A DNA stretch of 64,000 bases. It comes from Verrucomicrobia bacterium LW23 (GTDB taxonomy: Bacteria > Verrucomicrobiota > Verrucomicrobiia > Methylacidiphilales > UBA1321). Where the stretch lies: assembly GCA_003054695.1 (NCBI GenBank), contig QAZA01000045.1, positions 186,001 through 250,000 on the forward strand, written 5' to 3'. Shown one piece after another: positions 1-64,000 of the stretch (position 1 is its first letter; each line of letters starts with the position of its first letter). The translations under genes were made by a program, and so were the position numbers. The notes below the pieces were generated by a model. It saw only the letters and a list, made by a program, of their open reading frames with translations, did no database searches and had not been told where the DNA came from.

Positions 1-1196
<1,196 letters not shown>

Positions 1197-1228
1197 GAGG
1201 AGGACGGCGCCGCCGCAGGCCAGCCAGA

Positions 1229-1786
1229 ATGCAACGCCTCTTCCACGTCAGCGACAACGGCGGGATCGCCCGGTTTGAGCCGCGCCCGCCTCCGGCTTCC
1301 GGCGCGGCTGCGCTGGGGGTTGCGGAGCCTTGCGTGTGGGCGGTGGATGCCATGCATCTGCCGCACTACCTGCTGCCTCGCGATTGCCCGCGCGTGGCGT
1401 TTTACCCGCTGCCCACCAGCACCCAGGCGGACGTGCGCGCGTTCTTTGGCCCGGCTTCCGCCCTGGACACCGCCGACGTCCGGCAACATGTCGTGGCTAT
1501 AGAATCCGCGTGGCTGGAGCGAGCGCTTGGGGACGAGATCTGGATCTACGAGCTGCCCTCCGACACCTTTTCGGTTATCGATGCAGGCGCCGGCTACCAT
1601 ACATCGCGCGTTGCCGTGGATCCGCTTGGCGTGCGTCGGGTGGCAAGTCCGTTTCGCGAGCTTGCAGCCGGCGGCGTGGAGATTCGGGTGGTGCCCTCAC
1701 TCTGGCCGCTACGCGATGCGGTTGTGTTGTCCACCCTCCAGTTCTCGTGCATTCGCATGCGCAACGCGTTGCCACGGAGGGTTTAG
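1229..1786 (+). CDS. DUF6886-like small cytosolic protein
   Basis: A 185-residue protein with no signal peptide or membrane segment. It opens with LFHVSDNGGIARFEPRPPP and has a central VWAVDAMHLPHYLLPRDCPR block. From memory, this pattern matches the DUF6886 family of uncharacterised proteins, which often read like small ligand-binding or nucleotide-modifying folds; no function is assigned. The ATG at 1229 was chosen because the family motif starts within four residues of it. An AGGAGGAGG run lies more than 20 bp upstream, too far to act as an obvious ribosome-binding site. It follows murA closely and could be co-transcribed with it. Confidence 0.7.
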   Translation: MQRLFHVSDNGGIARFEPRPPPASGAAALGVAEPCVWAVDAMHLPHYLLPRDCPRVAFYPLPTSTQADVRAFFGPASALDTADVRQHVVAIESAWLERALGDEIWIYELPSDTFSVIDAGAGYHTSRVAVDPLGVRRVASPFRELAAGGVEIRVVPSLWPLRDAVVLSTLQFSCIRMRNALPRRV

Positions 1787-1877
1787 CGCCACCCCACGCC
1801 ACGCCACGCCATGTGGCGCTCGCGCTGCGAAAGGGCCGGCCTTGCCAGCGGCGGGCTATCCGGTTAGAGTATTGCTT

Positions 1878-3041
1878 ATGGCTATGCGCGCGTTACCGGC
1901 TGTAATCGCGACACTCATAGTGCTGGGGCTAACGCAGCTGGCAACGCCGGAACATCTTGCTGCAGAAAGGGATACGAATGCCACACCAAAGTCAGACGCG
2001 CCTGCCTCCCGCTTGCCGGTAAAACGCACAGCCACAAAAGAGGAGTTGCGGGCTAGGCAGCAGCAGTTTCGTGAGTTGCTGGAGCATGTTCCCCAGCATA
2101 TCGAGGCCGGCGATAAGAAGCGCGCGCTTGAAGTCCTGAATGCCGCACTGCGCGCCTGGGTAACTCCGGAGCTCCTCGTCATGCGCAGCGTGGTGCGCGA
2201 GGCGACAGGCGACACGGCCGGCTACATCGAAGATGTGGATCGCGCCCTGGAGCTGAACAAAGTACGCCGCACACCAGCCGATTTCATGTGGCGGGGCTCC
2301 GTAATGGCACAGATGGGAGCCTACGCAAAGGCGGAGTACCTGTTCGGCCGTGTGGTGGCGGACGACCCCGACAACCTGGCGCCCTACGCCATGATGGGCC
2401 AGGGTGTGATGATTCTGTGCCGCATGGACGGATTGCCTGCAGCCATCGCCCACTTTAACCGCATGCAACGCAGCAACTTACCGCGCGAACTCCGCCTCAC
2501 CTCGCTCAACCTGGCCTGGGTGGCCCGTGTACGGCTGAAGGCCCTTGCGCAGCAGGTTATCCGCTCCGCCGCGGTAGCCGGCGCCGACCCGTGGGCGGAC
2601 CCGATCGCCGCCCTCCGCCAGGCGATGGCCGACGAGCGCAAGGAACTGCAGCGCGAGTTTGCGAAGGAGGTGCTGGCAGATCCCTCCCGCAAAGGGCGGC
2701 TGAGGCCCTGGTATCTGCTCGTCAGCATGTACATTACCGGCGAGCTGTCGGAAGCCGAGTTCGCCGCCGAGTCGTCCACCTACCCCAAAACGCGCTCCCC
2801 GGAGGGCGAGGCCGGCACCACCGACTTCGACGGCGTCCCGCTCCCCTCCGCCACGGACCGCCTCGCCGAGTTCCGCTTCTACACCGCTATCCGCTACCTG
2901 GAGGAAGGCGACCCCGCCACCTCCCGCAATCTCCTCCGCAAATGCGCCGAGTTTACCGCGCAAACGACGGGCTCCATGGAGCCCATGGTGGCCCGCGCCA
3001 TGCTTGGCCCGGAGGAGAAGCCGCCGGCAACCACGAAATAG
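1878..3041 (+). CDS. Secreted TPR-like repeat protein of unknown function
   Basis: A 387-residue protein. The open frame runs further upstream, but the ATG at 1878 (MAMRALPAVIATLIVLGL) begins a plausible signal peptide ending near residue 30; ATG 1884 is an alternative. A charged stretch (residues about 50-75) is followed by helical repeat units containing ALEVLNAALRAW, GYIEDVDRALELN and AKAEYLFGRVVADDPDNLAPYAM, which look like tetratricopeptide repeats. The second half is helical with a C-terminal motif-poor tail. It is probably periplasmic and protein-binding. No enzymatic motif is visible, and neighbouring genes do not reveal a pathway. Confidence 0.75.
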   Translation: MAMRALPAVIATLIVLGLTQLATPEHLAAERDTNATPKSDAPASRLPVKRTATKEELRARQQQFRELLEHVPQHIEAGDKKRALEVLNAALRAWVTPELLVMRSVVREATGDTAGYIEDVDRALELNKVRRTPADFMWRGSVMAQMGAYAKAEYLFGRVVADDPDNLAPYAMMGQGVMILCRMDGLPAAIAHFNRMQRSNLPRELRLTSLNLAWVARVRLKALAQQVIRSAAVAGADPWADPIAALRQAMADERKELQREFAKEVLADPSRKGRLRPWYLLVSMYITGELSEAEFAAESSTYPKTRSPEGEAGTTDFDGVPLPSATDRLAEFRFYTAIRYLEEGDPATSRNLLRKCAEFTAQTTGSMEPMVARAMLGPEEKPPATTK

Positions 3042-3049
3042 TTTTGCAC

Positions 3050-3215
3050 GAAGGGGGCTTAAAGCCGCTAAGCGGCGTCCAGCGCGGAGGTCGCCTCGTC
3101 CAGAAAAAGCCAGTCCGGCTTGTGCAGAAAGACGCGGACAAACGCCACGCGCTGCTGCTCGCCGGGGGTGTGGAAGTTGTCCGTTTCCCCATTAGCGGCT
3201 TTGTAATCCTTCGCG
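3050..3215. repeat. Half-copies of family A repeat around the ABC fragment
   Basis: The 373-bp gap between the TPR gene and clpP holds the ABC fragment and two family A half-arms. The right half (3187-3215) reads CCCCATTAGCGGCTTTG then TAATCCTTCGCGTGAAT, matching the left arms at 5730 and 10722. The left half (3053-3072) is in the opposite orientation, so the two point outward rather than forming the usual hairpin. The rest of the gap (3216-3414) shows nothing I can name. Confidence 0.6.
3068..3181 (-). pseudogene. Remnant of an ABC-transporter ATPase C-terminal region (SbmA/YddA type)
   Basis: On the minus strand one frame reads a signature block [19 protein letters not shown], followed at once by a Walker B / D-loop block [13 protein letters not shown] and then a stop at 3070-3068. 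The first block resembles the LSxGEQQR signature helix of ABC ATPases, and the wording is closest to the SbmA/BacA-like peptide transporter family. There is no Walker A, no membrane domain and no start codon, so only about 38 codons survive. The fragment is bracketed by half-copies of the family A repeat: AAAGCCGCTAAG at 3061-3072 and ATTAGCGGCTTTG at 3191-3203. It is best read as a decayed gene end left beside a repeat. Confidence 0.75.
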
Positions 3216-3414
3216 TGAATGTATTCGCCTCGGCAGTCTTGTGCGCAATTCTACTGCCTGGGCCCCGTCAGGCTCCTCCTTTCGTCGCTTTCCAACGCAA
3301 GAAAAATCTCCTTCGCGGGGCCTCACGTTTCATTCGCAGAAATTGCGGGGGCGTGCTAGGGTTAGAGGATTACCCCGGACAACGGGGCGGCGCCACGCCA
3401 TCCTGCCACCTAAC

Positions 3415-4038
3415 ATGCACAGCCGCAACAGCATCATTCCCCACCCCGTAGTCATCGAACGCGACCCGCGCGGCGTCGAGATCCAATACGGCATCTACAG
3501 CCGCCTGCTCAAGGACCGCATTGTCATGCTGGGCACGCCCATCAACGACGACGTGGCCAACATGGTTATTGCGCAACTGCTGTTTTTGCAGATGGACGAT
3601 CCCAAAAAGGACATCCAGCTCTACATCAACAGCCCCGGCGGCTACATCTCCGCCGGCATGGCCATTTACGACACCATGCAGTTTATGACGTGCGACGTGT
3701 GCACCTACTGCATGGGCCAGGCGGCCAGCATGGGCGCCGTGCTTCTGGCGGCCGGCACCAAAGGCAAACGCTTTGCCCTGCCAAACGCCCGCATCATGAT
3801 CCACCAGCCCTTGGGCGGCGGACGGGGCACCGCGGCCGATATTGCCGTGGTGGCCAAGGAGATCCTGCGCGCCAAAAGGCGGATGACGGAGATCTTTGTC
3901 GAAACCACCGGCCAGCCCGAAGAACGCGTGATTGCCGACCTGGAGCGCGACAATTTCATGAGCTCGCTGGACGCCAAGACGTATGGTATTGTTGATGAAG
4001 TTATCGCCCCCCGGCGAGGAGGCCCGCCCGTAGCGTAA
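3415..4038 (+). CDS. clpP: ATP-dependent Clp protease proteolytic subunit (first of two)
   Basis: A 207-residue serine peptidase subunit that forms the tetradecameric ClpP chamber and degrades proteins fed by Clp ATPases. The catalytic triad is visible: Ser105 in [14 protein letters not shown], His130 in [11 protein letters not shown] and Asp179 in [11 protein letters not shown] 3415 was chosen because it gives the standard short N terminus ([20 protein letters not shown]); the frame is open further upstream. It is followed 147 bp later by a second, clearly paralogous clpP. No clpX, clpA or trigger factor gene is in the window, so the ATPase partner is encoded elsewhere. Confidence 0.97.
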
Positions 4039-4185
4039 TCGCGCATTGGTTGCCGCACGGCGCCACCCTGATTAAATTCCTTGCGGGGCTTGCCCGATAT
4101 ACATTAACACCATGCCTATGGGGCAGCCCGCCGCTCTTCCCTTCCCCCCCACTTGCCCGCGCCGCAATCCACCTCATCCCCATTT

Positions 4186-4872
4186 ATGTCCATGAACCTC
4201 TCTCTCTCCGCTACGTCTGAATCTGCGGCCCCCCTGGCACCTTCCGCCGGTATCGATCCGCTTGGCTTTCTCATCCCCCAACCCAGTGTTATCGAGCGCG
4301 ATCCCCGCGGCAACTCCACGTCGTACGACGTTTACAGCCGCCTGCTCAAGGACCGCATCGTGTTCATCGGCACGCCCATTAACGACGACGTGGCCAACAT
4401 CGTCATCGCCCAGCTGCTGTTTCTGCAAATGGATGATCCCAAAAAGGACATCCACATTTACCTGCACAGCCCGGGCGGCTACGTTACCGCGGGCATGGCC
4501 ATTTACGACACCATGCAGTTTATGACGTGCGATGTGTGCACCTACTGCATCGGCCAGGCCGCCAGCATGGGCGCCGTTTTGCTGGCCGCAGGCAGCAAAG
4601 GCAAACGCTACGCCCTGCCCAACGCGCGCATCATGATCCACCAGCCCATGGGCGGCGCGCGCGGTATGGCCGCCGACATCGCCATCCAGGCCAAGGAAAT
4701 CCTCCGCACCAAGCGCCGCCTCAACGAGATCCTCGCCTACCACTCCGGCCAGGAAGTCGCCAAGCTGGAAGTGGACACCGACCGCGATAACTTTATGAGC
4801 GCCGACGAAGCCAAGGACTACGGCCTCATCGACGAAGTCGTGAAGTCGCGCAAGGAAATCAAGGCGGTGTAG
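4186..4872 (+). CDS. clpP: ATP-dependent Clp protease proteolytic subunit (second of two)
   Basis: A 228-residue ClpP paralogue of the preceding gene, nearly identical over the active-site regions. The triad is Ser128 ([14 protein letters not shown]), His152 (IMIHQPMGG) and Asp201 (TDRDNFMS). It carries a longer N terminus of about 30 residues before the conserved SVIERDPRG block, which may be a propeptide. ATG 4186 (MSMNLS) is preferred over the TTG at 4153; ATG 4192 is also possible. Tandem, divergent ClpP subunits in other bacteria can form mixed rings, so a hetero-oligomer is a reasonable inference, not something the sequence proves. Confidence 0.96.
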
Positions 4873-5096
4873 CGAGTACACCCGGCGGTGGCGCCCTACC
4901 CGGGCGCGCCGCATGCCCTGGTGCATGCCAGGCGGGATCCGGGCTGGCAGAGGGTAATGGCAAACCGTCACATTTTGCGGGTGCACGATGGCGGACGTGC
5001 GGTACATTATGGGGGCTTGGGGGGCGCGGCGCTTCCGTCGCGCCTCAATGGCTTGCCTGAATAATCGCAAACACGTAACGCTGAATATCTTACGCT

Positions 5097-5588
5097 ATGA
5101 GTGTCCTGCCTGTGCCGGTATCGCCGTATTTTCCTTTCTCGCCGACGGGCAAGCTGTTTGCCTCGCTGCCCGTGTTTGCTGGGCTGGACGACGTGGCGCT
5201 GGATTTGCTGGCCACCTACTCGGAGGAACGACGCTTTGAGCAGGGCGCCGTTATCGTGAACGAGGGGGACCCGGGCAGCGAAATGTTTATTATCGGCGAC
5301 GGCAGCGTGGAAATCGTCAAGCGCCTGGGCACGGAGAACGAAGTGGTGCTGGCCACCCTGACCAAGCGCAATTTTTTTGGCGAGATGTGCCTGATCGAAT
5401 GCGTCGCACGCTCCGCCTCCGTACGCGCGGCGGAGCCCACGGTGCTTTTTGCTCTCAGCGCCCGCTCGCTGCTGGCCTTTTACAAAAAGTGGCCGGAGCA
5501 GCACGCCATCATCATCCTCAACATCGCCCGCGACGTCTCCCGCCGCCTGCGCGCGCTGGACGAAGCGTTTTGCGCGCGCGCGGATTGA
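5097..5588 (+). CDS. Cyclic-nucleotide-binding-domain protein without output domain
   Basis: A 163-residue protein consisting almost only of a CRP/FNR-type cNMP-binding beta-roll: LFASLPVFAGLDDVALDLLA, then EEGDPGSEMFII-like phosphate-binding region (NEGDPGSEMFIIGDGSVEIV) and FFGEMCLIECVARSASVRA. No helix-turn-helix, kinase or channel domain follows; the C terminus is a helix (RDVSRRLRALDEAF). It probably binds cNMP or acts as a regulatory partner of another protein. It stands alone with about 220 bp before it and 400 bp of repeats after it. Confidence 0.88.
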   Translation: MSVLPVPVSPYFPFSPTGKLFASLPVFAGLDDVALDLLATYSEERRFEQGAVIVNEGDPGSEMFIIGDGSVEIVKRLGTENEVVLATLTKRNFFGEMCLIECVARSASVRAAEPTVLFALSARSLLAFYKKWPEQHAIIILNIARDVSRRLRALDEAFCARAD

Positions 5589-5729
5589 GGCAACCGAACG
5601 ATATTCCCTCCATAAGCAGCACGGCTTCACGGATTTATCTCGCTCTAAGTGAGATGTAAGCCTCTAAGTAGGGGATAAAGGGCGAAGGGAATAAAATAGA
5701 AGGACCACAGGGCCTTTGTTTTCCATCGC

Positions 5730-5810
5730 CCCTTAGCGGCTTTGTCTCCCTTAGCGTGATAAAATCTGCCTCCTTTTCTTCGGAATCAGATTTTATCACG
5801 CTAAGGGAGA
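5730..5810. repeat. Family A1: 9-bp iterons plus perfect inverted repeat
   Basis: Three 9-mers (CCCTTAGCG, GCTTTGTCT, CCCTTAGCG; 5730-5756) run into TGATAAAATCTG. The segment 5745-5768 is repeated as an exact reverse complement at 5787-5810, giving 24-bp arms around an 18-bp loop. No T-tract follows either arm, so it is not a classical terminator. Confidence 0.9.
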
Positions 5811-5836
5811 GAGAAGCCCCACTCAATATCCTCCCC

Positions 5837-5912
5837 CCTTCGCGTCCTTTGCGCCCTTCGCGCCCTTTGCGCGAAATCTACCCCGCGTACCGGAGCACCG
5901 ATCTACGCGGGG
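5837..5912. repeat. Period-9 iteron array without inverted partner, then small hairpin
   Basis: Four adjacent 9-mers, CCTTCGCGT, CCTTTGCGC, CCTTCGCGC and CCTTTGCGC (5837-5872), are followed by GAAATC. No reverse-complement arm follows; instead a 9-bp hairpin CCCCGCGTA (5881-5889) pairs with TACGCGGGG (5904-5912). Together with the A1 element this accounts for most of the 408-bp gap before the radical SAM gene. Confidence 0.85.
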
Positions 5913-5996
5913 CAGACCTTTGCGCTTTGCGTCGGGGCGCGGGTGCGCTATACAGGGGGCATTGCAGGAGCCACGCTGCTGGAGGCAAGGACGTCG

Positions 5997-6719
5997 ATGT
6001 CGATAAAGGCCGCACTCAACCGCATGCATTATCCGGTAACTACCCTGGGGTACGGCCGGAGGGTGGGCCTTTGGCTGCAGGGGTGCTCCATCCGTTGCCC
6101 GGGGTGCGTGAGCCAGGATACCTGGGAGGCCGGCAACGCCTTGCAACACATTGATGTGGAAGAGATTGCGCGCGTGTGGCAACGGTGGCTGCCCGCCGCG
6201 GACGGCCTCACGATCTCCGGCGGCGAGCCCTTTGACCAGCCCGAAGCCCTGCTGGCCCTGATGCGCGCCTGGCGCCGCGACGACACGCGCGGCGGCGATA
6301 TCCTTGTCTTCTCCGGCTACCCGCTGGAGACGCTGCGCGCCCGCCACCGCACCCACTTGCGCGCGCTCGATGTGCTCATCTCCGACCCCTACGAGGCCGG
6401 CGCCGGCGATACCCGCATGCTGCGCGGCAGCGATAATCAGCGCGTTACCCTGGCCACAGCGCTGGCCCGGCGCCGTTACCCGCGTGATATCAACACTTTA
6501 CCGTGGTCCGACGGGCGCCGCCGCCTGGATATGGTGGTGGCGGGCGATGACGTGTGGATGGCTGGCATCCCCCGCCGCGGCGAGCTTGCCCGCCTGCAGG
6601 CCGCCTTGCGCGAGCGCGGCCTGACGTGCGCCACCAGCCAGCAACCGCGGCAGTCATCGCAGCCGCAGCAGCCGCAAAAGCTGCAAGAGCAACCCCAGCT
6701 TCTCCCCGTGCGCGCATGA
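5997..6719 (+). CDS. NrdG-like radical SAM activating protein
   Basis: A 240-residue protein with the cluster motif C30-x3-C34-x2-C37 (LQGCSIRCPGC) and SGGEPFDQPEAL, which is the glycine-rich SAM-binding motif. Both are typical of the small 4Fe-4S single-cluster activases related to NrdG and PflA. No NrdD reductase is nearby. The last residues are Gln/Pro-rich (SQQPRQSSQPQQPQ). ATG 5997 is chosen as the closest start before the conserved N terminus. Its TGA overlaps the ATG of the FHA gene (ATGA), so the two are translationally coupled. The substrate protein may be linked to the FHA partner; that is inference. Confidence 0.85.
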   Translation: MSIKAALNRMHYPVTTLGYGRRVGLWLQGCSIRCPGCVSQDTWEAGNALQHIDVEEIARVWQRWLPAADGLTISGGEPFDQPEALLALMRAWRRDDTRGGDILVFSGYPLETLRARHRTHLRALDVLISDPYEAGAGDTRMLRGSDNQRVTLATALARRRYPRDINTLPWSDGRRRLDMVVAGDDVWMAGIPRRGELARLQAALRERGLTCATSQQPRQSSQPQQPQKLQEQPQLLPVRA

Positions 6720-7762
6720 GCCTTACCCCCTCCCAACTGGCCGCCCAGGCCCCGCCGCCCACGCCCGCTCCGCTTCAACCCGCGGCGGCGGCGAGGACCA
6801 AGCGTTGCCCCTCGTGCGGCCTCTCGTGCCCCGGCGACGCGTTTTTCTGCAGCCAATGCGGCGCGGATGTATCGCTGGAGCGCTCCGAGCTGCGCCAGGA
6901 CGTTGCGCACGCCGCCCCCACTCCTGCGGCCGCCGCCGCCCCAGTGCCGGCCCCCGCCGCGGTTGCGTTCCCGCAACCTGTTGCGGGGCAGGGATCTGCG
7001 CGCAACACGGCCTCTCTGCCCAAGCTGGCGCCGCCTCTGTCCCCCACGCCGCAGCCTCCGCCCGCCCCTTCGCAGCCGCCGCGCAAGTTGCCGCCGCCGG
7101 TACCGCCGCATCTCTCCGGCGCGGTGCCTGCCGCCGCCGCCGCACCGTCGCCCGGGCCCGGACCCGCCGCGGCGCCGGCCCCCGCGCAGGGGGGGGTGGG
7201 CACGCTGGTGTGTCCGCAATGCGCGTTTGCCAACCCTGGGTTTGCTATATTGTGCATGTCGTGCGGGGCGGATCTGGCCAAGGCGGCGCCGGCCGGATCC
7301 CTTAGCGGCGTCATCGCGCACTCCGCCTCAGCTGCCACCGGCGCGCCGCCCGCCCCGCCGGTGCGCGATCGCACCACGCCCGCGCCGCCGCCCGTCCCCG
7401 GCTCCTCGGCGCGGATCAAAAGCGCCGCCGCCGCCTTGCACGCGCCCGCGCCGCGCCTGGAGCTGGTGATTGGCAACAAAAGCTTTGAGTGCCACGACGG
7501 CGACGTGCTCGGCCGCGCCGGCACGCTGGCCAGTGATCTGTTTGCGCCCTTCGGCACCGTCTCGCGCCAGCATGCCAGCATTGTGCTGCAGGGCAACCGC
7601 TGGTTCGTCGTCCCCAGCCCCAGCGTGCACAACGCCACACGCCTGGACGGCGTGGAGCTGCGCCGCGGCGAGCCCACCGCGCTGACGGGGGAGCATGTCC
7701 TCGGCATGTCCAGCAAGTGCGAGGTAAAGCTGCGCGTGGTGCATGCGCCCATCGAGGCGTAG
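6716..7762 (+). CDS. Double zinc-ribbon, Pro/Ala-rich linker and FHA-domain protein
   Basis: A 348-residue protein. Residues 31-48 form a zinc ribbon (CPSCG..CSQCG), a second ribbon lies near residue 165 (CPQCAFANPG..CMSCG), and the C terminus (about 245-345) is an FHA domain with GRAGTLASDLFAPFGTVSRQHA, containing the SRxH phosphothreonine-recognition motif. The intervening stretches are Pro/Ala-rich and probably disordered. FHA domains bind phosphothreonine peptides, so a Ser/Thr kinase is expected elsewhere. It is coupled by a 4-bp overlap to the radical SAM gene. No signal peptide, so cytoplasmic. Confidence 0.88.
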   Translation: MSLTPSQLAAQAPPPTPAPLQPAAAARTKRCPSCGLSCPGDAFFCSQCGADVSLERSELRQDVAHAAPTPAAAAAPVPAPAAVAFPQPVAGQGSARNTASLPKLAPPLSPTPQPPPAPSQPPRKLPPPVPPHLSGAVPAAAAAPSPGPGPAAAPAPAQGGVGTLVCPQCAFANPGFAILCMSCGADLAKAAPAGSLSGVIAHSASAATGAPPAPPVRDRTTPAPPPVPGSSARIKSAAAALHAPAPRLELVIGNKSFECHDGDVLGRAGTLASDLFAPFGTVSRQHASIVLQGNRWFVVPSPSVHNATRLDGVELRRGEPTALTGEHVLGMSSKCEVKLRVVHAPIEA

Positions 7763-7865
7763 CGCGGTTGGTGCAAGCGGCGTTTGGGCGATGACGCCCG
7801 GCCCGCGCAACCCGTTGGGCCGCAGCTCCTTTGTCGCGGCAAGCATAAATATTGTGGCTGGGTGC

Positions 7866-7894
7866 TTGACGGGGAGGCTTGCTGGCTTTACCTA
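7866..7894 (+). promoter_or_regulatory. Possible sigma-70 promoter for pyrG
   Basis: TTGACG at 7866-7871 is separated by 17 bp from TACCTA at 7889-7894. The -35 box is good but the -10 box is poor, so this is only a candidate. It lies about 130 bp before the pyrG start. Confidence 0.3.
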
Positions 7895-7951
7895 ATTCCC
7901 TTTCGTATTTCGGGCGGCGACCGGGCTTTGGGCTGCGGGCGGCGTGCGTGA

Positions 7952-9631
<1,680 letters not shown>

Positions 9632-9698
9632 GACGAATAAGACGAATGAGTCGAAATAGCACCTCTCGCCAAGCTCCTCTCTCCCAACATATTGCCGC

Positions 9699-10502
9699 AT
9701 GTACTTCCCCGCCGCCTCCGCCAACGCGCCCTTCTTTCTCATTGCCGGCCCGTGTGTGCTGGAGACGGAGGAGCTGACGATGCGCATTGCGGGGGAGCTG
9801 CGGAAGATGACCGACGCGCTGGGCATCCCGCTTATCTTCAAGGCGTCGTTTGACAAAGCCAACCGCAGCAGCATCTCGTCCTTCCGCGGGCCGGGTATGG
9901 AGGAGGGGCTGGCGTTGCTGGCCAGGGTAAAGGCGGAGCTGGGTTGCCCCGTGCTGACCGATGTGCACGAGACGATTCAAATCCCCGCCGCTGCGCAAGT
10001 GATTGATGTGCTGCAGATTCCGGCCTTTTTGTGCCGGCAGACGGACCTTCTTCTGGCCGCCGCCGCCAGCGGGCGCGCGGTTAATGTGAAGAAGGGGCAG
10101 TTCCTCTCCCCGGCCGAGGTGAATAACATCGCCGTCAAGCTGAAGGAGGCCGGCTGCGAGGATTACTACATTACGGAGCGCGGCACCACGTTCGGCTACA
10201 ACAACCTGGTGGTGGATATGCGCGGCCTGGCCCAGATGCGCGCCGAAGGCCATCGCGTTGTTTTCGATGCCACCCACTCCGTGCAACGCCCCGGCGGCCA
10301 GGGCACCAGCACGGGCGGCGATCGCACCATGGTGCCCGTGCTGGCCCGCGCCGCCGTGGCAGTTGGCGTGGACGGCCTCTTTCTGGAGACACATCCCACC
10401 CCCGAAAAGAGCCCCAGCGACGGCCCCAACATGATCCCCCTCCACGAGATGCGCACCCTGCTGGAGCGCCTTGTGGCGATCCATCGCGCCTCGCAGGAGT
10501 AG
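9699..10502 (+). CDS. kdsA: 3-deoxy-8-phosphooctulonate synthase (KDO-8-P synthase)
   Basis: A 267-residue cytoplasmic enzyme that condenses PEP with arabinose-5-phosphate to KDO-8-phosphate for lipopolysaccharide inner core. Family blocks are all present: [81 protein letters not shown] and a C-terminal [13 protein letters not shown]. An early cysteine (GPCV) is in the position of the metal-ligand Cys of metal-dependent KdsA enzymes. It follows pyrG closely and is the clearest evidence that this organism makes LPS. Confidence 0.98.
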
Positions 10503-10526
10503 GTGCGGGGAAGGAGAGGGGGAGTT

Positions 10527-10690
10527 AGACCACTTGTCGGAATAAATCGGTACATTGGTGGAGGCGATTTTGAGATGAGGGCAAGGCGAGGCTGAGGGAG
10601 TGCATTTGAAAAATGCATGACCGAAGACTCAACGCCGCCCTTGCTCAAAAGCGTCCCGCCAATGTACCCGTTTATTCCGATAATTAGTCT
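10527..10690. repeat. Family B hairpin element (copy 1)
   Basis: A 164-bp imperfect palindrome beginning AGACCACTTGTCGGAATAAA and ending TTTATTCCGATAATTAGTCT. Arms continue inward through CGGTACATTGG / CCAATGTACCCG and GATTTTGAGA / CTCAAAAGCG. The core GAGGGAGTGCATTTG (10594-10608) is followed by AAAAATGCATGACCG. The same core recurs in the element at 43213. It starts 24 bp after the kdsA stop codon. Confidence 0.85.
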
Positions 10691-10713
10691 TAGGAATTGG
10701 GGTTTGTACTTGA

Positions 10714-10833
10714 GATAAGCCTCCCCCTTAGCGGCTTTGTCCCCCTTCGCGTGAAACAATCTGTTCAGCTCAGCCAACCAGAGGGGATTATTTCACGCGA
10801 ACGGGGACAAAGCCGCTAAGGGGGAGGCTTATC
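10714..10833. repeat. Family A2: long 48-bp inverted repeat with 9-bp iterons
   Basis: The left arm 10714-10761 contains CCCTTAGCG, GCTTTGTCC, CCCTTCGCG and then TGAAACAATC. The right arm 10786-10833 is its reverse complement at 46 of 48 positions, around a 24-bp loop. No T-tract follows. With the family B element and the terminator below this fills most of the 627-bp gap 10503-11129; 10914-11129 shows no supportable gene. Confidence 0.9.
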
Positions 10834-10870
10834 CTCTCAGAAAGCCTGCTCCCGTTCCCCCTCTCCCCCC

Positions 10871-10913
10871 AAAAAAACATCCAGGACCAGCTACGCAGGG
10901 CTGATCCTGGATG
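10871..10913 (-). terminator. Rho-independent terminator for the minus-strand vWA gene
   Basis: Read on the minus strand, CATCCAGGATCAG pairs with CTGGTCCTGGATG (one mismatch, 12 pairs) around a short loop and is followed immediately by seven T residues (10877-10871). It lies 217 bp beyond the vWA stop codon, and no plausible gene sits between. Confidence 0.8.
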
Positions 10914-11129
10914 GGGGGACGGGCGGGGCGGCGGATATTACTTCATGACCAGTAGGTCCGCTGCCGCGAGTGGTGCGCTGCTCTCACGCAGGCGCCGTTT
11001 TTCTCTCCGCACCGTCCGCTGCCTGTTACTGCTCTCTGGCTTCTATCGGGGCGACACACACCGCACCACCGGCACGTGCCGCCCCTCTCTCTGTCCTTTC
11101 GGTTATACTGACATTGTACTGCGCCGCGC

Positions 11130-12518
11130 CTACTTGGCCTGGGACTGCCGGTATTGCTCGGACATCGTCGCCTTGCGCTGGCTGCTGCTCATGGGGGCGG
11201 CGGTTGTGCCGCGGGCGGCCTTGTTGAGGTTTTGCTCTTCGCGCTCCAGCTCCACAATCTGCAAAGGCTTCACGGCGCCGCCGGAGGCGCGGGACTTGTC
11301 GATAAGGATCTGCACCTTCTTCTCGTTCTCGCGCAGGATCTTGTTAGCCTGCTGATAGTCGCCGGCGTCGCTGTAGCGCACGGCTTCCTGCTTGGCAACG
11401 GCGGTGTCCTGCAGCTCGCGGCCCATCTGCACGTTCAGGTCGATCGACTTGTCGGCTTCGGCCACGTCTTTAGTGTAGGCAATGCTCACCACCTTCTCGG
11501 TCTCCACGCGCTTGCCGGAGTTCAGTTCGTCATCATAGCTTACCTGCACCTTGGCGACCTCGCGGGTGGCGTCGCTGTCGTTGGCGGGCATGCGGCAGCG
11601 CAGGTAAATGTAGCGCTGCTGGCCGCTGTAAAAGGGGGCAAACTCGACGTCGCTGCTGTTCTTGTCGGTGTCAAACTTCTCCTCGCGGCCGATCAGGCTG
11701 ATGGGTTCCACGCCTTTGGGCAAGACGATGCGGATGCGGATATTGCGCGCCGTAATGGAGAGCAGCTGGCCCAGCTCCTTCTCAAAGATGGACTGCAGCT
11801 TCTCTACGTCCTTCACGTAGTAATAGTTGGCGTCGCTGGCCACGGCCAGCGCGGTCATCAGGTCCTCGTTATAGTCGTCGCCCAGGCCTATGGTGCTGAC
11901 GGACATGCTTTTGCGCGAGAGGCGGCGGCCCAGGTCGCGCACGTCCTCCGTGCTGCTGGGGCCCACGTTGGCCAGGCCGTCGGAGAGCAGGATGACGCGG
12001 TTGATGTTCTTCGACTCGAAGTAGCGCTGCAGCTGGCGGCCGCCTTCCTCCACGCCGGCGTAGAGCGCCGTGCTGCCGCCGGGCTGAATGCGCATGATCT
12101 TGGCGCGGATGTCGGCCTTGCTTTCCAACTTTTGCGCGGGGATCAGCACTTCCACACTGCTGTCGTACGCCACCAGCGAGAAGGTGTCCTCCGACCCAAG
12201 CTGGTCCAGCAGCGCCGCGGCGGCCTGGCGCGCCTTTTCAATCTTGGCACCCGACATGGAGCTGGAGCGATCCAGCACCACGGCCAGGTTCAGCGGCAAC
12301 CGCTTGCCGCCCTTCACTTTGTCGGCGTCCAGGTCAATCTTGATGACGACCTCTTGCGGCCTGCCGTAAATGAGTTTGGATTGCTCCGGCGAGAGGCGCA
12401 GGTTCAGCGTCTCCGCCCGGGCCGTAGCCGGCGCACCCAACAGCACAGCGCCGGCGATGCAAACCGCGGCCAGCCCAAAGGCGGCGGCGGTAAGTTTGAG
12501 AAACAGGTTGGATTTCAT
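11130..12518 (-). CDS. Exported von Willebrand factor A domain protein
   Basis: A 462-residue protein with an N-terminal signal peptide (residues about 1-35, AGAVLLGAPATARA). The vWA domain has a complete MIDAS motif, DRSSSMSG at residues 83-90, plus GGSTALYAGVEEG and ILLSDGLANVGPSS, so metal-dependent binding of a partner is likely. The region after the vWA domain (about 270-400) looks like a beta-sandwich with FAPFYSGQQRYIYLRCRMP. The C terminus is a charged helical tail. This arrangement resembles secreted vWA proteins of the YfbK type. It is a single transcription unit ending at the terminator near 10.9 kb. Confidence 0.88.
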   Translation of the reverse strand: MKSNLFLKLTAAAFGLAAVCIAGAVLLGAPATARAETLNLRLSPEQSKLIYGRPQEVVIKIDLDADKVKGGKRLPLNLAVVLDRSSSMSGAKIEKARQAAAALLDQLGSEDTFSLVAYDSSVEVLIPAQKLESKADIRAKIMRIQPGGSTALYAGVEEGGRQLQRYFESKNINRVILLSDGLANVGPSSTEDVRDLGRRLSRKSMSVSTIGLGDDYNEDLMTALAVASDANYYYVKDVEKLQSIFEKELGQLLSITARNIRIRIVLPKGVEPISLIGREEKFDTDKNSSDVEFAPFYSGQQRYIYLRCRMPANDSDATREVAKVQVSYDDELNSGKRVETEKVVSIAYTKDVAEADKSIDLNVQMGRELQDTAVAKQEAVRYSDAGDYQQANKILRENEKKVQILIDKSRASGGAVKPLQIVELEREEQNLNKAARGTTAAPMSSSQRKATMSEQYRQSQAK

Positions 12519-12670
12519 GCAACCAACCTACGCCAAAAGCCAAACCCGGTTGTCAGAGGGCCGTCAAACAATTGTAAAAGAATTGTATGAGGGGAAACCG
12601 GGGGAAATGGAGAGGAGACGAGGGATTTTTTACCGCGGAAAGGATAGAAGCGGGGAGCGAGAAAGAGGGC

Positions 12671-12761
12671 CCTTGGCAATCTTTCCGTCCTTGGCGTTAA
12701 AAATCTGTTGGATTGTACGGCGAGGGAATTTTTAACGCCAAGGACGGAAAGATCGCCAAGG
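12671..12761. repeat. Family C1 inverted repeat
   Basis: The left arm 12671-12705 contains CCTTGGCAA, TCTTTCCGT, CCTTGGCGT and then TAAAAATC. The right arm 12727-12761 is its reverse complement with about two mismatches. It sits between the vWA and CHAP genes; flanking bases at 12778-12794 (TTCGAATGTCGACAGCCTC) recur near the other family C copy and near 48357. Confidence 0.88.
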
Positions 12762-12794
12762 CTGAGAAGGGGATAATTCGAATGTCGACAGCCT

Positions 12795-13463
12795 CTAGCC
12801 CTGCTTTTTGCGCAGCCAGCCGGCGACGGGCTGGCCGTACATCTCCAGGTGGTAGTTGCCGTCTGCATCTTTTTGCAGCTGCAACGTAACGCGGGTGTTG
12901 TCGGCGCCACAGTTCTGTTGAACTACGTCCACCACATTGCCCTGCACTTTGGTGATGATGGCCACGTGGCCGTAGCCGCCGGCGATGAGCTGGGAGACGA
13001 GCAGGTCGTCCGCCTGCGGGGGGACGTTGCCGCCGTTGCGGTATTGCAGCAGGTCTCGCTTGGCGTTTACCTCGCCCTGGGGCGTTTCGTTGTCGAAGAA
13101 GTCGCGCGCGTGGCCAAAGACTTCGGGCATGGCGTGGCCCAGGGCATCAAAGTAAAAGCGTTTGATGTACTCCACGCACTGCCAGCGCTGGCCGTAGTAG
13201 TAGCCGGTGAGGCTGAAGTGGCGGCCGTGGCTCTTCACGAAATCGGGGCCGTTATCGTACACTTTAACGCCGCGGTAGCTGTCGATAACCGGCTGGGGCC
13301 GCTCGTCCACGTGATCCGCCGCAATGGCGCCCAGCAGCACGCAGCGATCGCTAAATTTTTGCGGCTGTGCGGGTTGCATGGCCTGCCATATCAGGTAGCC
13401 TGCCGTGCCCAGGCCGAGAAGGAGGAGGATGCGTTGCGTTAGGGATAAAGTCTTCGGTTTCAT
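12795..13463 (-). CDS. CHAP-domain amidase/peptidase, membrane-anchored or exported
   Basis: A 222-residue protein. The start used is the ATG at 13463 (MKPKTLSLTQRILLLLGLG), which gives a clean signal anchor; an upstream ATG at 13511 would bury it. The CHAP cysteine is Cys96 in YYGQRWQCVEYIKRFY and the histidine is His166 in GGYGHVAII, followed by QQNCGADN. The wording is close to the amidase half of glutathionylspermidine synthase/amidase and to related CHAP peptidoglycan amidases. Likely substrate is therefore a peptidoglycan stem peptide or glutathionylspermidine-like amide; the sequence cannot decide. Confidence 0.85.
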   Translation of the reverse strand: MKPKTLSLTQRILLLLGLGTAGYLIWQAMQPAQPQKFSDRCVLLGAIAADHVDERPQPVIDSYRGVKVYDNGPDFVKSHGRHFSLTGYYYGQRWQCVEYIKRFYFDALGHAMPEVFGHARDFFDNETPQGEVNAKRDLLQYRNGGNVPPQADDLLVSQLIAGGYGHVAIITKVQGNVVDVVQQNCGADNTRVTLQLQKDADGNYHLEMYGQPVAGWLRKKQG

Positions 13464-13550
13464 GTGCTGTGTGAAGAAGCTGAGGCAAACTTCGCCGGGC
13501 AGTCGCGCCATCTTACACCAAATGCGGGCGCGGCGCTCGGTCTCTTTCTC

Positions 13551-14411
13551 TTACTCCTTCTCCTTCAGGGGTTTCCCGCTCTTCGCGGTGTCCGGCACAG
13601 CGGCGCCTTCCTCCACGGTAACCGAGCAGGTGAGGCCCGAGGCGATGTGGACGGAGCCAGGCACGGCGTCCAGCGCAACGCGCACGGGGATGCGCTGGGC
13701 CAGGCGCACCCAGGTAAACACCGGGTTGACGCTGGCCAGGCCCTCGCGGTCGGGCGTGGCGTTGGTGTCGCTGATGCCGCGGCTGATGCCCTGCACGCGG
13801 CCGGTGAGGGGGGTGCCGCCCTGCATCAGGTGCACGCGTACGCGGGCGCCGATGGCGATGCGGGGCAGTTTGGTCTCCTCAAAGTAGCCGACAACGTAGA
13901 ACGAGTCGGCATCCACCACCGAGATTTGCGGGGTGCCAGCGCTGACAAAGTCGCCGGCGCGCAGGGTGAGGTTGGTGATGTATCCGTTCACGGGCGCGCG
14001 CACCACGCAGCGCTCCACGTTCAGCCTGGCGATGTCGCGCTCAGCCTCGGCCTGGCGAAGGAGAGCCTTGCGGGTTTCGATTGCCATAGAGTCCGGAACT
14101 CTTTGCTCGGCCCGGCGTTGCTCCACGGCCGCCTCGGCCAGGGCAAGGGCCAGGAGAAAGCGCTCCTTGTCGATGGTGAAAAGCGGGTCGCCCTTTTTGA
14201 CGTACTGGTTATCCGCCACGCGCAGCTCGGCCACAGTGCCGGAGACCTCGGGCGCGATGCGCACTACCTCGGCGCGCACGCGGCCGTCGCGCGTCCAGGG
14301 GGCCACCACATAGTAGTTCCAGAGCAGCCAGAGGGCGACGACGCCGCCCGTTACCATAATCGCGGTGTAGAATCGCGCCCTGAATTCCTTTGCCGAGATC
14401 GTCCACGCCAT
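13551..14411 (-). CDS. HlyD-family periplasmic adaptor (AaeA/EmrA-like)
   Basis: A 286-residue membrane-fusion protein: a transmembrane helix (about 16-33), a biotinyl-lipoyl half (VRIAPEVSGTVAELRVADNQYVKKGDPLF), a helical hairpin (LALAEAAVEQRRAEQRV..RLNVERCVVRAPVNG) and a second beta-barrel region (FYVVGYFEETKLPRIAIG). The FEETKLP wording is typical of AaeA-like adaptors. ATG 14411 is chosen over an upstream start because the helix then lies near the N terminus. It follows the DUF1656 gene by 23 bp, as in aaeXAB operons, but no FUSC permease (AaeB) is in the window. Confidence 0.92.
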   Translation of the reverse strand: MAWTISAKEFRARFYTAIMVTGGVVALWLLWNYYVVAPWTRDGRVRAEVVRIAPEVSGTVAELRVADNQYVKKGDPLFTIDKERFLLALALAEAAVEQRRAEQRVPDSMAIETRKALLRQAEAERDIARLNVERCVVRAPVNGYITNLTLRAGDFVSAGTPQISVVDADSFYVVGYFEETKLPRIAIGARVRVHLMQGGTPLTGRVQGISRGISDTNATPDREGLASVNPVFTWVRLAQRIPVRVALDAVPGSVHIASGLTCSVTVEEGAAVPDTAKSGKPLKEKE

Positions 14412-14434
14412 AGAAGGTGTTGTCGTTGTTAAGC

Positions 14435-14641
14435 TTAGCCCATCCGGGCGTACCACTCGTGGGCCACCACCACCAGGGCCAGCAGCACCACATACAGGGC
14501 TGTCTTGAAGAGCGGCGGATGCCACACGTGCACATCCACCCGCGGCAACGCCAGCCGCAGGGCCAGGTACAGCGCGGCGGCCTGCAGCGCGCAGATCATC
14601 AGTGGCGGCAGGTACAGGCCCATGATGTTGTACTCGTGCAT
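14435..14641 (-). CDS. DUF1656 (AaeX-like) small inner-membrane protein
   Basis: A 68-residue protein with two hydrophobic helices (about 9-30 and 46-63) and the family opening MHEYNIMGLYLPPLMICA. DUF1656 proteins accompany HlyD and FUSC subunits of aromatic-acid and other efflux pumps; their biochemical role is unclear. It lies between the TonB receptor (23 bp) and the HlyD gene (23 bp), in the same direction, so the four genes from the FecR-domain gene onward look like one operon. Confidence 0.92.
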   Translation of the reverse strand: MHEYNIMGLYLPPLMICALQAAALYLALRLALPRVDVHVWHPPLFKTALYVVLLALVVVAHEWYARMG

Positions 14642-14664
14642 GTGGGAGAAGTCGAGGTCCGCCC

Positions 14665-17217
14665 TTAAAACGTCACCTTAAGCCCGCCGGCAAAACCGCG
14701 GCCGGGGGCCGGGGTGACGAGGCCGCCGGCGGCGGAGGAGCGGCTTTGGGCGAAGTAGCTCTCGTCGAACACGTTAGTGATGTTGAAGAAAGCCGTAACG
14801 CGATCGCCCGCGAAGGTGTGCTCCAGCTCCAGGTCAAACACCGTGTAGGCGGGGATCTCCGAGAAGGAGAGGCGCTGCGTGGAGCGCCAGTTATCGCCCA
14901 GGTGATCCGAAACGTGTGTGCCGGAGAAGGCGGCCTTCCAGCGATTTTGATAGTTGTACTCCAGCCCAAACTTGGCGATAAAGCCGGGCGTGTAAGGTGT
15001 GTCGAGGCCAGCCGGCAGGGGGGCGCCGGCGGCGTTGAGTTGCAGCGCTTCCTCCACCGTGCCGTGCTGCAAGGTAATGGCGCTGAAGAGGTTGAGCTGG
15101 CCGAAGCGCGCCAGGCCGTCGGGCGTTACCTCCATCGCCTTCGCGTCCTTCGGATCGGGCACCGCGTCGTAGCGGCGCGCGCGTCTGCCACCAAACGCGT
15201 CGGCCAGGCCAAAGAGATCGGCCTGCATAAAGAACTCGCCACCATAGGTTTGCGTGGTGGCGGCGTTGCTTGCCTCCAGTCTGGGGGAGATCGCCACGTT
15301 GTCGTTGGAGGGCGCGCTGATGAGATCCTCCGAGCGGCGCCAGAAGCCCGAGACATCGTACGTGAACCACGACGCCGGGTTGCCGCGCACGCCGAGCTCG
15401 CCGTTCCAGCTGGTGGGCTGGGTCAAATCGTTGGGCACGCGCACATCGCCGCGGCGCTGCATCGCCTCCACGTAGGTGAGCGGCTGAAGCGAGCGCGAGG
15501 CGTTGGCGTAAAGCACCGCGGGGCGCTGGAAGCTGCTGGCGCCCAGCGCCAGGTCAAACTCGGTGCCGAGTGAGAAAAGCGGGACGACATCCTCCTGCAT
15601 GCGGCGGACGGGATCGGCGCTGATGGCCGGACTGTTCGTCGTAAAGTCTTCGCCCTCAGCTTGTTGTCGCAGGTACTCCAGGCGAATGCCGGGCGTTACC
15701 ATCCAGCGCTCCGTAACGCGGAACATGTTCTCCGCAAAGAGCGCGGCGCTGAACTCGCTGGCCGTCAGGTCGCGCAGCGGGGAGCCGGGGAAGAAGCCGG
15801 CGGCGTTCTGGAAAAGCGACGAGTTGTCCAGCCCGGCGTGGATGGTGGTGACGGAGCCCTGCAGCTTTGCCCCCGCAGTCAGCACATGCCCGGTGGACTC
15901 CCCGCCGCACAGATCGTAGCCGCGCATCCACCGTAACTCCGTGCCGGGGAAGATGATGCGTGTGTCCGACGTTTGCTGCGTAAAGGCGGATTGCCCGGGC
16001 GGCGGCGCCACGGTGCCGCGCGTGTTGATGGCGATATGCTGGTCGGTGTCGCTGTACCAGGTGCGCCACTCGATGCGGCTGTCCGGCGCAAAGTCGCGCG
16101 CGTAAAGGGCTGTAACCAGATGCTTTTCCACCTCCTGCCAGCCGGGCACGCCGCCGGTAAGGCCGCCGGTTTGCGTCGGGTCGTTCGCAAACTCGGCGCG
16201 GGTGAGGCCCATGCCGGGCACGCCAATCTGGTAGTCGCTGGCAAAGCCAAAGAGGTCGTAATCCGCAAATATATACTGCATTGTGAGCGTGGCGCCCTCC
16301 CCCGTGGGGATGATGAGCTTGACTCCGGCCGACGCGCGGTCGAAGTCCGACCCGTTGTTGTAGCCCGTGCCGGTGGCGTACTTGCCAAACACGGAGTAGC
16401 CCATGCCCTCCACCGTGCCGCCCGCGCGGGTGAGGCTCTCGAAGTAGTCGTCGGAGCCATACGTAAAGGTGGTGCTGGCGCGCAGCAACTGGTCGCCGGG
16501 CGCATCGTAGCCGACAAAATTGACCGCGCCGCCGGGGGGCGCGCCGTAGAGCACGCTGCTGCCGCCCTGCACAAACTGGATCTGCGACACTGCGTTGATG
16601 TCCGGCACGTAGAAGACCTGGCGCAGCCCGCTGAAATCCGCGTTGAGCGGGAAGCCGTCGAGCATGACGGCGACCTGATCCGAGTAGGCGGGCGAGGTGC
16701 CGCGGAAGCTGAGATTCATGCGTGCGCCCTGGCTGCCTTCTTCTTCAATCAGCAGGCCGGTTTTTTTGCGCAGCGCGGTGCGGTAATTCTGGTTGATGTT
16801 GATGGGTTGCGCGGCGGGATCGATAAAGAAAGTCTTTTTGCCGGCGTAGATGTTGGCCGCTTCCACATCCGCCAAAAAGCCCGCGCCCTTGAGTTTGGTA
16901 AGATTACGCAGCTCCACCTCGCTCATGCGGCGTTCCTGGGGATCCCCATACTGCGAGCGCGTGGGGCCGTAGGCGGAGGACGGCGTGGCGCCCACCGGCG
17001 TGGCGCGCGGGGCGGGGCTGGGGGCCGCCTCCTGGGCGCGCGCGTGCGTGGCGGGCGCTGCCGGCAGCATAAGCAGCACCAGCATCGTCGTCGTCACGGC
17101 AACGGCTGTCGCGATATCCCGTAACGCATCACGCAACGCAAAACGCCCCGCGGCGCGGGGCTTTTCGCTCCAACCTTTTGGCTTGGAGGCGTTTGCGTTG
17201 TGCGTTTGTGGGATCAT
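14665..17217 (-). CDS. TonB-dependent outer-membrane receptor
   Basis: An 850-residue receptor. A long N-terminal region contains a hydrophobic segment (about 36-53) and AHARAQ-like processing site near residue 60, then a plug domain (about 110-250: LRKKTGLLIEEEGSQGARMN, VMLDGFPLNAD, IQFVQGGSSVLYGAPPGGAVN) and a beta-barrel ending in phenylalanine (GGLKVTF), as expected for BAM recognition. The barrel resembles FecA/siderophore-type receptors, but the ligand cannot be read from sequence. Its ATG overlaps the stop of the FecR-domain gene (ATGA), implying coupled translation. The downstream genes encode DUF1656 and HlyD, an unusual pairing for a TonB receptor. Confidence 0.93.
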   Translation of the reverse strand: MIPQTHNANASKPKGWSEKPRAAGRFALRDALRDIATAVAVTTTMLVLLMLPAAPATHARAQEAAPSPAPRATPVGATPSSAYGPTRSQYGDPQERRMSEVELRNLTKLKGAGFLADVEAANIYAGKKTFFIDPAAQPININQNYRTALRKKTGLLIEEEGSQGARMNLSFRGTSPAYSDQVAVMLDGFPLNADFSGLRQVFYVPDINAVSQIQFVQGGSSVLYGAPPGGAVNFVGYDAPGDQLLRASTTFTYGSDDYFESLTRAGGTVEGMGYSVFGKYATGTGYNNGSDFDRASAGVKLIIPTGEGATLTMQYIFADYDLFGFASDYQIGVPGMGLTRAEFANDPTQTGGLTGGVPGWQEVEKHLVTALYARDFAPDSRIEWRTWYSDTDQHIAINTRGTVAPPPGQSAFTQQTSDTRIIFPGTELRWMRGYDLCGGESTGHVLTAGAKLQGSVTTIHAGLDNSSLFQNAAGFFPGSPLRDLTASEFSAALFAENMFRVTERWMVTPGIRLEYLRQQAEGEDFTTNSPAISADPVRRMQEDVVPLFSLGTEFDLALGASSFQRPAVLYANASRSLQPLTYVEAMQRRGDVRVPNDLTQPTSWNGELGVRGNPASWFTYDVSGFWRRSEDLISAPSNDNVAISPRLEASNAATTQTYGGEFFMQADLFGLADAFGGRRARRYDAVPDPKDAKAMEVTPDGLARFGQLNLFSAITLQHGTVEEALQLNAAGAPLPAGLDTPYTPGFIAKFGLEYNYQNRWKAAFSGTHVSDHLGDNWRSTQRLSFSEIPAYTVFDLELEHTFAGDRVTAFFNITNVFDESYFAQSRSSAAGGLVTPAPGRGFAGGLKVTF

Positions 17218-18110
17218 GTGCCCTGGGCGGCCCTGCTTTTAGGTGGTGGCGATGGCTTTTTGGTGCTTGCCGCATCCTGGGCGGCGGCTTCCTGCTCAAT
17301 CAGCTTGGCGCCCGGCAGGCGGCTGCGAAAGCGTGTCATCAGCCCGTTGGTGCGGGCAAAATCGCGGATGTTGAAGGTGCGCAGCGGCGCCGCGTAGTCG
17401 CGCCGGGTGCCGGTAAGGCGCAGAATTTGCCCGGGCATCATCATGTGCGGGCCCACTTTGCAGCGGCCCTCCAGGCACGCGTAGGTAACGCTGCCCGGGC
17501 GCACGCTTACATAAATGGTGGTGCCCATCACGGCCGCCGACAACGCCGGCGTGGTGATGGTGGTGTTGCCCTGCCCCTTGGGCACGCTCAGCAAGCCTTC
17601 GCCTTCGTCGACCTTAAGGGCGCGGCTGCCGCCTTCAAAGCTAAAAATCGTGCGCTCGCCAATGCGAAACAGCGAGCGGTCCGCAAACTCAAACTCCGCG
17701 CGGGAGGCCGCGCCCGTGCGCGCGTACTCGCCCGTACTCATCGTCACCCCTTTGGTGAGCGGCGACGACGCCGTTTTGCCCAGCGGGCCCTTGTTCACCG
17801 TGCCCTCGGACATGGTGACTTTGGCGGTCTTCAGCGTCGTTTGCGCGCGCGCGGAATTCCCCGGCACGCCGCCCATCAGCACAGCCGCCGCCAGTGCAAG
17901 GGCCGGCAAAATCGGCGCCAGCGAGCGCCACGCCGCGCGGATAGCCGTACGCGCCGACCCGGCCGCCCCTGCCGTGCGAGGGGAAAGCGGTGTGCGCGCC
18001 TGCGCGGGCATGGCGGCGGAAGCGGAGGACGCCGCGGCCGCCGTGCGAGGCAGGAGATGTTGCCCCTGGGAGAAGATCATGGCAGCCTGAGAGTTAGCAC
18101 GCATTTTCAT
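17214..18110 (-). CDS. Exported FecR-domain protein
   Basis: A 298-residue protein. Residues about 100-230 form a FecR-type beta domain: KTAKVTMSEGTVNK, GEYARTGAASRAEFEFADRS, IGERTIFSFE and VPKGQGNTTITTPALSAAVMGTTIYV. A hydrophobic stretch (about 64-80) followed by SARAQ looks like a late signal peptide, meaning the real start may be an internal ATG (for example codon 34, MPAQAR). There is no cytoplasmic anti-sigma domain and no ECF sigma gene beside it, so it is probably not a classical FecR regulator. The C terminus is Pro/Lys-rich. It is translationally coupled to the TonB receptor. Confidence 0.85.
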   Translation of the reverse strand: MKMRANSQAAMIFSQGQHLLPRTAAAASSASAAMPAQARTPLSPRTAGAAGSARTAIRAAWRSLAPILPALALAAAVLMGGVPGNSARAQTTLKTAKVTMSEGTVNKGPLGKTASSPLTKGVTMSTGEYARTGAASRAEFEFADRSLFRIGERTIFSFEGGSRALKVDEGEGLLSVPKGQGNTTITTPALSAAVMGTTIYVSVRPGSVTYACLEGRCKVGPHMMMPGQILRLTGTRRDYAAPLRTFNIRDFARTNGLMTRFRSRLPGAKLIEQEAAAQDAASTKKPSPPPKSRAAQGT

Positions 18111-18113
18111 TGT

Positions 18114-18142
18114 TGTATACGTAATAATGTGAAAGCTGTCAC
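18114..18142 (-). promoter_or_regulatory. Sigma-70-like promoter abutting the FecR-domain gene
   Basis: On the minus strand GTGACA (18142-18137) is followed after 17 bp by TATACA (18119-18114). The -10 box ends only 3 bp before the annotated ATG, so a transcript from here would be leaderless or would start inside the annotated frame, in favour of an internal start codon. Confidence 0.5.
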
Positions 18143-18337
18143 TCGGTTACTGACGCCCCCGCATGCCGTGCAATCCCCGGAGGCTCGAGCGTTAGACGAG
18201 CGGCGTCGCCTTTCATGCATCCAATGATGCACCCAAAGATCCTGCGCCTGGGGCAGCCGGCTTGCGCCGGCAATCGTTCGCGCCGAGTTTGAGCTTGTAG
18301 CCCCCGCGTTTATTCCCGAGAAACGACAGCACCCGCT

Positions 18338-19273
18338 ATGCCTCCCACCAGTCCTATCGATCCTTTTAGCAAAGTGCGGCTGCTGCGGACGTACAGCACC
18401 GAGCAGCTTGCCCGCGAGTGGCGCGACTACTTCCAGATTGACGTAACGGAGGAGTTCCGGGATTGCCCCGAGATCCGCAAGTACCTGTGCGAGAACTCCG
18501 GCCTGGCCTTCTTTACGCCGCCGCAGGCCGAGGGCTCCCGCGCCCTCTACAACGCGCTCTCCGCCTTCGACTGGTATTACATGACCGACAAGTGGGAGTA
18601 CGACGTGGCGGCCCGCCTCCTCAGCCCCGGCCGGCGCGTGCTGGAGGTGGGCTGCGGCGCCGGCGCGTTTGTACGCCAGGCAGCGCGGCGCACGGGATCC
18701 GCCACCGGCCTGGAGATTAACCCGCGCACGGAGGAAGTGGCTGGCGTGGAGGGCGTTACGATTCGCCGGCAGATGCTGGCCGACTTTCTGGCGCAAGCCC
18801 CGGAGCGGGCGCGAGATGATGCGGCGGCCGGCCCCTTCGATGTCGTCTGCTCCTTCCAGGTGCTGGAGCACATTGCGCAGCCCATGGATTTTCTGCGCGA
18901 CTGCGTGCGCGCCGTCAAGCCAGGCGGCAGGCTCCTGCTGGGCACGCCCAACGCAAGCGGCTTCCTGCGCCGCTCCCACAACCTGCTGGATCTGCCCCCG
19001 CACCACATGGGGCACTGGAACGCCCGCGCCTTCCGCTACCTCCAGCACATCCTGCCCGTGCGGCTGGACGCCCTGCACTACGAGCCCCTGGCGCCCTACC
19101 ACGTCGATTATTACCTCGACACCATGGCCGCCCACTACACAGCGCGCAAAAGCAGTCGCGCCCTGCTGTACAAGGGGCCGGCCCGCACCGCCTTCAGGTT
19201 CCTGCTGGCCAACGGCATGCGCCGCCTCTTCCGCGGCCAGAGCATGCTGGCGTGCTACACACGCACCGGGTAG
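18338..19273 (+). CDS. Class I SAM-dependent methyltransferase
   Basis: A 311-residue cytosolic methyltransferase. Motif I is RRVLEVGCGAGAFVRQAA (about 101-118), the acidic loop TGLEINPRTEEVA follows, and VVCSFQVLEHIAQPMDFLRD then LKPGGRLLLGTPN-like VKPGGRLLLGTPN complete the fold. This pattern is the UbiG/BioC/SmtA-like group and often acts on sugars or small molecules in glycan clusters. The N-terminal region (EFRDCPEIRKYLCENSGLAFF) resembles the zinc-less head of O-antigen-type methyltransferases. The substrate is unknown; no glycosyltransferase is adjacent. Confidence 0.9.
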   Translation: MPPTSPIDPFSKVRLLRTYSTEQLAREWRDYFQIDVTEEFRDCPEIRKYLCENSGLAFFTPPQAEGSRALYNALSAFDWYYMTDKWEYDVAARLLSPGRRVLEVGCGAGAFVRQAARRTGSATGLEINPRTEEVAGVEGVTIRRQMLADFLAQAPERARDDAAAGPFDVVCSFQVLEHIAQPMDFLRDCVRAVKPGGRLLLGTPNASGFLRRSHNLLDLPPHHMGHWNARAFRYLQHILPVRLDALHYEPLAPYHVDYYLDTMAAHYTARKSSRALLYKGPARTAFRFLLANGMRRLFRGQSMLACYTRTG

Positions 19274-19366
19274 GGAGGAAAAAGCACTGCTGCAATCAGT
19301 CCCATTGAGGACCAGGATGAAAGGCCAATACTCGCGAGTGAGCCTTCCTTGCCTCCGGTCTCCTTT

Positions 19367-19525
19367 CCCCCGTTGCGTACGTTGCGTTTCTGCTCCGCCC
19401 GTTGCGACCGTTGCGTGAAAATCCGCTCCACGGTTTGCTACACCTTGTAGCTGGGCGAACTCCCTAACGGATTTCACGCAACGGTCGCAACGGGCAGAAC
19501 AGAAACGCAACGTACGCAACGGGGG
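19367..19525. repeat. Family D: CGTTGCG iteron inverted repeat
   Basis: The left arm (19367-19425) has CGTTGCGTA, CGTTGCGTT, TCTGCTCCG, CCCGTTGCG, ACCGTTGCG and then TGAAAATCC. The right arm (19468-19525) is its reverse complement with few mismatches, around a 42-bp loop. It is the main content of the 460-bp gap 19274-19733; nothing else there is recognisable. Confidence 0.9.
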
Positions 19526-19733
19526 CTTGAGCAGGCCTTGTTCAAACTCCTGAATGAACTTTGAGTAGCAGAAGAATTGTATACACCTTTACCAGAATCC
19601 TGTACCACTTCCAGGTTCTCAGAAATCCCAGGTCCGCATCCTTGCTTTCACAACATTCGCCCGCCCCTCTGGGCCCAGCGCGCCCCCTTTTTGGTGTTGG
19701 CCGCGAGGTCGGAGTGGCGTAAGCTATCCTTTT

Positions 19734-21122
19734 ATGGACGATCTGGATCAACTCCGTCAGGCAGTCAACGCGTCTCCCAACAACGTCCCGCTGCTCCTTA
19801 TATTTGCCGCCAATTGCGTCAACTCCCTCGCCTTCGACGAGGCGCGCGACACGTTCCAGAAGATCCTGGCCCTCGAGCCCACGCACGTCTCCGCCCGCAT
19901 CGGCCTCTTTCACGTGCTGCACCTTACCGGCAAAACCAGCGAGGCCATCCTGCGCACAGAAGCCTTTTTGCAGGAGAACCCCCGCGTGGCCCAGGCCTGG
20001 CTGCTCCTCTCCCGCCTGGTGCTGACCGAAGGCCAGCTGGACCAGGCGCGCCAGCACTTCCTCAAAGCGCGCTCGCTGGACCGCACCGTCACCAACCCCG
20101 GCCTGGAGAAAGAACTCTTTCCCAACGGCAACACCCCCCCGCCCCTGCCCACCGACGCCCAGATGGCCGCCGCCCTGGCCGAAGCCGATGACGACGAGGA
20201 CGATGACGAAGAAGGCGATGACGACGACGCCATGTTTGACGACATCGACGACGACGCCATGGAAACCCCCAGCCTGGCCTTTGCCGACGTGGGCGGCATG
20301 GATAATGTGAAGGAAGAGCTGCGGATGAAAATCCTTTACCCGCTGCAAAACCCGGATCTCTTCCGCGCCTACGGCAAAAAAATCGGCGGCGGCGTTCTGC
20401 TGTACGGCCCCCCCGGCTGCGGCAAAACCATGCTCTCCCGCGCCGTGGCGGGCGAAATGCAGCGCAGCTTTATCTCCATCGGCCTGCACCAGATCCTCGA
20501 TCTGCACCTGGGCGACAGCGAGAAAAACCTGCACCAGCTGTTTGAACTGGCCCGCGATAATAAACCCGCCGTCCTCTTTTTTGACGAAGTGGACGCCCTG
20601 GCCGCGGACCGCAACGACCTGCGCAAAAGCGCCGGCCGCACCCTCATCAACCAGTTCCTTGCCGAGATGGACGGCAGCGTGCGCGACAACGACGGCCTCC
20701 TCATCCTCGGCGCCACCAACGCCCCCTGGCACATCGACCCCGCCTTCCGCCGCCCCGGCCGCTTCGACCGCATGATCTTCGTCCCCCCGCCCGACGAACC
20801 CGCCCGCGCCGCCATCATCACCGTCATGGCCAAGGACAAACCGGTCACCGACCTCGACGCCCTGGCCGTCGCCCGCAAAACCAAGGACTTCTCCGGCGCG
20901 GATTTGAAGCACGTCTTCGACGTCACCATCGAACGCTGCCTGGCCACCGCCATGAAAAAAGGCATGGTCGTGCCCATCACCACGGCGGATCTCATCCAGA
21001 GCGCCAAAGACATCAAACCCAGCAGCAAAGCGTGGTTCGAAAGCGCCCGCAACTATGCGTTGTATGCGAACCAAAGCGGCTTCTACGACGACGTCCTGCA
21101 GTTTCTCGGGCTGAAGAAGTAG
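19734..21122 (+). CDS. TPR-AAA+ ATPase with acidic linker
   Basis: A 462-residue protein. Residues 1-125 are tetratricopeptide-like (EARDTFQKILALEPTHVSAR, AILRTEAFLQENPRVAQAW). Residues 152-175 are almost all Asp/Glu. The rest is a Cdc48/FtsH-type AAA+ module: Walker A GPPGCGKT (225-232), Walker B VLFFDEVD (280-287), sensor 1 GATN (326-329), arginine-finger region RRPGRFDR (339-346) and the small domain with KDFSGADLKHVFD. No protease domain or membrane helix is present. It likely remodels proteins recruited through the TPR part. It is monocistronic. Confidence 0.92.
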   Translation: MDDLDQLRQAVNASPNNVPLLLIFAANCVNSLAFDEARDTFQKILALEPTHVSARIGLFHVLHLTGKTSEAILRTEAFLQENPRVAQAWLLLSRLVLTEGQLDQARQHFLKARSLDRTVTNPGLEKELFPNGNTPPPLPTDAQMAAALAEADDDEDDDEEGDDDDAMFDDIDDDAMETPSLAFADVGGMDNVKEELRMKILYPLQNPDLFRAYGKKIGGGVLLYGPPGCGKTMLSRAVAGEMQRSFISIGLHQILDLHLGDSEKNLHQLFELARDNKPAVLFFDEVDALAADRNDLRKSAGRTLINQFLAEMDGSVRDNDGLLILGATNAPWHIDPAFRRPGRFDRMIFVPPPDEPARAAIITVMAKDKPVTDLDALAVARKTKDFSGADLKHVFDVTIERCLATAMKKGMVVPITTADLIQSAKDIKPSSKAWFESARNYALYANQSGFYDDVLQFLGLKK

Positions 21123-21195
21123 TGAGCGCAAAGGAAGCGGGGCCAGTGGCGAGGTGAAAGCACGTTGGGCACCCCGCAGGCTGGCTAACTCCCAC

Positions 21196-22047
21196 TCACT
21201 CCGCCCGGTACAGCGATTCCCCAGCGTACGTCAGCACGTCTACGCCGCGCACAAAGCATTGATGGCACGGGGGTTCCGCGGGCTCGGGCAGGCCGCAGGC
21301 TACCAGCGGGTGGGTGGAGTATTTCTCCACCACGGCTTCCGAATACCGATACGGCGTGTGCGCCACTTGTGCGCGTAAGATGTTGCCTTTGTGCAGGCTG
21401 TGCAGGTAGTAGCGCTCCACAAAAAAGAATTCCAGCGAGCCGGGCTCCGCCACGCGCTCCGGGCCGGTGCCGCGGTAGATGTAGGCGGACGTGGGGCGAT
21501 CGCGGCCGTGCAGGGCGTCGGGGGAGAGCTCGTGGCGGGTGCTGGCGTAGGCGATTTCGGGCGGGGCGTCTGTGGGGGCGGAGCCGCCGCTCGGCATTAC
21601 AGTAAAGCTGGCGGACATTGTGGCGTGTAAGTACGGCAGGCCGAACATGTTACGCGCTATCCACACCGTCAGCGGGCGCTCGCACTCCAGCGCGTAAAAC
21701 CACACGCCGGGCACGCCTTCGCGGTCGTGCACGTAGGTGCGCACGTTCAGCTCCAGAAAGTGCGAAATCCAGGGCACGGCAGGCAGCCCGCGCGGCCGTA
21801 TGTTGCGCATAAACAAGGGAACGACAGCGACATACGCATGGCCCTCATACGTATCCACATACAGGCCGGCCGGCAGCGATCGCTGCACCACATCGGCCGG
21901 GCAGCGCCAGTGGAGAAAGAGCAGCGACTCCCAGCGCTGGTGAATCACCATCGGCCGGCGCTTGTCCCAGACGCGCGCCGCCAGCCGCGCCTCCGGGGTC
22001 GGCGTCGGGATCAGCGATGGCGCGGCGGCGAGCATGGTGGGCGCCAT
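21196..22047 (-). CDS. DUF2071 (YqjF-like) protein
   Basis: A 283-residue protein matching the DUF2071 family: MVIHQRWESLLFLHWRCP, SLPAGLYVDTYEGHAYVAVVP, GVPGVWFYALECERPLTVWIA, and RPTSAYIYRGTGP with a terminal DVLTYAGESLYRA. The fold is related to acetoacetate decarboxylase-like barrels, but family members have no proven reaction. ATG 22047 (MAPTMLAAAPS) was preferred; the frame extends to 22113. It is divergent from the CrtC-like gene with about 80 bp between. Confidence 0.88.
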   Translation of the reverse strand: MAPTMLAAAPSLIPTPTPEARLAARVWDKRRPMVIHQRWESLLFLHWRCPADVVQRSLPAGLYVDTYEGHAYVAVVPLFMRNIRPRGLPAVPWISHFLELNVRTYVHDREGVPGVWFYALECERPLTVWIARNMFGLPYLHATMSASFTVMPSGGSAPTDAPPEIAYASTRHELSPDALHGRDRPTSAYIYRGTGPERVAEPGSLEFFFVERYYLHSLHKGNILRAQVAHTPYRYSEAVVEKYSTHPLVACGLPEPAEPPCHQCFVRGVDVLTYAGESLYRAE

Positions 22048-22127
22048 CCTGAGCGTTTTGGCAATCGGAGTCAATCGCGCCGCCCGGTCTTGCCTGTGCG
22101 CAAAAATCTGCAATCTTTGTAGGCGAG

Positions 22128-23519
22128 ATGCGCACCCACCGCCACCCCCGCGCGACGCTGCTTTCCCTTACCGTCGCGGCATTGTATCTCCTTGCGCCCA
22201 TTGCCTTTGCGCAGATGGACCCCACCGACGCCGGCATTGAGCCCGGCGGCAAACGCAACATCACGCCACCGTCTGTCTCCCCGTCGCAAACCCCGGTGGC
22301 CGAAACGCCCGCGTCCGCCGGCTGGAAACGCGCCATCGCGCCATGGAAATGGAGCTTCCCCGCCGACCACGGCGCGCACCCCGATTTCCGCACCGAATGG
22401 TGGTACTTCACCGGCCACTTGCAGGAAGCTAACTCCATCAACGACAAAGACATCCCCACCTCCACCCCCATCCCGAAGCCCGACCCGCTGGCCACCGGCA
22501 CGCAACCCAGCTACGACCCCGACGTGCCGGCCGATGGTACGCCGGGCGGCGCCGAGTACCTGCGCGTGGACAAAGTGGTGGGCGACAAAAAGCCCGACGG
22601 CCGCCGCTTCGGCTTCCAGTTCACCCTGTTTCGCTACGGCCTGCAGTTTACGCCCGTGCAGGTGACCAGCAAGTGGGCCGTGCGCGACGTGATGTTTGGC
22701 CACATGGCGCTGACGGATCTCAACGCGAAGCGCTTTTATTTTGGGGAGATCCTTGATCGCGGCGCGCTGAACCAGGCCGGCGCCTCGACAAAGGAGATGA
22801 AGGCGTGGATTCGCAACTGGCGGATCGAAACTGTTGGGCCTGAGGAATATAGAGTGCGTGGCGAGACACCGGAGTTTGGCATGGACATGGTTATTACGCC
22901 GCGCAAAAAGCTGGTGCTGCAGGGCGCCGCCGGTTTGAGCCAGAAGGCGGAGGGCGCCGGCAACGCGTCGTACTATTACAGCTACACGCGCATGACGGCG
23001 GCCGGCTGGGTGCGGATCAACGCGACGCAATACCTGGTGCGCGGGGAGAGCTGGTTTGACCACGAGTTCAGCACGGGCTCGCTGGGGAAGGATCAGATTG
23101 GCTGGGACTGGTTTAGCATACAACTGGATAACGACGAAGAGCTGATGCTCTACGAAATGCGCCGCGCCGACGGCAAGCGCGACCCGCGTAGCAAAGGCAT
23201 CCTCGTCCGCGCCGACGGCACCACACTAACCCTTGGCGTGGAAGACTTTAAGATCGAAACTCTGGCCCGCTGGCGCAGCCCTGGGACGGGCGGCGATTAC
23301 CCCAGCAAATGGAAAATCAGCGTGCCTAAAGCCGGCCTGGAACTCGAATCCACCGCCGCTGTGGCCGACCAGGAGCTGCGCCTGCGCCAGCTCAGCCGCC
23401 TCAATTACTGGGAGGGCGTCTGCAACCTAACCGGCACCCGCGAAGGCAAGCCGGTGACCGGCCGCGGCTACACGGAGCTTACCGGCTACGCCTCCCCGCT
23501 GGGGGAGGGAATGCGGTAG
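22128..23519 (+). CDS. Secreted CrtC/AttH-like lipocalin-fold hydratase
   Basis: A 463-residue protein with a Sec signal peptide (residues 1-28, LLAPIAFAQ). The conserved N-terminal block DHGAHPDFRTEWWYFTGHL and the later WFDHEFSTGSLGKDQIGWDW and LMLYEMRRADG match the carotenoid 1,2-hydratase / AttH family. A 45-residue Pro/Asp-rich insertion follows the first block. Exported AttH-like proteins typically go with a LolCDE-like ABC transporter; none is here, although the next gene is LolA-like. Its substrate is probably a hydrophobic lipid, not necessarily a carotenoid. Confidence 0.9.
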   Translation: MRTHRHPRATLLSLTVAALYLLAPIAFAQMDPTDAGIEPGGKRNITPPSVSPSQTPVAETPASAGWKRAIAPWKWSFPADHGAHPDFRTEWWYFTGHLQEANSINDKDIPTSTPIPKPDPLATGTQPSYDPDVPADGTPGGAEYLRVDKVVGDKKPDGRRFGFQFTLFRYGLQFTPVQVTSKWAVRDVMFGHMALTDLNAKRFYFGEILDRGALNQAGASTKEMKAWIRNWRIETVGPEEYRVRGETPEFGMDMVITPRKKLVLQGAAGLSQKAEGAGNASYYYSYTRMTAAGWVRINATQYLVRGESWFDHEFSTGSLGKDQIGWDWFSIQLDNDEELMLYEMRRADGKRDPRSKGILVRADGTTLTLGVEDFKIETLARWRSPGTGGDYPSKWKISVPKAGLELESTAAVADQELRLRQLSRLNYWEGVCNLTGTREGKPVTGRGYTELTGYASPLGEGMR

Positions 23520-23672
23520 AGACGCCTGGCGCCGGATGGCTCGTATGCAAACAGGCCAGATGCTTGAGAGAAGCCGTGAGTAGCAAGAAGCTTTTCTTCA
23601 TGTATTACGCAAGCTTCGGCTAGTATCTTCTTGTTTGTCGCAACCTACTTTTATCACAACACTTCTGCAACA

Positions 23673-24401
23673 ATGACTTCCCCTCTCCTGCGGCTGCTGC
23701 CCCCGCCCGCGCTTCTCGTGCTCGGCTGCTGCTTTTGCCTTGCTGTGCCCGTTACGCCCGGCCTTGCGGCGGACGCTGCTGCCGAGGCTGATCCCTTCGC
23801 GACGTACGGCGCGGCGGTGCCGGACGGTAAGCTGCGCGAGTACCAGAAGTTGTTTCGCCAGAAGCAGATAGGCACTAAAACGCTCACGGCCGGGCTGTCG
23901 CAGCGGCTTTTCATCAAGGGCGTTCGCAAGCCGGTGGGCAGCCAGGCACGGGTGGCTTACCAGGCGCCGGCGTCGTTCGCCGTGCGCTACACGCATCCGG
24001 AGGGGGAGTGGCTGCTGTTGCACAAGGGCCAACTGGAGGTTCAGCGACGCGGCAAGCCGCTGATGGTGAAGCAGATAGGACGCGGCGACACGGGCATGTC
24101 CAACGCGGGCCCGCTGATGCTGCTGGAGTTGCTGCGCGACGGCGGCACCGCGTTTGAGGGGAGCTACGATGTCGCCATGCGCGAGGCGGACTCGCGCCTT
24201 ACCGTCATTTTGCAGGCGCGCGGCAACGGAGGGAAACCGTCGCTTATCCGCACTACACTTTCCCTGCCGGCGCTGGAGCTTATCGAAATTGATGTTACCT
24301 TTAATGGGGATCAGGGACGCATTGTGTATGGGTTCAGCAGCATCCAGCGCAATACCAAGATTGATTCCAATCTGTTTGTCAGTGGCGAGACCAAGAACTG
24401 A
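23673..24401 (+). CDS. LolA-like periplasmic lipoprotein-carrier-fold protein
   Basis: A 242-residue protein with a signal peptide (about 1-33, PVTPGLAAD). The mature part has the LolA-like order: SQRLFIKGVRKPVGSQARVAYQAP, FAVRYTHPEGEWLLLHKGQ, a central helix and ELIEIDVTFNGDQGRIVYGFSSIQ near the end, which resembles the C-terminal strand block of outer-membrane lipoprotein carriers. It probably binds acyl chains in the periplasm. ATG 23673 was chosen because it starts the signal peptide; the frame opens at 23631. The GTPase gene follows after 37 bp. Confidence 0.75.
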   Translation: MTSPLLRLLPPPALLVLGCCFCLAVPVTPGLAADAAAEADPFATYGAAVPDGKLREYQKLFRQKQIGTKTLTAGLSQRLFIKGVRKPVGSQARVAYQAPASFAVRYTHPEGEWLLLHKGQLEVQRRGKPLMVKQIGRGDTGMSNAGPLMLLELLRDGGTAFEGSYDVAMREADSRLTVILQARGNGGKPSLIRTTLSLPALELIEIDVTFNGDQGRIVYGFSSIQRNTKIDSNLFVSGETKN

Positions 24402-24425
24402 TACATCTTACATTCAATCTATACA
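24398..24425 (+). promoter_or_regulatory. Candidate promoter for the GTPase gene
   Basis: CTGATA (24398-24403) lies 16 bp before TATACA (24420-24425) in a locally AT-rich stretch between two genes. The implied 5' leader would be only about 6 bp. Confidence 0.4.
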
Positions 24426-24438
24426 ATAAGGTTCATGC

Positions 24439-25563
24439 ATGACTATTTTTCCTAACGGTATTGACAGCGAGTTTACTAAACTTATCGATACAGCTATAGT
24501 AGAAGCTTTAAAGAAGCGCGGCCGCGTCAACATTCTTGTTGCGGGGAAAACGGGCGTGGGCAAAAGCACGCTGGTCAATTCTGTCTTTCAGAGTGACCTT
24601 GCGACCACGGGCTTCGGCAAGCCAGTAACCACTTGTACACGAGAAATTCGCAAAGACGGCCTTCCCGTCTCCATCTTCGACACCCGCGGGCTTGAGCTGC
24701 AGGAATTTGAGCAGACGCTGCGCGAGCTGACCCGACTGATCCACGAGCGCGCGCGGCGCGATGACCCCAACGAGCACATCCACTTTGCGTGGCTGTGCAT
24801 CAGCGAGGACAGCCGCCGGGTGGAGGAGGCGGAGATTCGCCTGTGCAACCTGTTGGTGGAGACCGGCTTGCCCGTCATCGCCGTGATCACCAAGGCGCGC
24901 GCCGACAACGGCTTTCGCGCGGCCGTACAGCAGCTGTTGCCCAGGGCGGGCAACGTGGTGCGCGTGCGGGCGATTGCGGAGGAGCTGGAAGACGGCCATC
25001 GTCTTGAGCCTAAGGGACTTCGCGAGCTTGTGGACCTGACGATGGAGATTGTGCCGCAGGCGCAGAAAAACGCGTTTGTCGCCGCGCAAAAAGTCACGCT
25101 GTGGCACAAGCAGGAGCAGGCGCACAAGGTCGTCGCCCTGGCCGGCGCGGCGGCGGGCGGTGCGGCGGCGGCGCCCATTCCATTCTCGGACTTTCTGGCG
25201 CTGGTGCCGATTCAGGTGGGCATGCTTTCGTCAGTGTCGGCGGTGTTTGGGTTGCCGCTTAGCACGTTGTCGCTCACCACGTTAGCGGGGTCCATCCTGG
25301 TAGGTTCGGCAGGCACGCTGGGCGGGCGGGCGCTGGTCAGCAACATTTTGCTCCTCATTCCGGGCGCGGGGTGGGCGACTCGGGCGGGGATTAACGCGGC
25401 AACTGCCAGCACGTTCACTATTGCATTTGGGGAGGCGTACATCCGAGCGCTTTCCTTCCTTATCGAGAAGGATCCTCACAACCCGCCGACGGCGGAGGAA
25501 ATCGGGCGCCAGCTCAAGACGGAGTTGGGCCGGATGAATCCTTTTGCCGAGCAGAAATCCTGA
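24439..25563 (+). CDS. DUF697/YcjF-type membrane-associated GTPase
   Basis: A 374-residue protein. The N-terminal G domain has GKTGVGKS (36-43, G1), a threonine-rich switch I, DTRG (81-84, G3) and ITKARADN (G4, TKxD variant TKAR). The C-terminal part (about 220-345) is Ala/Gly-rich and hydrophobic (GAAAGGAAAAPIPFSDFLALVPIQ), as in DUF697/YcjF-like domains that associate with membranes. The first 25 codons are less GC-rich than the rest of the region. Role unknown; such GTPases are often stress- or envelope-linked. Confidence 0.88.
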   Translation: MTIFPNGIDSEFTKLIDTAIVEALKKRGRVNILVAGKTGVGKSTLVNSVFQSDLATTGFGKPVTTCTREIRKDGLPVSIFDTRGLELQEFEQTLRELTRLIHERARRDDPNEHIHFAWLCISEDSRRVEEAEIRLCNLLVETGLPVIAVITKARADNGFRAAVQQLLPRAGNVVRVRAIAEELEDGHRLEPKGLRELVDLTMEIVPQAQKNAFVAAQKVTLWHKQEQAHKVVALAGAAAGGAAAAPIPFSDFLALVPIQVGMLSSVSAVFGLPLSTLSLTTLAGSILVGSAGTLGGRALVSNILLLIPGAGWATRAGINAATASTFTIAFGEAYIRALSFLIEKDPHNPPTAEEIGRQLKTELGRMNPFAEQKS

Positions 25564-25707
25564 ATACCCTTTGAATTGGGCACGCTGTTGCCAAACGTGG
25601 CGCGGTCCTCCGGGTCCACAAACACGCCCCTCCTTCCCATTCCCCGCGACGGCGCCCGAAGCGCCGTCAGCCACACAGGGGTCCGGCGCCCCGCGCTGGC
25701 TGGCTGG

Positions 25708-26406
25708 CTACTCGGCGCCCAGGCGCAGCATGTCGTTGCGCAGTTTGGTCCAGGCGGCGGCATCCATTGTGGTGCCGTCGTAGTAGCCGCGGATGTTGCC
25801 CTGCTTGTCCACCAGGGCCACTTTCACGCTGTGCAGGAATTTCTCCTCCATGGGCAGGTTGGCCTCGGAGCTGTTGTCCTCGGCCACCACCTTAAAGCCG
25901 TTCCAGATGAACGCGTAGAGGGGATCCTTCGGGCCGGTAAGGAAGGTCCACCTCTCGAAGTTGGCGCCCATGTTCTCGCCAAACTCCTTCAGCACGGCGG
26001 GCGTGTCGTTGACGGGATCGACCGTGATGGTGAGCAGGCGATACTCGGGCTCTTGCGGCATGATTTTCTGGAACGCCGAGAAATTGCGCGTGATGATGGG
26101 GCAGGGGCCCGGGCACCGCGTAAAGATGAAATCGACCGCCCACACCTTGCCCAGCATGGAGTTACGCGTAAAGGTGGTGCCATCCTGCGCGGTAAAGGAG
26201 AACTCCGGCAGCGGAAACTTGTCGAACGTGTCCGACTCCGCCCCAAACCCCGCCGTGCGCGTTCCATAGGGGCCCGAGGACCCCGGCCCCTGTTGCTGCG
26301 GCTGTCGAAACGTTAGGAACGCCGCCATATACGCGGCCAGAAACGTAAACAGCATCATCCCGATAACCGGGAGGATAAGCGACGGCTGCTTGGAGGGGGT
26401 AGACAT
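25708..26406 (-). CDS. SCO1/SenC copper chaperone
   Basis: A 232-residue protein with an N-terminal membrane anchor (about 9-31) and a thioredoxin-like domain. The copper-binding cysteines are Cys98 and Cys102 in FIFTRCPGPCPII and the histidine ligand is in EKFLHSVKVALVD. SCO proteins insert copper into the CuA site of cytochrome c oxidase on the outer face of the membrane. No oxidase gene is in the window. ATG 26406 gives the anchor at the N terminus. The 144 bp after its stop show no supportable gene. Confidence 0.92.
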   Translation of the reverse strand: MSTPSKQPSLILPVIGMMLFTFLAAYMAAFLTFRQPQQQGPGSSGPYGTRTAGFGAESDTFDKFPLPEFSFTAQDGTTFTRNSMLGKVWAVDFIFTRCPGPCPIITRNFSAFQKIMPQEPEYRLLTITVDPVNDTPAVLKEFGENMGANFERWTFLTGPKDPLYAFIWNGFKVVAEDNSSEANLPMEEKFLHSVKVALVDKQGNIRGYYDGTTMDAAAWTKLRNDMLRLGAE

Positions 26407-26652
26407 GGGCGGAAAGGCGGGGCGGGGCAAGGCAGCAAAGCAGTGGCGCAACGCGAAGCGTGCGCAGGCGAGAGCGTGTAAAGATAAGAGCATGCGCTAT
26501 CCCACCCGCGCTGGCAAGCCCGGAGCCATCCCGAAACGGCGGAGAGCCAGTCGGGTGGGCGCACGTGTATCCCGCGCAACCGCCTTGGCACCTAAAAAAG
26601 TGCATAGAGCGATGGAGGCTGGAACTAAACTTGCTTTCCGCATAATCCTGTG

Positions 26653-28908
26653 ATGACGCCGCGCCTCCTTAATGCTACAGTAAGGTCGATGGTTTCTCCC
26701 GACGTCTTCCCGTCGAAGCCACGCATTGCGCGCGGCGGTGGTGCATTATTGTCTTGCGCGGGGGGCTTATGCGGCGGATTCCTCAGCAAAGCCCACCTCT
26801 TGTTTCTTGCGCTCGCGGCACTTTTGGTCACGGCGCCCTTTGCCGCCTATGGGCAGGATGTGCCGGGCGGCGGCGGGCCCGGCCTGTTTGGCGAGGCGGT
26901 GGACGAAGGGCTGGTGCCGGCCACCCCGCAAACGCGCGAGGACAGTTTTGGCTTTGCCTGGGACATCACAAACGCGGGCACTGTTACCAACAGCTCGCGC
27001 GAGTGCTTCGAATCCGCGGCGCAGCTCTCCATCAACGGCGCCCCGTTTACCTTCCACAGCATGCTGGCCACCTCGGACGGCAAGGAGTACGTGGTGATGG
27101 GTAACGCGGGTAACTTCCGCATCATGCGGCGCATTCGCCTGGACGAGGATCTGGGGCTGGTGCGGTACTATGACGTTATTGAGAGCAAGGATCGCAACGA
27201 CTTCAAGGTCAACGTAACGCTGCAAACGCGCTTTACCCAGCGCTGGGATAAAATCGTAACCAGCAACGGTACGGAGCTTACCGGCAAAACGCTCGATCGC
27301 GGCGAAACCGGCTTTGCCGTGCTCTCCCGCACCAACCGTTCCGCCGCGCTATGGCTCATCAGCGGCCCGCGCCGGCGCTCGCGGCCGGAGATTGCGCTGA
27401 CCAACGGCAACCAGGTGGAGGTGAAGTTCTCCGTGCCCCTGCGCGCCGGCGGCCGTGCGGCCATACTGCACTATGTCGGTCAGCGCAAACGACTTAAGCA
27501 GGAGGATGTGAAGGCGCAGTTTGCCACCTGGCAGCCGCGCGGCTCGCTGCCGGGCATTGATGTGCTGGCTATGGGCCTGCGCCGCGTCGTAACAAACTTT
27601 CCCCCCAGCGCCTTGGGCGCCACCGCTATGGCGCCCGTCGGCCCGCTCCTCACCAGGCTGGAGGCGCTGTTTAACGAGAACTGGCAGCTGGAGCGCGGCC
27701 CGGAGGATACCGTGGTGCTGAACGCCGAAACGCGCCTGACCGGCAAGCTGACCGGCACCGCCCGCGGCGAGCTTACCACCAACTGGGGCAAAGTCTCCTT
27801 TGGCCTGGACGACGTGGCCGGCATTGTGGGCGGGGGCGGCGTGGGCAAAATGCAGACGGTGTTCTTTCGCGACGGCGAAGTGTTGACCGGGCGCATGACG
27901 CTGCGCGATCTCAAGCTTACCCTGGCCGGCGGCGGCGCAGGCACCGGCGGCGCAACCCCCGCCGCCCCCTGGACGCTTGACGTGAACCCCGACCAGGTGC
28001 TCGCCATCCTGTGCCGCAAAGACGCCGCGCTGGAGGGCAAACCCATGCAGGGCGTCGCCGCCTTTGCGGAGCTGGCCACGCAGGATTGCCTGGGCATTGT
28101 CGACCCCGCAGCCGCGCTGGAATTGAACTGCGCCTGGGGCCCGCTGAAGGTGCAACTTGCTGATATTGAAACGCTTGGCGCGGTGCGCGAGCCCCAGTTC
28201 GGCTTCCGCCTGGTGCTGCGCGACAAAACCAGCCTCCTCGTCTTCCCCACCAGCGGCGACGTGGAGCTGAAAACCGCGCGCCTGGGCGCCCTTAAGATCG
28301 CCCCGCAGATGTTGCTGAAGCTCAGCAGCTTCCAGCAGTCCGCCGCGGCCGATCCCAACGAGGGTGACGAGGGCTCCGCGGAGGCCGGCCAGCCCGGCGC
28401 CCCTGGCGGCGATGCGCCGCGCCCGACCATCCAGCTGATTGGCGAGAATGTGATTGTCGGCAATCTGGCGGCGGAGAATCTGGAGCTAGGCACGATTAGC
28501 GGCCCACGCGTGCTGCCCACGGCGCAAATTGTGCTGATGGAGCGGCCCGGCGAGGATTCCGGCCTGGCGGCGGCCGGCGCGCAAGTCTTTGCGGTGCAGA
28601 TGAAGGATGGCTCAAAATGGACAGGCAGGCTCAAGGAGTCCGTCATTGCCTTGCGCTTTGGCTCGCGCGACGCCGCCACCGGCCAGGGCGGCAGCGTGCT
28701 GAGCGTTCCGGTCGAGCACTTTCTCTCCTTCCAGGTTCCCGAGCCACCCAGCGCATCCGGCGGTGGGGACTCGGCGGAGCCGTTGCCGCCCGGCGTCGGC
28801 GCCAGCCTGCGCGCCCCTTCCGATATCCGCCCGGGCCCCGGCCGCGGCGATCACCCCGGCATGGATGAACTGCCCACCAACCCTGGTCCGTCGGATACAG
28901 GGCCCTGA
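26653..28908 (+). CDS. Large secreted beta-rich protein (paralogue 1 of 2)
   Basis: A protein of about 751 residues. A hydrophobic signal core lies at about residues 48-68 (HLLFLALAALLVTAPFAAYGQ), so the true start may be downstream of ATG 26653, for example the ATG at 26692. Residues about 90-280 are homologous to the next gene: SFGFAWDI, KEYVVMGNAGNFRIMRRIRLD and LVRYYDVI. Residues about 355-430 hold a beta module (DTVVLNAETRLTGKLTG..VFFRDGEVLTGRM) also shared with the neighbour. No catalytic motif is seen. Such V/LTG modules are common in secreted proteins of planctomycetes and verrucomicrobia. Confidence 0.8.
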   Translation: MTPRLLNATVRSMVSPDVFPSKPRIARGGGALLSCAGGLCGGFLSKAHLLFLALAALLVTAPFAAYGQDVPGGGGPGLFGEAVDEGLVPATPQTREDSFGFAWDITNAGTVTNSSRECFESAAQLSINGAPFTFHSMLATSDGKEYVVMGNAGNFRIMRRIRLDEDLGLVRYYDVIESKDRNDFKVNVTLQTRFTQRWDKIVTSNGTELTGKTLDRGETGFAVLSRTNRSAALWLISGPRRRSRPEIALTNGNQVEVKFSVPLRAGGRAAILHYVGQRKRLKQEDVKAQFATWQPRGSLPGIDVLAMGLRRVVTNFPPSALGATAMAPVGPLLTRLEALFNENWQLERGPEDTVVLNAETRLTGKLTGTARGELTTNWGKVSFGLDDVAGIVGGGGVGKMQTVFFRDGEVLTGRMTLRDLKLTLAGGGAGTGGATPAAPWTLDVNPDQVLAILCRKDAALEGKPMQGVAAFAELATQDCLGIVDPAAALELNCAWGPLKVQLADIETLGAVREPQFGFRLVLRDKTSLLVFPTSGDVELKTARLGALKIAPQMLLKLSSFQQSAAADPNEGDEGSAEAGQPGAPGGDAPRPTIQLIGENVIVGNLAAENLELGTISGPRVLPTAQIVLMERPGEDSGLAAAGAQVFAVQMKDGSKWTGRLKESVIALRFGSRDAATGQGGSVLSVPVEHFLSFQVPEPPSASGGGDSAEPLPPGVGASLRAPSDIRPGPGRGDHPGMDELPTNPGPSDTGP

Positions 28909-29030
28909 CTTTGGCTCCTCTTCCCTCTTCATCTCCCGCTCCATCTCCCCCTCCCCTCCGCCCCCGCAGCAGCAGCAGCACGCGCCGCCCTGGCTCCCCG
29001 CAACCCCATGCATTTGCACGCCTTTACGCC

Positions 29031-31085
29031 ATGAATCCCGCGAGACCCCGCCCCGTTACCAGCGCCGCGCACCTGCTTGTCGTCGCGATACTTCTGGCAG
29101 CCGCCACGGCCGCCGGCATCCTCGCTCCGGCCCCGGCCTTCGCGCGGCAGCCGCCCTCGTACATTCCCGCCACGTTTAATGCGCAGAGCGACTCGCTCGG
29201 CTTCCCCTGGAACATGAACCAGCAAGGCCACATGGACCAGGGCCAGAACAGCTGCTTTACGGTGGCGATGAGCCTGCAGGTCAACTCCGCCAACTTTACC
29301 CCCTCGCCCAACACGCCGGGCATTATGTCGCCCGACGGCCTGGAATATATCATTACCGGCAACGCCGGCGGCCAGGTGGAGGTTACCCGGCGCATCCGGT
29401 TCGACCTCAAGGCCAGCTGCGTGCGGTATATTGATACCATCAGCAACCCCACCTCCACGGCGGTGCCCGCCACCATTACGCTGATGAACCAGTTTGGCAA
29501 CCGGTTTGACATGCTGTACACCGACCGCGGCACCTCAGGCTCCTCCCTTACCGGGCGGGAGAGCGGTGTGGTTGCGGTGCACAAGGCCAACAGCGGCAAG
29601 CCGAGCGTGCTGTTTGTCGTCAGCTCCCCCAACGCGCGGTTGCGGCCCACCATCGTCAGCCACCAGAACTACCAGCTGCGGATGGACTACAACGTGACGA
29701 TCGAGCCCGGCAAGCGCGTCTCCATCGCCAGCATTATTGCGCAGCGCAACCTCAGCAGCACCAACATTACGCCGCAACTGCTGGCACCGCTATTTAAGCC
29801 GCTTACCCTGGCACGCGCCAACCGGGATCTGCCCATCGACCTGCGCGGCACTCTGCAAAACGCCGGCCCCGGCCCGGGCGAAGGCCGCAGCGTTAACCAG
29901 CTGGAGGCGCTCAACATCGCCCCCGCCAACACCGACACCCTGGCGCTGGGAGAGGACACACGACTGACCGGCTCCCTCACGTGGGGCTCGCTGGCCATCA
30001 CCACCGCGTACGGCAAGCGCAACCTAAATGCGGACGAAGTGGCGGCGATCACCGGCCCGCAGTCCACCGGGCACACCACGCAGGTCTTCCTACGCGACGG
30101 CCAGGTGCTGACCGGCTCCCTGGAGGCCACCGACATGCGCTTTACCCTCAGCAGCGGCTCCGTGGTGGAGCTCGCCGTCGGTTCTCTCGACCGCATTATG
30201 ATGCGGCAGCGCAAGGGAAGCGACGCCGCCTCCACCGCCACCCAGCTGGAGACAACCTCCGGCGATCGCCTCAGCATAGCCGCCGGGCCCGCCGCCTCCG
30301 GGCTGCGACTGCTGCTGCGCTCCCCGTGGGGCGAACGCACCGCCACGCTGGACGAGATCATCTCCCTGCGCCCAATGGATGACGGCAACGTGGGTTACCG
30401 CGTGGCGCTCTCCGACGGCTCCGTCTTCACGGCCTTCCTGGACGGCACCAGCCTGGAGCTGCAAACCGCCCTGTTTGGCCCGCGCAAAATCCCCATTGTG
30501 CACGTGCGCGGCATCTACAACCCCTCCGCCCGCCAGCCCCTGCAGGACGCCGACAAGGACGACCTCGCCGCGCCCCACACCGTGCTGGCCGGCGGCCAGG
30601 TGCTGGCCGGCCGCGTGGAGCTGCCCGAGCTGCACATGACCAGCAACGGCCAGACCATCCCTGTAGCGCCCGGGCAAATTCGCGAGCTGCACAACACCTC
30701 CGACGGCGCGGACCTGCCCATCGACCGCCCCATCGTGTTTAAAGCCGACCTGTGGGGCGGCGGCAGCATCTCCGGCGAGATTCGGCAATCGCTCCTGCCC
30801 TTCCGCGTCGGCGACAAGATCTGGCAGATCCCCACCCGCGACATTGTGGATGTTGTTGTGCCCGTGCCGATTATCAGCGAAGGCATGCGCGACAACATCG
30901 CCCGACTGATCCGCGACCTCGGCGTGGACGAATGGGAAAAGCGCGAAACCGCCACCCAGGAGCTCACCAACCTGGGCTACCTCGCCAAAGCCCAGCTGGC
31001 CGAAGCCGCCCAACAAGCCCAGGACGCCGAAGTCCGCACCCGCGCCCAGAAGATCCTCGACGCGCTAAACAACGCGAACCCATAG
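29031..31085 (+). CDS. Large secreted beta-rich protein (paralogue 2 of 2) with HEAT-like C terminus
   Basis: A 684-residue protein. ATG 29031 (MNPARPRPVTSAAHLL) starts a signal peptide ending near PAFARQ. SLGFPWNM, LEYIITGNAGGQVEVTRRIRFD and VRYIDTISN align with the previous gene, and DTLALGEDTRLTGSL..VFLRDGQVLTGSL matches its beta module. The last 55 residues add a helical unit (LIRDLGVDEWEKRETATQEL..DAEVRTRAQKIL) of the kind seen at the ends of planctomycetal HEAT-type proteins; the first paralogue lacks it. The 122 bp between the genes are pyrimidine-rich. Function unknown. Confidence 0.82.
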   Translation: MNPARPRPVTSAAHLLVVAILLAAATAAGILAPAPAFARQPPSYIPATFNAQSDSLGFPWNMNQQGHMDQGQNSCFTVAMSLQVNSANFTPSPNTPGIMSPDGLEYIITGNAGGQVEVTRRIRFDLKASCVRYIDTISNPTSTAVPATITLMNQFGNRFDMLYTDRGTSGSSLTGRESGVVAVHKANSGKPSVLFVVSSPNARLRPTIVSHQNYQLRMDYNVTIEPGKRVSIASIIAQRNLSSTNITPQLLAPLFKPLTLARANRDLPIDLRGTLQNAGPGPGEGRSVNQLEALNIAPANTDTLALGEDTRLTGSLTWGSLAITTAYGKRNLNADEVAAITGPQSTGHTTQVFLRDGQVLTGSLEATDMRFTLSSGSVVELAVGSLDRIMMRQRKGSDAASTATQLETTSGDRLSIAAGPAASGLRLLLRSPWGERTATLDEIISLRPMDDGNVGYRVALSDGSVFTAFLDGTSLELQTALFGPRKIPIVHVRGIYNPSARQPLQDADKDDLAAPHTVLAGGQVLAGRVELPELHMTSNGQTIPVAPGQIRELHNTSDGADLPIDRPIVFKADLWGGGSISGEIRQSLLPFRVGDKIWQIPTRDIVDVVVPVPIISEGMRDNIARLIRDLGVDEWEKRETATQELTNLGYLAKAQLAEAAQQAQDAEVRTRAQKILDALNNANP

Positions 31086-31291
31086 GCGATCCCTGGCCCA
31101 GGGCCGCCCGCAGCATTCTGATGCGAGGACTACGGCGGGAAAGTTCGCCTCAGGAACCCGACGCGAGGCGTTCTACGTCGATCCACTCGCGATCGCTTCT
31201 TGCAGGTGCGAGGCATTCTCCATGGCTCTGAAAATGGCCCGCGCAAGGAGCGAGAGCGAAGGGTTCGACGCAAGAACGCTTCGCGTGGGCT

Positions 31292-32287
31292 TCAGCTTTC
31301 GAGCACTTCGCCGGCTTTTAGCACTTTGATGGCCGCTTTGGCGCCGGCGCTTTTCAGCTCTGCCTCAAACGCGGCGGGGGTGCCGGTGAGGAGGGGGAAG
31401 GTGCTGTGGTGGATGGGCACAACTGTTTGAGGCGCAACAAGTTTTGTGGCCAGGGCGGCGGCTTTGGGGCCCATGGTAAAGTGGTCGCCGATGCACACCA
31501 GCATAATGTCCGGCTTATGCAGCTGGCCGATGAGCGCCATGTCGGAGAACACCTCCGTATCGCCCGTGTGATAAATGGTGGGGCCGCCTTTGATGGCAAT
31601 GACCAGGCCGGTTGGGGAGCCCGCTGTCACGGTTTGCGTCTTGTCGCTGCCCGCCGGCTCGCCCGCCTCCGGCACGGTAAGGCTGCTGGAATGCAGTGCG
31701 GGCACGAGGGTGATGGTGACTTCACCGTCCAGTATGGTGGTGGCGCCGCCGAGATTGCCCAGCGTTACCATCGTCGCTTTGTCCCTGGGGTAGCCCAGGT
31801 GGCCTGCCAGGGCCAGGCCCAGCTCCAGCATGCCGCACAGCACCGCGCCGGAGGCTTTGGCAATCTCGACCGCCTCGCCGACGTGGTCGAAGTGGCCGTG
31901 GGAGATGGCGATGGCGTCGCACTTGGCTTTGGCGGCGGTGAGATCGGCCTCCGCGCTTGCGGCGTTGAGGGGATTCTTCAGCCACGGATCGATGTAAATC
32001 ACTTTGCCGGAGGGCGTTGTGATGGAGAACGAGGAGTGCCCGAAGAACTTGATCGCCGTTTTGCCGGCCGCCGGAGCCGACGCGCCCAGCGAGGCCCGCA
32101 ACGGCCCTGTCACCACACCCGCAGCCTGCGCATTGGCCACTGTGCCTGCGCCCAGCGCCATGGCGGCCGCCCCTGCGCCCAGGCCGGCGAGGAAGGAACG
32201 GCGCGTTGTGATGGCGCTGCCGTTGGAGCCGCTATCCTGCAAGGTGTTGCAGCTGTTATCGTTGCCGTAGCTTTCCATAGTGCTCAT
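31292..32287 (-). CDS. Tat-exported metal-dependent hydrolase (UPF0173-like)
   Basis: A 331-residue protein with a twin-arginine signal (TTRRSFLAGLGAGAAAMALG, about residues 27-46). The metallo-beta-lactamase fold shows HSSFSI, IDPWLKNP, ISHGHFDHVGEAVEIAK (HxHxDH metal site), HTGDTEVFSDMALIG and VPIHHSTFPLLTG, the layout of UPF0173 hydrolases related to UlaG. An insertion rich in Glu/Gly/Ser (EAGEPAGSDKTQTVTAGSP) follows the core His. Substrate unknown. The 206 bp before it on the plus strand show nothing recognisable. Confidence 0.92.
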   Translation of the reverse strand: MSTMESYGNDNSCNTLQDSGSNGSAITTRRSFLAGLGAGAAAMALGAGTVANAQAAGVVTGPLRASLGASAPAAGKTAIKFFGHSSFSITTPSGKVIYIDPWLKNPLNAASAEADLTAAKAKCDAIAISHGHFDHVGEAVEIAKASGAVLCGMLELGLALAGHLGYPRDKATMVTLGNLGGATTILDGEVTITLVPALHSSSLTVPEAGEPAGSDKTQTVTAGSPTGLVIAIKGGPTIYHTGDTEVFSDMALIGQLHKPDIMLVCIGDHFTMGPKAAALATKLVAPQTVVPIHHSTFPLLTGTPAAFEAELKSAGAKAAIKVLKAGEVLES

Positions 32288-32426
32288 TTTTTCAACGTGG
32301 ATTCAGGATTCGGTGGAAGGATGGTGTAGGACAGGAACATAGCCGAGAATCGCCGCGCTGTCTCTCGCGTTGTATCTGTCTTCCGGTTTCCGGTAGTTGC
32401 GACGCGACAAGGAGCTGGGGAATTTT

Positions 32427-32454
32427 CACCACAACGGCACGAAGACACCAAGGG
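32427..32454. repeat. Family H half-element (CACCAAG-type 9-mers)
   Basis: CACCACAACGGCACGAAGAC followed by ACCAAGGG, a single arm of the period-9 pattern that recurs at 45525 and 57211. It sits in the 285-bp gap between the Tat hydrolase and manA, which otherwise shows nothing recognisable. Confidence 0.55.
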
Positions 32455-32572
32455 TGGGAAGGGAAGGAGGCATGGCAGGGGGGGCGGGCATGCAAAAGCC
32501 TTACCCGAGTCGTATCCCGCTACAGGGCAAAGGGATACACCCCGCGTAAAGCTCCGTGTGCCCTGCCCCGGC

Positions 32573-33520
32573 CTACTTTCCAAACTCCACGGTTAGCAGC
32601 TCCAGGCCCTTGGGGCCGGGCTCCAGTTCGTAGGGTTCGCTGTCGGCGGTGGCGAAGAAGGCCTGGCCGTAGCGGAACTTTTTGCCTTCCACGGTAACCT
32701 CGCCGCGCGCCACGTAGTGGTACTGGAAGCTGCGGCCGTCGGGGATGTAGCTTCGGAACTCACCGGGGAAGATGAGGGCGCGGTAGAGCGAGAAGTAGGG
32801 GCACTCGACGATGCGCTCGCTGTGCGGCTGGGTGAAGATCGGCTCGAAGTCGTGGAAGTTGATGGACTCGAGCGACTCCTTGATGTGCAGGTCGCGCGCT
32901 TGGCCTTTGTCGTCCACCCGGTTCCAGTCGTCTACCCGGTAGGTGGTGTCGGAGTTTTGCTGCACCTCCAGGATGAGGTTGCCGCCGCCGATGGCGTGCA
33001 CGCGGCCGCTGGGCAGGAACATCGCCTCCATGCGCGTGGGTTTAAGCACGTGCAGCAGGCTGGCCAGCTCCGGCGTGCCTATTGCCTTCTCAAACTGCGC
33101 TTTGGTCACGCCCTTTTTCAGCCCGGCGTAAATGCTGGCCTTTTTGGTGGTGTGGAGGAAGTACCAGATTTCCGTCTTGGGCTCGCCCTTAAGCGCGGCG
33201 GCTTTGGCGGCGGGGGGGTGCACCTGCACGCTCAGCTTGTCCACGCAGTCCAGCAGCTTAATGAGGATGGGGAAACGCTCCGTTTTGGGGGCGCCTTTGC
33301 CAAAGATTTTCGCCTTCTTGGGGCTGGTCCACAAGTCGTGCAGCGTGGTCAGATCGCCGTCGGGCGTGGTGAGGAGGCTGTTGGCTTCGGGCCGGTCGAC
33401 CAGTTCCCAGCTCTCGCCGATTTTCTTGTCCGCGGGCGTGTCGCGCTTGTAGAGGCGCCGCAGCCGGTTGCCGCCCCAGATGCGTTCCTGGTAGATCGGC
33501 TGGAAAGTGTAGATGCTCAT
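32573..33520 (-). CDS. manA: Class I mannose-6-phosphate isomerase
   Basis: A 315-residue zinc enzyme interconverting mannose-6-P and fructose-6-P, feeding GDP-mannose synthesis or mannose catabolism. Family blocks: QERIWGGNRLRRLYKRD, LIKLLDCVDKLSVQVHPP (Gln and His zinc ligands), KTEIWYFLHT (Glu ligand) and PSGRVHAIGGGNLILEVQQNSDTTYRVDDWNR (His ligand). It is of the short, single-barrel-plus-helix type. ATG 33520 (MSIYTFQPIY) is used; ATG 33529 is in frame 3 codons earlier. It is divergent from cysD. Confidence 0.94.
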   Translation of the reverse strand: MSIYTFQPIYQERIWGGNRLRRLYKRDTPADKKIGESWELVDRPEANSLLTTPDGDLTTLHDLWTSPKKAKIFGKGAPKTERFPILIKLLDCVDKLSVQVHPPAAKAAALKGEPKTEIWYFLHTTKKASIYAGLKKGVTKAQFEKAIGTPELASLLHVLKPTRMEAMFLPSGRVHAIGGGNLILEVQQNSDTTYRVDDWNRVDDKGQARDLHIKESLESINFHDFEPIFTQPHSERIVECPYFSLYRALIFPGEFRSYIPDGRSFQYHYVARGEVTVEGKKFRYGQAFFATADSEPYELEPGPKGLELLTVEFGK

Positions 33521-33754
33521 GCGAAGCATTAGTCTAGCGGATGGCCGGCGCGTTGGGGATGAGAAAAGCGTGGGCGCGAGGCGATTTATCTCTTGTCGCA
33601 CCCGGGAAAAAAGATGTTGTCGGACGCGTGGATTTATTGCATTGTTTCACCTTGCCCTTATTCCCGACCGGGTTTGGGGTATTTAATCGGGCTGATTCCA
33701 GACTCAGCCGATAGACATTTCAGCAAAGCAAGCAGCACGCAACGCAGCATCACC

Positions 33755-34558
33755 ATGACGCATCTCGACCGCCTCGAGTCCCAGGCCATCTACATCTTCC
33801 GGGAAGCCTTTCACGCCTTTAAAAAGCCTGCCATGCCGTGGAGCATGGGTAAGGATTCGAATGTCCTCATCTGGCTGGCCAGCAAGGCTTTCGGCGGGCG
33901 TGTGCCTTTTCCCGTACTCCACGTGGATACGACGTATGAGTTCCCGGAAATGCTGGAGTTTCGCGACTGGGCGACAAAGCGCTATAACCTTAATCTGGTC
34001 GTCAAGATTAACGAGGAAGCGCGCGGCCGCGGCGTGGGCTATGAGACGCACGACCCGGTTACCGTTACGCACGAGCTGAAGACGGCCGCCCTGCAGCAGG
34101 CGATGGCCGAGCATGGCTGGGACGCGCTGATCACGGGCATTCGCCGCGACGAAGACAGCACCCGGGCCAAGGAGCGCTATTTCTCCCCGCGCAATGCGGA
34201 GTTTGAGTGGGATTATAAGGATCAGCCGCCGGAGTTCTGGAATCAGTTCACGACGACGATCAAGCCCGGCGAGCACGTGCGCGTGCAGCCGCTGCTGGAC
34301 TGGACGGAAGTGGACATCTGGATGTACATCAAGCGCGAGGGCATCCCCATCCCCCGCTTGTACTTTAGCCGCAACGGTTTCCGCTATCGCAGCATGGGCT
34401 GCTGGCCCATTACCAAGGCGGTGGAGAGCGATGCGGTGACGATCGATGAGATTATTCACGAGCTGCGCCACACCAAAACCAGCGAGCGCGCCGGCCGCGC
34501 CCAGGATCACCACGAACGCAACGCCATGCAAAAGCTCCGCGCCAAAGGCTTCATGTAA
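33755..34558 (+). CDS. cysD: Sulfate adenylyltransferase subunit 2
   Basis: A 267-residue ATP-pyrophosphatase that, with CysN, makes adenosine 5'-phosphosulfate. Motifs: SMGKDSNVLIWLASKAF (the SGGKDS-type PP-loop), LHVDTTYEFPEMLEFRD, TGIRRDEDSTRAKERYFSPR and a C-terminal RSMGCWPITKAVESDA, with ERAGRAQDHH at the end. ATG 33755 (MTHLDRLESQAIYIFREAF) matches the usual start. cysNC follows 226 bp downstream, separated by a strong hairpin and a repeat. Confidence 0.97.
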   Translation: MTHLDRLESQAIYIFREAFHAFKKPAMPWSMGKDSNVLIWLASKAFGGRVPFPVLHVDTTYEFPEMLEFRDWATKRYNLNLVVKINEEARGRGVGYETHDPVTVTHELKTAALQQAMAEHGWDALITGIRRDEDSTRAKERYFSPRNAEFEWDYKDQPPEFWNQFTTTIKPGEHVRVQPLLDWTEVDIWMYIKREGIPIPRLYFSRNGFRYRSMGCWPITKAVESDAVTIDEIIHELRHTKTSERAGRAQDHHERNAMQKLRAKGFM

Positions 34559-34590
34559 CCACCAACGCGGGGCGTTGGATCCCTGTAGCT

Positions 34591-34613
34591 GACGGGCCCT
34601 TCGGGGGCCCGTC
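34591..34613 (+). terminator. UUCG-capped hairpin after cysD
   Basis: GACGGGCCC and GGGCCCGTC pair perfectly around TTCGG, 33 bp beyond the cysD stop. No T-tract follows, so it may act as an RNA-stability or processing hairpin between cysD and cysNC rather than an intrinsic terminator. Confidence 0.5.
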
Positions 34614-34705
34614 GCGGGGGATTGCGGGGCGGCGGCGGTCTCGGAGATAAGAGACGTCCTCCAAGAATCCTTCCCGACTCCCTGGCCTCCCAGCGCTCCC
34701 CTCCG

Positions 34706-34742
34706 CTCCGTGTGTTCCGTGTGATCCGTGGTTAAATAATCC
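34706..34742. repeat. Family E half-element upstream of cysNC
   Basis: CTCCGTGTG, TTCCGTGTG, ATCCGTGGT then TAAATAATC: three 9-mers and an A-rich end, with no reverse-complement arm. It lies 43 bp before the annotated cysNC start. Confidence 0.8.
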
Positions 34743-34784
34743 CCATCCTTCCCTTTCTCCAATCCCCTTTCCCCTCCCCTTCCG

Positions 34785-36911
34785 ATGGACTCCGCACCTG
34801 CCTCCGTTGCCGACGAACGCGACATCGCGACCGCCGCGCCCACCTCCACTTCCACCCCTCCCGCCGTGTCCTCCGCGTCCTCCGTGTCCTCCCCCAGGCA
34901 GCCCCCCGCCTGGTCCTACAGCAATCCTCCGACCAGCGGCGTTGCCCCCGGCGAGATCCCTGCGTTTATGCACGCCCCCTCGCCCGAGGCGCCCGGGCAG
35001 GAGGAAGAGCAGAGGCTCAAGATCGTCATTGTGGGCCACGTGGACCACGGCAAAAGCACGCTGATCGGCCGCCTTTTCTTCGATACGAACTCGCTTCCGG
35101 AAGGCAAGGTCGAGTCGATACAGAAAGCGTGCGACGCGGAAGGCATGGAGTTTGAGTACGCGTTTCTTCTCGACGCCCTGCTGGAGGAGCAGGCGCAGAA
35201 TATCACGATCGACACCACGCAGATCCAGTTCCGCACGGAGCGCCGCAACTACGTCATTATCGACGCGCCCGGCCACAAGGAGTTCCTCAAGAACATGATT
35301 ACCGGCGCCGCCAGTGCGGACGCCGCCATCCTGCTTATCGACGCCAACGAGGGCGTGCAGGAGCAGTCGCGCCGCCACGGGTACCTGCTCAGCCTCCTCG
35401 GCATCAAACAGGTGCTCGTCGCGGTCAACAAGATGGATCTGGTGAACTTCTCGCAGGAGGTCTTCAACAACCTCGTTAGCGAGTACACGGCATTCCTCAA
35501 GCCGCTGGGCGTGGAGCCGATTCACTTTATCCCCATCAGCGCCAAGCACGGCCACAACATCATCCGCCCCAGCGCCAGCCAGGCGTGGTACCAGGGCCCG
35601 AGCATCCTGGGCGCGCTGGACAGCATTAACCAGCCCCCGTCGCGCGAAGGTCTGCCGCTGCGCTTTATTCTGCAGGACGTGTACCGCTTTGACGAGCGCC
35701 GCCTGCTGGCAGGTCGCATTGAGACGGGCAAACTGCGCGTGGGCGATGAAATTGTGCTGTGGCCCAACCGCAAGCGCAGCCGCGTTAAAAGCATCGAAGC
35801 CTGGGGCGCCGACGTGCCGCCGACCGAAGCGACCGCCGGCCAGTCCGTGGCCATCCAGATGACCGAACAGATTTTTGCCGAGCGCGGGCAAATCGCCACC
35901 CACGGCGGCGAGCCGATGGTCGAGTCCCGCGAGTTCGAAGCCAACATCTTTTGGCTGCACGACGAGCCCCTGCGCCAGGGCCAGCCCTACGAGCTGCGCC
36001 TCTCCACCCAGCAGGTGGAGGCCCGCATCACCCGCATCTCCCGCGTCATCGACAGCGCCAGCCTGGAATCCACCGCCGCCGAGCGCACCCAGGTGGCCAA
36101 GAACGAGGCCGCCACGGTGACCGTCCGCACCCGCCGCCCGCTCGCTTTCGACAACGCCGACGTCATTACCGAGACCGGCCGCTTTGTGCTGCTGCAAAAC
36201 AACCGCATTGGCGGCGGCGGCATCATCCACGGCGAAACCTACGCGGCCGTTAATGCGCCGGAAACCGCCAGCGATAACATCAGCTGGACGGAAGGCGAAG
36301 TAACCGCCGAGGCGCGCTGGGAGCACTTTGGCCATCGCGGCGCCGTGCTGTGGCTTACCGGCCTCTCCGGCAGCGGCAAGTCGACCCTGAGCGTGGCGCT
36401 GGAGTCGGCGCTGTTCCGCAAGGGCATCAGCGCGTTTATCCTGGACGGCGACAACCTGCGCCACGGCCTGTGCAACAACCTGGGCTTCAGCCGCGAGGAC
36501 CGCACGGAGAACATCCGCCGCGCCGCCGAAGCCGCCCGCCTGCTGGCCGAAGCCGGCACGGTCGTCATCGTCGCCCTCATCTCCCCCTACCGCGCGGAGC
36601 GCGCCAAGGCCGCCGGCATTGCGGATAACGCGGGCATTCCGTTCGCGGAAGTCTTTATCAACGCGCCACTTGCCGCGTGCGAGGAGCGCGACCCCAAGTC
36701 CCTCTACAAACGCGCCCGCAGCGGCGAGATCAAAGGCTTCACCGGCATCGACAGCCCCTACGAAGCCCCCGAAAAGCCCGTGCTGGAGCTGCGCACCGAC
36801 CTCCACACCAAGGAGGAGTGCCTGGGCCAGCTCCTCGAACTTGCCCTCAAACTCAGCAACCCCGCCACCCGCTTCCGCCAGGAAGACAGCGACCCCGGCG
36901 CGAATATCTGA
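34785..36911 (+). CDS. cysNC: Bifunctional sulfate adenylyltransferase subunit 1 / adenylylsulfate kinase
   Basis: A fusion of CysN (GTPase subunit) and CysC (APS kinase), 708 residues, acting with CysD to make PAPS. CysN motifs: [18 protein letters not shown] (G1), the switch [12 protein letters not shown] and NKMDLVNF. The CysC part starts about residue 515 with [18 protein letters not shown], then [17 protein letters not shown] and [18 protein letters not shown]. About 75 extra residues precede the GTPase. Part of that extension is encoded by adjacent 9-mers (34860-34895) resembling the family E iterons upstream. ATG 34968, closer to the GTPase core, is an alternative start. Confidence 0.96.
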
Positions 36912-36947
36912 GCAGAGTAGAGCGGTTTAAGTCCATGCGTAAGCACT

Positions 36948-36982
36948 CCAATCTGAGAACCTCTTCGAGGCCCTCGGATTGG
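36948..36982. repeat. Imperfect hairpin after cysNC
   Basis: CCAATCTGAG pairs with CTCGGATTGG (one G-T), enclosing a second hairpin CCTCTTCGAGG. No T-tract follows. The inner sequence resembles the small palindromes at the ends of the family G element at 51.2 kb. Confidence 0.55.
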
Positions 36983-37089
36983 ACTGATTACACCTGTACT
37001 TTAGCCGCCCTGGCCCGGCCCGTTCGCCGCTCCGAAATCCCATTTCGGAGCGTGACGGCGGCCCGGCGCGTTGCGTAGCATCATCGGGC

Positions 37090-38448
37090 ATGAGTTCCCT
37101 TTTCGGACGGGCCCTGTGGGTCCTATGCGTTTTGCGCGCGATTGCTGCGGCAGTGGCGCTTGCCTGCTCGTTTGCCATCGTCTCGCATCCCACCTCCGCG
37201 CCCGCGCAGGAGGAGGGAACCAAACCGCAGAGCTTTGGCACTTTTAGCCCGGACGGCAGGAAGCTGCTGTTGGGCACGGAGGGCAAGGCGGAGCTGTTTG
37301 ACTCCGCAACAGGCGCCTCCCTGGGCGTACTGCCGCGCACGGGCGTGCTGCCGACGGCGCGCTTTAGCCCGGACGGGACGCGGCTGGTGGTCGACTCCCT
37401 GGACGACAAGGGCGCCTCCATCACCGTCTACCTCTTCGACATCTCCGCCGCCGGCGCGCCCAGAGAGCTGGCCACGGTATGCAAGGCCAACCGCTCCACT
37501 GCCGGCATCTCCGCGTACTCGCGCGACGGCAAGCAGGTGCTGGTCACCTCCAGCCACTTTGTGCACCTGTGCGACACGGCCACCGGCAAGCTGCTGTGGG
37601 AGACCGGCCTGTACACGCCTAAGCCCGTCACTGGCGAGAACTCGGAAACCCTTGTGCCACCCGAGATTACGGATATCGCCTTTTGCGAAGGCACCGACCG
37701 GATTGTCGCCGTAAAGGGCAGCATCCTGGAGGAATCGCGGGAGATTATCCTGCTGGAGGCGGCCACCGGCAAGGAGGTTGAGCCCCGCGAGACGGTAACC
37801 ACCACGTCGATGGATACCGATCTCTCCCCCACCGGCCGAACGTACGCGCTGCTTAAGGATGGCAAGGTGCGGTTTCACGACGCTCTGACCTTTGCCCCGC
37901 TGGGCGAGCCGGTTGCGGTGGGCGAAGGCAGCGGCGCGGTCGACTTCAGCGCGGACGGCAAGATCGCTTCGGTTACGATCAGCGACTCTGAGGCACAGAT
38001 CCACAACGCCGCCGACGGCAAGCTGCTGGGCACCGTCAAAGCGCCCAAAGACAAGGCGCTTGTGCTGGTGTTTATGCAGCAGAAGCATGTGCTCGCCTAC
38101 GCCCTGGACTACACCTTCGGCCTGTGGGACCGCGAGACGCTCAAGCCGCTGGTGGAAACCGTGCAGTTGCCGGCCGGCACCACCGAGTTCCACTCCACCG
38201 CCGACGGCACGTCGCTCATCTGCATCGGCGCCGAGGGCCGCAAGCTGTTCTTTTTTGATCTGCTGAAAGGCAAGGCCACGCGCGAGTTTGCGCTGCCGGA
38301 GACCTTCACCGTTATCAACTCCAACAAGGACGAATCGCGCCTGCTGCTTACCCGCTTTGTGGGGGACTCCACCGTGGAAGCCATCCGCCTGTTTGACGCC
38401 GCCACCGGCAAGGAAGTGCCGCTGAAGTCGTCCGCCGCGAAGAAGTAG
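37090..38448 (+). CDS. Secreted beta-propeller (WD40/YVTN-like) protein 1
   Basis: A 452-residue protein with a signal peptide (about 1-38, ending SAPAQ). Several blades carry FSPDGRKLLLGTEGKAELFDSATG-like units: FSPDGTRLVVDSLDDKG, YSRDGKQVLVTSSHF, LSPTGRTYALLKDG and FSADGKIASVTISDSE. Propellers of this kind bind proteins or cofactors; no catalytic site is visible. A second, similar gene follows 32 bp later, so the two form an operon of tandem paralogues. No partner enzyme is nearby. Confidence 0.85.
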   Translation: MSSLFGRALWVLCVLRAIAAAVALACSFAIVSHPTSAPAQEEGTKPQSFGTFSPDGRKLLLGTEGKAELFDSATGASLGVLPRTGVLPTARFSPDGTRLVVDSLDDKGASITVYLFDISAAGAPRELATVCKANRSTAGISAYSRDGKQVLVTSSHFVHLCDTATGKLLWETGLYTPKPVTGENSETLVPPEITDIAFCEGTDRIVAVKGSILEESREIILLEAATGKEVEPRETVTTTSMDTDLSPTGRTYALLKDGKVRFHDALTFAPLGEPVAVGEGSGAVDFSADGKIASVTISDSEAQIHNAADGKLLGTVKAPKDKALVLVFMQQKHVLAYALDYTFGLWDRETLKPLVETVQLPAGTTEFHSTADGTSLICIGAEGRKLFFFDLLKGKATREFALPETFTVINSNKDESRLLLTRFVGDSTVEAIRLFDAATGKEVPLKSSAAKK

Positions 38449-38480
38449 GACCGCCGCCCGTATCTGCTGAGGATAACCCT

Positions 38481-39977
38481 ATGCTTCCGCTCCCCCGCCG
38501 TCTCCTGGTTCTTCTTCCGCTGGTGCTGCTGGCGGCGCTTGCCCCAGCCACGCCTGCCGTCCGCGCCGATGCCCCGCCGCAGCCGCCGGAGCGCCGCAAG
38601 CCGCAACCCAGTCCGAAGCCGGCCCCTGAGCCCACCCCCGCGCCAGCGCCGGCGCCCTCCTCCACCAACAGCCCGGCTCCCCCCACGGCAGCCGCCATGC
38701 TGCATCGTGTAACGGAGGTTGTCCCTCCCGGCCAGACGCCCGTGCATAGCCTGGAGGCCACCCTGGGGCTGGTGACGTACGCTGTGCTTTCGCCGGACGG
38801 CAAACGCGTGGTGGTTGTCAACCAGGGCGCCGCGCGGCTGCTGGATGCAACCGACGGGCGCGACCTGGGGCCGCTGACCGAGCACAAAGTGCTGGACGTC
38901 TCCTTTAGCCCGGACGGCACGCGCGCCGTGGTAAGCACCTACGATCGGGAGTCGTGGCTGGTGGCGGTGGACGCCGCGCCGTTTCGCGCGCTGGCCAGGG
39001 TGGTGGCGGCGCCGGAGGTTAACCCGACAACGCCCGTCGGCGGCTACTCCGCACGCCCCAACCCGGTCGCCTTCTCCGCTGACAGCAAGCGCCTCTTTGC
39101 GGAAGGCACGACCGAGGCCTGGCAGGAGTGGGACGCGGCCACCGGCGCAAAGGGCTCCGCCACGGCGGAGATCCCCGCCGACATCCCGCTGGCCCCGCGC
39201 ACGGAGCAGATGCTGCCTCTGGTGGACGGCAATACCATCTCCCCCGACGGCCGCCGCTCCGTACAGCTGGGCGGCGGCATGCTGAGCATCCACGACCTGG
39301 CCACCAGCGCGCAGATCGCCGCCAACATCCCCTGCGCGGGCGATGTCTCCTTCAGCTGCTTCTCCCACGACAGCGCGCTGCTGGCCGTGCCGGCGCCGCG
39401 CGGCAAGGTAACCGTGCTGGCGATGGCGACCGGCAAGGTGCTGAGCACTCTGACGTTGGCCACGACCAAAGGAGCCTCGTCGCCCATCCCGCCTCACATC
39501 TTCTTCACACGCAACAACAAACAGATTGTGACGGTGAACCGCGGCGGCCTGGCCCTGGAGATGTGGCCCGCTCCCGACCCCGCCGACACCACCGCCGCGC
39601 CCCCCGCCACTCCCCGGCCCGCGCCGATGTTCCCCGGTAGCGGCGCAGTTATCACCGCTGCGGATGCCAACGCCGACGGCGGCGTAGCGGCGATCGTCGT
39701 GGCCAGAGGCAAAGCCACGGAGATCCAGCTGTGGAACACGTCCACCCGCGCCAGGTCCGGCGACCCCATCCCCGCCGCCGCGCCCAGGGAGAGTTTCGGC
39801 GAGATCGCCCTCTCCCCCGACGGCACGCGCCTCCTGGCCCAATGCCTCACCCCCAACGCCCCCACACGCTGGCGCCTCTACGACATCGCCAACCGCAAGG
39901 AAATCCCCCTGCCTGTAGAGTGGAAAGCCCCAACCCCCGGCAAGCTGCAGGACGAGTTGCTGAAGGGAAACACGTAG
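38481..39977 (+). CDS. Secreted beta-propeller (WD40/YVTN-like) protein 2
   Basis: A 498-residue paralogue of the preceding gene. A signal peptide (about 1-30) is followed by a Pro/Ala-rich linker (PSPKPAPEPTPAPAPAP). Blade units include LSPDGKRVVVVNQGAARLLD, FSPDGTRAVVSTYDRES, FSADSKRLFAEGTTEAWQEW and LSPDGTRLLAQC. The blades are close in wording to protein 1, but the proline linker is specific to this one. The 351-bp gap beyond it contains only a family B end and no gene. Confidence 0.84.
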   Translation: MLPLPRRLLVLLPLVLLAALAPATPAVRADAPPQPPERRKPQPSPKPAPEPTPAPAPAPSSTNSPAPPTAAAMLHRVTEVVPPGQTPVHSLEATLGLVTYAVLSPDGKRVVVVNQGAARLLDATDGRDLGPLTEHKVLDVSFSPDGTRAVVSTYDRESWLVAVDAAPFRALARVVAAPEVNPTTPVGGYSARPNPVAFSADSKRLFAEGTTEAWQEWDAATGAKGSATAEIPADIPLAPRTEQMLPLVDGNTISPDGRRSVQLGGGMLSIHDLATSAQIAANIPCAGDVSFSCFSHDSALLAVPAPRGKVTVLAMATGKVLSTLTLATTKGASSPIPPHIFFTRNNKQIVTVNRGGLALEMWPAPDPADTTAAPPATPRPAPMFPGSGAVITAADANADGGVAAIVVARGKATEIQLWNTSTRARSGDPIPAAAPRESFGEIALSPDGTRLLAQCLTPNAPTRWRLYDIANRKEIPLPVEWKAPTPGKLQDELLKGNT

Positions 39978-40278
39978 CGCTACGTAATGCCCCGCATAGC
40001 GCCTGACGCACCCCGCAAGTCTCCCCTGCATTCACGCCATGCTCCGAGACAAACCGGAGCCGGATTTCCGCAAAGAGAGAAGGCATGAGCAACGCACTCC
40101 AGAAGCGGCGGGAGCCGGGCGTTTGCAAAAGGGCTTTGCTATGGCGACCTTGGTTGGTTGCGCCGTTGCGTTCTGCAGGTACGCAACTGATTTCGCCCCG
40201 ACCGAAGGCTTACCGCACAGGGCGCTCCCCCGTCGCGTCTGCGGCGCTTCAGGCCAAATCGCACGGTTAGTTGGTCTA

Positions 40279-40310
40279 GACCAATTATCGGAATAAACCG
40301 GCAATTGGTC
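40279..40310. repeat. Solo end of family B element
   Basis: GACCAATTATCGGAATAAAC and its inverted half CCGGCAATTGGTC form a short hairpin identical in type to the termini of the copy at 10527. The sequence 39978-40278 before it holds no recognisable gene. Confidence 0.65.
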
Positions 40311-40328
40311 TTAGAGGTTGTTGTGGCG

Positions 40329-41114
40329 CTACTTCAGCCGGCCTTCTTCCAGGTCGATGAGATCGAAGTACGTCTCGATCTTCTTGCGGCACGGCGGCAG
40401 GGCGGCGCGGTCTTTTTCGAACTTGGCGATGCGGTCCGGCTGATCGGGGCGGCGGCGGCTCAGTTTCTCGTTAAACTCGGTAATGGCGTGCTCGCCGGGC
40501 CAGCTGGGGCCGAGGCGGTTTTTGAGCCACTGCAGCACGCTTTCGTCGTCCGGCAGCTGCTTGATGGCGTCCGCAAACACACGGCCTTCCACGCACAGGA
40601 AATCGAGCAGGTTGCGATCGAAACCGGTGTTGAGAAACTGGTAGCCGGGCAGCTTGCCTTTGGGAAAGAGGCGGGCTTTGTCAATAAGGCGCGGCAGGTG
40701 CACAATGCCGCCAAGTTTCTCGTACGGGCTGCGCGGCACAACCTCGGGGCGCGTGGTGGTCGGCTTGCCTGCGCTCTTCCACGCACGCCAGCCACCGGCT
40801 ACGGAGAAGACGTTGCGGTAGCCCATCTTTTGAAGGTTGTCGCCCGCCAGGGCGGAGCGGTAGCCGCCGCCGCAATAGAGCATAATCGTGGCGTCCCGGT
40901 CGGGGATGCGCACTTCGATATCGCGCTCGATAACGCCTTTGCCCAGGTGGATGGCGCCGTCGGCGTGCTCCTCGTTCCACTCGCTCTCCTCGCGCACGTC
41001 CACAAGGTAGGTGTCCGGCTTGCCGACTTTGGGTGCGGTTTCGTCGACAGTAAGCTCGCGCACGCGGGCAAGCGCGTCTTCCACAAGACGCTGGAATCCA
41101 GGAGAATGCTTCAT
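40329..41114 (-). CDS. Rhodanese-DUF5069 fusion protein
   Basis: A 261-residue cytosolic protein. Residues about 15-120 are a rhodanese domain with DTYLVDVREESEWNEEHADG, an active-site Cys81 in LYCGGGYRSALAGD and GWRAWKSAGKP. Residues about 130-261 are a DUF5069 domain (PRSPYEKLGGIVHLPRLIDKA, GKLPGYQFLNTGFD, LLDFLCVEG). Rhodanese cysteines carry persulfide sulfur; DUF5069 has no known reaction. ATG 41114 (MKHSPGFQRL) is used rather than the longer frame. The fusion suggests DUF5069 works with a sulfur-transfer or thiol partner. Confidence 0.9.
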   Translation of the reverse strand: MKHSPGFQRLVEDALARVRELTVDETAPKVGKPDTYLVDVREESEWNEEHADGAIHLGKGVIERDIEVRIPDRDATIMLYCGGGYRSALAGDNLQKMGYRNVFSVAGGWRAWKSAGKPTTTRPEVVPRSPYEKLGGIVHLPRLIDKARLFPKGKLPGYQFLNTGFDRNLLDFLCVEGRVFADAIKQLPDDESVLQWLKNRLGPSWPGEHAITEFNEKLSRRRPDQPDRIAKFEKDRAALPPCRKKIETYFDLIDLEEGRLK

Positions 41115-41520
41115 AATCAGGTGGTTGGAGAGAGGGGAAAGGAATGCGGGGCCAGGGCAATGGCACGGGCCTGGAGGCACACATGCAACATCGCACAGAC
41201 ACCGCAGGGTAACTACTCTAGGCGCGGGCAGCCCCAGGTGCAAGCCCGCGCGGGAAGAAATGCGGGCCCGCCCCGCAGAACTGCTTGCGCCGGGGGCGTG
41301 TGGCCGAACCGCTCACTGGAAAGCTTTGCCTTTTTGAGTTGAACCGCAGCGGCCCCTTCCTATAGCCTGAAGGACGCGTCGTACAGGGCGCATCCGGGCC
41401 CGCGGGAAGAGCCAAGCTCACCTGTTCTCTCCATCTGCACTCGATTGCCGCATAAACCCCTTTGTGCTGCCTGCCGAGCGGGCCACAGGCGTATTGCACA
41501 CGGAGAGAAAGGTTTATGTC
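41115..41520. other. Intergenic region with no recognised feature
   Basis: The 406-bp divergent region between the rhodanese fusion and the ankyrin gene contains no long hairpin, repeat family member or RNA motif that I can support. It must hold the promoters of both genes, but no clear -35/-10 pair stands out. Confidence 0.5.
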
Positions 41521-43212
41521 ATGAGCAAAGAGAGCCCCACGTTGCACCGGCAGTTGCCCTCCGGCGCCAGTCTGGAGAACCTCAAAAATCAGGCCCGCAC
41601 CCTGCACAGGCAGCACGCGAAGCAATCGCCGGATGCCGCCGCCCGGCTGCGCGCCTTCGCGCCGGGCTGGGGGGATCTGACCGACGCCCAGATCTTTGCC
41701 CGACGGCTGGGCCTGCAGCAGGCACAGGCCGCCTTGGCCCGCGAGTACGGTTTCGCCTCGTGGACGCGCCTGAAGCTGCGCGTGGAGCCGCCCGGGCCGC
41801 CCGTCCCCCTCTGGAAACAGCTGCGCGCCGCCATTGACGGCGACAACGTGGCAAAGATACGTAAAGTACTGGCTGCGGCTGCGTCCACCCCGCTTGCAAG
41901 CGCGGCTGGTACATCCGTGCCCGCGCTTCTTCTGCAGCCCCTGCACGAGGGCGAAGATGGCTACTTTAACCAAAAGCATACGGCCCTTCCCTACGCCGCG
42001 CAGGGAGGGCGCGTGCGGGCGGTGCGCTATCTGGCGGAGACTTACCCGGCGCTGATCGACCTGCCCGACCACGAGGGCCGCACGCCCGTCAACACACTGG
42101 TACACACGTTAGCTACAGCGTGTGAGGGACTTACGCCGTCGCGCCTGGAGATTTACGAACTGCTGAAAGCGCTCGGCTCGCGGCCGGACCTCAACAGCGC
42201 GGCCAAAGCGGGGGATGCCGCGCTGGTATCCGATTATCTGCGCGCCGGCGCAGACCCATGCGCGGATCCCGGCAAGCGGCTTGGCCACGGCCCCGCCCTC
42301 GTTATCGCGGCGGATGCCGGACACGCGCACATTGTGCGGCTGATGCTGGAACATCTGGCGGCGCGGGCAGGCACTGCGCCTGCGATGAATTCGGATTGCC
42401 CCGCGCTGCCCCCCAGCGTGGCCTTTAATGCGTTCGATCGCGCTATCCTCGTCAACCACCGTGCCGTGATGGAGCTGCTCGCGCCATTCATCGCGCCGGA
42501 GCGCCTCTCCGACTGCCTGTGCGGCTGCTGCGAGTTCCTCAACCTGGAGGGCGTGCAATATCTGCTGGCCCGCGGCGCTAACCCCAATCATCACATCCGG
42601 CCCGACGACCCGGAGAGCTATCCACTGCTCATCGCGCTGGGCACCTACTCGCGCAAACCACAGCGCAGCAAGGTGATAGAAGCGCTCATCCACGCCGGGG
42701 CCACGCAGTGGCAGGCCTCGCCGCAGATGGCCATCCACCGCGGCCGGCCGGATTTGCTCGCGCCGTATCTCGACGCCGACCCGACGCTGTTGCATCGCGA
42801 GTGGGGCGACGAGCAGCGCTGGGGCGCTCGCGACCTGAAAGGCGGAACGCTCCTGCACATGGCGGCTGAATACTACGAGCAGGAATGCGCTGCCCTGCTG
42901 GTGCATCGCGGCGCCGATATCAATGCGCGCGCCGCAGTGGACGCCGACGGCATCGGCGGCCACACCGCCATCTACCACGTCGCCGCGTCCTTTCACCACC
43001 GCGGGCTGGACATGCTGCGCTGGTTCGTCGCCACGGGCGCGGACCTTACTGTGGAGGCGAACCTCCCCTGCTCCCGCCTGCGCTGCGTCCCGCAGGAGCC
43101 CCCGCGCGTCGTCACCCCGCTGCGCTGGGCCCGCCGTCACGACTACGACTGGCCCCTGGGCACCATGGAACAGGAGATTGCCATTCTGCGCGAAGCGGGC
43201 GCGCCGGAGTAA
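41521..43212 (+). CDS. Ankyrin-repeat protein
   Basis: A 563-residue cytosolic protein. The first 85 residues (LENLKNQARTLHRQHA..TDAQIFARRLGLQQAQAALAREYGFASWTRLKL) form a small helical domain frequent at the head of bacterial ankyrin proteins. Then come ankyrin-like repeats: GHAHIVRLMLEHLA, GVQYLLARGANPN, LLHMAAEYYEQECAALLVHRGADINARA and LDMLRWFVATGADLT. Such repeats bind proteins. ATG 41521 is used; the frame opens at 41464. A family B element begins directly at its stop codon. Confidence 0.9.
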   Translation: MSKESPTLHRQLPSGASLENLKNQARTLHRQHAKQSPDAAARLRAFAPGWGDLTDAQIFARRLGLQQAQAALAREYGFASWTRLKLRVEPPGPPVPLWKQLRAAIDGDNVAKIRKVLAAAASTPLASAAGTSVPALLLQPLHEGEDGYFNQKHTALPYAAQGGRVRAVRYLAETYPALIDLPDHEGRTPVNTLVHTLATACEGLTPSRLEIYELLKALGSRPDLNSAAKAGDAALVSDYLRAGADPCADPGKRLGHGPALVIAADAGHAHIVRLMLEHLAARAGTAPAMNSDCPALPPSVAFNAFDRAILVNHRAVMELLAPFIAPERLSDCLCGCCEFLNLEGVQYLLARGANPNHHIRPDDPESYPLLIALGTYSRKPQRSKVIEALIHAGATQWQASPQMAIHRGRPDLLAPYLDADPTLLHREWGDEQRWGARDLKGGTLLHMAAEYYEQECAALLVHRGADINARAAVDADGIGGHTAIYHVAASFHHRGLDMLRWFVATGADLTVEANLPCSRLRCVPQEPPRVVTPLRWARRHDYDWPLGTMEQEIAILREAGAPE

Positions 43213-43373
43213 GGCCAATTCGCACAGTTATTTGCTCTTTATGCGGAGCTGATTTTGGGATATGGGTGCGCTGAAACGGAGGGAGTGCATTTGCATAATG
43301 CTCGACCGGAGTTTCAGTGCGGCCATATCCCAAAAGCGCCCCGCAAAAAGCGCAAATAACTTTGCGAATTGGT
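43213..43373. repeat. Family B hairpin element (copy 2)
   Basis: A 161-bp imperfect palindrome with ends GGCCAATTCGCACAGTTATT and AATAACTTTGCGAATTGGTC. The core GGAGGGAGTGCATTTG (43278-43293) is followed by CATAATGCTCGACCGG, the same as in the copy at 10527, and arms GATTTTGGGATATGG / CCATATCCCAAAAGC flank it. It starts at the base after the ankyrin gene's TAA. Confidence 0.85.
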
Positions 43374-43477
43374 CTGAGGCCGATGGACCGGGCGACGCCG
43401 GCGGGCCATGCGCCCCGCCGGCGGAACTATGTGGAATCCACGCCGACTGACAGTTACCGGCGATTTGCTTGCGTGCC

Positions 43478-44584
43478 TTACGACTTTGCTTCCGCCGTCT
43501 CCGCCTCTGCCGCCAGCGTTTCGGCTTCGTCCTTGTAGGGGCGTTTCTTTTTGCTCAGCCAGTCGATACAGCCGCCTTCGCCGCTGGCGCGGACGTGGGC
43601 TTTGCTTATATCCTTGTAGCCTTTGTAGGCGTACGGGTCGGTGCCGGTAATCATCACCACGTCGCGGTAATCCCATTTCGCAAAGCCGACGTTTTCTTCG
43701 GCCTGCCAGGGCAGGAAGGACTGGGCGCTCATGTAGTGGTTCACCAGCGCGCGGCGGTAGAAGCCCTGGGGGGCGCGGTTGGGCAGGCTGCGGTGCAGGG
43801 TGTAGCCGTTAAAGATGACGATGGAACCCTTCTTGACCTCCACCGGCACGGCGTCCTCGTCCTTGTAGGGGAAGCCCACGCTCTCGTGCGCGCAGTCAAA
43901 GCGGCGGTCGCCGTGCCACTCCTGCTCCCACAGCACGCCGTGTTTGTGGGAGCCGGGCAGGACCCAGAGGCAGCCGTTCTCCAGCGTCGCATCGTCCAGC
44001 GCAATCCACGCACCGGTCAGGGAGCGGTCGCGGGTGGGGATGTAGTCTTCGTCCTGGTGCCACGCCTGGCCGGGTTTGCCGCTGGCCTTGATGAACAGCA
44101 TGGACTGCATGCACTTGACATCCGGCCCAATGAGCACGCTAAGCGATTGCGCGATAGCGGGATGCGCCAGCGCGTCGAACATAAGGCGGCTGATTTTGTG
44201 CGGAAAGTGGATGCACAGGATGGAGCGCAGAAGCTCGTCGTCCGGCATACCCGCGGGCGCCTGCGGGGTGCCGGGCAGGGCGCCTTCGCGGTTGGCGCAG
44301 ATGCGCGTGGTGTCGGCGTTAAGGGCGTCGACTTCGGCGTCGGTCAGCGCGCGGTCCAGCACGATAAAGCCGTTTTCGTCGTAAAAGCGCTTTTGCTCCG
44401 CGCCGACGGGACCGCGGTGCCAGCCGGCGGGCGGGTTGCCGGCCGGCCACGAGGTAAAGCCGGGGATGCGCTCCTGCGGCGCCGGGGCGTCGGCGGGGGG
44501 GACGGGGCAGGAGCTGGCGGTCGTATCGGTGGAAGCGGCCAGGGTATCCGAGAGTTTGGTGCGTTCGAGTAAGGTATCCAACAT
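43478..44584 (-). CDS. Phytanoyl-CoA dioxygenase (PhyH) family protein
   Basis: A 368-residue non-heme iron, 2-oxoglutarate-dependent oxygenase candidate. The iron ligands are in AWHQDEDYIPTRD (HxD) and YTLHRSLPNRAPQ (distal His, with an Arg that would hold 2-oxoglutarate). DENGFIVLDRALTDAEVDAL is the typical N-terminal helix-strand block. The first 75 residues are a Ser/Pro-rich extension. It is divergent from an AraC-type regulator with only 37 bp between the start codons, a common pairing in verrucomicrobial hydroxylase clusters. The substrate is unknown. Confidence 0.92.
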   Translation of the reverse strand: MLDTLLERTKLSDTLAASTDTTASSCPVPPADAPAPQERIPGFTSWPAGNPPAGWHRGPVGAEQKRFYDENGFIVLDRALTDAEVDALNADTTRICANREGALPGTPQAPAGMPDDELLRSILCIHFPHKISRLMFDALAHPAIAQSLSVLIGPDVKCMQSMLFIKASGKPGQAWHQDEDYIPTRDRSLTGAWIALDDATLENGCLWVLPGSHKHGVLWEQEWHGDRRFDCAHESVGFPYKDEDAVPVEVKKGSIVIFNGYTLHRSLPNRAPQGFYRRALVNHYMSAQSFLPWQAEENVGFAKWDYRDVVMITGTDPYAYKGYKDISKAHVRASGEGGCIDWLSKKKRPYKDEAETLAAEAETAEAKS

Positions 44585-44621
44585 AGTGTGGACAATGTGG
44601 CTTAAATCGCGCAAAAGGTGA

Positions 44622-45518
44622 ATGCCTGCCATGCGCAAAAACATATCCCAGATTCATCATTTGCACGCCACCGGCCCTTTAGGGTTTGGCATCGTCACCT
44701 ATCGCCCCGGCGGCAACCTGGGTATGCGTACGCAGGAGAATGTGCAGCTTGTCGTGATTCACCGCGGCGAGCTGCACCTGCGCATTGACGCCGCCGAGGT
44801 GCACGTGCCCGCCGGCCACGGCATATTGCTGGAGCCCGGCCACCGCGAGACGTTTCAGTTCTCCACCCGCCAGGAGACGACCCACACGTGGTGCCAGTAC
44901 CCGCGCGAGATGTCGCCCGGCCCCCTGGTGGCGCCGCCCGTGGCCGCCATGGGCGTGCCGGCGCCGTGCTCCCCGTGGCTGCTGGGCACCATGCGCGCCG
45001 GGTGGCGCCTGCCCGCGCCGGGCGGATCGGCGGAAGATGTGCGCATACGCCTGGCCGCCGTGCTGACGGCGATGGCTGAGTTCGTCCGGCCCATCCTCCA
45101 CGCGCAGGCGGAGGTGCGCGCGAGGCACGGCCCCAGGGAGAGGGCGACAGCCGGAGCCCCGGGAAGCGTCGCCGCCCGCCCGCCCGGCATCACCCCGCCG
45201 CCGCTGGCGCGCCTCTCCGCGGCGCTGATGGAGAAGCTGGACCACCCGTGGACGCTGGACGAGCTGGCCCGCGCGGCTGGCGTCAGCCGCGGCCATCTCA
45301 TCAAGCTCAGCCGCGAGTACTGGGCCGCCACCCCCATGGAGAAGCTGTGGCGCACCCGCGTGGACCACGCCGCGCTGCTGCTGCGCGACACCGGCCTGAG
45401 CATCGGCGAGGTGGCGTACAGAACCGGCTTCGCCAACCCCTTCCACTTCTCGCGCCGCTTTTCCCAGGCCTATGGCCGCAACCCGCGCGCCTGGCGCGCC
45501 GCGGCGTGGGGGAATTAG
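44622..45518 (+). CDS. AraC-family transcriptional regulator
   Basis: A 298-residue regulator. An N-terminal cupin-like sensing domain (QENVQLVVIHRGELHLRIDA, VHVPAGHGILLEPGHRE) precedes a C-terminal double helix-turn-helix (about 205-295: DHPWTLDELARAAGVSRGHLIKL and TGLSIGEVAYRTGFANPFHFSRRFSQAYGRNPRAWR). AAAAGGTG lies just upstream of ATG 44622 and is better spaced for ATG 44631, so the latter may be the real start. It most likely controls the divergent PhyH gene; the shared 37-bp region leaves little room for separate promoters. Confidence 0.93.
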   Translation: MPAMRKNISQIHHLHATGPLGFGIVTYRPGGNLGMRTQENVQLVVIHRGELHLRIDAAEVHVPAGHGILLEPGHRETFQFSTRQETTHTWCQYPREMSPGPLVAPPVAAMGVPAPCSPWLLGTMRAGWRLPAPGGSAEDVRIRLAAVLTAMAEFVRPILHAQAEVRARHGPRERATAGAPGSVAARPPGITPPPLARLSAALMEKLDHPWTLDELARAAGVSRGHLIKLSREYWAATPMEKLWRTRVDHAALLLRDTGLSIGEVAYRTGFANPFHFSRRFSQAYGRNPRAWRAAAWGN

Positions 45519-45524
45519 CGGCTT

Positions 45525-45551
45525 AACCACCAAGTCACCAAGACACCAGGG
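45525..45551. repeat. Family H half-element
   Basis: AACCACCAAGTCACCAAGAC followed by ACCAGGG, a period-9 arm without its inverted partner, placed between the convergent araC-type gene and gdx. Confidence 0.6.
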
Positions 45552-45595
45552 TCGGAGGTTACACCTTTACGGCTACCGGCGAGCGTCTCCCTGGC

Positions 45596-45910
45596 CTAAC
45601 TCGTAAACTTCAGCCCAATCACCCCGGCGAGGATGAGGCCGACGCAGATGAGGCGCGGGGCGGTGGCGGGATCGCCCAGCAGGACGATGCCGAGGATAAC
45701 GGTGCCGGCGGCGCCGATGCCTGTCCACACCGCGTAGGCGGTGCCAATCGGCAGCGAGTTGGCGGCGACGCCGAGGAGGCCGACACTGGCGGCAAGGGCA
45801 CCGAGCGTGGCGACGGTGGGCCAAAAGCGCGCAAAGCCTTCGGTGTACTTCAGGCCAATAGCCCAGCCGCACTCAAAAAGCGCGGCAACAAACAGAATAA
45901 TCCAGGACAT
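45596..45910 (-). CDS. gdx: Guanidinium exporter, SMR family (SugE/Gdx type)
   Basis: A 104-residue small multidrug resistance protein with four membrane helices that exports guanidinium ion in exchange for protons as an antiparallel dimer. The N terminus MSWIILFVAALFECGWAIGL has the essential Glu13 and the GWAxGLKYT signature that separates Gdx/SugE proteins from multidrug EmrE types. AVWTGIGAAGTVILGI and the terminal GVIGLKF are also typical. A guanidine-II riboswitch and a good promoter precede it, which fixes the substrate. ATG 45910 is chosen; no Shine-Dalgarno is evident. Confidence 0.95.
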   Translation of the reverse strand: MSWIILFVAALFECGWAIGLKYTEGFARFWPTVATLGALAASVGLLGVAANSLPIGTAYAVWTGIGAAGTVILGIVLLGDPATAPRLICVGLILAGVIGLKFTS

Positions 45911-45933
45911 AAGCAGGGAAACGACATAGTGGA

Positions 45934-45985
45934 CAGGGTCGTCCCTGCAGGGTGAATGGTTGTGGAGCAGCGGAGTCGTCCCCGC
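45934..45985 (-). ncRNA. Guanidine-II (mini-ykkC) riboswitch
   Basis: On the minus strand two tandem hairpins carry the ACGA loops that define this class. The first is GCGGGG-ACGA-CTCCGC (45985-45970) and the second CAGGG-ACGA-CCCTG (45947-45934), with a 22-nt linker. Each loop binds guanidinium, pairing the two hairpins. The second hairpin ends 23 nt before the gdx start. CCCTGC just before the ATG could pair with GCAGGG in the second hairpin, a plausible OFF-state structure. This is a well-established regulator of gdx/sugE. Confidence 0.9.
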
Positions 45986-46039
45986 GTCCTTATGCAACCC
46001 GGGCGGGGGAACCGCGTGGATCCCGCCGAGTCTTTTCTC

Positions 46040-46067
46040 ATTATCGGCGCGCGGAGCGGGAAGTCAA
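46040..46067 (-). promoter_or_regulatory. Promoter of the riboswitch-gdx transcript
   Basis: TTGACT (46067-46062) is separated by 16 bp from GATAAT (46045-46040) on the minus strand, both close to sigma-70 consensus. Transcription would start near 46033, about 50 bp before the first riboswitch hairpin. The remaining 200 bp up to the dehydrogenase gene show nothing else. Confidence 0.7.
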
Positions 46068-46269
46068 GGGGTGCGGGGGCGTAATATGCTGCTCATCCAG
46101 CTGGTGAGGCTGGAGATACCGGAGTTGACCGAACGCGGACGCGATGGCCCCGCCGTTTGCTCTACGTGTCAACCATCTGAGGGGCGGTTCCCCGCATTTC
46201 CTGCTTGCCAACGGGGCGCGTCCGGCCCTCTTATGTGTCCTTTTCCCTTTATCCTTTTTCCTTCCGCAC

Positions 46270-47259
46270 ATGAAAGGCGCGTTTCTTCTCCCCACCCATT
46301 GCTACAACCTCATTTACGGGGAGAAGGAGCGTGCGGACATTGCCCGGCTGCTGGACATGAGCGCGGGGCATATCCCTACCGAGGAGCTTGAGACGAGGCA
46401 GGGAGAGCTGCGCGATGTGGAGGTGATCTTCTCCGGCTGGGGCTCGCCCAGGCTGACGCCGCATGTGCTGGGGATGATGCCCAACCTCAAGGCCTACCTG
46501 TACGGCGCCGGCACGCTGCGCCATGTGGTAACGGACGAGTTTTGGGAGCGCAGCATCCCTGTATGCAGCGCATACGCGGCCAACGCGGTGCCGGTGACGG
46601 AGTTCTCGCTCTCGCAAATCCTGTACTGCCTCAAGCAGGGCTGGCAGCATGCATTGCGGACGAAGGCGGATCGCTCCTACCACAGAAGCAGCACCGTGGC
46701 GGGCGCGTTTGGCAGCACGGTGGGGCTTATCTCCATGGGTATGATTGGCCGCATGGTAACGGCGCGACTCAAGTCGTTCGACCTCAACGTGATCGCCTAC
46801 GATCCATTCCTTACCACCGACGCCGCGCAGGAGCTGGGCGTCGAGTCCGTATCGCTAATGGAAGTGTTTGAGCGCGCAGACGTTGTATCCGTCCACGCCC
46901 CGTGGCTGCCGGAGACGGAGAAGATGATCCGCGCCGAGCACATTCGCGCCATGCGCCCCGGCGCCTCGCTCCTTAACACCGCCCGCGGCGCGGTTATCGA
47001 CGAAGCCGGCCTGGTGGAAGCCCTGCGCGAACGCACCGACCTTGTCGCCGTGCTGGACGTGGTGTGGCCCGAGCCCCCGCCCAGCGACTCCCCCCTCTTC
47101 GACCTACCCAACATCATCATCACCCCCCACATTGCCGGCAGCATGAACGCCGAGTGCCAGCGCATGGGCCGCCTGATGTACGAAGAAGCCGTGCGGTTCG
47201 TCAACGGCGAGCCGCTACGCTGGAGCATATCCCGGGCGCGGGCCGCAACGATGGCGTAA
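46270..47259 (+). CDS. D-isomer-specific 2-hydroxyacid dehydrogenase
   Basis: A 329-residue NAD(P)-dependent oxidoreductase. The nucleotide-binding loop is VGLISMGMIGRMV, a relaxed Gly-rich motif, followed by YDPFL; catalytic positions are Arg in NTARGAVIDE, Glu in VWPEPPPSD and His in ITPHIAGSMN. The sequence TEFSLSQILYCLKQGWQHA before the Rossmann part is typical for the family. ATG 46270 (MKGAFLLPTHCYNLIY) gives a normal N terminus; the frame is open upstream. Substrate not predictable; verrucomicrobial copies often sit with sugar-degradation genes. Confidence 0.93.
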   Translation: MKGAFLLPTHCYNLIYGEKERADIARLLDMSAGHIPTEELETRQGELRDVEVIFSGWGSPRLTPHVLGMMPNLKAYLYGAGTLRHVVTDEFWERSIPVCSAYAANAVPVTEFSLSQILYCLKQGWQHALRTKADRSYHRSSTVAGAFGSTVGLISMGMIGRMVTARLKSFDLNVIAYDPFLTTDAAQELGVESVSLMEVFERADVVSVHAPWLPETEKMIRAEHIRAMRPGASLLNTARGAVIDEAGLVEALRERTDLVAVLDVVWPEPPPSDSPLFDLPNIIITPHIAGSMNAECQRMGRLMYEEAVRFVNGEPLRWSISRARAATMA

Positions 47260-47347
47260 GGGGGCGCGCGCGAGGGACCGTGGGATCTTAACCACGGTAT
47301 GGGGGAATCCCTACGCGATTCTGGTATACTTATTTCCTTACAGGCCC

Positions 47348-47530
47348 TTAGTGCGGGGTGTGCTCGGCCACGGTCTTGTCGATGATGCGGTGCGCTTCGT
47401 CGGTCATCATCCAGGTTTCCTTTTCATCATCCCACTCCAGGGGAATCTGCACCTTGTAGCGATGCACCACGTTCGGGTGGGTGGCGTCGTCGTGTACAAT
47501 CACTTCAAAGTCGTCGGTCTTGGTCTTCAT
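47348..47530 (-). CDS. Small acidic protein, paralogue 1
   Basis: A 60-residue protein, MKTKTDDFEVIVHDDATHPN then VVHRYKVQIPLEWDDEKETW and MMTDEAHRIIDKTVAEHTPH. It aligns along its whole length with the protein at 47908, sharing TDxFEV, VQIPLEWD and TWM(L)xxEAHRII, which is strong support that both are real genes. No known domain is recognised. A beta-strand half followed by one helix is likely. The conserved Trp-Asp and the C-terminal helix could suit a small adaptor or an antitoxin, but nothing shows that. Confidence 0.75.
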   Translation of the reverse strand: MKTKTDDFEVIVHDDATHPNVVHRYKVQIPLEWDDEKETWMMTDEAHRIIDKTVAEHTPH

Positions 47531-47708
47531 AAGGCAGGATCGGGTTGAATCGTTCTTGCGGCGGCGGCAGTTTACATAGGAGTCCATCCGGTATGGCGGT
47601 TCTGTAAACCTAACCCGGGTGAGAGATGGCGCAACCAGTTTCTGGCGCCAACGTGGTAAAAACATGGATTACGACTTGCGCTGCCGCGTCGGGGGGCAGT
47701 TAAAAAAT

Positions 47709-47815
47709 CCCCGTTGGTCTGCTCTGTAGATTTCACGCAGTTCGTATTTTTTTGGATAATTTCCCTTATCTAAAGAGGGAAGGAACTGAAAAATCTACAG
47801 AGCGGACGAACGGGG
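47709..47815. repeat. Family F inverted repeat between the small paralogues
   Basis: CCCCGTTGGTCTGCTCTGTA then GATTT (47709-47733) pairs with AAATCTACAG AGCGGACGAACGGGG (47791-47815) at all but about one position. The loop holds further dyads (CAGTTC..GAACTG, TCCCTT..AGGGA). It fills much of the 377-bp gap 47531-47907. Confidence 0.85.
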
Positions 47816-47907
47816 AGGAGCAGGACGGGCGGCGTTGCTGGCGCGCTCTCCCTCTCGTCAAGGCATGGATGGCGTCTGGTTGGCAGGTGCGGCGGCCTGC
47901 TCAGCCG

Positions 47908-48117
47908 TTACGACTGGAGGGCGGCGGGCTCTTCGCTTCTTTTGGCGAAGTAGCGGGCGCGGGTGGCCTCGATGATGCGGTGGGCTTCTTCGCCCAGCAT
48001 CCAGGTTTGGCGCTCACTGTCCCATTCCAGGGGGATTTGGACCCGTACACGCTCGACGAGACCGTGGGTGATGGTTGAAGGGACGAGCACTTCGAATTCA
48101 TCAGTTTTACTTCTCAT
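47908..48117 (-). CDS. Small protein, paralogue 2
   Basis: A 69-residue homologue of the protein at 47348: MRSKTDEFEVLVPSTITHGL then VERVRVQIPLEWDSERQTWM and LGEEAHRIIEATRARYFAKR. It is longer at the C terminus. The pair lie in the same orientation, 378 bp apart, separated by a family F hairpin. A 22-bp perfect palindrome lies 80 bp upstream of the start. Function unknown. Confidence 0.75.
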   Translation of the reverse strand: MRSKTDEFEVLVPSTITHGLVERVRVQIPLEWDSERQTWMLGEEAHRIIEATRARYFAKRSEEPAALQS

Positions 48118-48196
48118 GTATGTCTCCTTGTATTTGTTCTTCTAATATACGGCCTCGTCGCACAGATGCAAGCATTAAATGGCAAGAATTTCATTC

Positions 48197-48218
48197 GTTT
48201 TCAGAAAGTTCTGAAAAC
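48197..48218. promoter_or_regulatory. 22-bp near-continuous palindrome, possible operator
   Basis: GTTTTCAGAA-AG-TTCTGAAAAC is a perfect dyad with a 2-bp centre, in the divergent region between the small protein (minus) and moxR (plus). Its form fits a homodimeric repressor site; no regulator gene is adjacent. Confidence 0.55.
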
Positions 48219-48238
48219 AGGAGAGTCTCACCATTCGA

Positions 48239-48325
48239 CTCCGTGTCCTCCGTGTTTTCCGTGGTTGATAACTCCCCCTTTTTGAACTGAAATTGAACCG
48301 CGGATTACACGGAGCACACGGCGAG
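48239..48325. repeat. Family E inverted repeat upstream of moxR
   Basis: CTCCGTGTC, CTCCGTGTT and TTCCGTGGT (48239-48265) are opposed by AACCGCGGATTACACGGAGC then ACACGGCGAG (48296-48325), an imperfect reverse complement. With the palindrome at 48197 this describes the 383-bp gap 48118-48500. Confidence 0.8.
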
Positions 48326-48500
48326 GATAAAATGGAGTGATCCTGGCGTTCGATTCGAATTCGAATGTCGGCAGCCTCAAGAGCAAAACGGTCCGTATCA
48401 CCCCATCTGACCGCCCCCTCATGCGACGCCGGACTTGCCGCGCAAGCCGTCACTCGCGTATTGTGTCCGCGCGGCCCTTCCCTTCCCGCCCCACTCCTCT

Positions 48501-49472
48501 ATGGAACAACCCTCGCTCGATTACCTTAAAGACGTCCTGACACGCACCCGGCGGGAGGTGGGCAAAGTCGTCATCGGCCAGGCCGCGGTGGTGGATGCGT
48601 GCCTGATCGCCATTTTTACCGGCCAGCACGCGCTGCTGGAGGGGGTGCCCGGGGTGGCCAAAACGCTGCTCGTCCGCACCCTGGCGCATGTGCTGGGCTG
48701 CGAGTTCTCGCGCATTCAGTTTACGCCCGACCTGATGCCCGCGGACATCACCGGCACCTCCGTCTTTAACCTGCAACGCAACGAGTTTACGCTGGTGCCC
48801 GGCCCCGTCTTCACCACTTTTTTGCTGGCGGACGAGATTAACCGCGCCCCGGCCAAAACGCAAAGCTCCCTGCTGCAGGCCATGCAGGAGCGCTCCGTCA
48901 CCATCGACCGCACCACCTACCCGCTGGACGCCGGCTTTACCGTGTTTGCCACGCAAAATCCGGTGGAGTACGAAGGCACGTACCCGCTGCCCGAGGCGCA
49001 GAAGGACCGCTTTATGCTCAAAATCGCCGTCGGCTACCCCGGCCGCGACGAGGAACTGCAGCTGGCCACCCGCATGCTCTCCCACGAGTCCTTGCCCGAG
49101 ACGATGCTGACCGGCGGCGCCGTGGAGGCCGTGCTGCAGCCCGAGGAGCTGGCCCGCCTGCGCACCGTACTGGACAAAGTAACCGTACGGCCCGAACTGC
49201 TCTCCTACCTGGTGGATCTGATCCGCGAAACGCGCCGCAGCGAAAGCATCCTTGTGGGCGCCGGCCCGCGCGCCACCCAGGCCCTGCTGCTGGCCGCCCG
49301 CGCCACCGCCGCCATGGAGGGCCGCGATTTCGTCGCGCCCGACGACATCAAAGACATGGCCCCGGGCGTGCTGGAGCACCGCCTGGTGCTGCGCCCCGAG
49401 TACGAGATTGAAGGGCTGACGCTGAAGGAAACAATCGCCAAGATTCTCGCCACCGTGCCCGTGCCAGTCTAG
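48501..49472 (+). CDS. MoxR-family AAA+ ATPase
   Basis: A 323-residue AAA+ ATPase. Walker A is GVPGVAKT (48-55), Walker B is LLADEIN (108-114), and TQNPVEYEGTYPLPEAQKDRF is the sensor and arginine-finger region specific to MoxR proteins; a lid domain follows. MoxR ATPases normally sit beside DUF58 and vWA genes and act as chaperones for metal insertion or complex assembly. None is adjacent here, though a vWA protein is encoded at 11 kb. ATG 48501 matches the family start. Confidence 0.95.
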   Translation: MEQPSLDYLKDVLTRTRREVGKVVIGQAAVVDACLIAIFTGQHALLEGVPGVAKTLLVRTLAHVLGCEFSRIQFTPDLMPADITGTSVFNLQRNEFTLVPGPVFTTFLLADEINRAPAKTQSSLLQAMQERSVTIDRTTYPLDAGFTVFATQNPVEYEGTYPLPEAQKDRFMLKIAVGYPGRDEELQLATRMLSHESLPETMLTGGAVEAVLQPEELARLRTVLDKVTVRPELLSYLVDLIRETRRSESILVGAGPRATQALLLAARATAAMEGRDFVAPDDIKDMAPGVLEHRLVLRPEYEIEGLTLKETIAKILATVPVPV

Positions 49473-49601
49473 CGCCGCAGGGAGACCGAAGACCGGAACA
49501 ACGCGGCGATGAGCGTGTGGCTGATTTCAGGATAAATCACAGTAGCAAAAATTGCCGCATTTGGTATACGATGCTTCACAGATCCCCAATCCGAGGTCAC
49601 A

Positions 49602-50789
49602 ATGCGTCGCCCTTTCCATCCCGACTTCCGTGCAGCAAGCTTCTGCGCCGCCGCCCGCGCCGCAGGCTGCGCCCTCGCGCTCAGCTTCCTGGCCACCGCC
49701 GCGCCCGCCCAGGAGGCGCCGAATCCTGCCGCGCCTGCGCCTGCGCCAGCCCCCGCTCCGGGGTCGCCCGCCACCGACACAGCCCCAGCCGCGACGCAGC
49801 CGCCCGCAGCACCCAAGCCGCAGAACGCCGAGGTGAAGCGGGCGAGCGACCAGTTTGTGCGCCACGCCACCGATCCCATCCTGGTAGTGACGCCCGACAA
49901 CAGAGACATGGTCAACCGCTACATGATCATGACGTCAATGCAGGGCCTGCGCGGATCTGACCCCGCGGAGCTGCCGCCGGGAGAGGAAACGCGACAGTTC
50001 AAGCTCGCCACCGAGCCCCGCGTCCCCATCTCGCTAGACGAAATACTCACCAAATCCATCGGCTCCGCCATCACCATCGACGCCGTCAGCTTCGTGGAGC
50101 TGGAGCATGAGAAAGACAAGGACCTGCGCCTGCTCTTCTTTGCGGCACAGCCGAGCGCGGCGTCCCTAAAGATGGTCGAGAGTTATATTGTGGAGGCCCG
50201 CGAAAAGCTGCTGGCCAGCCGGTCCCCCGGAATGCGCGAACAGCTGGAGCACACGATTGGCGAGGGCTACTCCCACTACATCCGCTGGACGGACCGCAAC
50301 GGAGACACACGCACCGGCCGCATTCGCCTGATTAAAGGTACCGTGCTTCTCCTGCTCTCCGACTACCCACCGCAGCTTACCATGGGCGGCCAAAGCCTCT
50401 ACGATCGGCCCCCCACACCCACGACCCCGCCGACACCGACCCAGCCCTCGCAGCCAGGCACTCCCGGCTACCGCGGTCCCTCCTCCCCCTCCAGCCCGGG
50501 CACACCGTCCGGCCCCGGCAATCCCGGCACCACCCGGCGGGTTGTTACCCCCGGCTCCAGCAGTTACGTCATGGAGGCCCCCGCCTCCGGTGAGCCCCTG
50601 CCTCAAGGCTACGACACCCTGAAGCAATACATTCAGGACCTGCGAACCGCGGAGGGAAAGGAGGCAGAGAAAGTGCGCACAAATAGCGAAGAAATCCGCA
50701 AGGTAAGCCAGGAGAAACGACTTGTCGCAGAGCAACTACGCTTCGCAGTAGCCATCCTCTACCGCCGCTTTAAGGATATGATACCGTAA
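49602..50789 (+). CDS. Secreted Pro-rich protein of unknown function
   Basis: A 395-residue protein. A signal peptide (about 1-36, FLATAAPAQ) is followed by a Pro/Ala-rich linker (APAPAPAPAPGSP). A folded middle part (about 75-240) has ASDQFVRHATDPILVVTP, VPISLDEILTKSIGSAITID and HYIRWTDRNGDTRTGRIRL. Then comes a second Pro/Gly/Ser linker and a helical end (EAEKVRTNSEEIRKVSQEKRLVAEQLRF). No known domain is recognised. The codon pattern and lengths argue that it is real. It may be anchored through its helical tail. Confidence 0.78.
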   Translation: MRRPFHPDFRAASFCAAARAAGCALALSFLATAAPAQEAPNPAAPAPAPAPAPGSPATDTAPAATQPPAAPKPQNAEVKRASDQFVRHATDPILVVTPDNRDMVNRYMIMTSMQGLRGSDPAELPPGEETRQFKLATEPRVPISLDEILTKSIGSAITIDAVSFVELEHEKDKDLRLLFFAAQPSAASLKMVESYIVEAREKLLASRSPGMREQLEHTIGEGYSHYIRWTDRNGDTRTGRIRLIKGTVLLLLSDYPPQLTMGGQSLYDRPPTPTTPPTPTQPSQPGTPGYRGPSSPSSPGTPSGPGNPGTTRRVVTPGSSSYVMEAPASGEPLPQGYDTLKQYIQDLRTAEGKEAEKVRTNSEEIRKVSQEKRLVAEQLRFAVAILYRRFKDMIP

Positions 50790-50906
50790 CCCGCCGCACC
50801 CAAAGGCCGGGCCCAGAAGCCGGGCCAGGCAACGTGAGTCCGCAGCCATAAGCCACAGGCCCTATGCCGGGTGAAAGACGACGCCCGCCAGGCGCGATTA
50901 CATCGC

Positions 50907-51161
50907 ATGCAACGCCTCCCCTGCTCCTGCATTCTCGCCATCCTCATCAGCGCATCTGCCTCCCACGCGGCACCGCCGCCGGAGCAGCCCGCCCGCACCA
51001 CCCCGCGCCCCGTCCGCGTCGAGACCACAAAGTTCTCCGCCCCCGCCTCCAGCCTGCAAAAAGCACTCGACGACAATGCCATCCAACGCAGGCGAGACAA
51101 CGGAACCAGCATCCGCATCAGCGGCTACCTGGAAGCAAGCGCAGTAGCCCGTCCCCGCTAA
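50907..51161 (+). CDS. Small secreted protein, 84 residues
   Basis: ATG 50907 starts MQRLPCSCILAILISASASH, a signal peptide of normal form, then APPPEQPARTTPRPVR and a short charged mature part that includes LQKALDDNAIQRRRDNG. No family recognised. It lies 117 bp after the previous gene on the same strand. Several other frames are open here, so this is a modest call supported mainly by the signal peptide. Confidence 0.5.
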   Translation: MQRLPCSCILAILISASASHAAPPPEQPARTTPRPVRVETTKFSAPASSLQKALDDNAIQRRRDNGTSIRISGYLEASAVARPR

Positions 51162-51231
51162 ACAGAGCGACCTAGCGCATTGGCAAAGATCTATATTGGG
51201 ATTAGACGTGCATGGACGGGGAATGTCCGAG

Positions 51232-51455
51232 AACCTCGAAGAGGTTCAATAACCTAGCCCAGGGTTCCCCGAGCGAAGCGAGAGAACCCTGGGTAAGCGG
51301 CAGTTTCAGATCAACCCCAACGCGGGTTGTATCCATCTGCGTAGCAAAGGGATGCGACCCGCGTTGGGGTCGTTCGATTTCGCGCCTTTACCCAGGGTTC
51401 TCTCGCTTCGCTCGGGGAACCCTGGGCTAGGTTATACAACCTCGTTGAGGTTGTC
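51232..51455. repeat. Family G: nested palindrome of about 220 bp
   Basis: Arms AACCTAGCCCAGGGTTCCCC.. (51251-51296) and ..CTGGGCTAGGTTA (51389-51434) are close reverse complements and each contains its own inner repeat (CCCAGGGTT / AACCCTGGG and GAGCGAAGCGAG). A second pair, CAACCCCAACGCGGGTTG and ACCCGCGTTGGGGT, lies inside. Small palindromes GAACCTCGAAGAGGTTC and ACAACCTCGTTGAGGTTGT cap the ends. No coding potential is evident in it. Confidence 0.85.
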
Positions 51456-51545
51456 AGAGCCTTGCGAACAGCTTTTCTTGAACCGCCATAATCCTAAAAT
51501 AGATCCTTGCCGCAGCACTCGAGGCTGTCGACATTTCCGCTGCAT

Positions 51546-51644
51546 CCCCTTGGCGAAACTTTCCGTCCTTGGCGATACTATCTGCCTTGGATCTACGGAC
51601 CTTCAGATAACATCGCCAAGGGCGGAAAGTTTCGCCAAGAGGGG
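51546..51644. repeat. Family C2 inverted repeat
   Basis: CCCCTTGGCGAAACTTTCCG then TCCTTGGCGATACTATCTG (51546-51584) pairs with CAGATAACATCGCCAAGGGC then GGAAAGTTTCGCCAAGAGGGG (51604-51644). The right arm ends 5 bp before the stop codon of the following minus-strand gene. With family G it makes up the 488-bp gap 51162-51649. Confidence 0.88.
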
Positions 51645-51649
51645 TTGCT

Positions 51650-54600
51650 TCAGGTTGTCGACTCTTTGCCGCCTGGTTGGCCTTCACCGGGGGATTTGGA
51701 GGGGGTGCTGCCTTTGCGCCATTCGCGTTGCTTCTGCAAGTCTTCGAAGCGGGCGCGGGCGGCCAGCTTTTGTTGTTCGTCGTCGTAGTCGTCGCGCCGC
51801 ACTTTGGCTTCGGCTTCGCGCAGGGCGGCTTCGGCCTGGTGCAGGGCGCGGGCGGCGGTAACGGCGCTGTTGGCCAGCTGGCCCAGGGAGAGAAGGCTGT
51901 GCGCATTCGCCAGATCGTGCGAACCACTTGTGGTGGAGACGCTTGCGCTGCCCGGGGCGGTGGGAATCCTTACGCCGCGCGGGCCGACGTACGTGACGGC
52001 GCGCAGCACCGCTTTGCCGGCCGACTCCACTGCCACCAGCACGTGCGACGCCGTCTCCGTGTTGCCTCGCAGTACGGCCATGTGGCGCGCGGTCTCGATG
52101 CTCACCGCATTCAGCTCTTCGACGATTGCGGCCCAGTCGGCGTGGTCGTCGCGCGAGGACTGGCGCGCCGCGTTAAAGCGACGTTGCGCCGCCTCAATGC
52201 CCGCGATCGCAGCGCGCGCCTCGTCGGGATAGGTGGCCTGCTCTACCTTAAAGGCGCTGGCCGTATCGCGCGCCGGCACCAGGTGGGCCTCGGCGGAGCG
52301 CAGCGCCTGCAGCATCTCGTCGTGAGTCTCCTGGTCGGCCAGAAGGCGCGCCTCCAGCACGGTGGCCTGCACCTCCAGCTCCGCAATGGTTTTGGCGATG
52401 GCCGTGGGGTTGCGAGGCAGCGCCGCCGCCTCCTCCGCTACGCGGCCCAGCGCGGCGCGAATCTCCTCGCCCAGCGTCCGCGTGGCCGGCGTGGCGATGC
52501 GCTGGCCCAAGCCGCTCTCCAGCGCCGCAAACCGTTGCTGCAGAAGCGATAGCGACTCCGCGTTGCGCCCGTCCGCCGCGCGCAATTCTCCGGCGGTTGT
52601 GGTGATCTCGCTCAGGCGAACGCGCCCGGCCTGGATGGCGGTGGCCGCCTGGTCCAGCTGCGCGGACGCCTTGAAGGGCGCGGCTTTGGCCAGGTTGGCT
52701 TCCGCGGCGGCGAGCAGCTCGGCGGTGCGGCGCATGGCGGCCTCAAACTCGCCGATGTTATCCGTGATGGTGGCGTTGGCGTCGTCGGGGGCCTCCGGCA
52801 GCACCAGGGCGCCGGGGTGAAAATTCTTCTGCAAGTAGTCCAGGATGGCCGTGGCGCGAGGGGCTTCGGCCAGCAGCAGCCTGGCCTCGCCGCGCAGCGC
52901 GGCCTTGCGCTCCATAAATGTCGCGGCCGCCTCGGTGCTTTGCGTAATGCTGTCGTCAAAGGATGCGAGCGCTTCGTCGCCGATCTCCACGGCGTGAAGG
53001 GCGGCCGGCGTATCGCCGTTCATCAGCGCGCCGCGGGCAATATCCAGCTGCGCCTCGGCCACGCGCAGAAAGCGTTCGGCCTCGCGGCCCGGCTCCTTGA
53101 GTGTCGCCTCGGCGTCGGGCGCGGTGCGGCCTTTGCTCTCCGCCAGTGCGGCGCCGATTTTCTCCGCCAGAGCCGTGCGGGCCTGGGGCAGTGAAGCGGC
53201 GCGCTGCTCGCGGTCGCCATGCAGCTTGTTGAGGGCGGCGAGGGACGCCACGGCGCCATCCGCACGGGCGAGCAGATCCGCGCCGGTCTCCTCCACCGTC
53301 TTCAGGTCGTCGGCGATATCGCGTGTAACCGCTTCCTGCGCAAGCTGTTCAATGCGTGCGTCTAGATCGGAGAGGCCAGTGCGCACCCAGCTGTCGCGAA
53401 TCTTGTGTTGCTTCAGAAACTCCGCAATCTTGAGCAGGCGCGGCGCTTTTTTCTCGCGCAGGTCCTCGGTAATCTCCACCAGGCGGCGCGCCTGCGCCGC
53501 CATGCGCGAGGCGTCGGGCACCATTTCCTCCATGGCGGTTATCGGGTCGCGCACCGCTTTCTCCTCGGCGGCCAGGCACGCGGCGCGGGCGGCGGGGATC
53601 AGCGTGTCAAACACATGGGCGGCGCGAAGCACCGGCACCGGGGCCTCCGGGCGGGCGGCGGCCACCGCGTCCAGCTCGGTGCGGATGCGCGCGATCTCCA
53701 CGGCGGGGGCCTGCAGGCTTTGGGAGAGGGCCATGAGCCGCGCATCGGTTTTGGCCGCGCGCTCGTCCAGCTGCTCCGTAAAGTGTTGCCAGGCAAAGGT
53801 ATGCGGATGCTGATCCCTCGCGTTGCCGAGCAGGTGGCCGGAGATGAGCGCACTGTGATCGCCACCGGGCGCGCGCGTGCTTGCTTTCTCCTTGCGCGTC
53901 AACAACTTGGGCGGCGCGTCCGGACGCACCGTTACGTCGTTGTGCAACAGGCCTTCGGCCTCCCAGTGCGGGGCGGAGGAAAACATGGCAAGCGCGCCCG
54001 TAACGCTGTCGCCGCCCAGCAGCGCCTTCGCTCGGGCCACTTGCTGCGCGGCGGCGCTGGCGTCCAGGTAAATGCCGTCGACTTCTCGCAGAATATCGCG
54101 CGCTTCGTCCAGTGTTTTGCCTTGAAAGCGCATCTCGGTATCGGCATCGGCGCCGATTGTAAAGCGCGCGCTGTCAACAAGATCCAGCGCCCGGGCCGGC
54201 ACGTGGGTCAGCTCCGTTTCGCGCTGGCGCAGCAACTGCTGGGCGCGCTGCTGAATGGGCTGGTTAGCGCTTATCAACACAAACGCTACGGCACCCAGCG
54301 CGGCAAACAGCACGACAATGCCTCCGATGACGAGATACGCGCCGGGCAGCGCAGGCCTGGCCCCTGCGATGGTGAGGGCCGTTTGCGTTTCGTCCAGCTT
54401 CTTCTTGGTCAGCGTCAACGCGTTGCGGTAGGAGCGGTCGCCACGATCATAGGCCTCCTGGGCCTGCTTCAGGCTTTCCTCGGTTTCGCGCAGCTTCTCG
54501 GCCGCGGCGGGCACGCGTTTGATGTCCTCGGCCTTGCTTTGGGCAAAGTTCTTCACCTCCAGCGTCGTTTCGTCCATCAGACGCACGTCCCTGTCGTAAT

Positions 54601-55531
54601 TTTCGATGTCCACGAGCGCGTCGACAATGCGGGAGGCAAGCATGCTGGCGTTGCGGCCTGTCTCGTACGGCGCCTCGTCCAGCCTGGCCTCCAGTGCCTT
54701 AAAGGAGTTGCGGAACGTCTCGATGGGCGGGCGCAGGATATCGCCGCCGCGCAGGCGGGGGTTTTGCTGGATCATCGTCTGCACCTTGTGATCCAGCTCC
54801 TCCAGGGACCACTCCGCGTGGTTGAGGTGAATGGTGGCGTCGTCGCGCAGCTTTTGCCACGTGGCCTGCTCGGCCCTGCCCTTCACTTCCACCGCCTCGT
54901 TGATGGCGCCGATGGTGTTGCGCACGGCGTCCTGGTAGCGAGCGCCGTCGGCCAGGGCGTTCAGCGCGGGGGCGTCGAGGTTGCCGGTCCAGGCGTTCTC
55001 GCCCACGCCGGCGGCCCGCTGCGCTTCGTTATCGTAGTACACGACATCGCTTTTGCCCTCCGCATTGCGCTGCAAAAAGAACAGGATGGCGCCGTTGCTT
55101 TTGCGCATGCGGGTGTCCTCCAACTGCGCAAAATTGGCGTTGCCACGCAGCCCGTAGCCCAGGGCGGCGTTGGCGGCGTCGCGGCCCCTGAGCTCACGGC
55201 CGGAGGCGTCGGTATAGACTTCGCTGTCGACATTGTCGGCGATCACAACCGTCCAGTTTGGCGCTTTGTCGCGCAGGAACGTGGCTATTTCGCGCAGGCG
55301 GGCCGGGTTGATGTTGACGCGGCCCTTGATGTATAACTGCCTGTCGTTACGCCACTTGGTGGGCATCTCGCTGACTTTCTCCACCATAACCGGCGCCTGT
55401 GCAAAGGCAGTGCAGGGGGGCATCAGGATGAGGGCACCCAGCGCCCACAACATCGCCAGGCAGGCGCGCGCCGCCACCGCCACAGTGGCCGGGACTGCGG
55501 TTAAAGAGAAGGCGGGGGAAGCGGTGAGCAT
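51650..55531 (-). CDS. Giant TPM-domain, single-TM, coiled-coil envelope protein
   Basis: A 1293-residue protein. ATG 55531 (MLTASPAFSL) begins a signal sequence ending near residue 46 (TAFAQAP). Residues about 60-215 resemble the TPM domain of YgcG-like proteins (YIKGRVNINPARLREIATFL, WTVVIADNVDSEVY, NGAILFFLQRNAEG). Residues 225-395 are helical, a membrane helix follows (about 397-421, PGAYLVIGGIVVLFAALGAV), and the remaining 870 residues are Ala/Glu/Arg-rich and almost wholly helical. The C terminus is Gly/Lys-rich. TPM domains are proposed to act in envelope repair. The layout suggests a long cytosolic helical bundle tied to a periplasmic sensor or enzyme. Confidence 0.87.
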   Translation of the reverse strand: MLTASPAFSLTAVPATVAVAARACLAMLWALGALILMPPCTAFAQAPVMVEKVSEMPTKWRNDRQLYIKGRVNINPARLREIATFLRDKAPNWTVVIADNVDSEVYTDASGRELRGRDAANAALGYGLRGNANFAQLEDTRMRKSNGAILFFLQRNAEGKSDVVYYDNEAQRAAGVGENAWTGNLDAPALNALADGARYQDAVRNTIGAINEAVEVKGRAEQATWQKLRDDATIHLNHAEWSLEELDHKVQTMIQQNPRLRGGDILRPPIETFRNSFKALEARLDEAPYETGRNASMLASRIVDALVDIENYDRDVRLMDETTLEVKNFAQSKAEDIKRVPAAAEKLRETEESLKQAQEAYDRGDRSYRNALTLTKKKLDETQTALTIAGARPALPGAYLVIGGIVVLFAALGAVAFVLISANQPIQQRAQQLLRQRETELTHVPARALDLVDSARFTIGADADTEMRFQGKTLDEARDILREVDGIYLDASAAAQQVARAKALLGGDSVTGALAMFSSAPHWEAEGLLHNDVTVRPDAPPKLLTRKEKASTRAPGGDHSALISGHLLGNARDQHPHTFAWQHFTEQLDERAAKTDARLMALSQSLQAPAVEIARIRTELDAVAAARPEAPVPVLRAAHVFDTLIPAARAACLAAEEKAVRDPITAMEEMVPDASRMAAQARRLVEITEDLREKKAPRLLKIAEFLKQHKIRDSWVRTGLSDLDARIEQLAQEAVTRDIADDLKTVEETGADLLARADGAVASLAALNKLHGDREQRAASLPQARTALAEKIGAALAESKGRTAPDAEATLKEPGREAERFLRVAEAQLDIARGALMNGDTPAALHAVEIGDEALASFDDSITQSTEAAATFMERKAALRGEARLLLAEAPRATAILDYLQKNFHPGALVLPEAPDDANATITDNIGEFEAAMRRTAELLAAAEANLAKAAPFKASAQLDQAATAIQAGRVRLSEITTTAGELRAADGRNAESLSLLQQRFAALESGLGQRIATPATRTLGEEIRAALGRVAEEAAALPRNPTAIAKTIAELEVQATVLEARLLADQETHDEMLQALRSAEAHLVPARDTASAFKVEQATYPDEARAAIAGIEAAQRRFNAARQSSRDDHADWAAIVEELNAVSIETARHMAVLRGNTETASHVLVAVESAGKAVLRAVTYVGPRGVRIPTAPGSASVSTTSGSHDLANAHSLLSLGQLANSAVTAARALHQAEAALREAEAKVRRDDYDDEQQKLAARARFEDLQKQREWRKGSTPSKSPGEGQPGGKESTT

Positions 55532-55686
55532 GGAAGCGTGGTGATTTTGAAGAAAAGTGGGGCGTTTCGCAAGCCAGGCGTGCCTTCGAGAAGTGGCCCG
55601 GGGAGCCGAACGTCTGTGCTCTACCCTGAGGCGAGCGGAGGGGGCGCGCGATGCGGATTGCGACGCGCAATGCCTATACGACGAGT

Positions 55687-55840
55687 TTTTACGTAAAAGA
55701 CAAGCGTTTTGATCAAAAGTTGGCAAATACGTTGTCTTTTTGCGGATTGCGAGTTCTGTTCCTGTGGTGGGCAGGATTCGCCTTCCGAGGGAAACGCGGG
55801 GCAAACGGCTCTGAATCAGTAATTTACGTGTTTAGCGTAA
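55687..55840. promoter_or_regulatory. AT-rich cluster of short palindromes in a divergent promoter region
   Basis: TTTTACGTAAAA (55687-55698) and TTTTGATCAAAA (55707-55718) are perfect 12-bp dyads, and TTTACGTGTTTAGCGTAAA (about 55821-55839) is a spaced dyad. They lie in the 453-bp gap between the 1293-residue protein (minus) and the next gene (plus), against a GC-rich background. Promoters are expected here. Confidence 0.5.
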
Positions 55841-55963
55841 AAAATATTGGCCGGATGGCGAGATCGTTCTGGACACCAACCGTAAAGCATTGCATACTGC
55901 GCACCATATCACCTTGCGTAATCGGCGGCTCTGGCCCAGAAGCCAGAGTGGAGCGAACCCCGA

Positions 55964-55979
55964 GCGTGTGAAAACACGC
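55964..55979. other. GAAA-capped hairpin in the 5' region of the low-complexity gene
   Basis: GCGTGT-GAAA-ACACGC is a perfect 6-bp stem with a GNRA loop, followed by another hairpin (CTCGGA..TCCGAG) that overlaps the annotated TTG start, hinting that translation begins further downstream. Confidence 0.5.
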
Positions 55980-55984
55980 CGGCG

Positions 55985-57199
55985 TTGCCTCGGAATCTAC
56001 TCCGAGTCCGGCGCGACATCAATGGGAGTACCCTGTTCGTGTACGCTGAAATTTCCATCCTGAGCGAAGCCCAACGACCGCGCCCCGGCACCGCCGGAGA
56101 GGCCGAGCATGGCCGCACCGGGGCCGCGCGCCCAGGCAGCAGCGGCGCCTGGTCCTGGGCCGAAACGGACGGCACCGTGGGCGCCGGGCCGACCGAGGTG
56201 AAGCTTTTTGCGGAGATTCTGGGCCCCGCGGTGGATCACCGCAGCGCGCATCCCCGCCACCGCCCCGCCGATACCAGTGCGCAAACGGTTGTTGTGGAGG
56301 CGGATGCGTATCGCGGAACGCCGCCCGACGCCTCTCGGACCGCGGAGCCCGCTGCGATCGCCTCGCGCTCCCCGGCCGCGACGGAGCCCGCGCGCGATCC
56401 GAGCCGCGGCGGCGAGCCCATGCTTTTTGCGGACGCGGAGCTGGGCCCGATCCGTCCTGCGGCCGCCGCCCCGGAACCGGGCGCGAAGGACTGCGAAGGC
56501 GCGGCGCCTGTGATCCGCGGGTTTTCGCCCGGGCAAACGGAGTTTGCCTTTTTTGAGGAGACTACGCCGTCTAAGAAGAGCGGGAAAAAGAAATCCGCCG
56601 CCACAGCCAAAAGCAAGAGCGGCGGCAGCAGCGGCAAAGGCTCCCGGCGCTCCAAAGCAAAGGCATCCGCGGAGGCCGCGCAATCGATGGAGCAAGCGCA
56701 GCCGGTCCATCCGCTCCCGCAACCGCAGCCGCCGCATCCGGCGCCGCCGGCAGATTCTTCCCCCGCCACCGCTCCGGCTCCCGCAGCAGCGGCTCAGCGG
56801 CCGGCCACGCCGCAGGAGGAAGTTGCGCGCGAGGCGGCGGGCCCCGGGCATAACCGCGCCGCCGCCCGGCCTGCGCGGCCAACACGCCCGGTTCGCACGC
56901 CACGCAGTGACTTTACGCCTCGCGAGAACCTGGATGCGCCCCCGCCCATCGCCGGCGGCCTTCGGGGTGATCGCCCGCCGCAACCCGCCGCCGCAGCGCC
57001 GGCTGCCGGGCACGCGGCGCCCAGCGACTCCGCACCGCACACCGCCCAGGCCGGCATCCGCAGAAGCGCGCGGTTCACCCCACGCCGCCGCGCCGTGTGG
57101 GAGCGCCCGCCCGGCATCGAGGACATCTTCACGCCCATGGACGCGCTTAACATCGCCGAGCACGTCCGCCGCATCTCCGCCGTGCCGGAGGGGGAGTAG
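55985..57199 (+). CDS. Low-complexity Ala/Pro/Lys-rich cytosolic protein
   Basis: A frame of up to 404 residues. Only two parts look ordered: the first about 30 residues (GSTLFVYAEISILSEAQ) and the last 25 (FTPMDALNIAEHVRRISAVP). Between lie charged Ser/Lys stretches (KKSGKKKSAATAKSKSGGSS) and Pro/Ala repeats. The TTG at 55985 is a weak start and a hairpin overlaps it; GTG 56039 is an alternative. An antisense frame of equal length exists, but its composition (Arg/Gly/Ala) is what a GC-rich shadow gives. Possibly a scaffold or nucleic-acid-binding protein; unproven. Confidence 0.6.
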   Translation: MPRNLLRVRRDINGSTLFVYAEISILSEAQRPRPGTAGEAEHGRTGAARPGSSGAWSWAETDGTVGAGPTEVKLFAEILGPAVDHRSAHPRHRPADTSAQTVVVEADAYRGTPPDASRTAEPAAIASRSPAATEPARDPSRGGEPMLFADAELGPIRPAAAAPEPGAKDCEGAAPVIRGFSPGQTEFAFFEETTPSKKSGKKKSAATAKSKSGGSSGKGSRRSKAKASAEAAQSMEQAQPVHPLPQPQPPHPAPPADSSPATAPAPAAAAQRPATPQEEVAREAAGPGHNRAAARPARPTRPVRTPRSDFTPRENLDAPPPIAGGLRGDRPPQPAAAAPAAGHAAPSDSAPHTAQAGIRRSARFTPRRRAVWERPPGIEDIFTPMDALNIAEHVRRISAVPEGE

Positions 57200-57210
57200 G
57201 GGGGATTTCT

Positions 57211-57238
57211 CCACCAGGGCACAAAGCCACCACCAGGG
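57211..57238. repeat. Family H half-element
   Basis: CCACCAGGGCACAAAGCCAC followed by CACCAGGG: a period-9 arm with no partner, between convergent genes. Confidence 0.5.
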
Positions 57239-57270
57239 GATGCGGGAAACAGAGGGGGACAGCCGGCAGT

Positions 57271-58713
57271 CTACGCCACTGTCGTGTCCAGCGTGTCCGC
57301 CGTCAGCGAGGGCTCGGCGTAGTAGGTGTAGCCGGTAGTTTCGCGGATGCGCACGGGGAGGAGCTGGCCGCGCCAGCGCTCGTTGGCCTCCAGAATGACG
57401 ATTTTGTTGCAGCGCGTGCGACCGCTGTAGCGGAAGGGGTTGGTTTTGCTTTCGCCTTCGACGAGGACCTCGACCTCCTGGCCTACCAGGCGCAGGTTGC
57501 GTTCTTTGGCTATCTCGTCCTGCACGGCCAGCAGGCGCTGATTGCGGTCCATCTTCACGTCTTCGGGCAGCTGCTCGTCCATGGTGGCGGCGGGCGTGTC
57601 TTTACGCGGGGAGTACCTGAAGATGAAGGAGTTATCGAACTGCGCCTCGCGCATCACGTGCACGGTGGCGGCAAAATCTTCCTCCGTCTCGCCGGGGAAG
57701 CCGACGATAATGTCGGTGGTAAGGGCGATGTCCGGATTGGCCTCGCGCAGTTGCGCCACGAGTTTGAGGTACGCCTCGGCCGTGTAGCCCCGGTGCATCT
57801 GGCGCAGCAGCCGGTTGCTGCCGGATTGCAGCGGCAGGTGCACGTGCCCGCACAGCTTGGGCAGGCGGCCAAACGCGGCAACAAGATCCTTGCGGAAGCC
57901 GATGGGGTGCGGGGACGTAAAACGTACGCGCTCAATGCCTTGCACATCGCACACGGCTTCCAGAAGTTGCACGAAGGGGCTTTTGCCATCCACGGCGGGG
58001 AACTCGTGCCGGCCGTACAGGTTGACGATCTGGCCGAGCAGGGTTACCTCCTTAACGCCGCTGGCAGCCAGCCACTGCACCTCGCGCACGATGTCGTCGA
58101 TGGGCCGCGAGCGCTCCTCGCCGCGGGTGCTGGGCACGATACAGAAGGTGCAGCGCATGTTGCAGCCCTGCATAATGGAGACAAACGCTGTAACCTGCTT
58201 AGGTGCAAGCACATGCTCGCGAATGGTGTTTTGCGATCCCTTCTCCGACGCGATGTCCACCAGGGGCGCGCGCCGGTCGGCGGGGGCTGCGGGCAGCGGA
58301 AGCGACGCGAGGTCGGGCGCCACGACCTCCGCACCTGTGGCGGCCGGAGCGGAACCGACACCGCGCAGGCGGTCCACCATGTTGGCCACTTCGTGAAACT
58401 TTTGCGTGCCGGCGATGAGATCGACATCGGGCAGGCGGTCCAGGATGTCGGCGCCGCGGCTTTGGGCCATGCAACCCATAAAGCCGAGCACGAGGTCGGG
58501 CTTCGCCTTCTTCAGCTGGGCCAGGGCGCCCATTTTGTTCATCGCCTTTTGCTCGGCCTGGTCGCGCACGCTGCAGGTGTTGATGAGGATAACGTCCGCA
58601 TCGCGCTCGCCCTCCGCCAGCGTATAGCCGCGTGCCTGCAGCTGCCGCGACACCTGCTCGGAGTCGCGCACATTCATCTGGCAGCCATAAGTTTTGATAT
58701 AGACCGAGGGCAT
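57271..58713 (-). CDS. miaB: tRNA-2-methylthio-N6-dimethylallyladenosine synthase
   Basis: A 480-residue radical SAM methylthiotransferase that modifies A37 of tRNAs reading UNN codons. The N-terminal cluster cysteines are in KTYGCQMN, NTCSVRDQ and FMGCMAQ; the radical SAM cluster is in QGCNMRCTFCIVPSTRG; the TRAM-like C terminus (VEVLVEGESKTN) is present. A 30-residue Ala/Pro-rich insertion (TGAEVVAPDLASLPLPAAPA) lies between the two halves. ATG 58713 (MPSVYIKTYGCQMN) is fixed by the conserved start. It ends in a convergent arrangement with the low-complexity gene. Confidence 0.97.
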   Translation of the reverse strand: MPSVYIKTYGCQMNVRDSEQVSRQLQARGYTLAEGERDADVILINTCSVRDQAEQKAMNKMGALAQLKKAKPDLVLGFMGCMAQSRGADILDRLPDVDLIAGTQKFHEVANMVDRLRGVGSAPAATGAEVVAPDLASLPLPAAPADRRAPLVDIASEKGSQNTIREHVLAPKQVTAFVSIMQGCNMRCTFCIVPSTRGEERSRPIDDIVREVQWLAASGVKEVTLLGQIVNLYGRHEFPAVDGKSPFVQLLEAVCDVQGIERVRFTSPHPIGFRKDLVAAFGRLPKLCGHVHLPLQSGSNRLLRQMHRGYTAEAYLKLVAQLREANPDIALTTDIIVGFPGETEEDFAATVHVMREAQFDNSFIFRYSPRKDTPAATMDEQLPEDVKMDRNQRLLAVQDEIAKERNLRLVGQEVEVLVEGESKTNPFRYSGRTRCNKIVILEANERWRGQLLPVRIRETTGYTYYAEPSLTADTLDTTVA

Positions 58714-58744
58714 AGAACCCGAAATGATGGCCCGCCTTGCGCCG

Positions 58745-58835
58745 CAAAGCAAGCACAATCCGCCACCTGCGATGTTAACCCTGGCCAGGACGGAAGCAAA
58801 GCAGCATCGCGGGTTGCACGCAGGATCTCTCCATC
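58745..58835 (+). ncRNA. ffs: Signal recognition particle RNA (small bacterial type)
   Basis: The core GTTAACCCTGGCCAGGACGG then AAGCAAAGCAGC resembles the helix 8 region of bacterial SRP RNA, with a GGAA tetraloop (58792-58795) and the AGCAG asymmetric-loop sequence that binds Ffh. GCGATG (58769-58774) pairs with CATCGC (58805-58810), and AATCC (58757-58761) with GGAT(58823-58826), giving the expected long hairpin. It is divergent from miaB, whose start is about 30 bp away. The ends are estimated from pairing. Confidence 0.8.
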
Positions 58836-58836
58836 C

Positions 58837-58920
58837 CCTCTGTGCAATCCGTGCTATCCGTGGTTAAATTTCCGTTAAAACGGGAGTTTTTAACCACGGA
58901 AAACACGGATTACACGGAGG
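58837..58920. repeat. Family E inverted repeat overlapping the end of the GH28 gene
   Basis: CCTCTGTGCAATCCGTGCTA then TCCGTGGTTAAA (58837-58868) is opposed by TTTAACCACGGAAAACACGG then ATTACACGGAGG (58889-58920), 28 of 32 pairs. The right arm supplies the last codons and the stop of the minus-strand GH28 gene (TCC-GTG-TAA). Confidence 0.9.
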
Positions 58921-60403
58921 GGAAAAGGGGAATGTTCTCAACGGCAATGGTAGAATATCGAAACTCTGTAGATTCCTCATCGAAATGGATGGCCTCTGCA
59001 AACTCATTGGTCTGGAGGCGGAGATCATCGGCGCCTTGCACCGCTTTGCCGCCGTTGCTTATGCCGGCAAAGGTGACGTTTTTGACGAGGCACAGGTCGT
59101 TCATGCCCTTGATGATGCTGCGGCGTTTGACAGGGGTGTGGAAAGTGATATTACGGAAGGTGATCTTTTCCATCAGCGCTCCGGTCTTTCGGCGCTGGCC
59201 CGGGATACCGTAGACGACGTCCAGGTAGAAGATGGCGAACGGGTTGCCGGTACAGTATTCCACTTCAATGTCTTCAAACACGATATTGTGGATATGCGTA
59301 TCCGCCAGGGCTTGCACGGCAAAGGCGGCGGCCCAGTCACCACATGTACCGGTGACTCGAATGAAGTCGATGCGATGCAGATAGATATGGCTGATCTCTG
59401 AAGCCCATGTCTCCGTGCCGACGACAAGGCCGTTATTGTTGTCGCTCCAGAAAACGCAGTCGCGCACCTCAATGTCGTGGATGGGTTTGAGTGCCTCCAG
59501 CGGCACGTTGCGCTGCATCCCCTTTATGGAGATGCAGTCGTCCTTGCAGCGGATAAAGCAGTGCTCCACAAGGACTTCGCGCGAGTCGCACGGGTTGATG
59601 CCGTCCGTGGAGTAAGGGCGCTCTGACAGGACGGTAATGTGGCGTACATGAACGCGGTCGCAATCGCGGAACACGACGTTCCACGTGCAGCCTTCAATAA
59701 CCATGATGCCTTCAATGAGGACATCCCGGCAGCCGATCAGTTCGATAGGATGGCGTTCGTCGCCCCGGCCTCCAAAGCGCAGATGCGACTGGCGCAGGGT
59801 GCCGCGGCCCGTGATGCGGATATTGGTTGCGTCCTTGGCATAAATGGCTCCATAGACCTCGGCGCCGGAGGCCAGATGCAACTCGTCGCCGGAATTCAGT
59901 ACAATGCGTCCCACGCAATGCTCGCCCGGTTCGAAGGAGATCCGTTTGCCGGTTGCGGTCCCGTCTGTGGATGACTCGGATGCTGAAGCGGGCGCCGCCA
60001 ACAGCCCGGACGTCGCGCTCTCTGGCGGACGCGCAAAGATGAAAAAGGGCAGCTCCAGATTCTGGTCCCACTCCAGTTGATAGCTGCCGGGCTTTTCAAT
60101 GCGAAGAGTGACGCCGTTGTTATGAATTGTAGCAGCTATCTGGCAACGCCGGGGAAGCACGCGGACCTCGTCCACCATGCGATGAGGCTGCACGTGGATG
60201 GTGACAGGCTGGTGGAGATCCAGGTAAATCCAGGACATGGTGCCACCGGCAAATCCGGTCTGGTTGAAGACATAGGCCTCCTCCCCATCCACCCAGGCAC
60301 GGTATTCTGCGGAGGGTTTGCGATGCTCAAGCCGGTGAAGTACCGAAAGCTGAACAACCGGCATGGCCGACGTTGGTGGTGTGGAGAGAGAGTTGATGCT
60401 CAT
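58910..60403 (-). CDS. Glycoside hydrolase family 28 (polygalacturonase-like)
   Basis: A 497-residue right-handed beta-helix enzyme. The catalytic aspartates are in RPYSTDGINPCDS and RCKDDCISIKG, and VVGTETWASEI follows, as in GH28. The N-terminal 150 residues (HRLEHRKPSAEYRAWVDGEE, VTIHVQPHR) form a beta-sandwich of the type that precedes GH28 in bacterial pectinases. No signal peptide is visible, so it probably acts on oligosaccharides in the cytosol or periplasm. The C terminus is supplied by a family E repeat. It is divergent from the SGNH gene across two operators. Confidence 0.9.
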   Translation of the reverse strand: MSINSLSTPPTSAMPVVQLSVLHRLEHRKPSAEYRAWVDGEEAYVFNQTGFAGGTMSWIYLDLHQPVTIHVQPHRMVDEVRVLPRRCQIAATIHNNGVTLRIEKPGSYQLEWDQNLELPFFIFARPPESATSGLLAAPASASESSTDGTATGKRISFEPGEHCVGRIVLNSGDELHLASGAEVYGAIYAKDATNIRITGRGTLRQSHLRFGGRGDERHPIELIGCRDVLIEGIMVIEGCTWNVVFRDCDRVHVRHITVLSERPYSTDGINPCDSREVLVEHCFIRCKDDCISIKGMQRNVPLEALKPIHDIEVRDCVFWSDNNNGLVVGTETWASEISHIYLHRIDFIRVTGTCGDWAAAFAVQALADTHIHNIVFEDIEVEYCTGNPFAIFYLDVVYGIPGQRRKTGALMEKITFRNITFHTPVKRRSIIKGMNDLCLVKNVTFAGISNGGKAVQGADDLRLQTNEFAEAIHFDEESTEFRYSTIAVENIPLFPSV

Positions 60404-60584
60404 GACAAGTGTTATCGGGGTAAAAGGCCGCGTCGTTTAGCTGCTGAGGGGAACCGTAGTGGTTAGGACCAATTCGTTGATTTCCGGGTCTGGAAGGGCG
60501 TTCGTTCGGATATGATCGTCGAAGAGGGGCCGGTGCTTTTGCCACTCTATGCCTGTGGCGCACCGCGGAAACGATGCGTTATCC

Positions 60585-60600
60585 ATGCAAATCCTTGCAT
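60585..60600. promoter_or_regulatory. Operator-like dyad 1 (LacI type)
   Basis: ATGCAA-ATCC-TTGCAT: 6-bp half-sites around a 4-bp centre, the layout of LacI-family operators. It lies in the 312-bp GH28/SGNH divergent region, which otherwise shows only a TTGTTG-TCG-CAACAA dyad at 60687-60701. Confidence 0.65.
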
Positions 60601-60655
60601 CGGCAGGCAACTATCCGCGGCTGTATCCCCCTTTCCTGGAAATCCGCTCACGATT

Positions 60656-60671
60656 ATGCAAGGATTTGCAT
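60656..60671. promoter_or_regulatory. Operator-like dyad 2, reverse complement of dyad 1
   Basis: ATGCAA-GGAT-TTGCAT is the exact reverse complement of the site at 60585. Centre-to-centre distance is 71 bp, close to seven helical turns, compatible with looping between the two promoters. Confidence 0.65.
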
Positions 60672-60715
60672 TGCGTGTGGATTGAGTTGTTGTCGCAACA
60701 ATCCAGCATCTGAGC

Positions 60716-62830
60716 ATGACCTTGCATCGAGTTTACCTTCTTCCACTACTCCGTCTGATCCTTGTCTTTGCGGCGCTTACCGTCCTCACACGCGCTGCTT
60801 CGGCTGCCGAGCCGATCCGCATCATGCCGATGGGAGACTCCCTTACCGATACGTCGCCCGGTTATAAGGAGTCCCTTTATTTGAGCCTTAAACACAGCGG
60901 GTATGTTGTTGAGTTCGTCGGGCCCAAAAAAGGCAAGGCTTCCGACGGCGGGAAGCTGGACCACGCCGGCTATGGCGGATACACAGTGGGGCCCGGCCCG
61001 TCCAAGGCGGATGCGTGGTCAGGAGGCAAAGGCAACTTGTATGTGATTGCGGAAAACTGCCTTAAGTCCAAACCGGATGTGATCCTCCTCATGATCGGCA
61101 CCAACGAGTACTTCATGATCGACAAGCTCCAGCCCGATCACAACCCGGAGCGGGACGGCCCCAGGCGCGTGGCTGCCCTCGTGGACCATATCCGCGAACT
61201 GGCGCCGAAAGTGAAGATACTCGTGGCCTCAGTGCCGCCGGTGGAGTGGAGCAAGGACTTTGCCAAAGGCTTCAACGCCACGTTGCCGGATCTGCTGAAG
61301 GGCAAGGAAAATGTGGTGTTGGTGGATATGGCCAGGCTGTGCGGCTTTGTGAAGGGCGACTGGTCCTCGGATCATCTCCATCCATCCGCCGCCGGGTATA
61401 AAAAGATAGCGGGTGTGTGGTACGACGCCCTTGTTGCCAACCTGCCAAAGCCCGATCCCGCCCAGGTAGCAGCGGCGGCCAAAGCCAGGGCGGACGCGGA
61501 AGCTGCCGCCGCGGAAGCCGCCAGGAAAAAGCAGGAACGCGCCGCCGAATCGAAGACAAACCCGTCCCATCGCGAAAGGGGAACTATCACCCCCATCTGG
61601 GACTTTGCGAGGCAGAAGCCCACCTACGCGTATGTGAGCTGGAATCCTCTTGATAAAAGCGGCTCCACGACTCCAGACGGCTGGAAGATGGATGCGCTGC
61701 CCGACGGCGGAATAGGCATGGTACTGCAGGACCCGATGGATATGAGCAGCTTTAAGCAGCTGAACCTGCATGTGCGCAAGGAGGAGGGTGGGTCGTCAGA
61801 CATCTTTGTCAAACTGCTTTGCGAGAAGGGCGAACGTACCTTTAACGTGCTGTGCGCGGATGTGGGTGCCGGCCCGGATTTTACGGAGATAGCGCTGGAT
61901 CTCCAAAATCCGAACTCAGGAAAAGGCGACCTGAGCGTCGTAAAGCAGATCCAGATACAGGGTAACTTCAATAAGACGCAGAAGTTTGCCTACACACTCC
62001 GTAGTCTCGAAGGCGAGAATGCTCCCGCAGCCGGGGCTCCGGCAAAAGCGTCGGCCTCCGGCCTGGACTCGGAGCAGGCCAAACAGGCGGATCTACGCGT
62101 CTTTTTTCTGGGCAACAGCTACACGTACTACTGGGAGCTTCCGGCCATCGTCAAAACGCTGGCAGCGGATAGTTCGCCCTCGCGCAAGGTATTTGTCAAC
62201 AAACACGCGGAGGGAGGCAAAACGTTTGAATATTATTGGAAGAAGCTCAATAACGCGGACGTCGCAGCGCGCGGCGAGCTGGATCAGAAATTGCTGGACC
62301 CGCGGTGGGACGTCATCGTGCTGCAACCCTGGAGGGACGTAGATAACGACATGCACAACTACGCGGAAAAGCTCATCGCCAAGATAAAGGAGGTTAACCC
62401 AAAAGTAACCATCCTGCTTTACATGTGGGGTGACGCCAAAAGCGACATAGCCGAGAAGCATCAGGCGCTTTTCGAGCCGATTGCACAAAAGACCGGGGCC
62501 ATTCTCATCCCGGTAGCGTGGGCATGGGCCCAGGGACAGGCGGAGAGGCCGAAAGCCGAGCCCAACGACCAGGCCTGGGTAGCCCACGATGGCTGGCACC
62601 CCGGCTACCGTCGCTCCTACCTGGCGGCCTGCCAGATTTACGGCGCCCTATTCCGGCAAAGTCCCGTCGGCGTGAAGACTCGCACGTGGAAATTCGGCTA
62701 CATCCCCCCGGCCAGCGAGTTCCGGGGACCTTTGATGCTTACCGACGAGGAAGCTACCTGGCTGCAAACCCTGGCATGGGACACCCTGCGGAAGCATACG
62801 AATGATGCGGCCATCAGGGCGTTGCCATAG
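60716..62830 (+). CDS. Secreted protein with two SGNH-hydrolase domains
   Basis: A 704-residue protein with a signal peptide (about 1-31). Domain 1 (32-245): catalytic Ser42 in MPMGDSLTD, IGTNEYF (Asn130) and SDHLHPSAAGY (Asp219, His222). Then an Ala/Lys helical linker (250-280) and a beta-sandwich-like part (290-435). Domain 2 (460-650): Ser468 in FFLGNSYTYYWELPAI, with Asp625/His628 in AHDGWHPGYR. Both triads look intact. Next to GH28 this suggests deacetylation of pectic or other plant or algal polysaccharide. A single protein with two SGNH units is unusual. Confidence 0.92.
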   Translation: MTLHRVYLLPLLRLILVFAALTVLTRAASAAEPIRIMPMGDSLTDTSPGYKESLYLSLKHSGYVVEFVGPKKGKASDGGKLDHAGYGGYTVGPGPSKADAWSGGKGNLYVIAENCLKSKPDVILLMIGTNEYFMIDKLQPDHNPERDGPRRVAALVDHIRELAPKVKILVASVPPVEWSKDFAKGFNATLPDLLKGKENVVLVDMARLCGFVKGDWSSDHLHPSAAGYKKIAGVWYDALVANLPKPDPAQVAAAAKARADAEAAAAEAARKKQERAAESKTNPSHRERGTITPIWDFARQKPTYAYVSWNPLDKSGSTTPDGWKMDALPDGGIGMVLQDPMDMSSFKQLNLHVRKEEGGSSDIFVKLLCEKGERTFNVLCADVGAGPDFTEIALDLQNPNSGKGDLSVVKQIQIQGNFNKTQKFAYTLRSLEGENAPAAGAPAKASASGLDSEQAKQADLRVFFLGNSYTYYWELPAIVKTLAADSSPSRKVFVNKHAEGGKTFEYYWKKLNNADVAARGELDQKLLDPRWDVIVLQPWRDVDNDMHNYAEKLIAKIKEVNPKVTILLYMWGDAKSDIAEKHQALFEPIAQKTGAILIPVAWAWAQGQAERPKAEPNDQAWVAHDGWHPGYRRSYLAACQIYGALFRQSPVGVKTRTWKFGYIPPASEFRGPLMLTDEEATWLQTLAWDTLRKHTNDAAIRALP

Positions 62831-62835
62831 CCTGA

Positions 62836-62887
62836 AGCATTTTCTAGATAGCCTGGCGAATTCGCGACACGCTACCTGGAAAATGCT
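62836..62887. terminator. Inverted repeat between convergent genes
   Basis: AGCATTTTCTAGATAGC pairs with GCTACCTGGAAAATGCT, 16 of 17 allowing one wobble, in the 96-bp gap between the SGNH (plus) and GH50-like (minus) genes. No long T-tract, but position and form suit a bidirectional terminator. Confidence 0.5.
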
Positions 62888-62926
62888 CCAAGGTGCTGTC
62901 TCCGTGAGCCTGTTGCGGGATATGGA

Positions 62927-64000
62927 CTACAGGCTCAACCTCCTTGTGTACCGGGGTAACGGCAGCTCCGAGTCAGACCGCATTTCGAATGCGGTCTCAT
63001 ACATTTTCTCGTGTGATACCTGCGCAGCTTCGCAGATGAGGGGTTGCTCTTGATGACATACATCAAGGAAGCCGCAGTTATATGGCTCCCCGTCGTAGCG
63101 CCCAATAGCGCTTTGATCGTAGAGAGTAAACCAATGGACGCCCACGCACCAGGGTTGCGCCGCGTGGCTCTCAAGGAAGTGGCGGTAGGCCAGAGCGCGG
63201 TCTTGCTGGGTGGCCACAGTTTCCAGCCCGGCAGCGGGCATGCCGGTGTCGGTCGCGCCAAAGTGCCACTCGCCTATGAGGACGGGTTTGTGCAGACGGC
63301 AAGAAATGTCGCCGCCGGCGGGCCGGGGCTTCTTGCTGTAGGAATTGAACGTAAAGACGTCGAATGAGCTGAAGGAATCCATCAGCCAGTCTGCCGGTGG
63401 CGCTGCAAAACGGGCACCGAGATTGAGGTGATGCGGATCCACAACTTTGCAGGCGGCTCCCAGCCTGTCAAAAAGGCGACGTGTCATTAGCGCGGAGAAC
63501 TCCATGGTGTCCTGCAGAAATGCAGCGCTCTGCGGCAATCTCTCCCATCGCCCGCTGACGACATGGGCCGGTGTGGCGTCTTCCGTTTCCCAGGCCTGCG
63601 TAAGCGTGGTGTTATTGCAGGCGTACCGTTTGCCAAGCCAGGCGGCGAATTCATTGCGGGCGTAACAGCCCTCCGTGTTGGCAAGCATTCCGGCGGCTGG
63701 CGTTTGTCTGGCGACGGACCAGGTGGGCTCGTTGCAGATGTAGTAGCCTATGAAGGCTGGGTCATCGCGCGTGGGAAGAAGCTGCTGCGCCCACTCAGCA
63801 CAGCCGCTTTCAAAGTCCGGGTGGAAGACATCGGGGAAGTCGCGGAAGATGACAGGCACTGCAATCGTGTCGATATCTCGCAATGGACGTGTGTAGGGGT
63901 AGGAATAATTCTGTCCTAGTTGATAGTCGGACCAGTTGCCAAGCGTGTTAAACCGCCGCCGGCGAAGGAATCGGATCGTCAGCTTGCGCCACTCTTCACG
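62927..64000 (-). CDS. GH50-like (clan GH-A) glycoside hydrolase, 5' end cut by window
   Basis: The frame is open to base 64000 (REEWRKLTIRFLRRRRFNTL at the edge), so the start lies outside. The visible 357 residues contain the acid/base Glu in IGYYICNEPTWSVA and the nucleophile Glu in KPVLIGEWHFGATDTGM, then VGVHWFTLYDQSAIGRYDGE. The last two blocks read like beta-agarase family GH50. That clan cleaves beta-galactosidic bonds with retention. Agarose itself need not be the substrate. It converges on the SGNH gene and probably belongs to the same degradation locus. Confidence 0.85.
   Translation of the reverse strand, partial: REEWRKLTIRFLRRRRFNTLGNWSDYQLGQNYSYPYTRPLRDIDTIAVPVIFRDFPDVFHPDFESGCAEWAQQLLPTRDDPAFIGYYICNEPTWSVARQTPAAGMLANTEGCYARNEFAAWLGKRYACNNTTLTQAWETEDATPAHVVSGRWERLPQSAAFLQDTMEFSALMTRRLFDRLGAACKVVDPHHLNLGARFAAPPADWLMDSFSSFDVFTFNSYSKKPRPAGGDISCRLHKPVLIGEWHFGATDTGMPAAGLETVATQQDRALAYRHFLESHAAQPWCVGVHWFTLYDQSAIGRYDGEPYNCGFLDVCHQEQPLICEAAQVSHEKMYETAFEMRSDSELPLPRYTRRLSL

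Follow-up and report, generated by a model that had tools for sequence, protein, structure and literature searches.

The window (the whole stretch of DNA analysed, 64,000 nucleotides) contains four consecutive minus-strand genes, encoding a FecR-domain protein, a TonB-dependent receptor, a DUF1656 (AaeX-like) protein and an HlyD/AaeA-type periplasmic adaptor (Table 1). These genes had been named in the initial annotation, and their coordinates, strand and families were confirmed, the named family of each gene scoring above its curated Pfam cut-off: FecR protein (PF04773), 43.9 bits (cut-off 24); receptor, barrel 93.3 bits (27) and plug 40.9 bits (23.9); DUF1656, 54.0 bits (26.5); adaptor, HlyD_3 67.5 bits (22.2), together with barrel-sandwich and lipoyl families. 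Two further matches, OMP_b-brl_3 and Ytca, scored under their cut-offs. The FecR stop and the receptor start overlap as ATGA (17217–17214), as had also been read from the sequence; gaps of 23 nt each lie between the receptor stop and the DUF1656 start and between the DUF1656 stop and the HlyD ATG at 14411. No FUSC gene was found among or beside the four genes.

Table 1. Features of the window discussed in the text and, in the last two lines, receptor genes of two other loci.
Feature	Position	Strand	Description and basis
FecR-domain protein	17214..18110	-	operon gene 1; 298 aa; FecR domain, residues 130–216; Pfam
TonB-dependent receptor	14665..17217	-	850 aa; plug 143–230, beta-barrel 319–816; Pfam
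DUF1656 (AaeX-like) protein	14435..14641	-	68 aa; Pfam and genome search
HlyD/AaeA-type periplasmic adaptor	13551..14411	-	286 aa counted from ATG; short alpha-hairpin; Pfam, alignments, model
Hairpin turn of the short adaptor	14091..14105	-	residues 103–107; 22 missing consensus columns close by; alignment and models
CHAP-domain protein	12795..13511	-	39 nt past HlyD; Pfam
Methyltransferase	18338..19273	+	divergent from FecR; Pfam
Receptor of L216 (Pseudoduganella)	12166–14160		near a complete FUSC-DUF1656-HlyD set
Receptor of L260 (Chromohalobacter)	6426–8459		near a complete FUSC-DUF1656-HlyD set

The methyltransferase gene forms the upstream boundary of the operon; at the other end, the CHAP gene is a possible fifth member of the transcript, and its product gave no phmmer match in loci L050–L074. 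GC and GC3 contents of the four genes are about those of the neighbours, GC3 of DUF1656 being a bit higher (0.913). The promoter scan returned 1 site (0.9 expected) and the terminator scan 11 terminator-like sites (5.2 expected), of which every minus-strand one lies within a gene. Elsewhere in the window, positions 19734–21122 encode an AAA ATPase that has TPR repeats at its N-terminus and also an acidic linker.

In the genome as a whole (6.6 Mb, 56 contigs, 95.4% complete) the sole FUSC gene found is on contig C39 (G000:C39:111978–114308; 776 aa; 411.4 bits to PF04632, cut-off 30.9), and the sole DUF1656 match is the window copy on contig C45. Judged from their positions, the window genes and this FUSC gene would be about 310 kb apart even with the closest abutment of the two contigs. 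Neither the window DUF1656 nor the window HlyD has a match in the 19.5 kb around the C39 gene; six proteins were scanned there, five of them beside FUSC, and for these neighbours Pfam gave one HAD hydrolase, one DUF1269 and one TPR protein, two ORFs being without a family. The permease is unlinked, not lost. The earlier statement that the expected FUSC is missing holds for the operon only; the proposed loss of the permease is ruled out by the detection of this single gene on another contig, whose product groups as sister with that of an intact operon (see below).

Gene order was compared in two surveys. In the first, 62 genomes of the order were searched for DUF1656 and 384 genomes of the class, sampled evenly from a larger group, were searched with the window HlyD (E 1e-40 or better); 26 DUF1656 + HlyD loci, containing all 26 non-window HlyD matches listed, were examined, and two loci with weak DUF1656 hits and without HlyD or FUSC match (L063, L064) were left out before counting. 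FUSC adjoins DUF1656-HlyD in 25 of the 26 loci, on the opposite strand in three of them (L149, L150, L151) and with a frame broken by unknown bases in a fourth (L062). The 26th locus, L053 (G001:C50, 10058–10450), has just a 130-aa FUSC tail, which was detected with the profile, although tblastn with one FUSC (from L050) gave no hit there at 1e-5. This locus is another broken copy of the DUF1656-HlyD locus, and integrase-looking ORFs were seen by eye directly upstream. An unusual order was observed in L058 (G025:C14, 4806–10123), with a tandem pair of FUSC genes, then HlyD, and DUF1656 last.

The second survey covered named genomes and was made with the best 80 of 593 related loci; FUSC was found within 3 kb of DUF1656-HlyD in 72 of these 80. 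The eight exceptions are seven loci of Acetobacter, Asaia or Nguyenibacter and one of Nitrospirillum with FUSC 3.3 kb downstream. All eight genomes contain FUSC, so that an unlinked FUSC has precedent and is unusual, not unique; two of them have exactly one match, both being MAGs of 1.5–1.7 Mb that are possibly incomplete. The two counts bear out the view, taken in the initial annotation, that DUF1656 and an AaeA-type HlyD usually accompany FUSC. In 2 of the 80 loci (L216, L260) DUF1656-HlyD have a genuine TonB receptor at a distance of up to 3 kb; in both cases it is encoded on the opposite strand, and FUSC is there as well. Bare proximity of a receptor is therefore not unique to the window; among the loci surveyed, only the window has a same-strand receptor upstream of the pair. 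The comparison of gene order in relatives, which had been proposed as the check on the four-gene arrangement, gave no examined locus outside the window that holds the four genes together. In the literature, as far as titles and abstract openings tell, a FUSC operon split in this way and associated with a TonB receptor was not met, which argues only weakly for its absence.

To follow the ancestry of the separated genes, one tree was made for HlyD and another for FUSC, each with 26 proteins and both from the same set of loci. The sister of the window HlyD is the HlyD of L060 (support 97/97), and that of the C39 FUSC is the FUSC of L060 (100/100); L060 belongs to genome G018 of the same order, in which FUSC, DUF1656 and HlyD are linked. 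FUSC groupings deeper than the L060 pair have weak support (82/55). Since both trees point to one linked operon, the simplest account is a single ancestral operon that was later split, and what was split was probably an ordinary FUSC-DUF1656-HlyD operon of the AaeXAB type. FUSC and DUF1656-HlyD could nevertheless have come from different ancestral operons, though the trees share one sister. The HlyD end branch measures 0.72 vs 0.22 for L060 (3.3-fold) and the FUSC end branch 0.91 vs 0.62; by these branch lengths the adaptor evolved faster than its L060 sister, and relatively more so than FUSC did.

An alignment with 106 relatives, 26 from the class survey and 80 from named genomes, served to compare the alpha-hairpin of the window adaptor. 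Measured between fixed anchors, the segment has 60 residues in the window protein vs 81–123 residues in all 106 relatives (81–83 in 100 of them). The window HlyD is without 22 consecutive consensus columns, which contain R-R, L and V-S of an RLS-like tip, and the RLS pattern is not present in it. Among the relatives the strict pattern was found in 49 of 106 (13% of shuffles) and is absent in 57, and the loose pattern in 70 of 106 (38% of shuffles); the pattern being imperfect among relatives, more weight goes to the lost length than to the lost motif. The deletion of 22 residues (66 nt) is known from one assembly. Near the hairpin junction (14085–14115) a 15-nt near-palindrome with five-base arms was noticed, which may be a trace of the deletion or due to chance.

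AlphaFold models of the window adaptor and, as control, of the relative L183 were made with 31 aligned sequences each. The window adaptor was modelled with a confident short hairpin, helices 83–102 and 108–133 (block means of pLDDT 87–98 across residues 81–140), and L183 with a long one, helices 87–118 and 127–159. Foldseek gave EmrA of EmrAB-TolC as the best solved match of the window model (22% identity).

According to the consulted part of PMC3391258, the motif RxxxLxxxxxxS at the tip of MacA, AcrA and MexA is the TolC-binding interface, HlyD carries an RLT variant of it that is likewise a TolC interface, and single changes in the tip motif weaken or abolish TolC binding. Judged from the alignment, the window adaptor has lost the tip region with which other adaptors dock on TolC. 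This is a new observation and, the missing permease being accounted for, the feature of the locus that stays out of the ordinary. With the tip lost, the adaptor probably docks less well, or in another way, on an outer membrane factor of the TolC type, and it could have ceased to function in any pump. An outer membrane factor gene was detected with our own profile within 5 of the 26 class loci and 37 of the 80 named loci, and none was detected in the window or around the C39 FUSC. An OEP-family factor with an adjoining adaptor gene occurs elsewhere in the genome (L302, in an 800-kb sample); want of such channels does not, therefore, explain the change of the hairpin.

The same data bear on the main rival to the split-pump explanation, i.e. 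decay: after its separation from FUSC, the DUF1656-HlyD pair would be a passenger behind the receptor, under relaxed selection and in the course of being lost. A deletion found in none of the 106 relatives, the 3.3-fold end branch of HlyD and the reduction of FUSC to a 130-aa tail in the class locus L053 agree with such a course. The frames of DUF1656 and HlyD are both intact, however; alignment-invariant motifs such as WTRDGR and YFEETK are retained in HlyD, whose GC3 resembles that of the neighbours; the model shows a clean short hairpin, with the pLDDT block means given above; and FUSC itself was retained. Decay is considered unlikely on balance.

The receptor and its FecR neighbour were examined for a link with the pump genes. 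In NCBIfam all receptor matches were below cut-off, the nearest named subfamily being the siderophore type (TonB-siderophor, 102.6 of 223.5 bits), an assignment by score that is far under its cut-off; no match to sequences of solved structures was obtained at 1e-3. A scan of genome contigs with the single protein gave no close relatives, and homologues in the class are 28–33% identical. Twenty-nine loci of such homologues, several of them on short contigs, were compared (25 taken from the 44 non-window matches listed, together with 4 weaker matches; L072, a receptor fragment with no matching ORF, was left out of the counts). None of the 29 contains DUF1656, FUSC or an AaeA-type HlyD; in L071 an HlyD-family gene of the RND type lies about 3 kb from the receptor homologue on the other strand.

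Same-strand ORFs of at least 140 aa whose ends lie no more than about 1.2 kb upstream of the receptor homologue were then collected: 32 ORFs came from 18 of the 29 loci, 11 loci yielded none, and 27 of the 29 had at least 800 nt upstream. None of the 32 matched FecR; three matched ExbD and three TonB_C. A conserved FecR-receptor pair is accordingly unsupported. Within the genome itself four FecR and six plug matches were found, the window pair being the only adjacent one.

A FecR domain beside a TonB receptor is what an iron regulation operon of the FecIRA type would show, and such an operon might happen to carry pump genes. The STN signalling domain defines the FecIRA-type receptor. It was not found on the window receptor, for which Pfam gave plug and barrel families only; the FecR protein has no Pfam family besides FecR and no NCBIfam match; and no ECF sigma factor was found among ten genes scanned (11130–23519). 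As both the sigma factor and the signalling domain are missing from what was scanned, the locus is probably not a FecIRA surface-signalling operon; considering also that no FecR was met in the 32 upstream ORFs from 18 of 29 receptor-homologue loci, this alternative is disfavoured, in large part refuted by its missing components, and most improbable. Iron-citrate signalling by FecIRA thus shares with the window the adjacency of FecR domain and receptor, and differs from it in three components not found here: a sigma factor gene (among the genes scanned), a signalling domain of the receptor and a further domain of the FecR protein.

A functional tie between receptor and pump genes may also be conceived without FecIRA. 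DUF1656 and the tip-less adaptor may have left efflux and serve the TonB receptor, e.g. as an inner-membrane and periplasmic accessory for the imported ligand. The tight packing of the genes (23-nt gaps, ATGA coupling), the disappearance of the part by which other adaptors dock on TolC (motif as described in the consulted part of PMC3391258) and the loss of linkage to FUSC would suit this idea. Against it speak the absence of DUF1656, FUSC and AaeA-type HlyD from all 29 receptor-homologue loci, the position of the L216 and L260 receptors on the other strand with FUSC kept, and the occurrence of the arrangement in one genome only; it is regarded as very improbable. We know of no adaptor of the AaeA-type family that works with a TonB receptor. 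A trans-envelope assembly of a new kind, in which uptake by the receptor would be linked to an inner-membrane FUSC or DUF1656 module through the recruited tip-less adaptor, is likewise held to be highly unlikely. Receptor-linked devices are favoured by nothing beyond adjacency and the lost tip, and very little credence is given to them. The two-membrane import/export device suggested in the initial annotation had been made dependent on co-occurrence of the four genes in relatives; they do not co-occur in the loci examined, DUF1656, FUSC and AaeA-type HlyD are absent from the 29 receptor-homologue loci, and the suggestion has no comparative support and fails on its own terms. If the adaptor did work with the receptor, the assembly would be new.

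The explanation that we consider likely, on the comparisons of sequence and gene order, is a split efflux system of the AaeXAB type (FUSC, aromatic acid exporter) with a diverging adaptor. An operon like that of G018 would have been broken, as the comparison with L060 supports, so that FUSC now stands alone on another contig, while DUF1656-HlyD are placed behind the FecR-TonB receptor pair, 23 nt past the receptor. The four genes, perhaps with the CHAP gene, would be transcribed from the FecR end, and DUF1656-HlyD is probably co-transcribed with an unrelated receptor, which would be a neighbour in transcription and not part of one protein machine. FUSC, supplied in trans, may still use DUF1656 and the adaptor for export of organic acids from the cytoplasm; by analogy with AaeXAB and with the operons described in the consulted parts of PMC11989028 and PMC7682875, the substrates would be aromatic or similar acids, DUF1656-HlyD assisting. 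Taken alone, the claim that FUSC works in trans with the window pair is tentative, and we put it at slightly under an even chance. Docking of the adaptor on an outer membrane factor would be abnormal or absent. On the split-pump explanation, pump genes that usually share one operon can part, with a change in the adaptor, and this provides a natural test of how far an adaptor depends on its hairpin; should the tip-less adaptor still work with FUSC and an outer membrane factor, the rule of tip-to-tip docking would need an exception in this family.

Among known systems, AaeXAB of E. coli serves the efflux of p-hydroxybenzoic acid. The window genome has the corresponding DUF1656/AaeX protein, AaeA-type adaptor and AaeB/FUSC permease, and it differs in that the permease gene is on another contig and the adaptor hairpin is 22 columns short; in NCBIfam the equivalog cut-offs were missed by all three (AaeX, 30 of 82 bits; AaeA, the best family for the adaptor, 217.2 of 400; AaeB, 107.7 of 870). 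The Zymomonas operon is given in the consulted part of PMC11989028 as FUSC-DUF1656-HlyD-TolC; in that of PMC7682875, the fusD gene of Burkholderia bucl8-fusCDE encodes a 67-aa DUF protein, DUF1656 not being named there. As far as these parts go, both operons share with the window genome a FUSC permease, a small DUF protein and an HlyD-type adaptor, and differ from it in having FUSC and the outer membrane factor inside one operon.

A likeness in gene order is offered by the seven Acetobacteraceae loci (L188, L194, L206, L228, L230, L231, L233), with DUF1656-HlyD in place and FUSC outside the fetched locus but in the genome; they differ in their full-length hairpin and in the absence of a receptor match from the locus. 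In four Acetobacteraceae loci read by eye (Pfam check: L188) an outer membrane factor gene follows HlyD, unlike in the window. These DUF1656-HlyD loci of Acetobacter, Asaia and Nguyenibacter are a possible model for a naturally split pump, two small MAGs having their single FUSC elsewhere. As for the adaptor, BesA of Borrelia, which serves an RND pump without any hairpin (consulted part of PMC4446572), resembles the window protein in departing from the standard long hairpin; in BesA, as described there, the whole hairpin is gone, whereas the window adaptor retains a short one.
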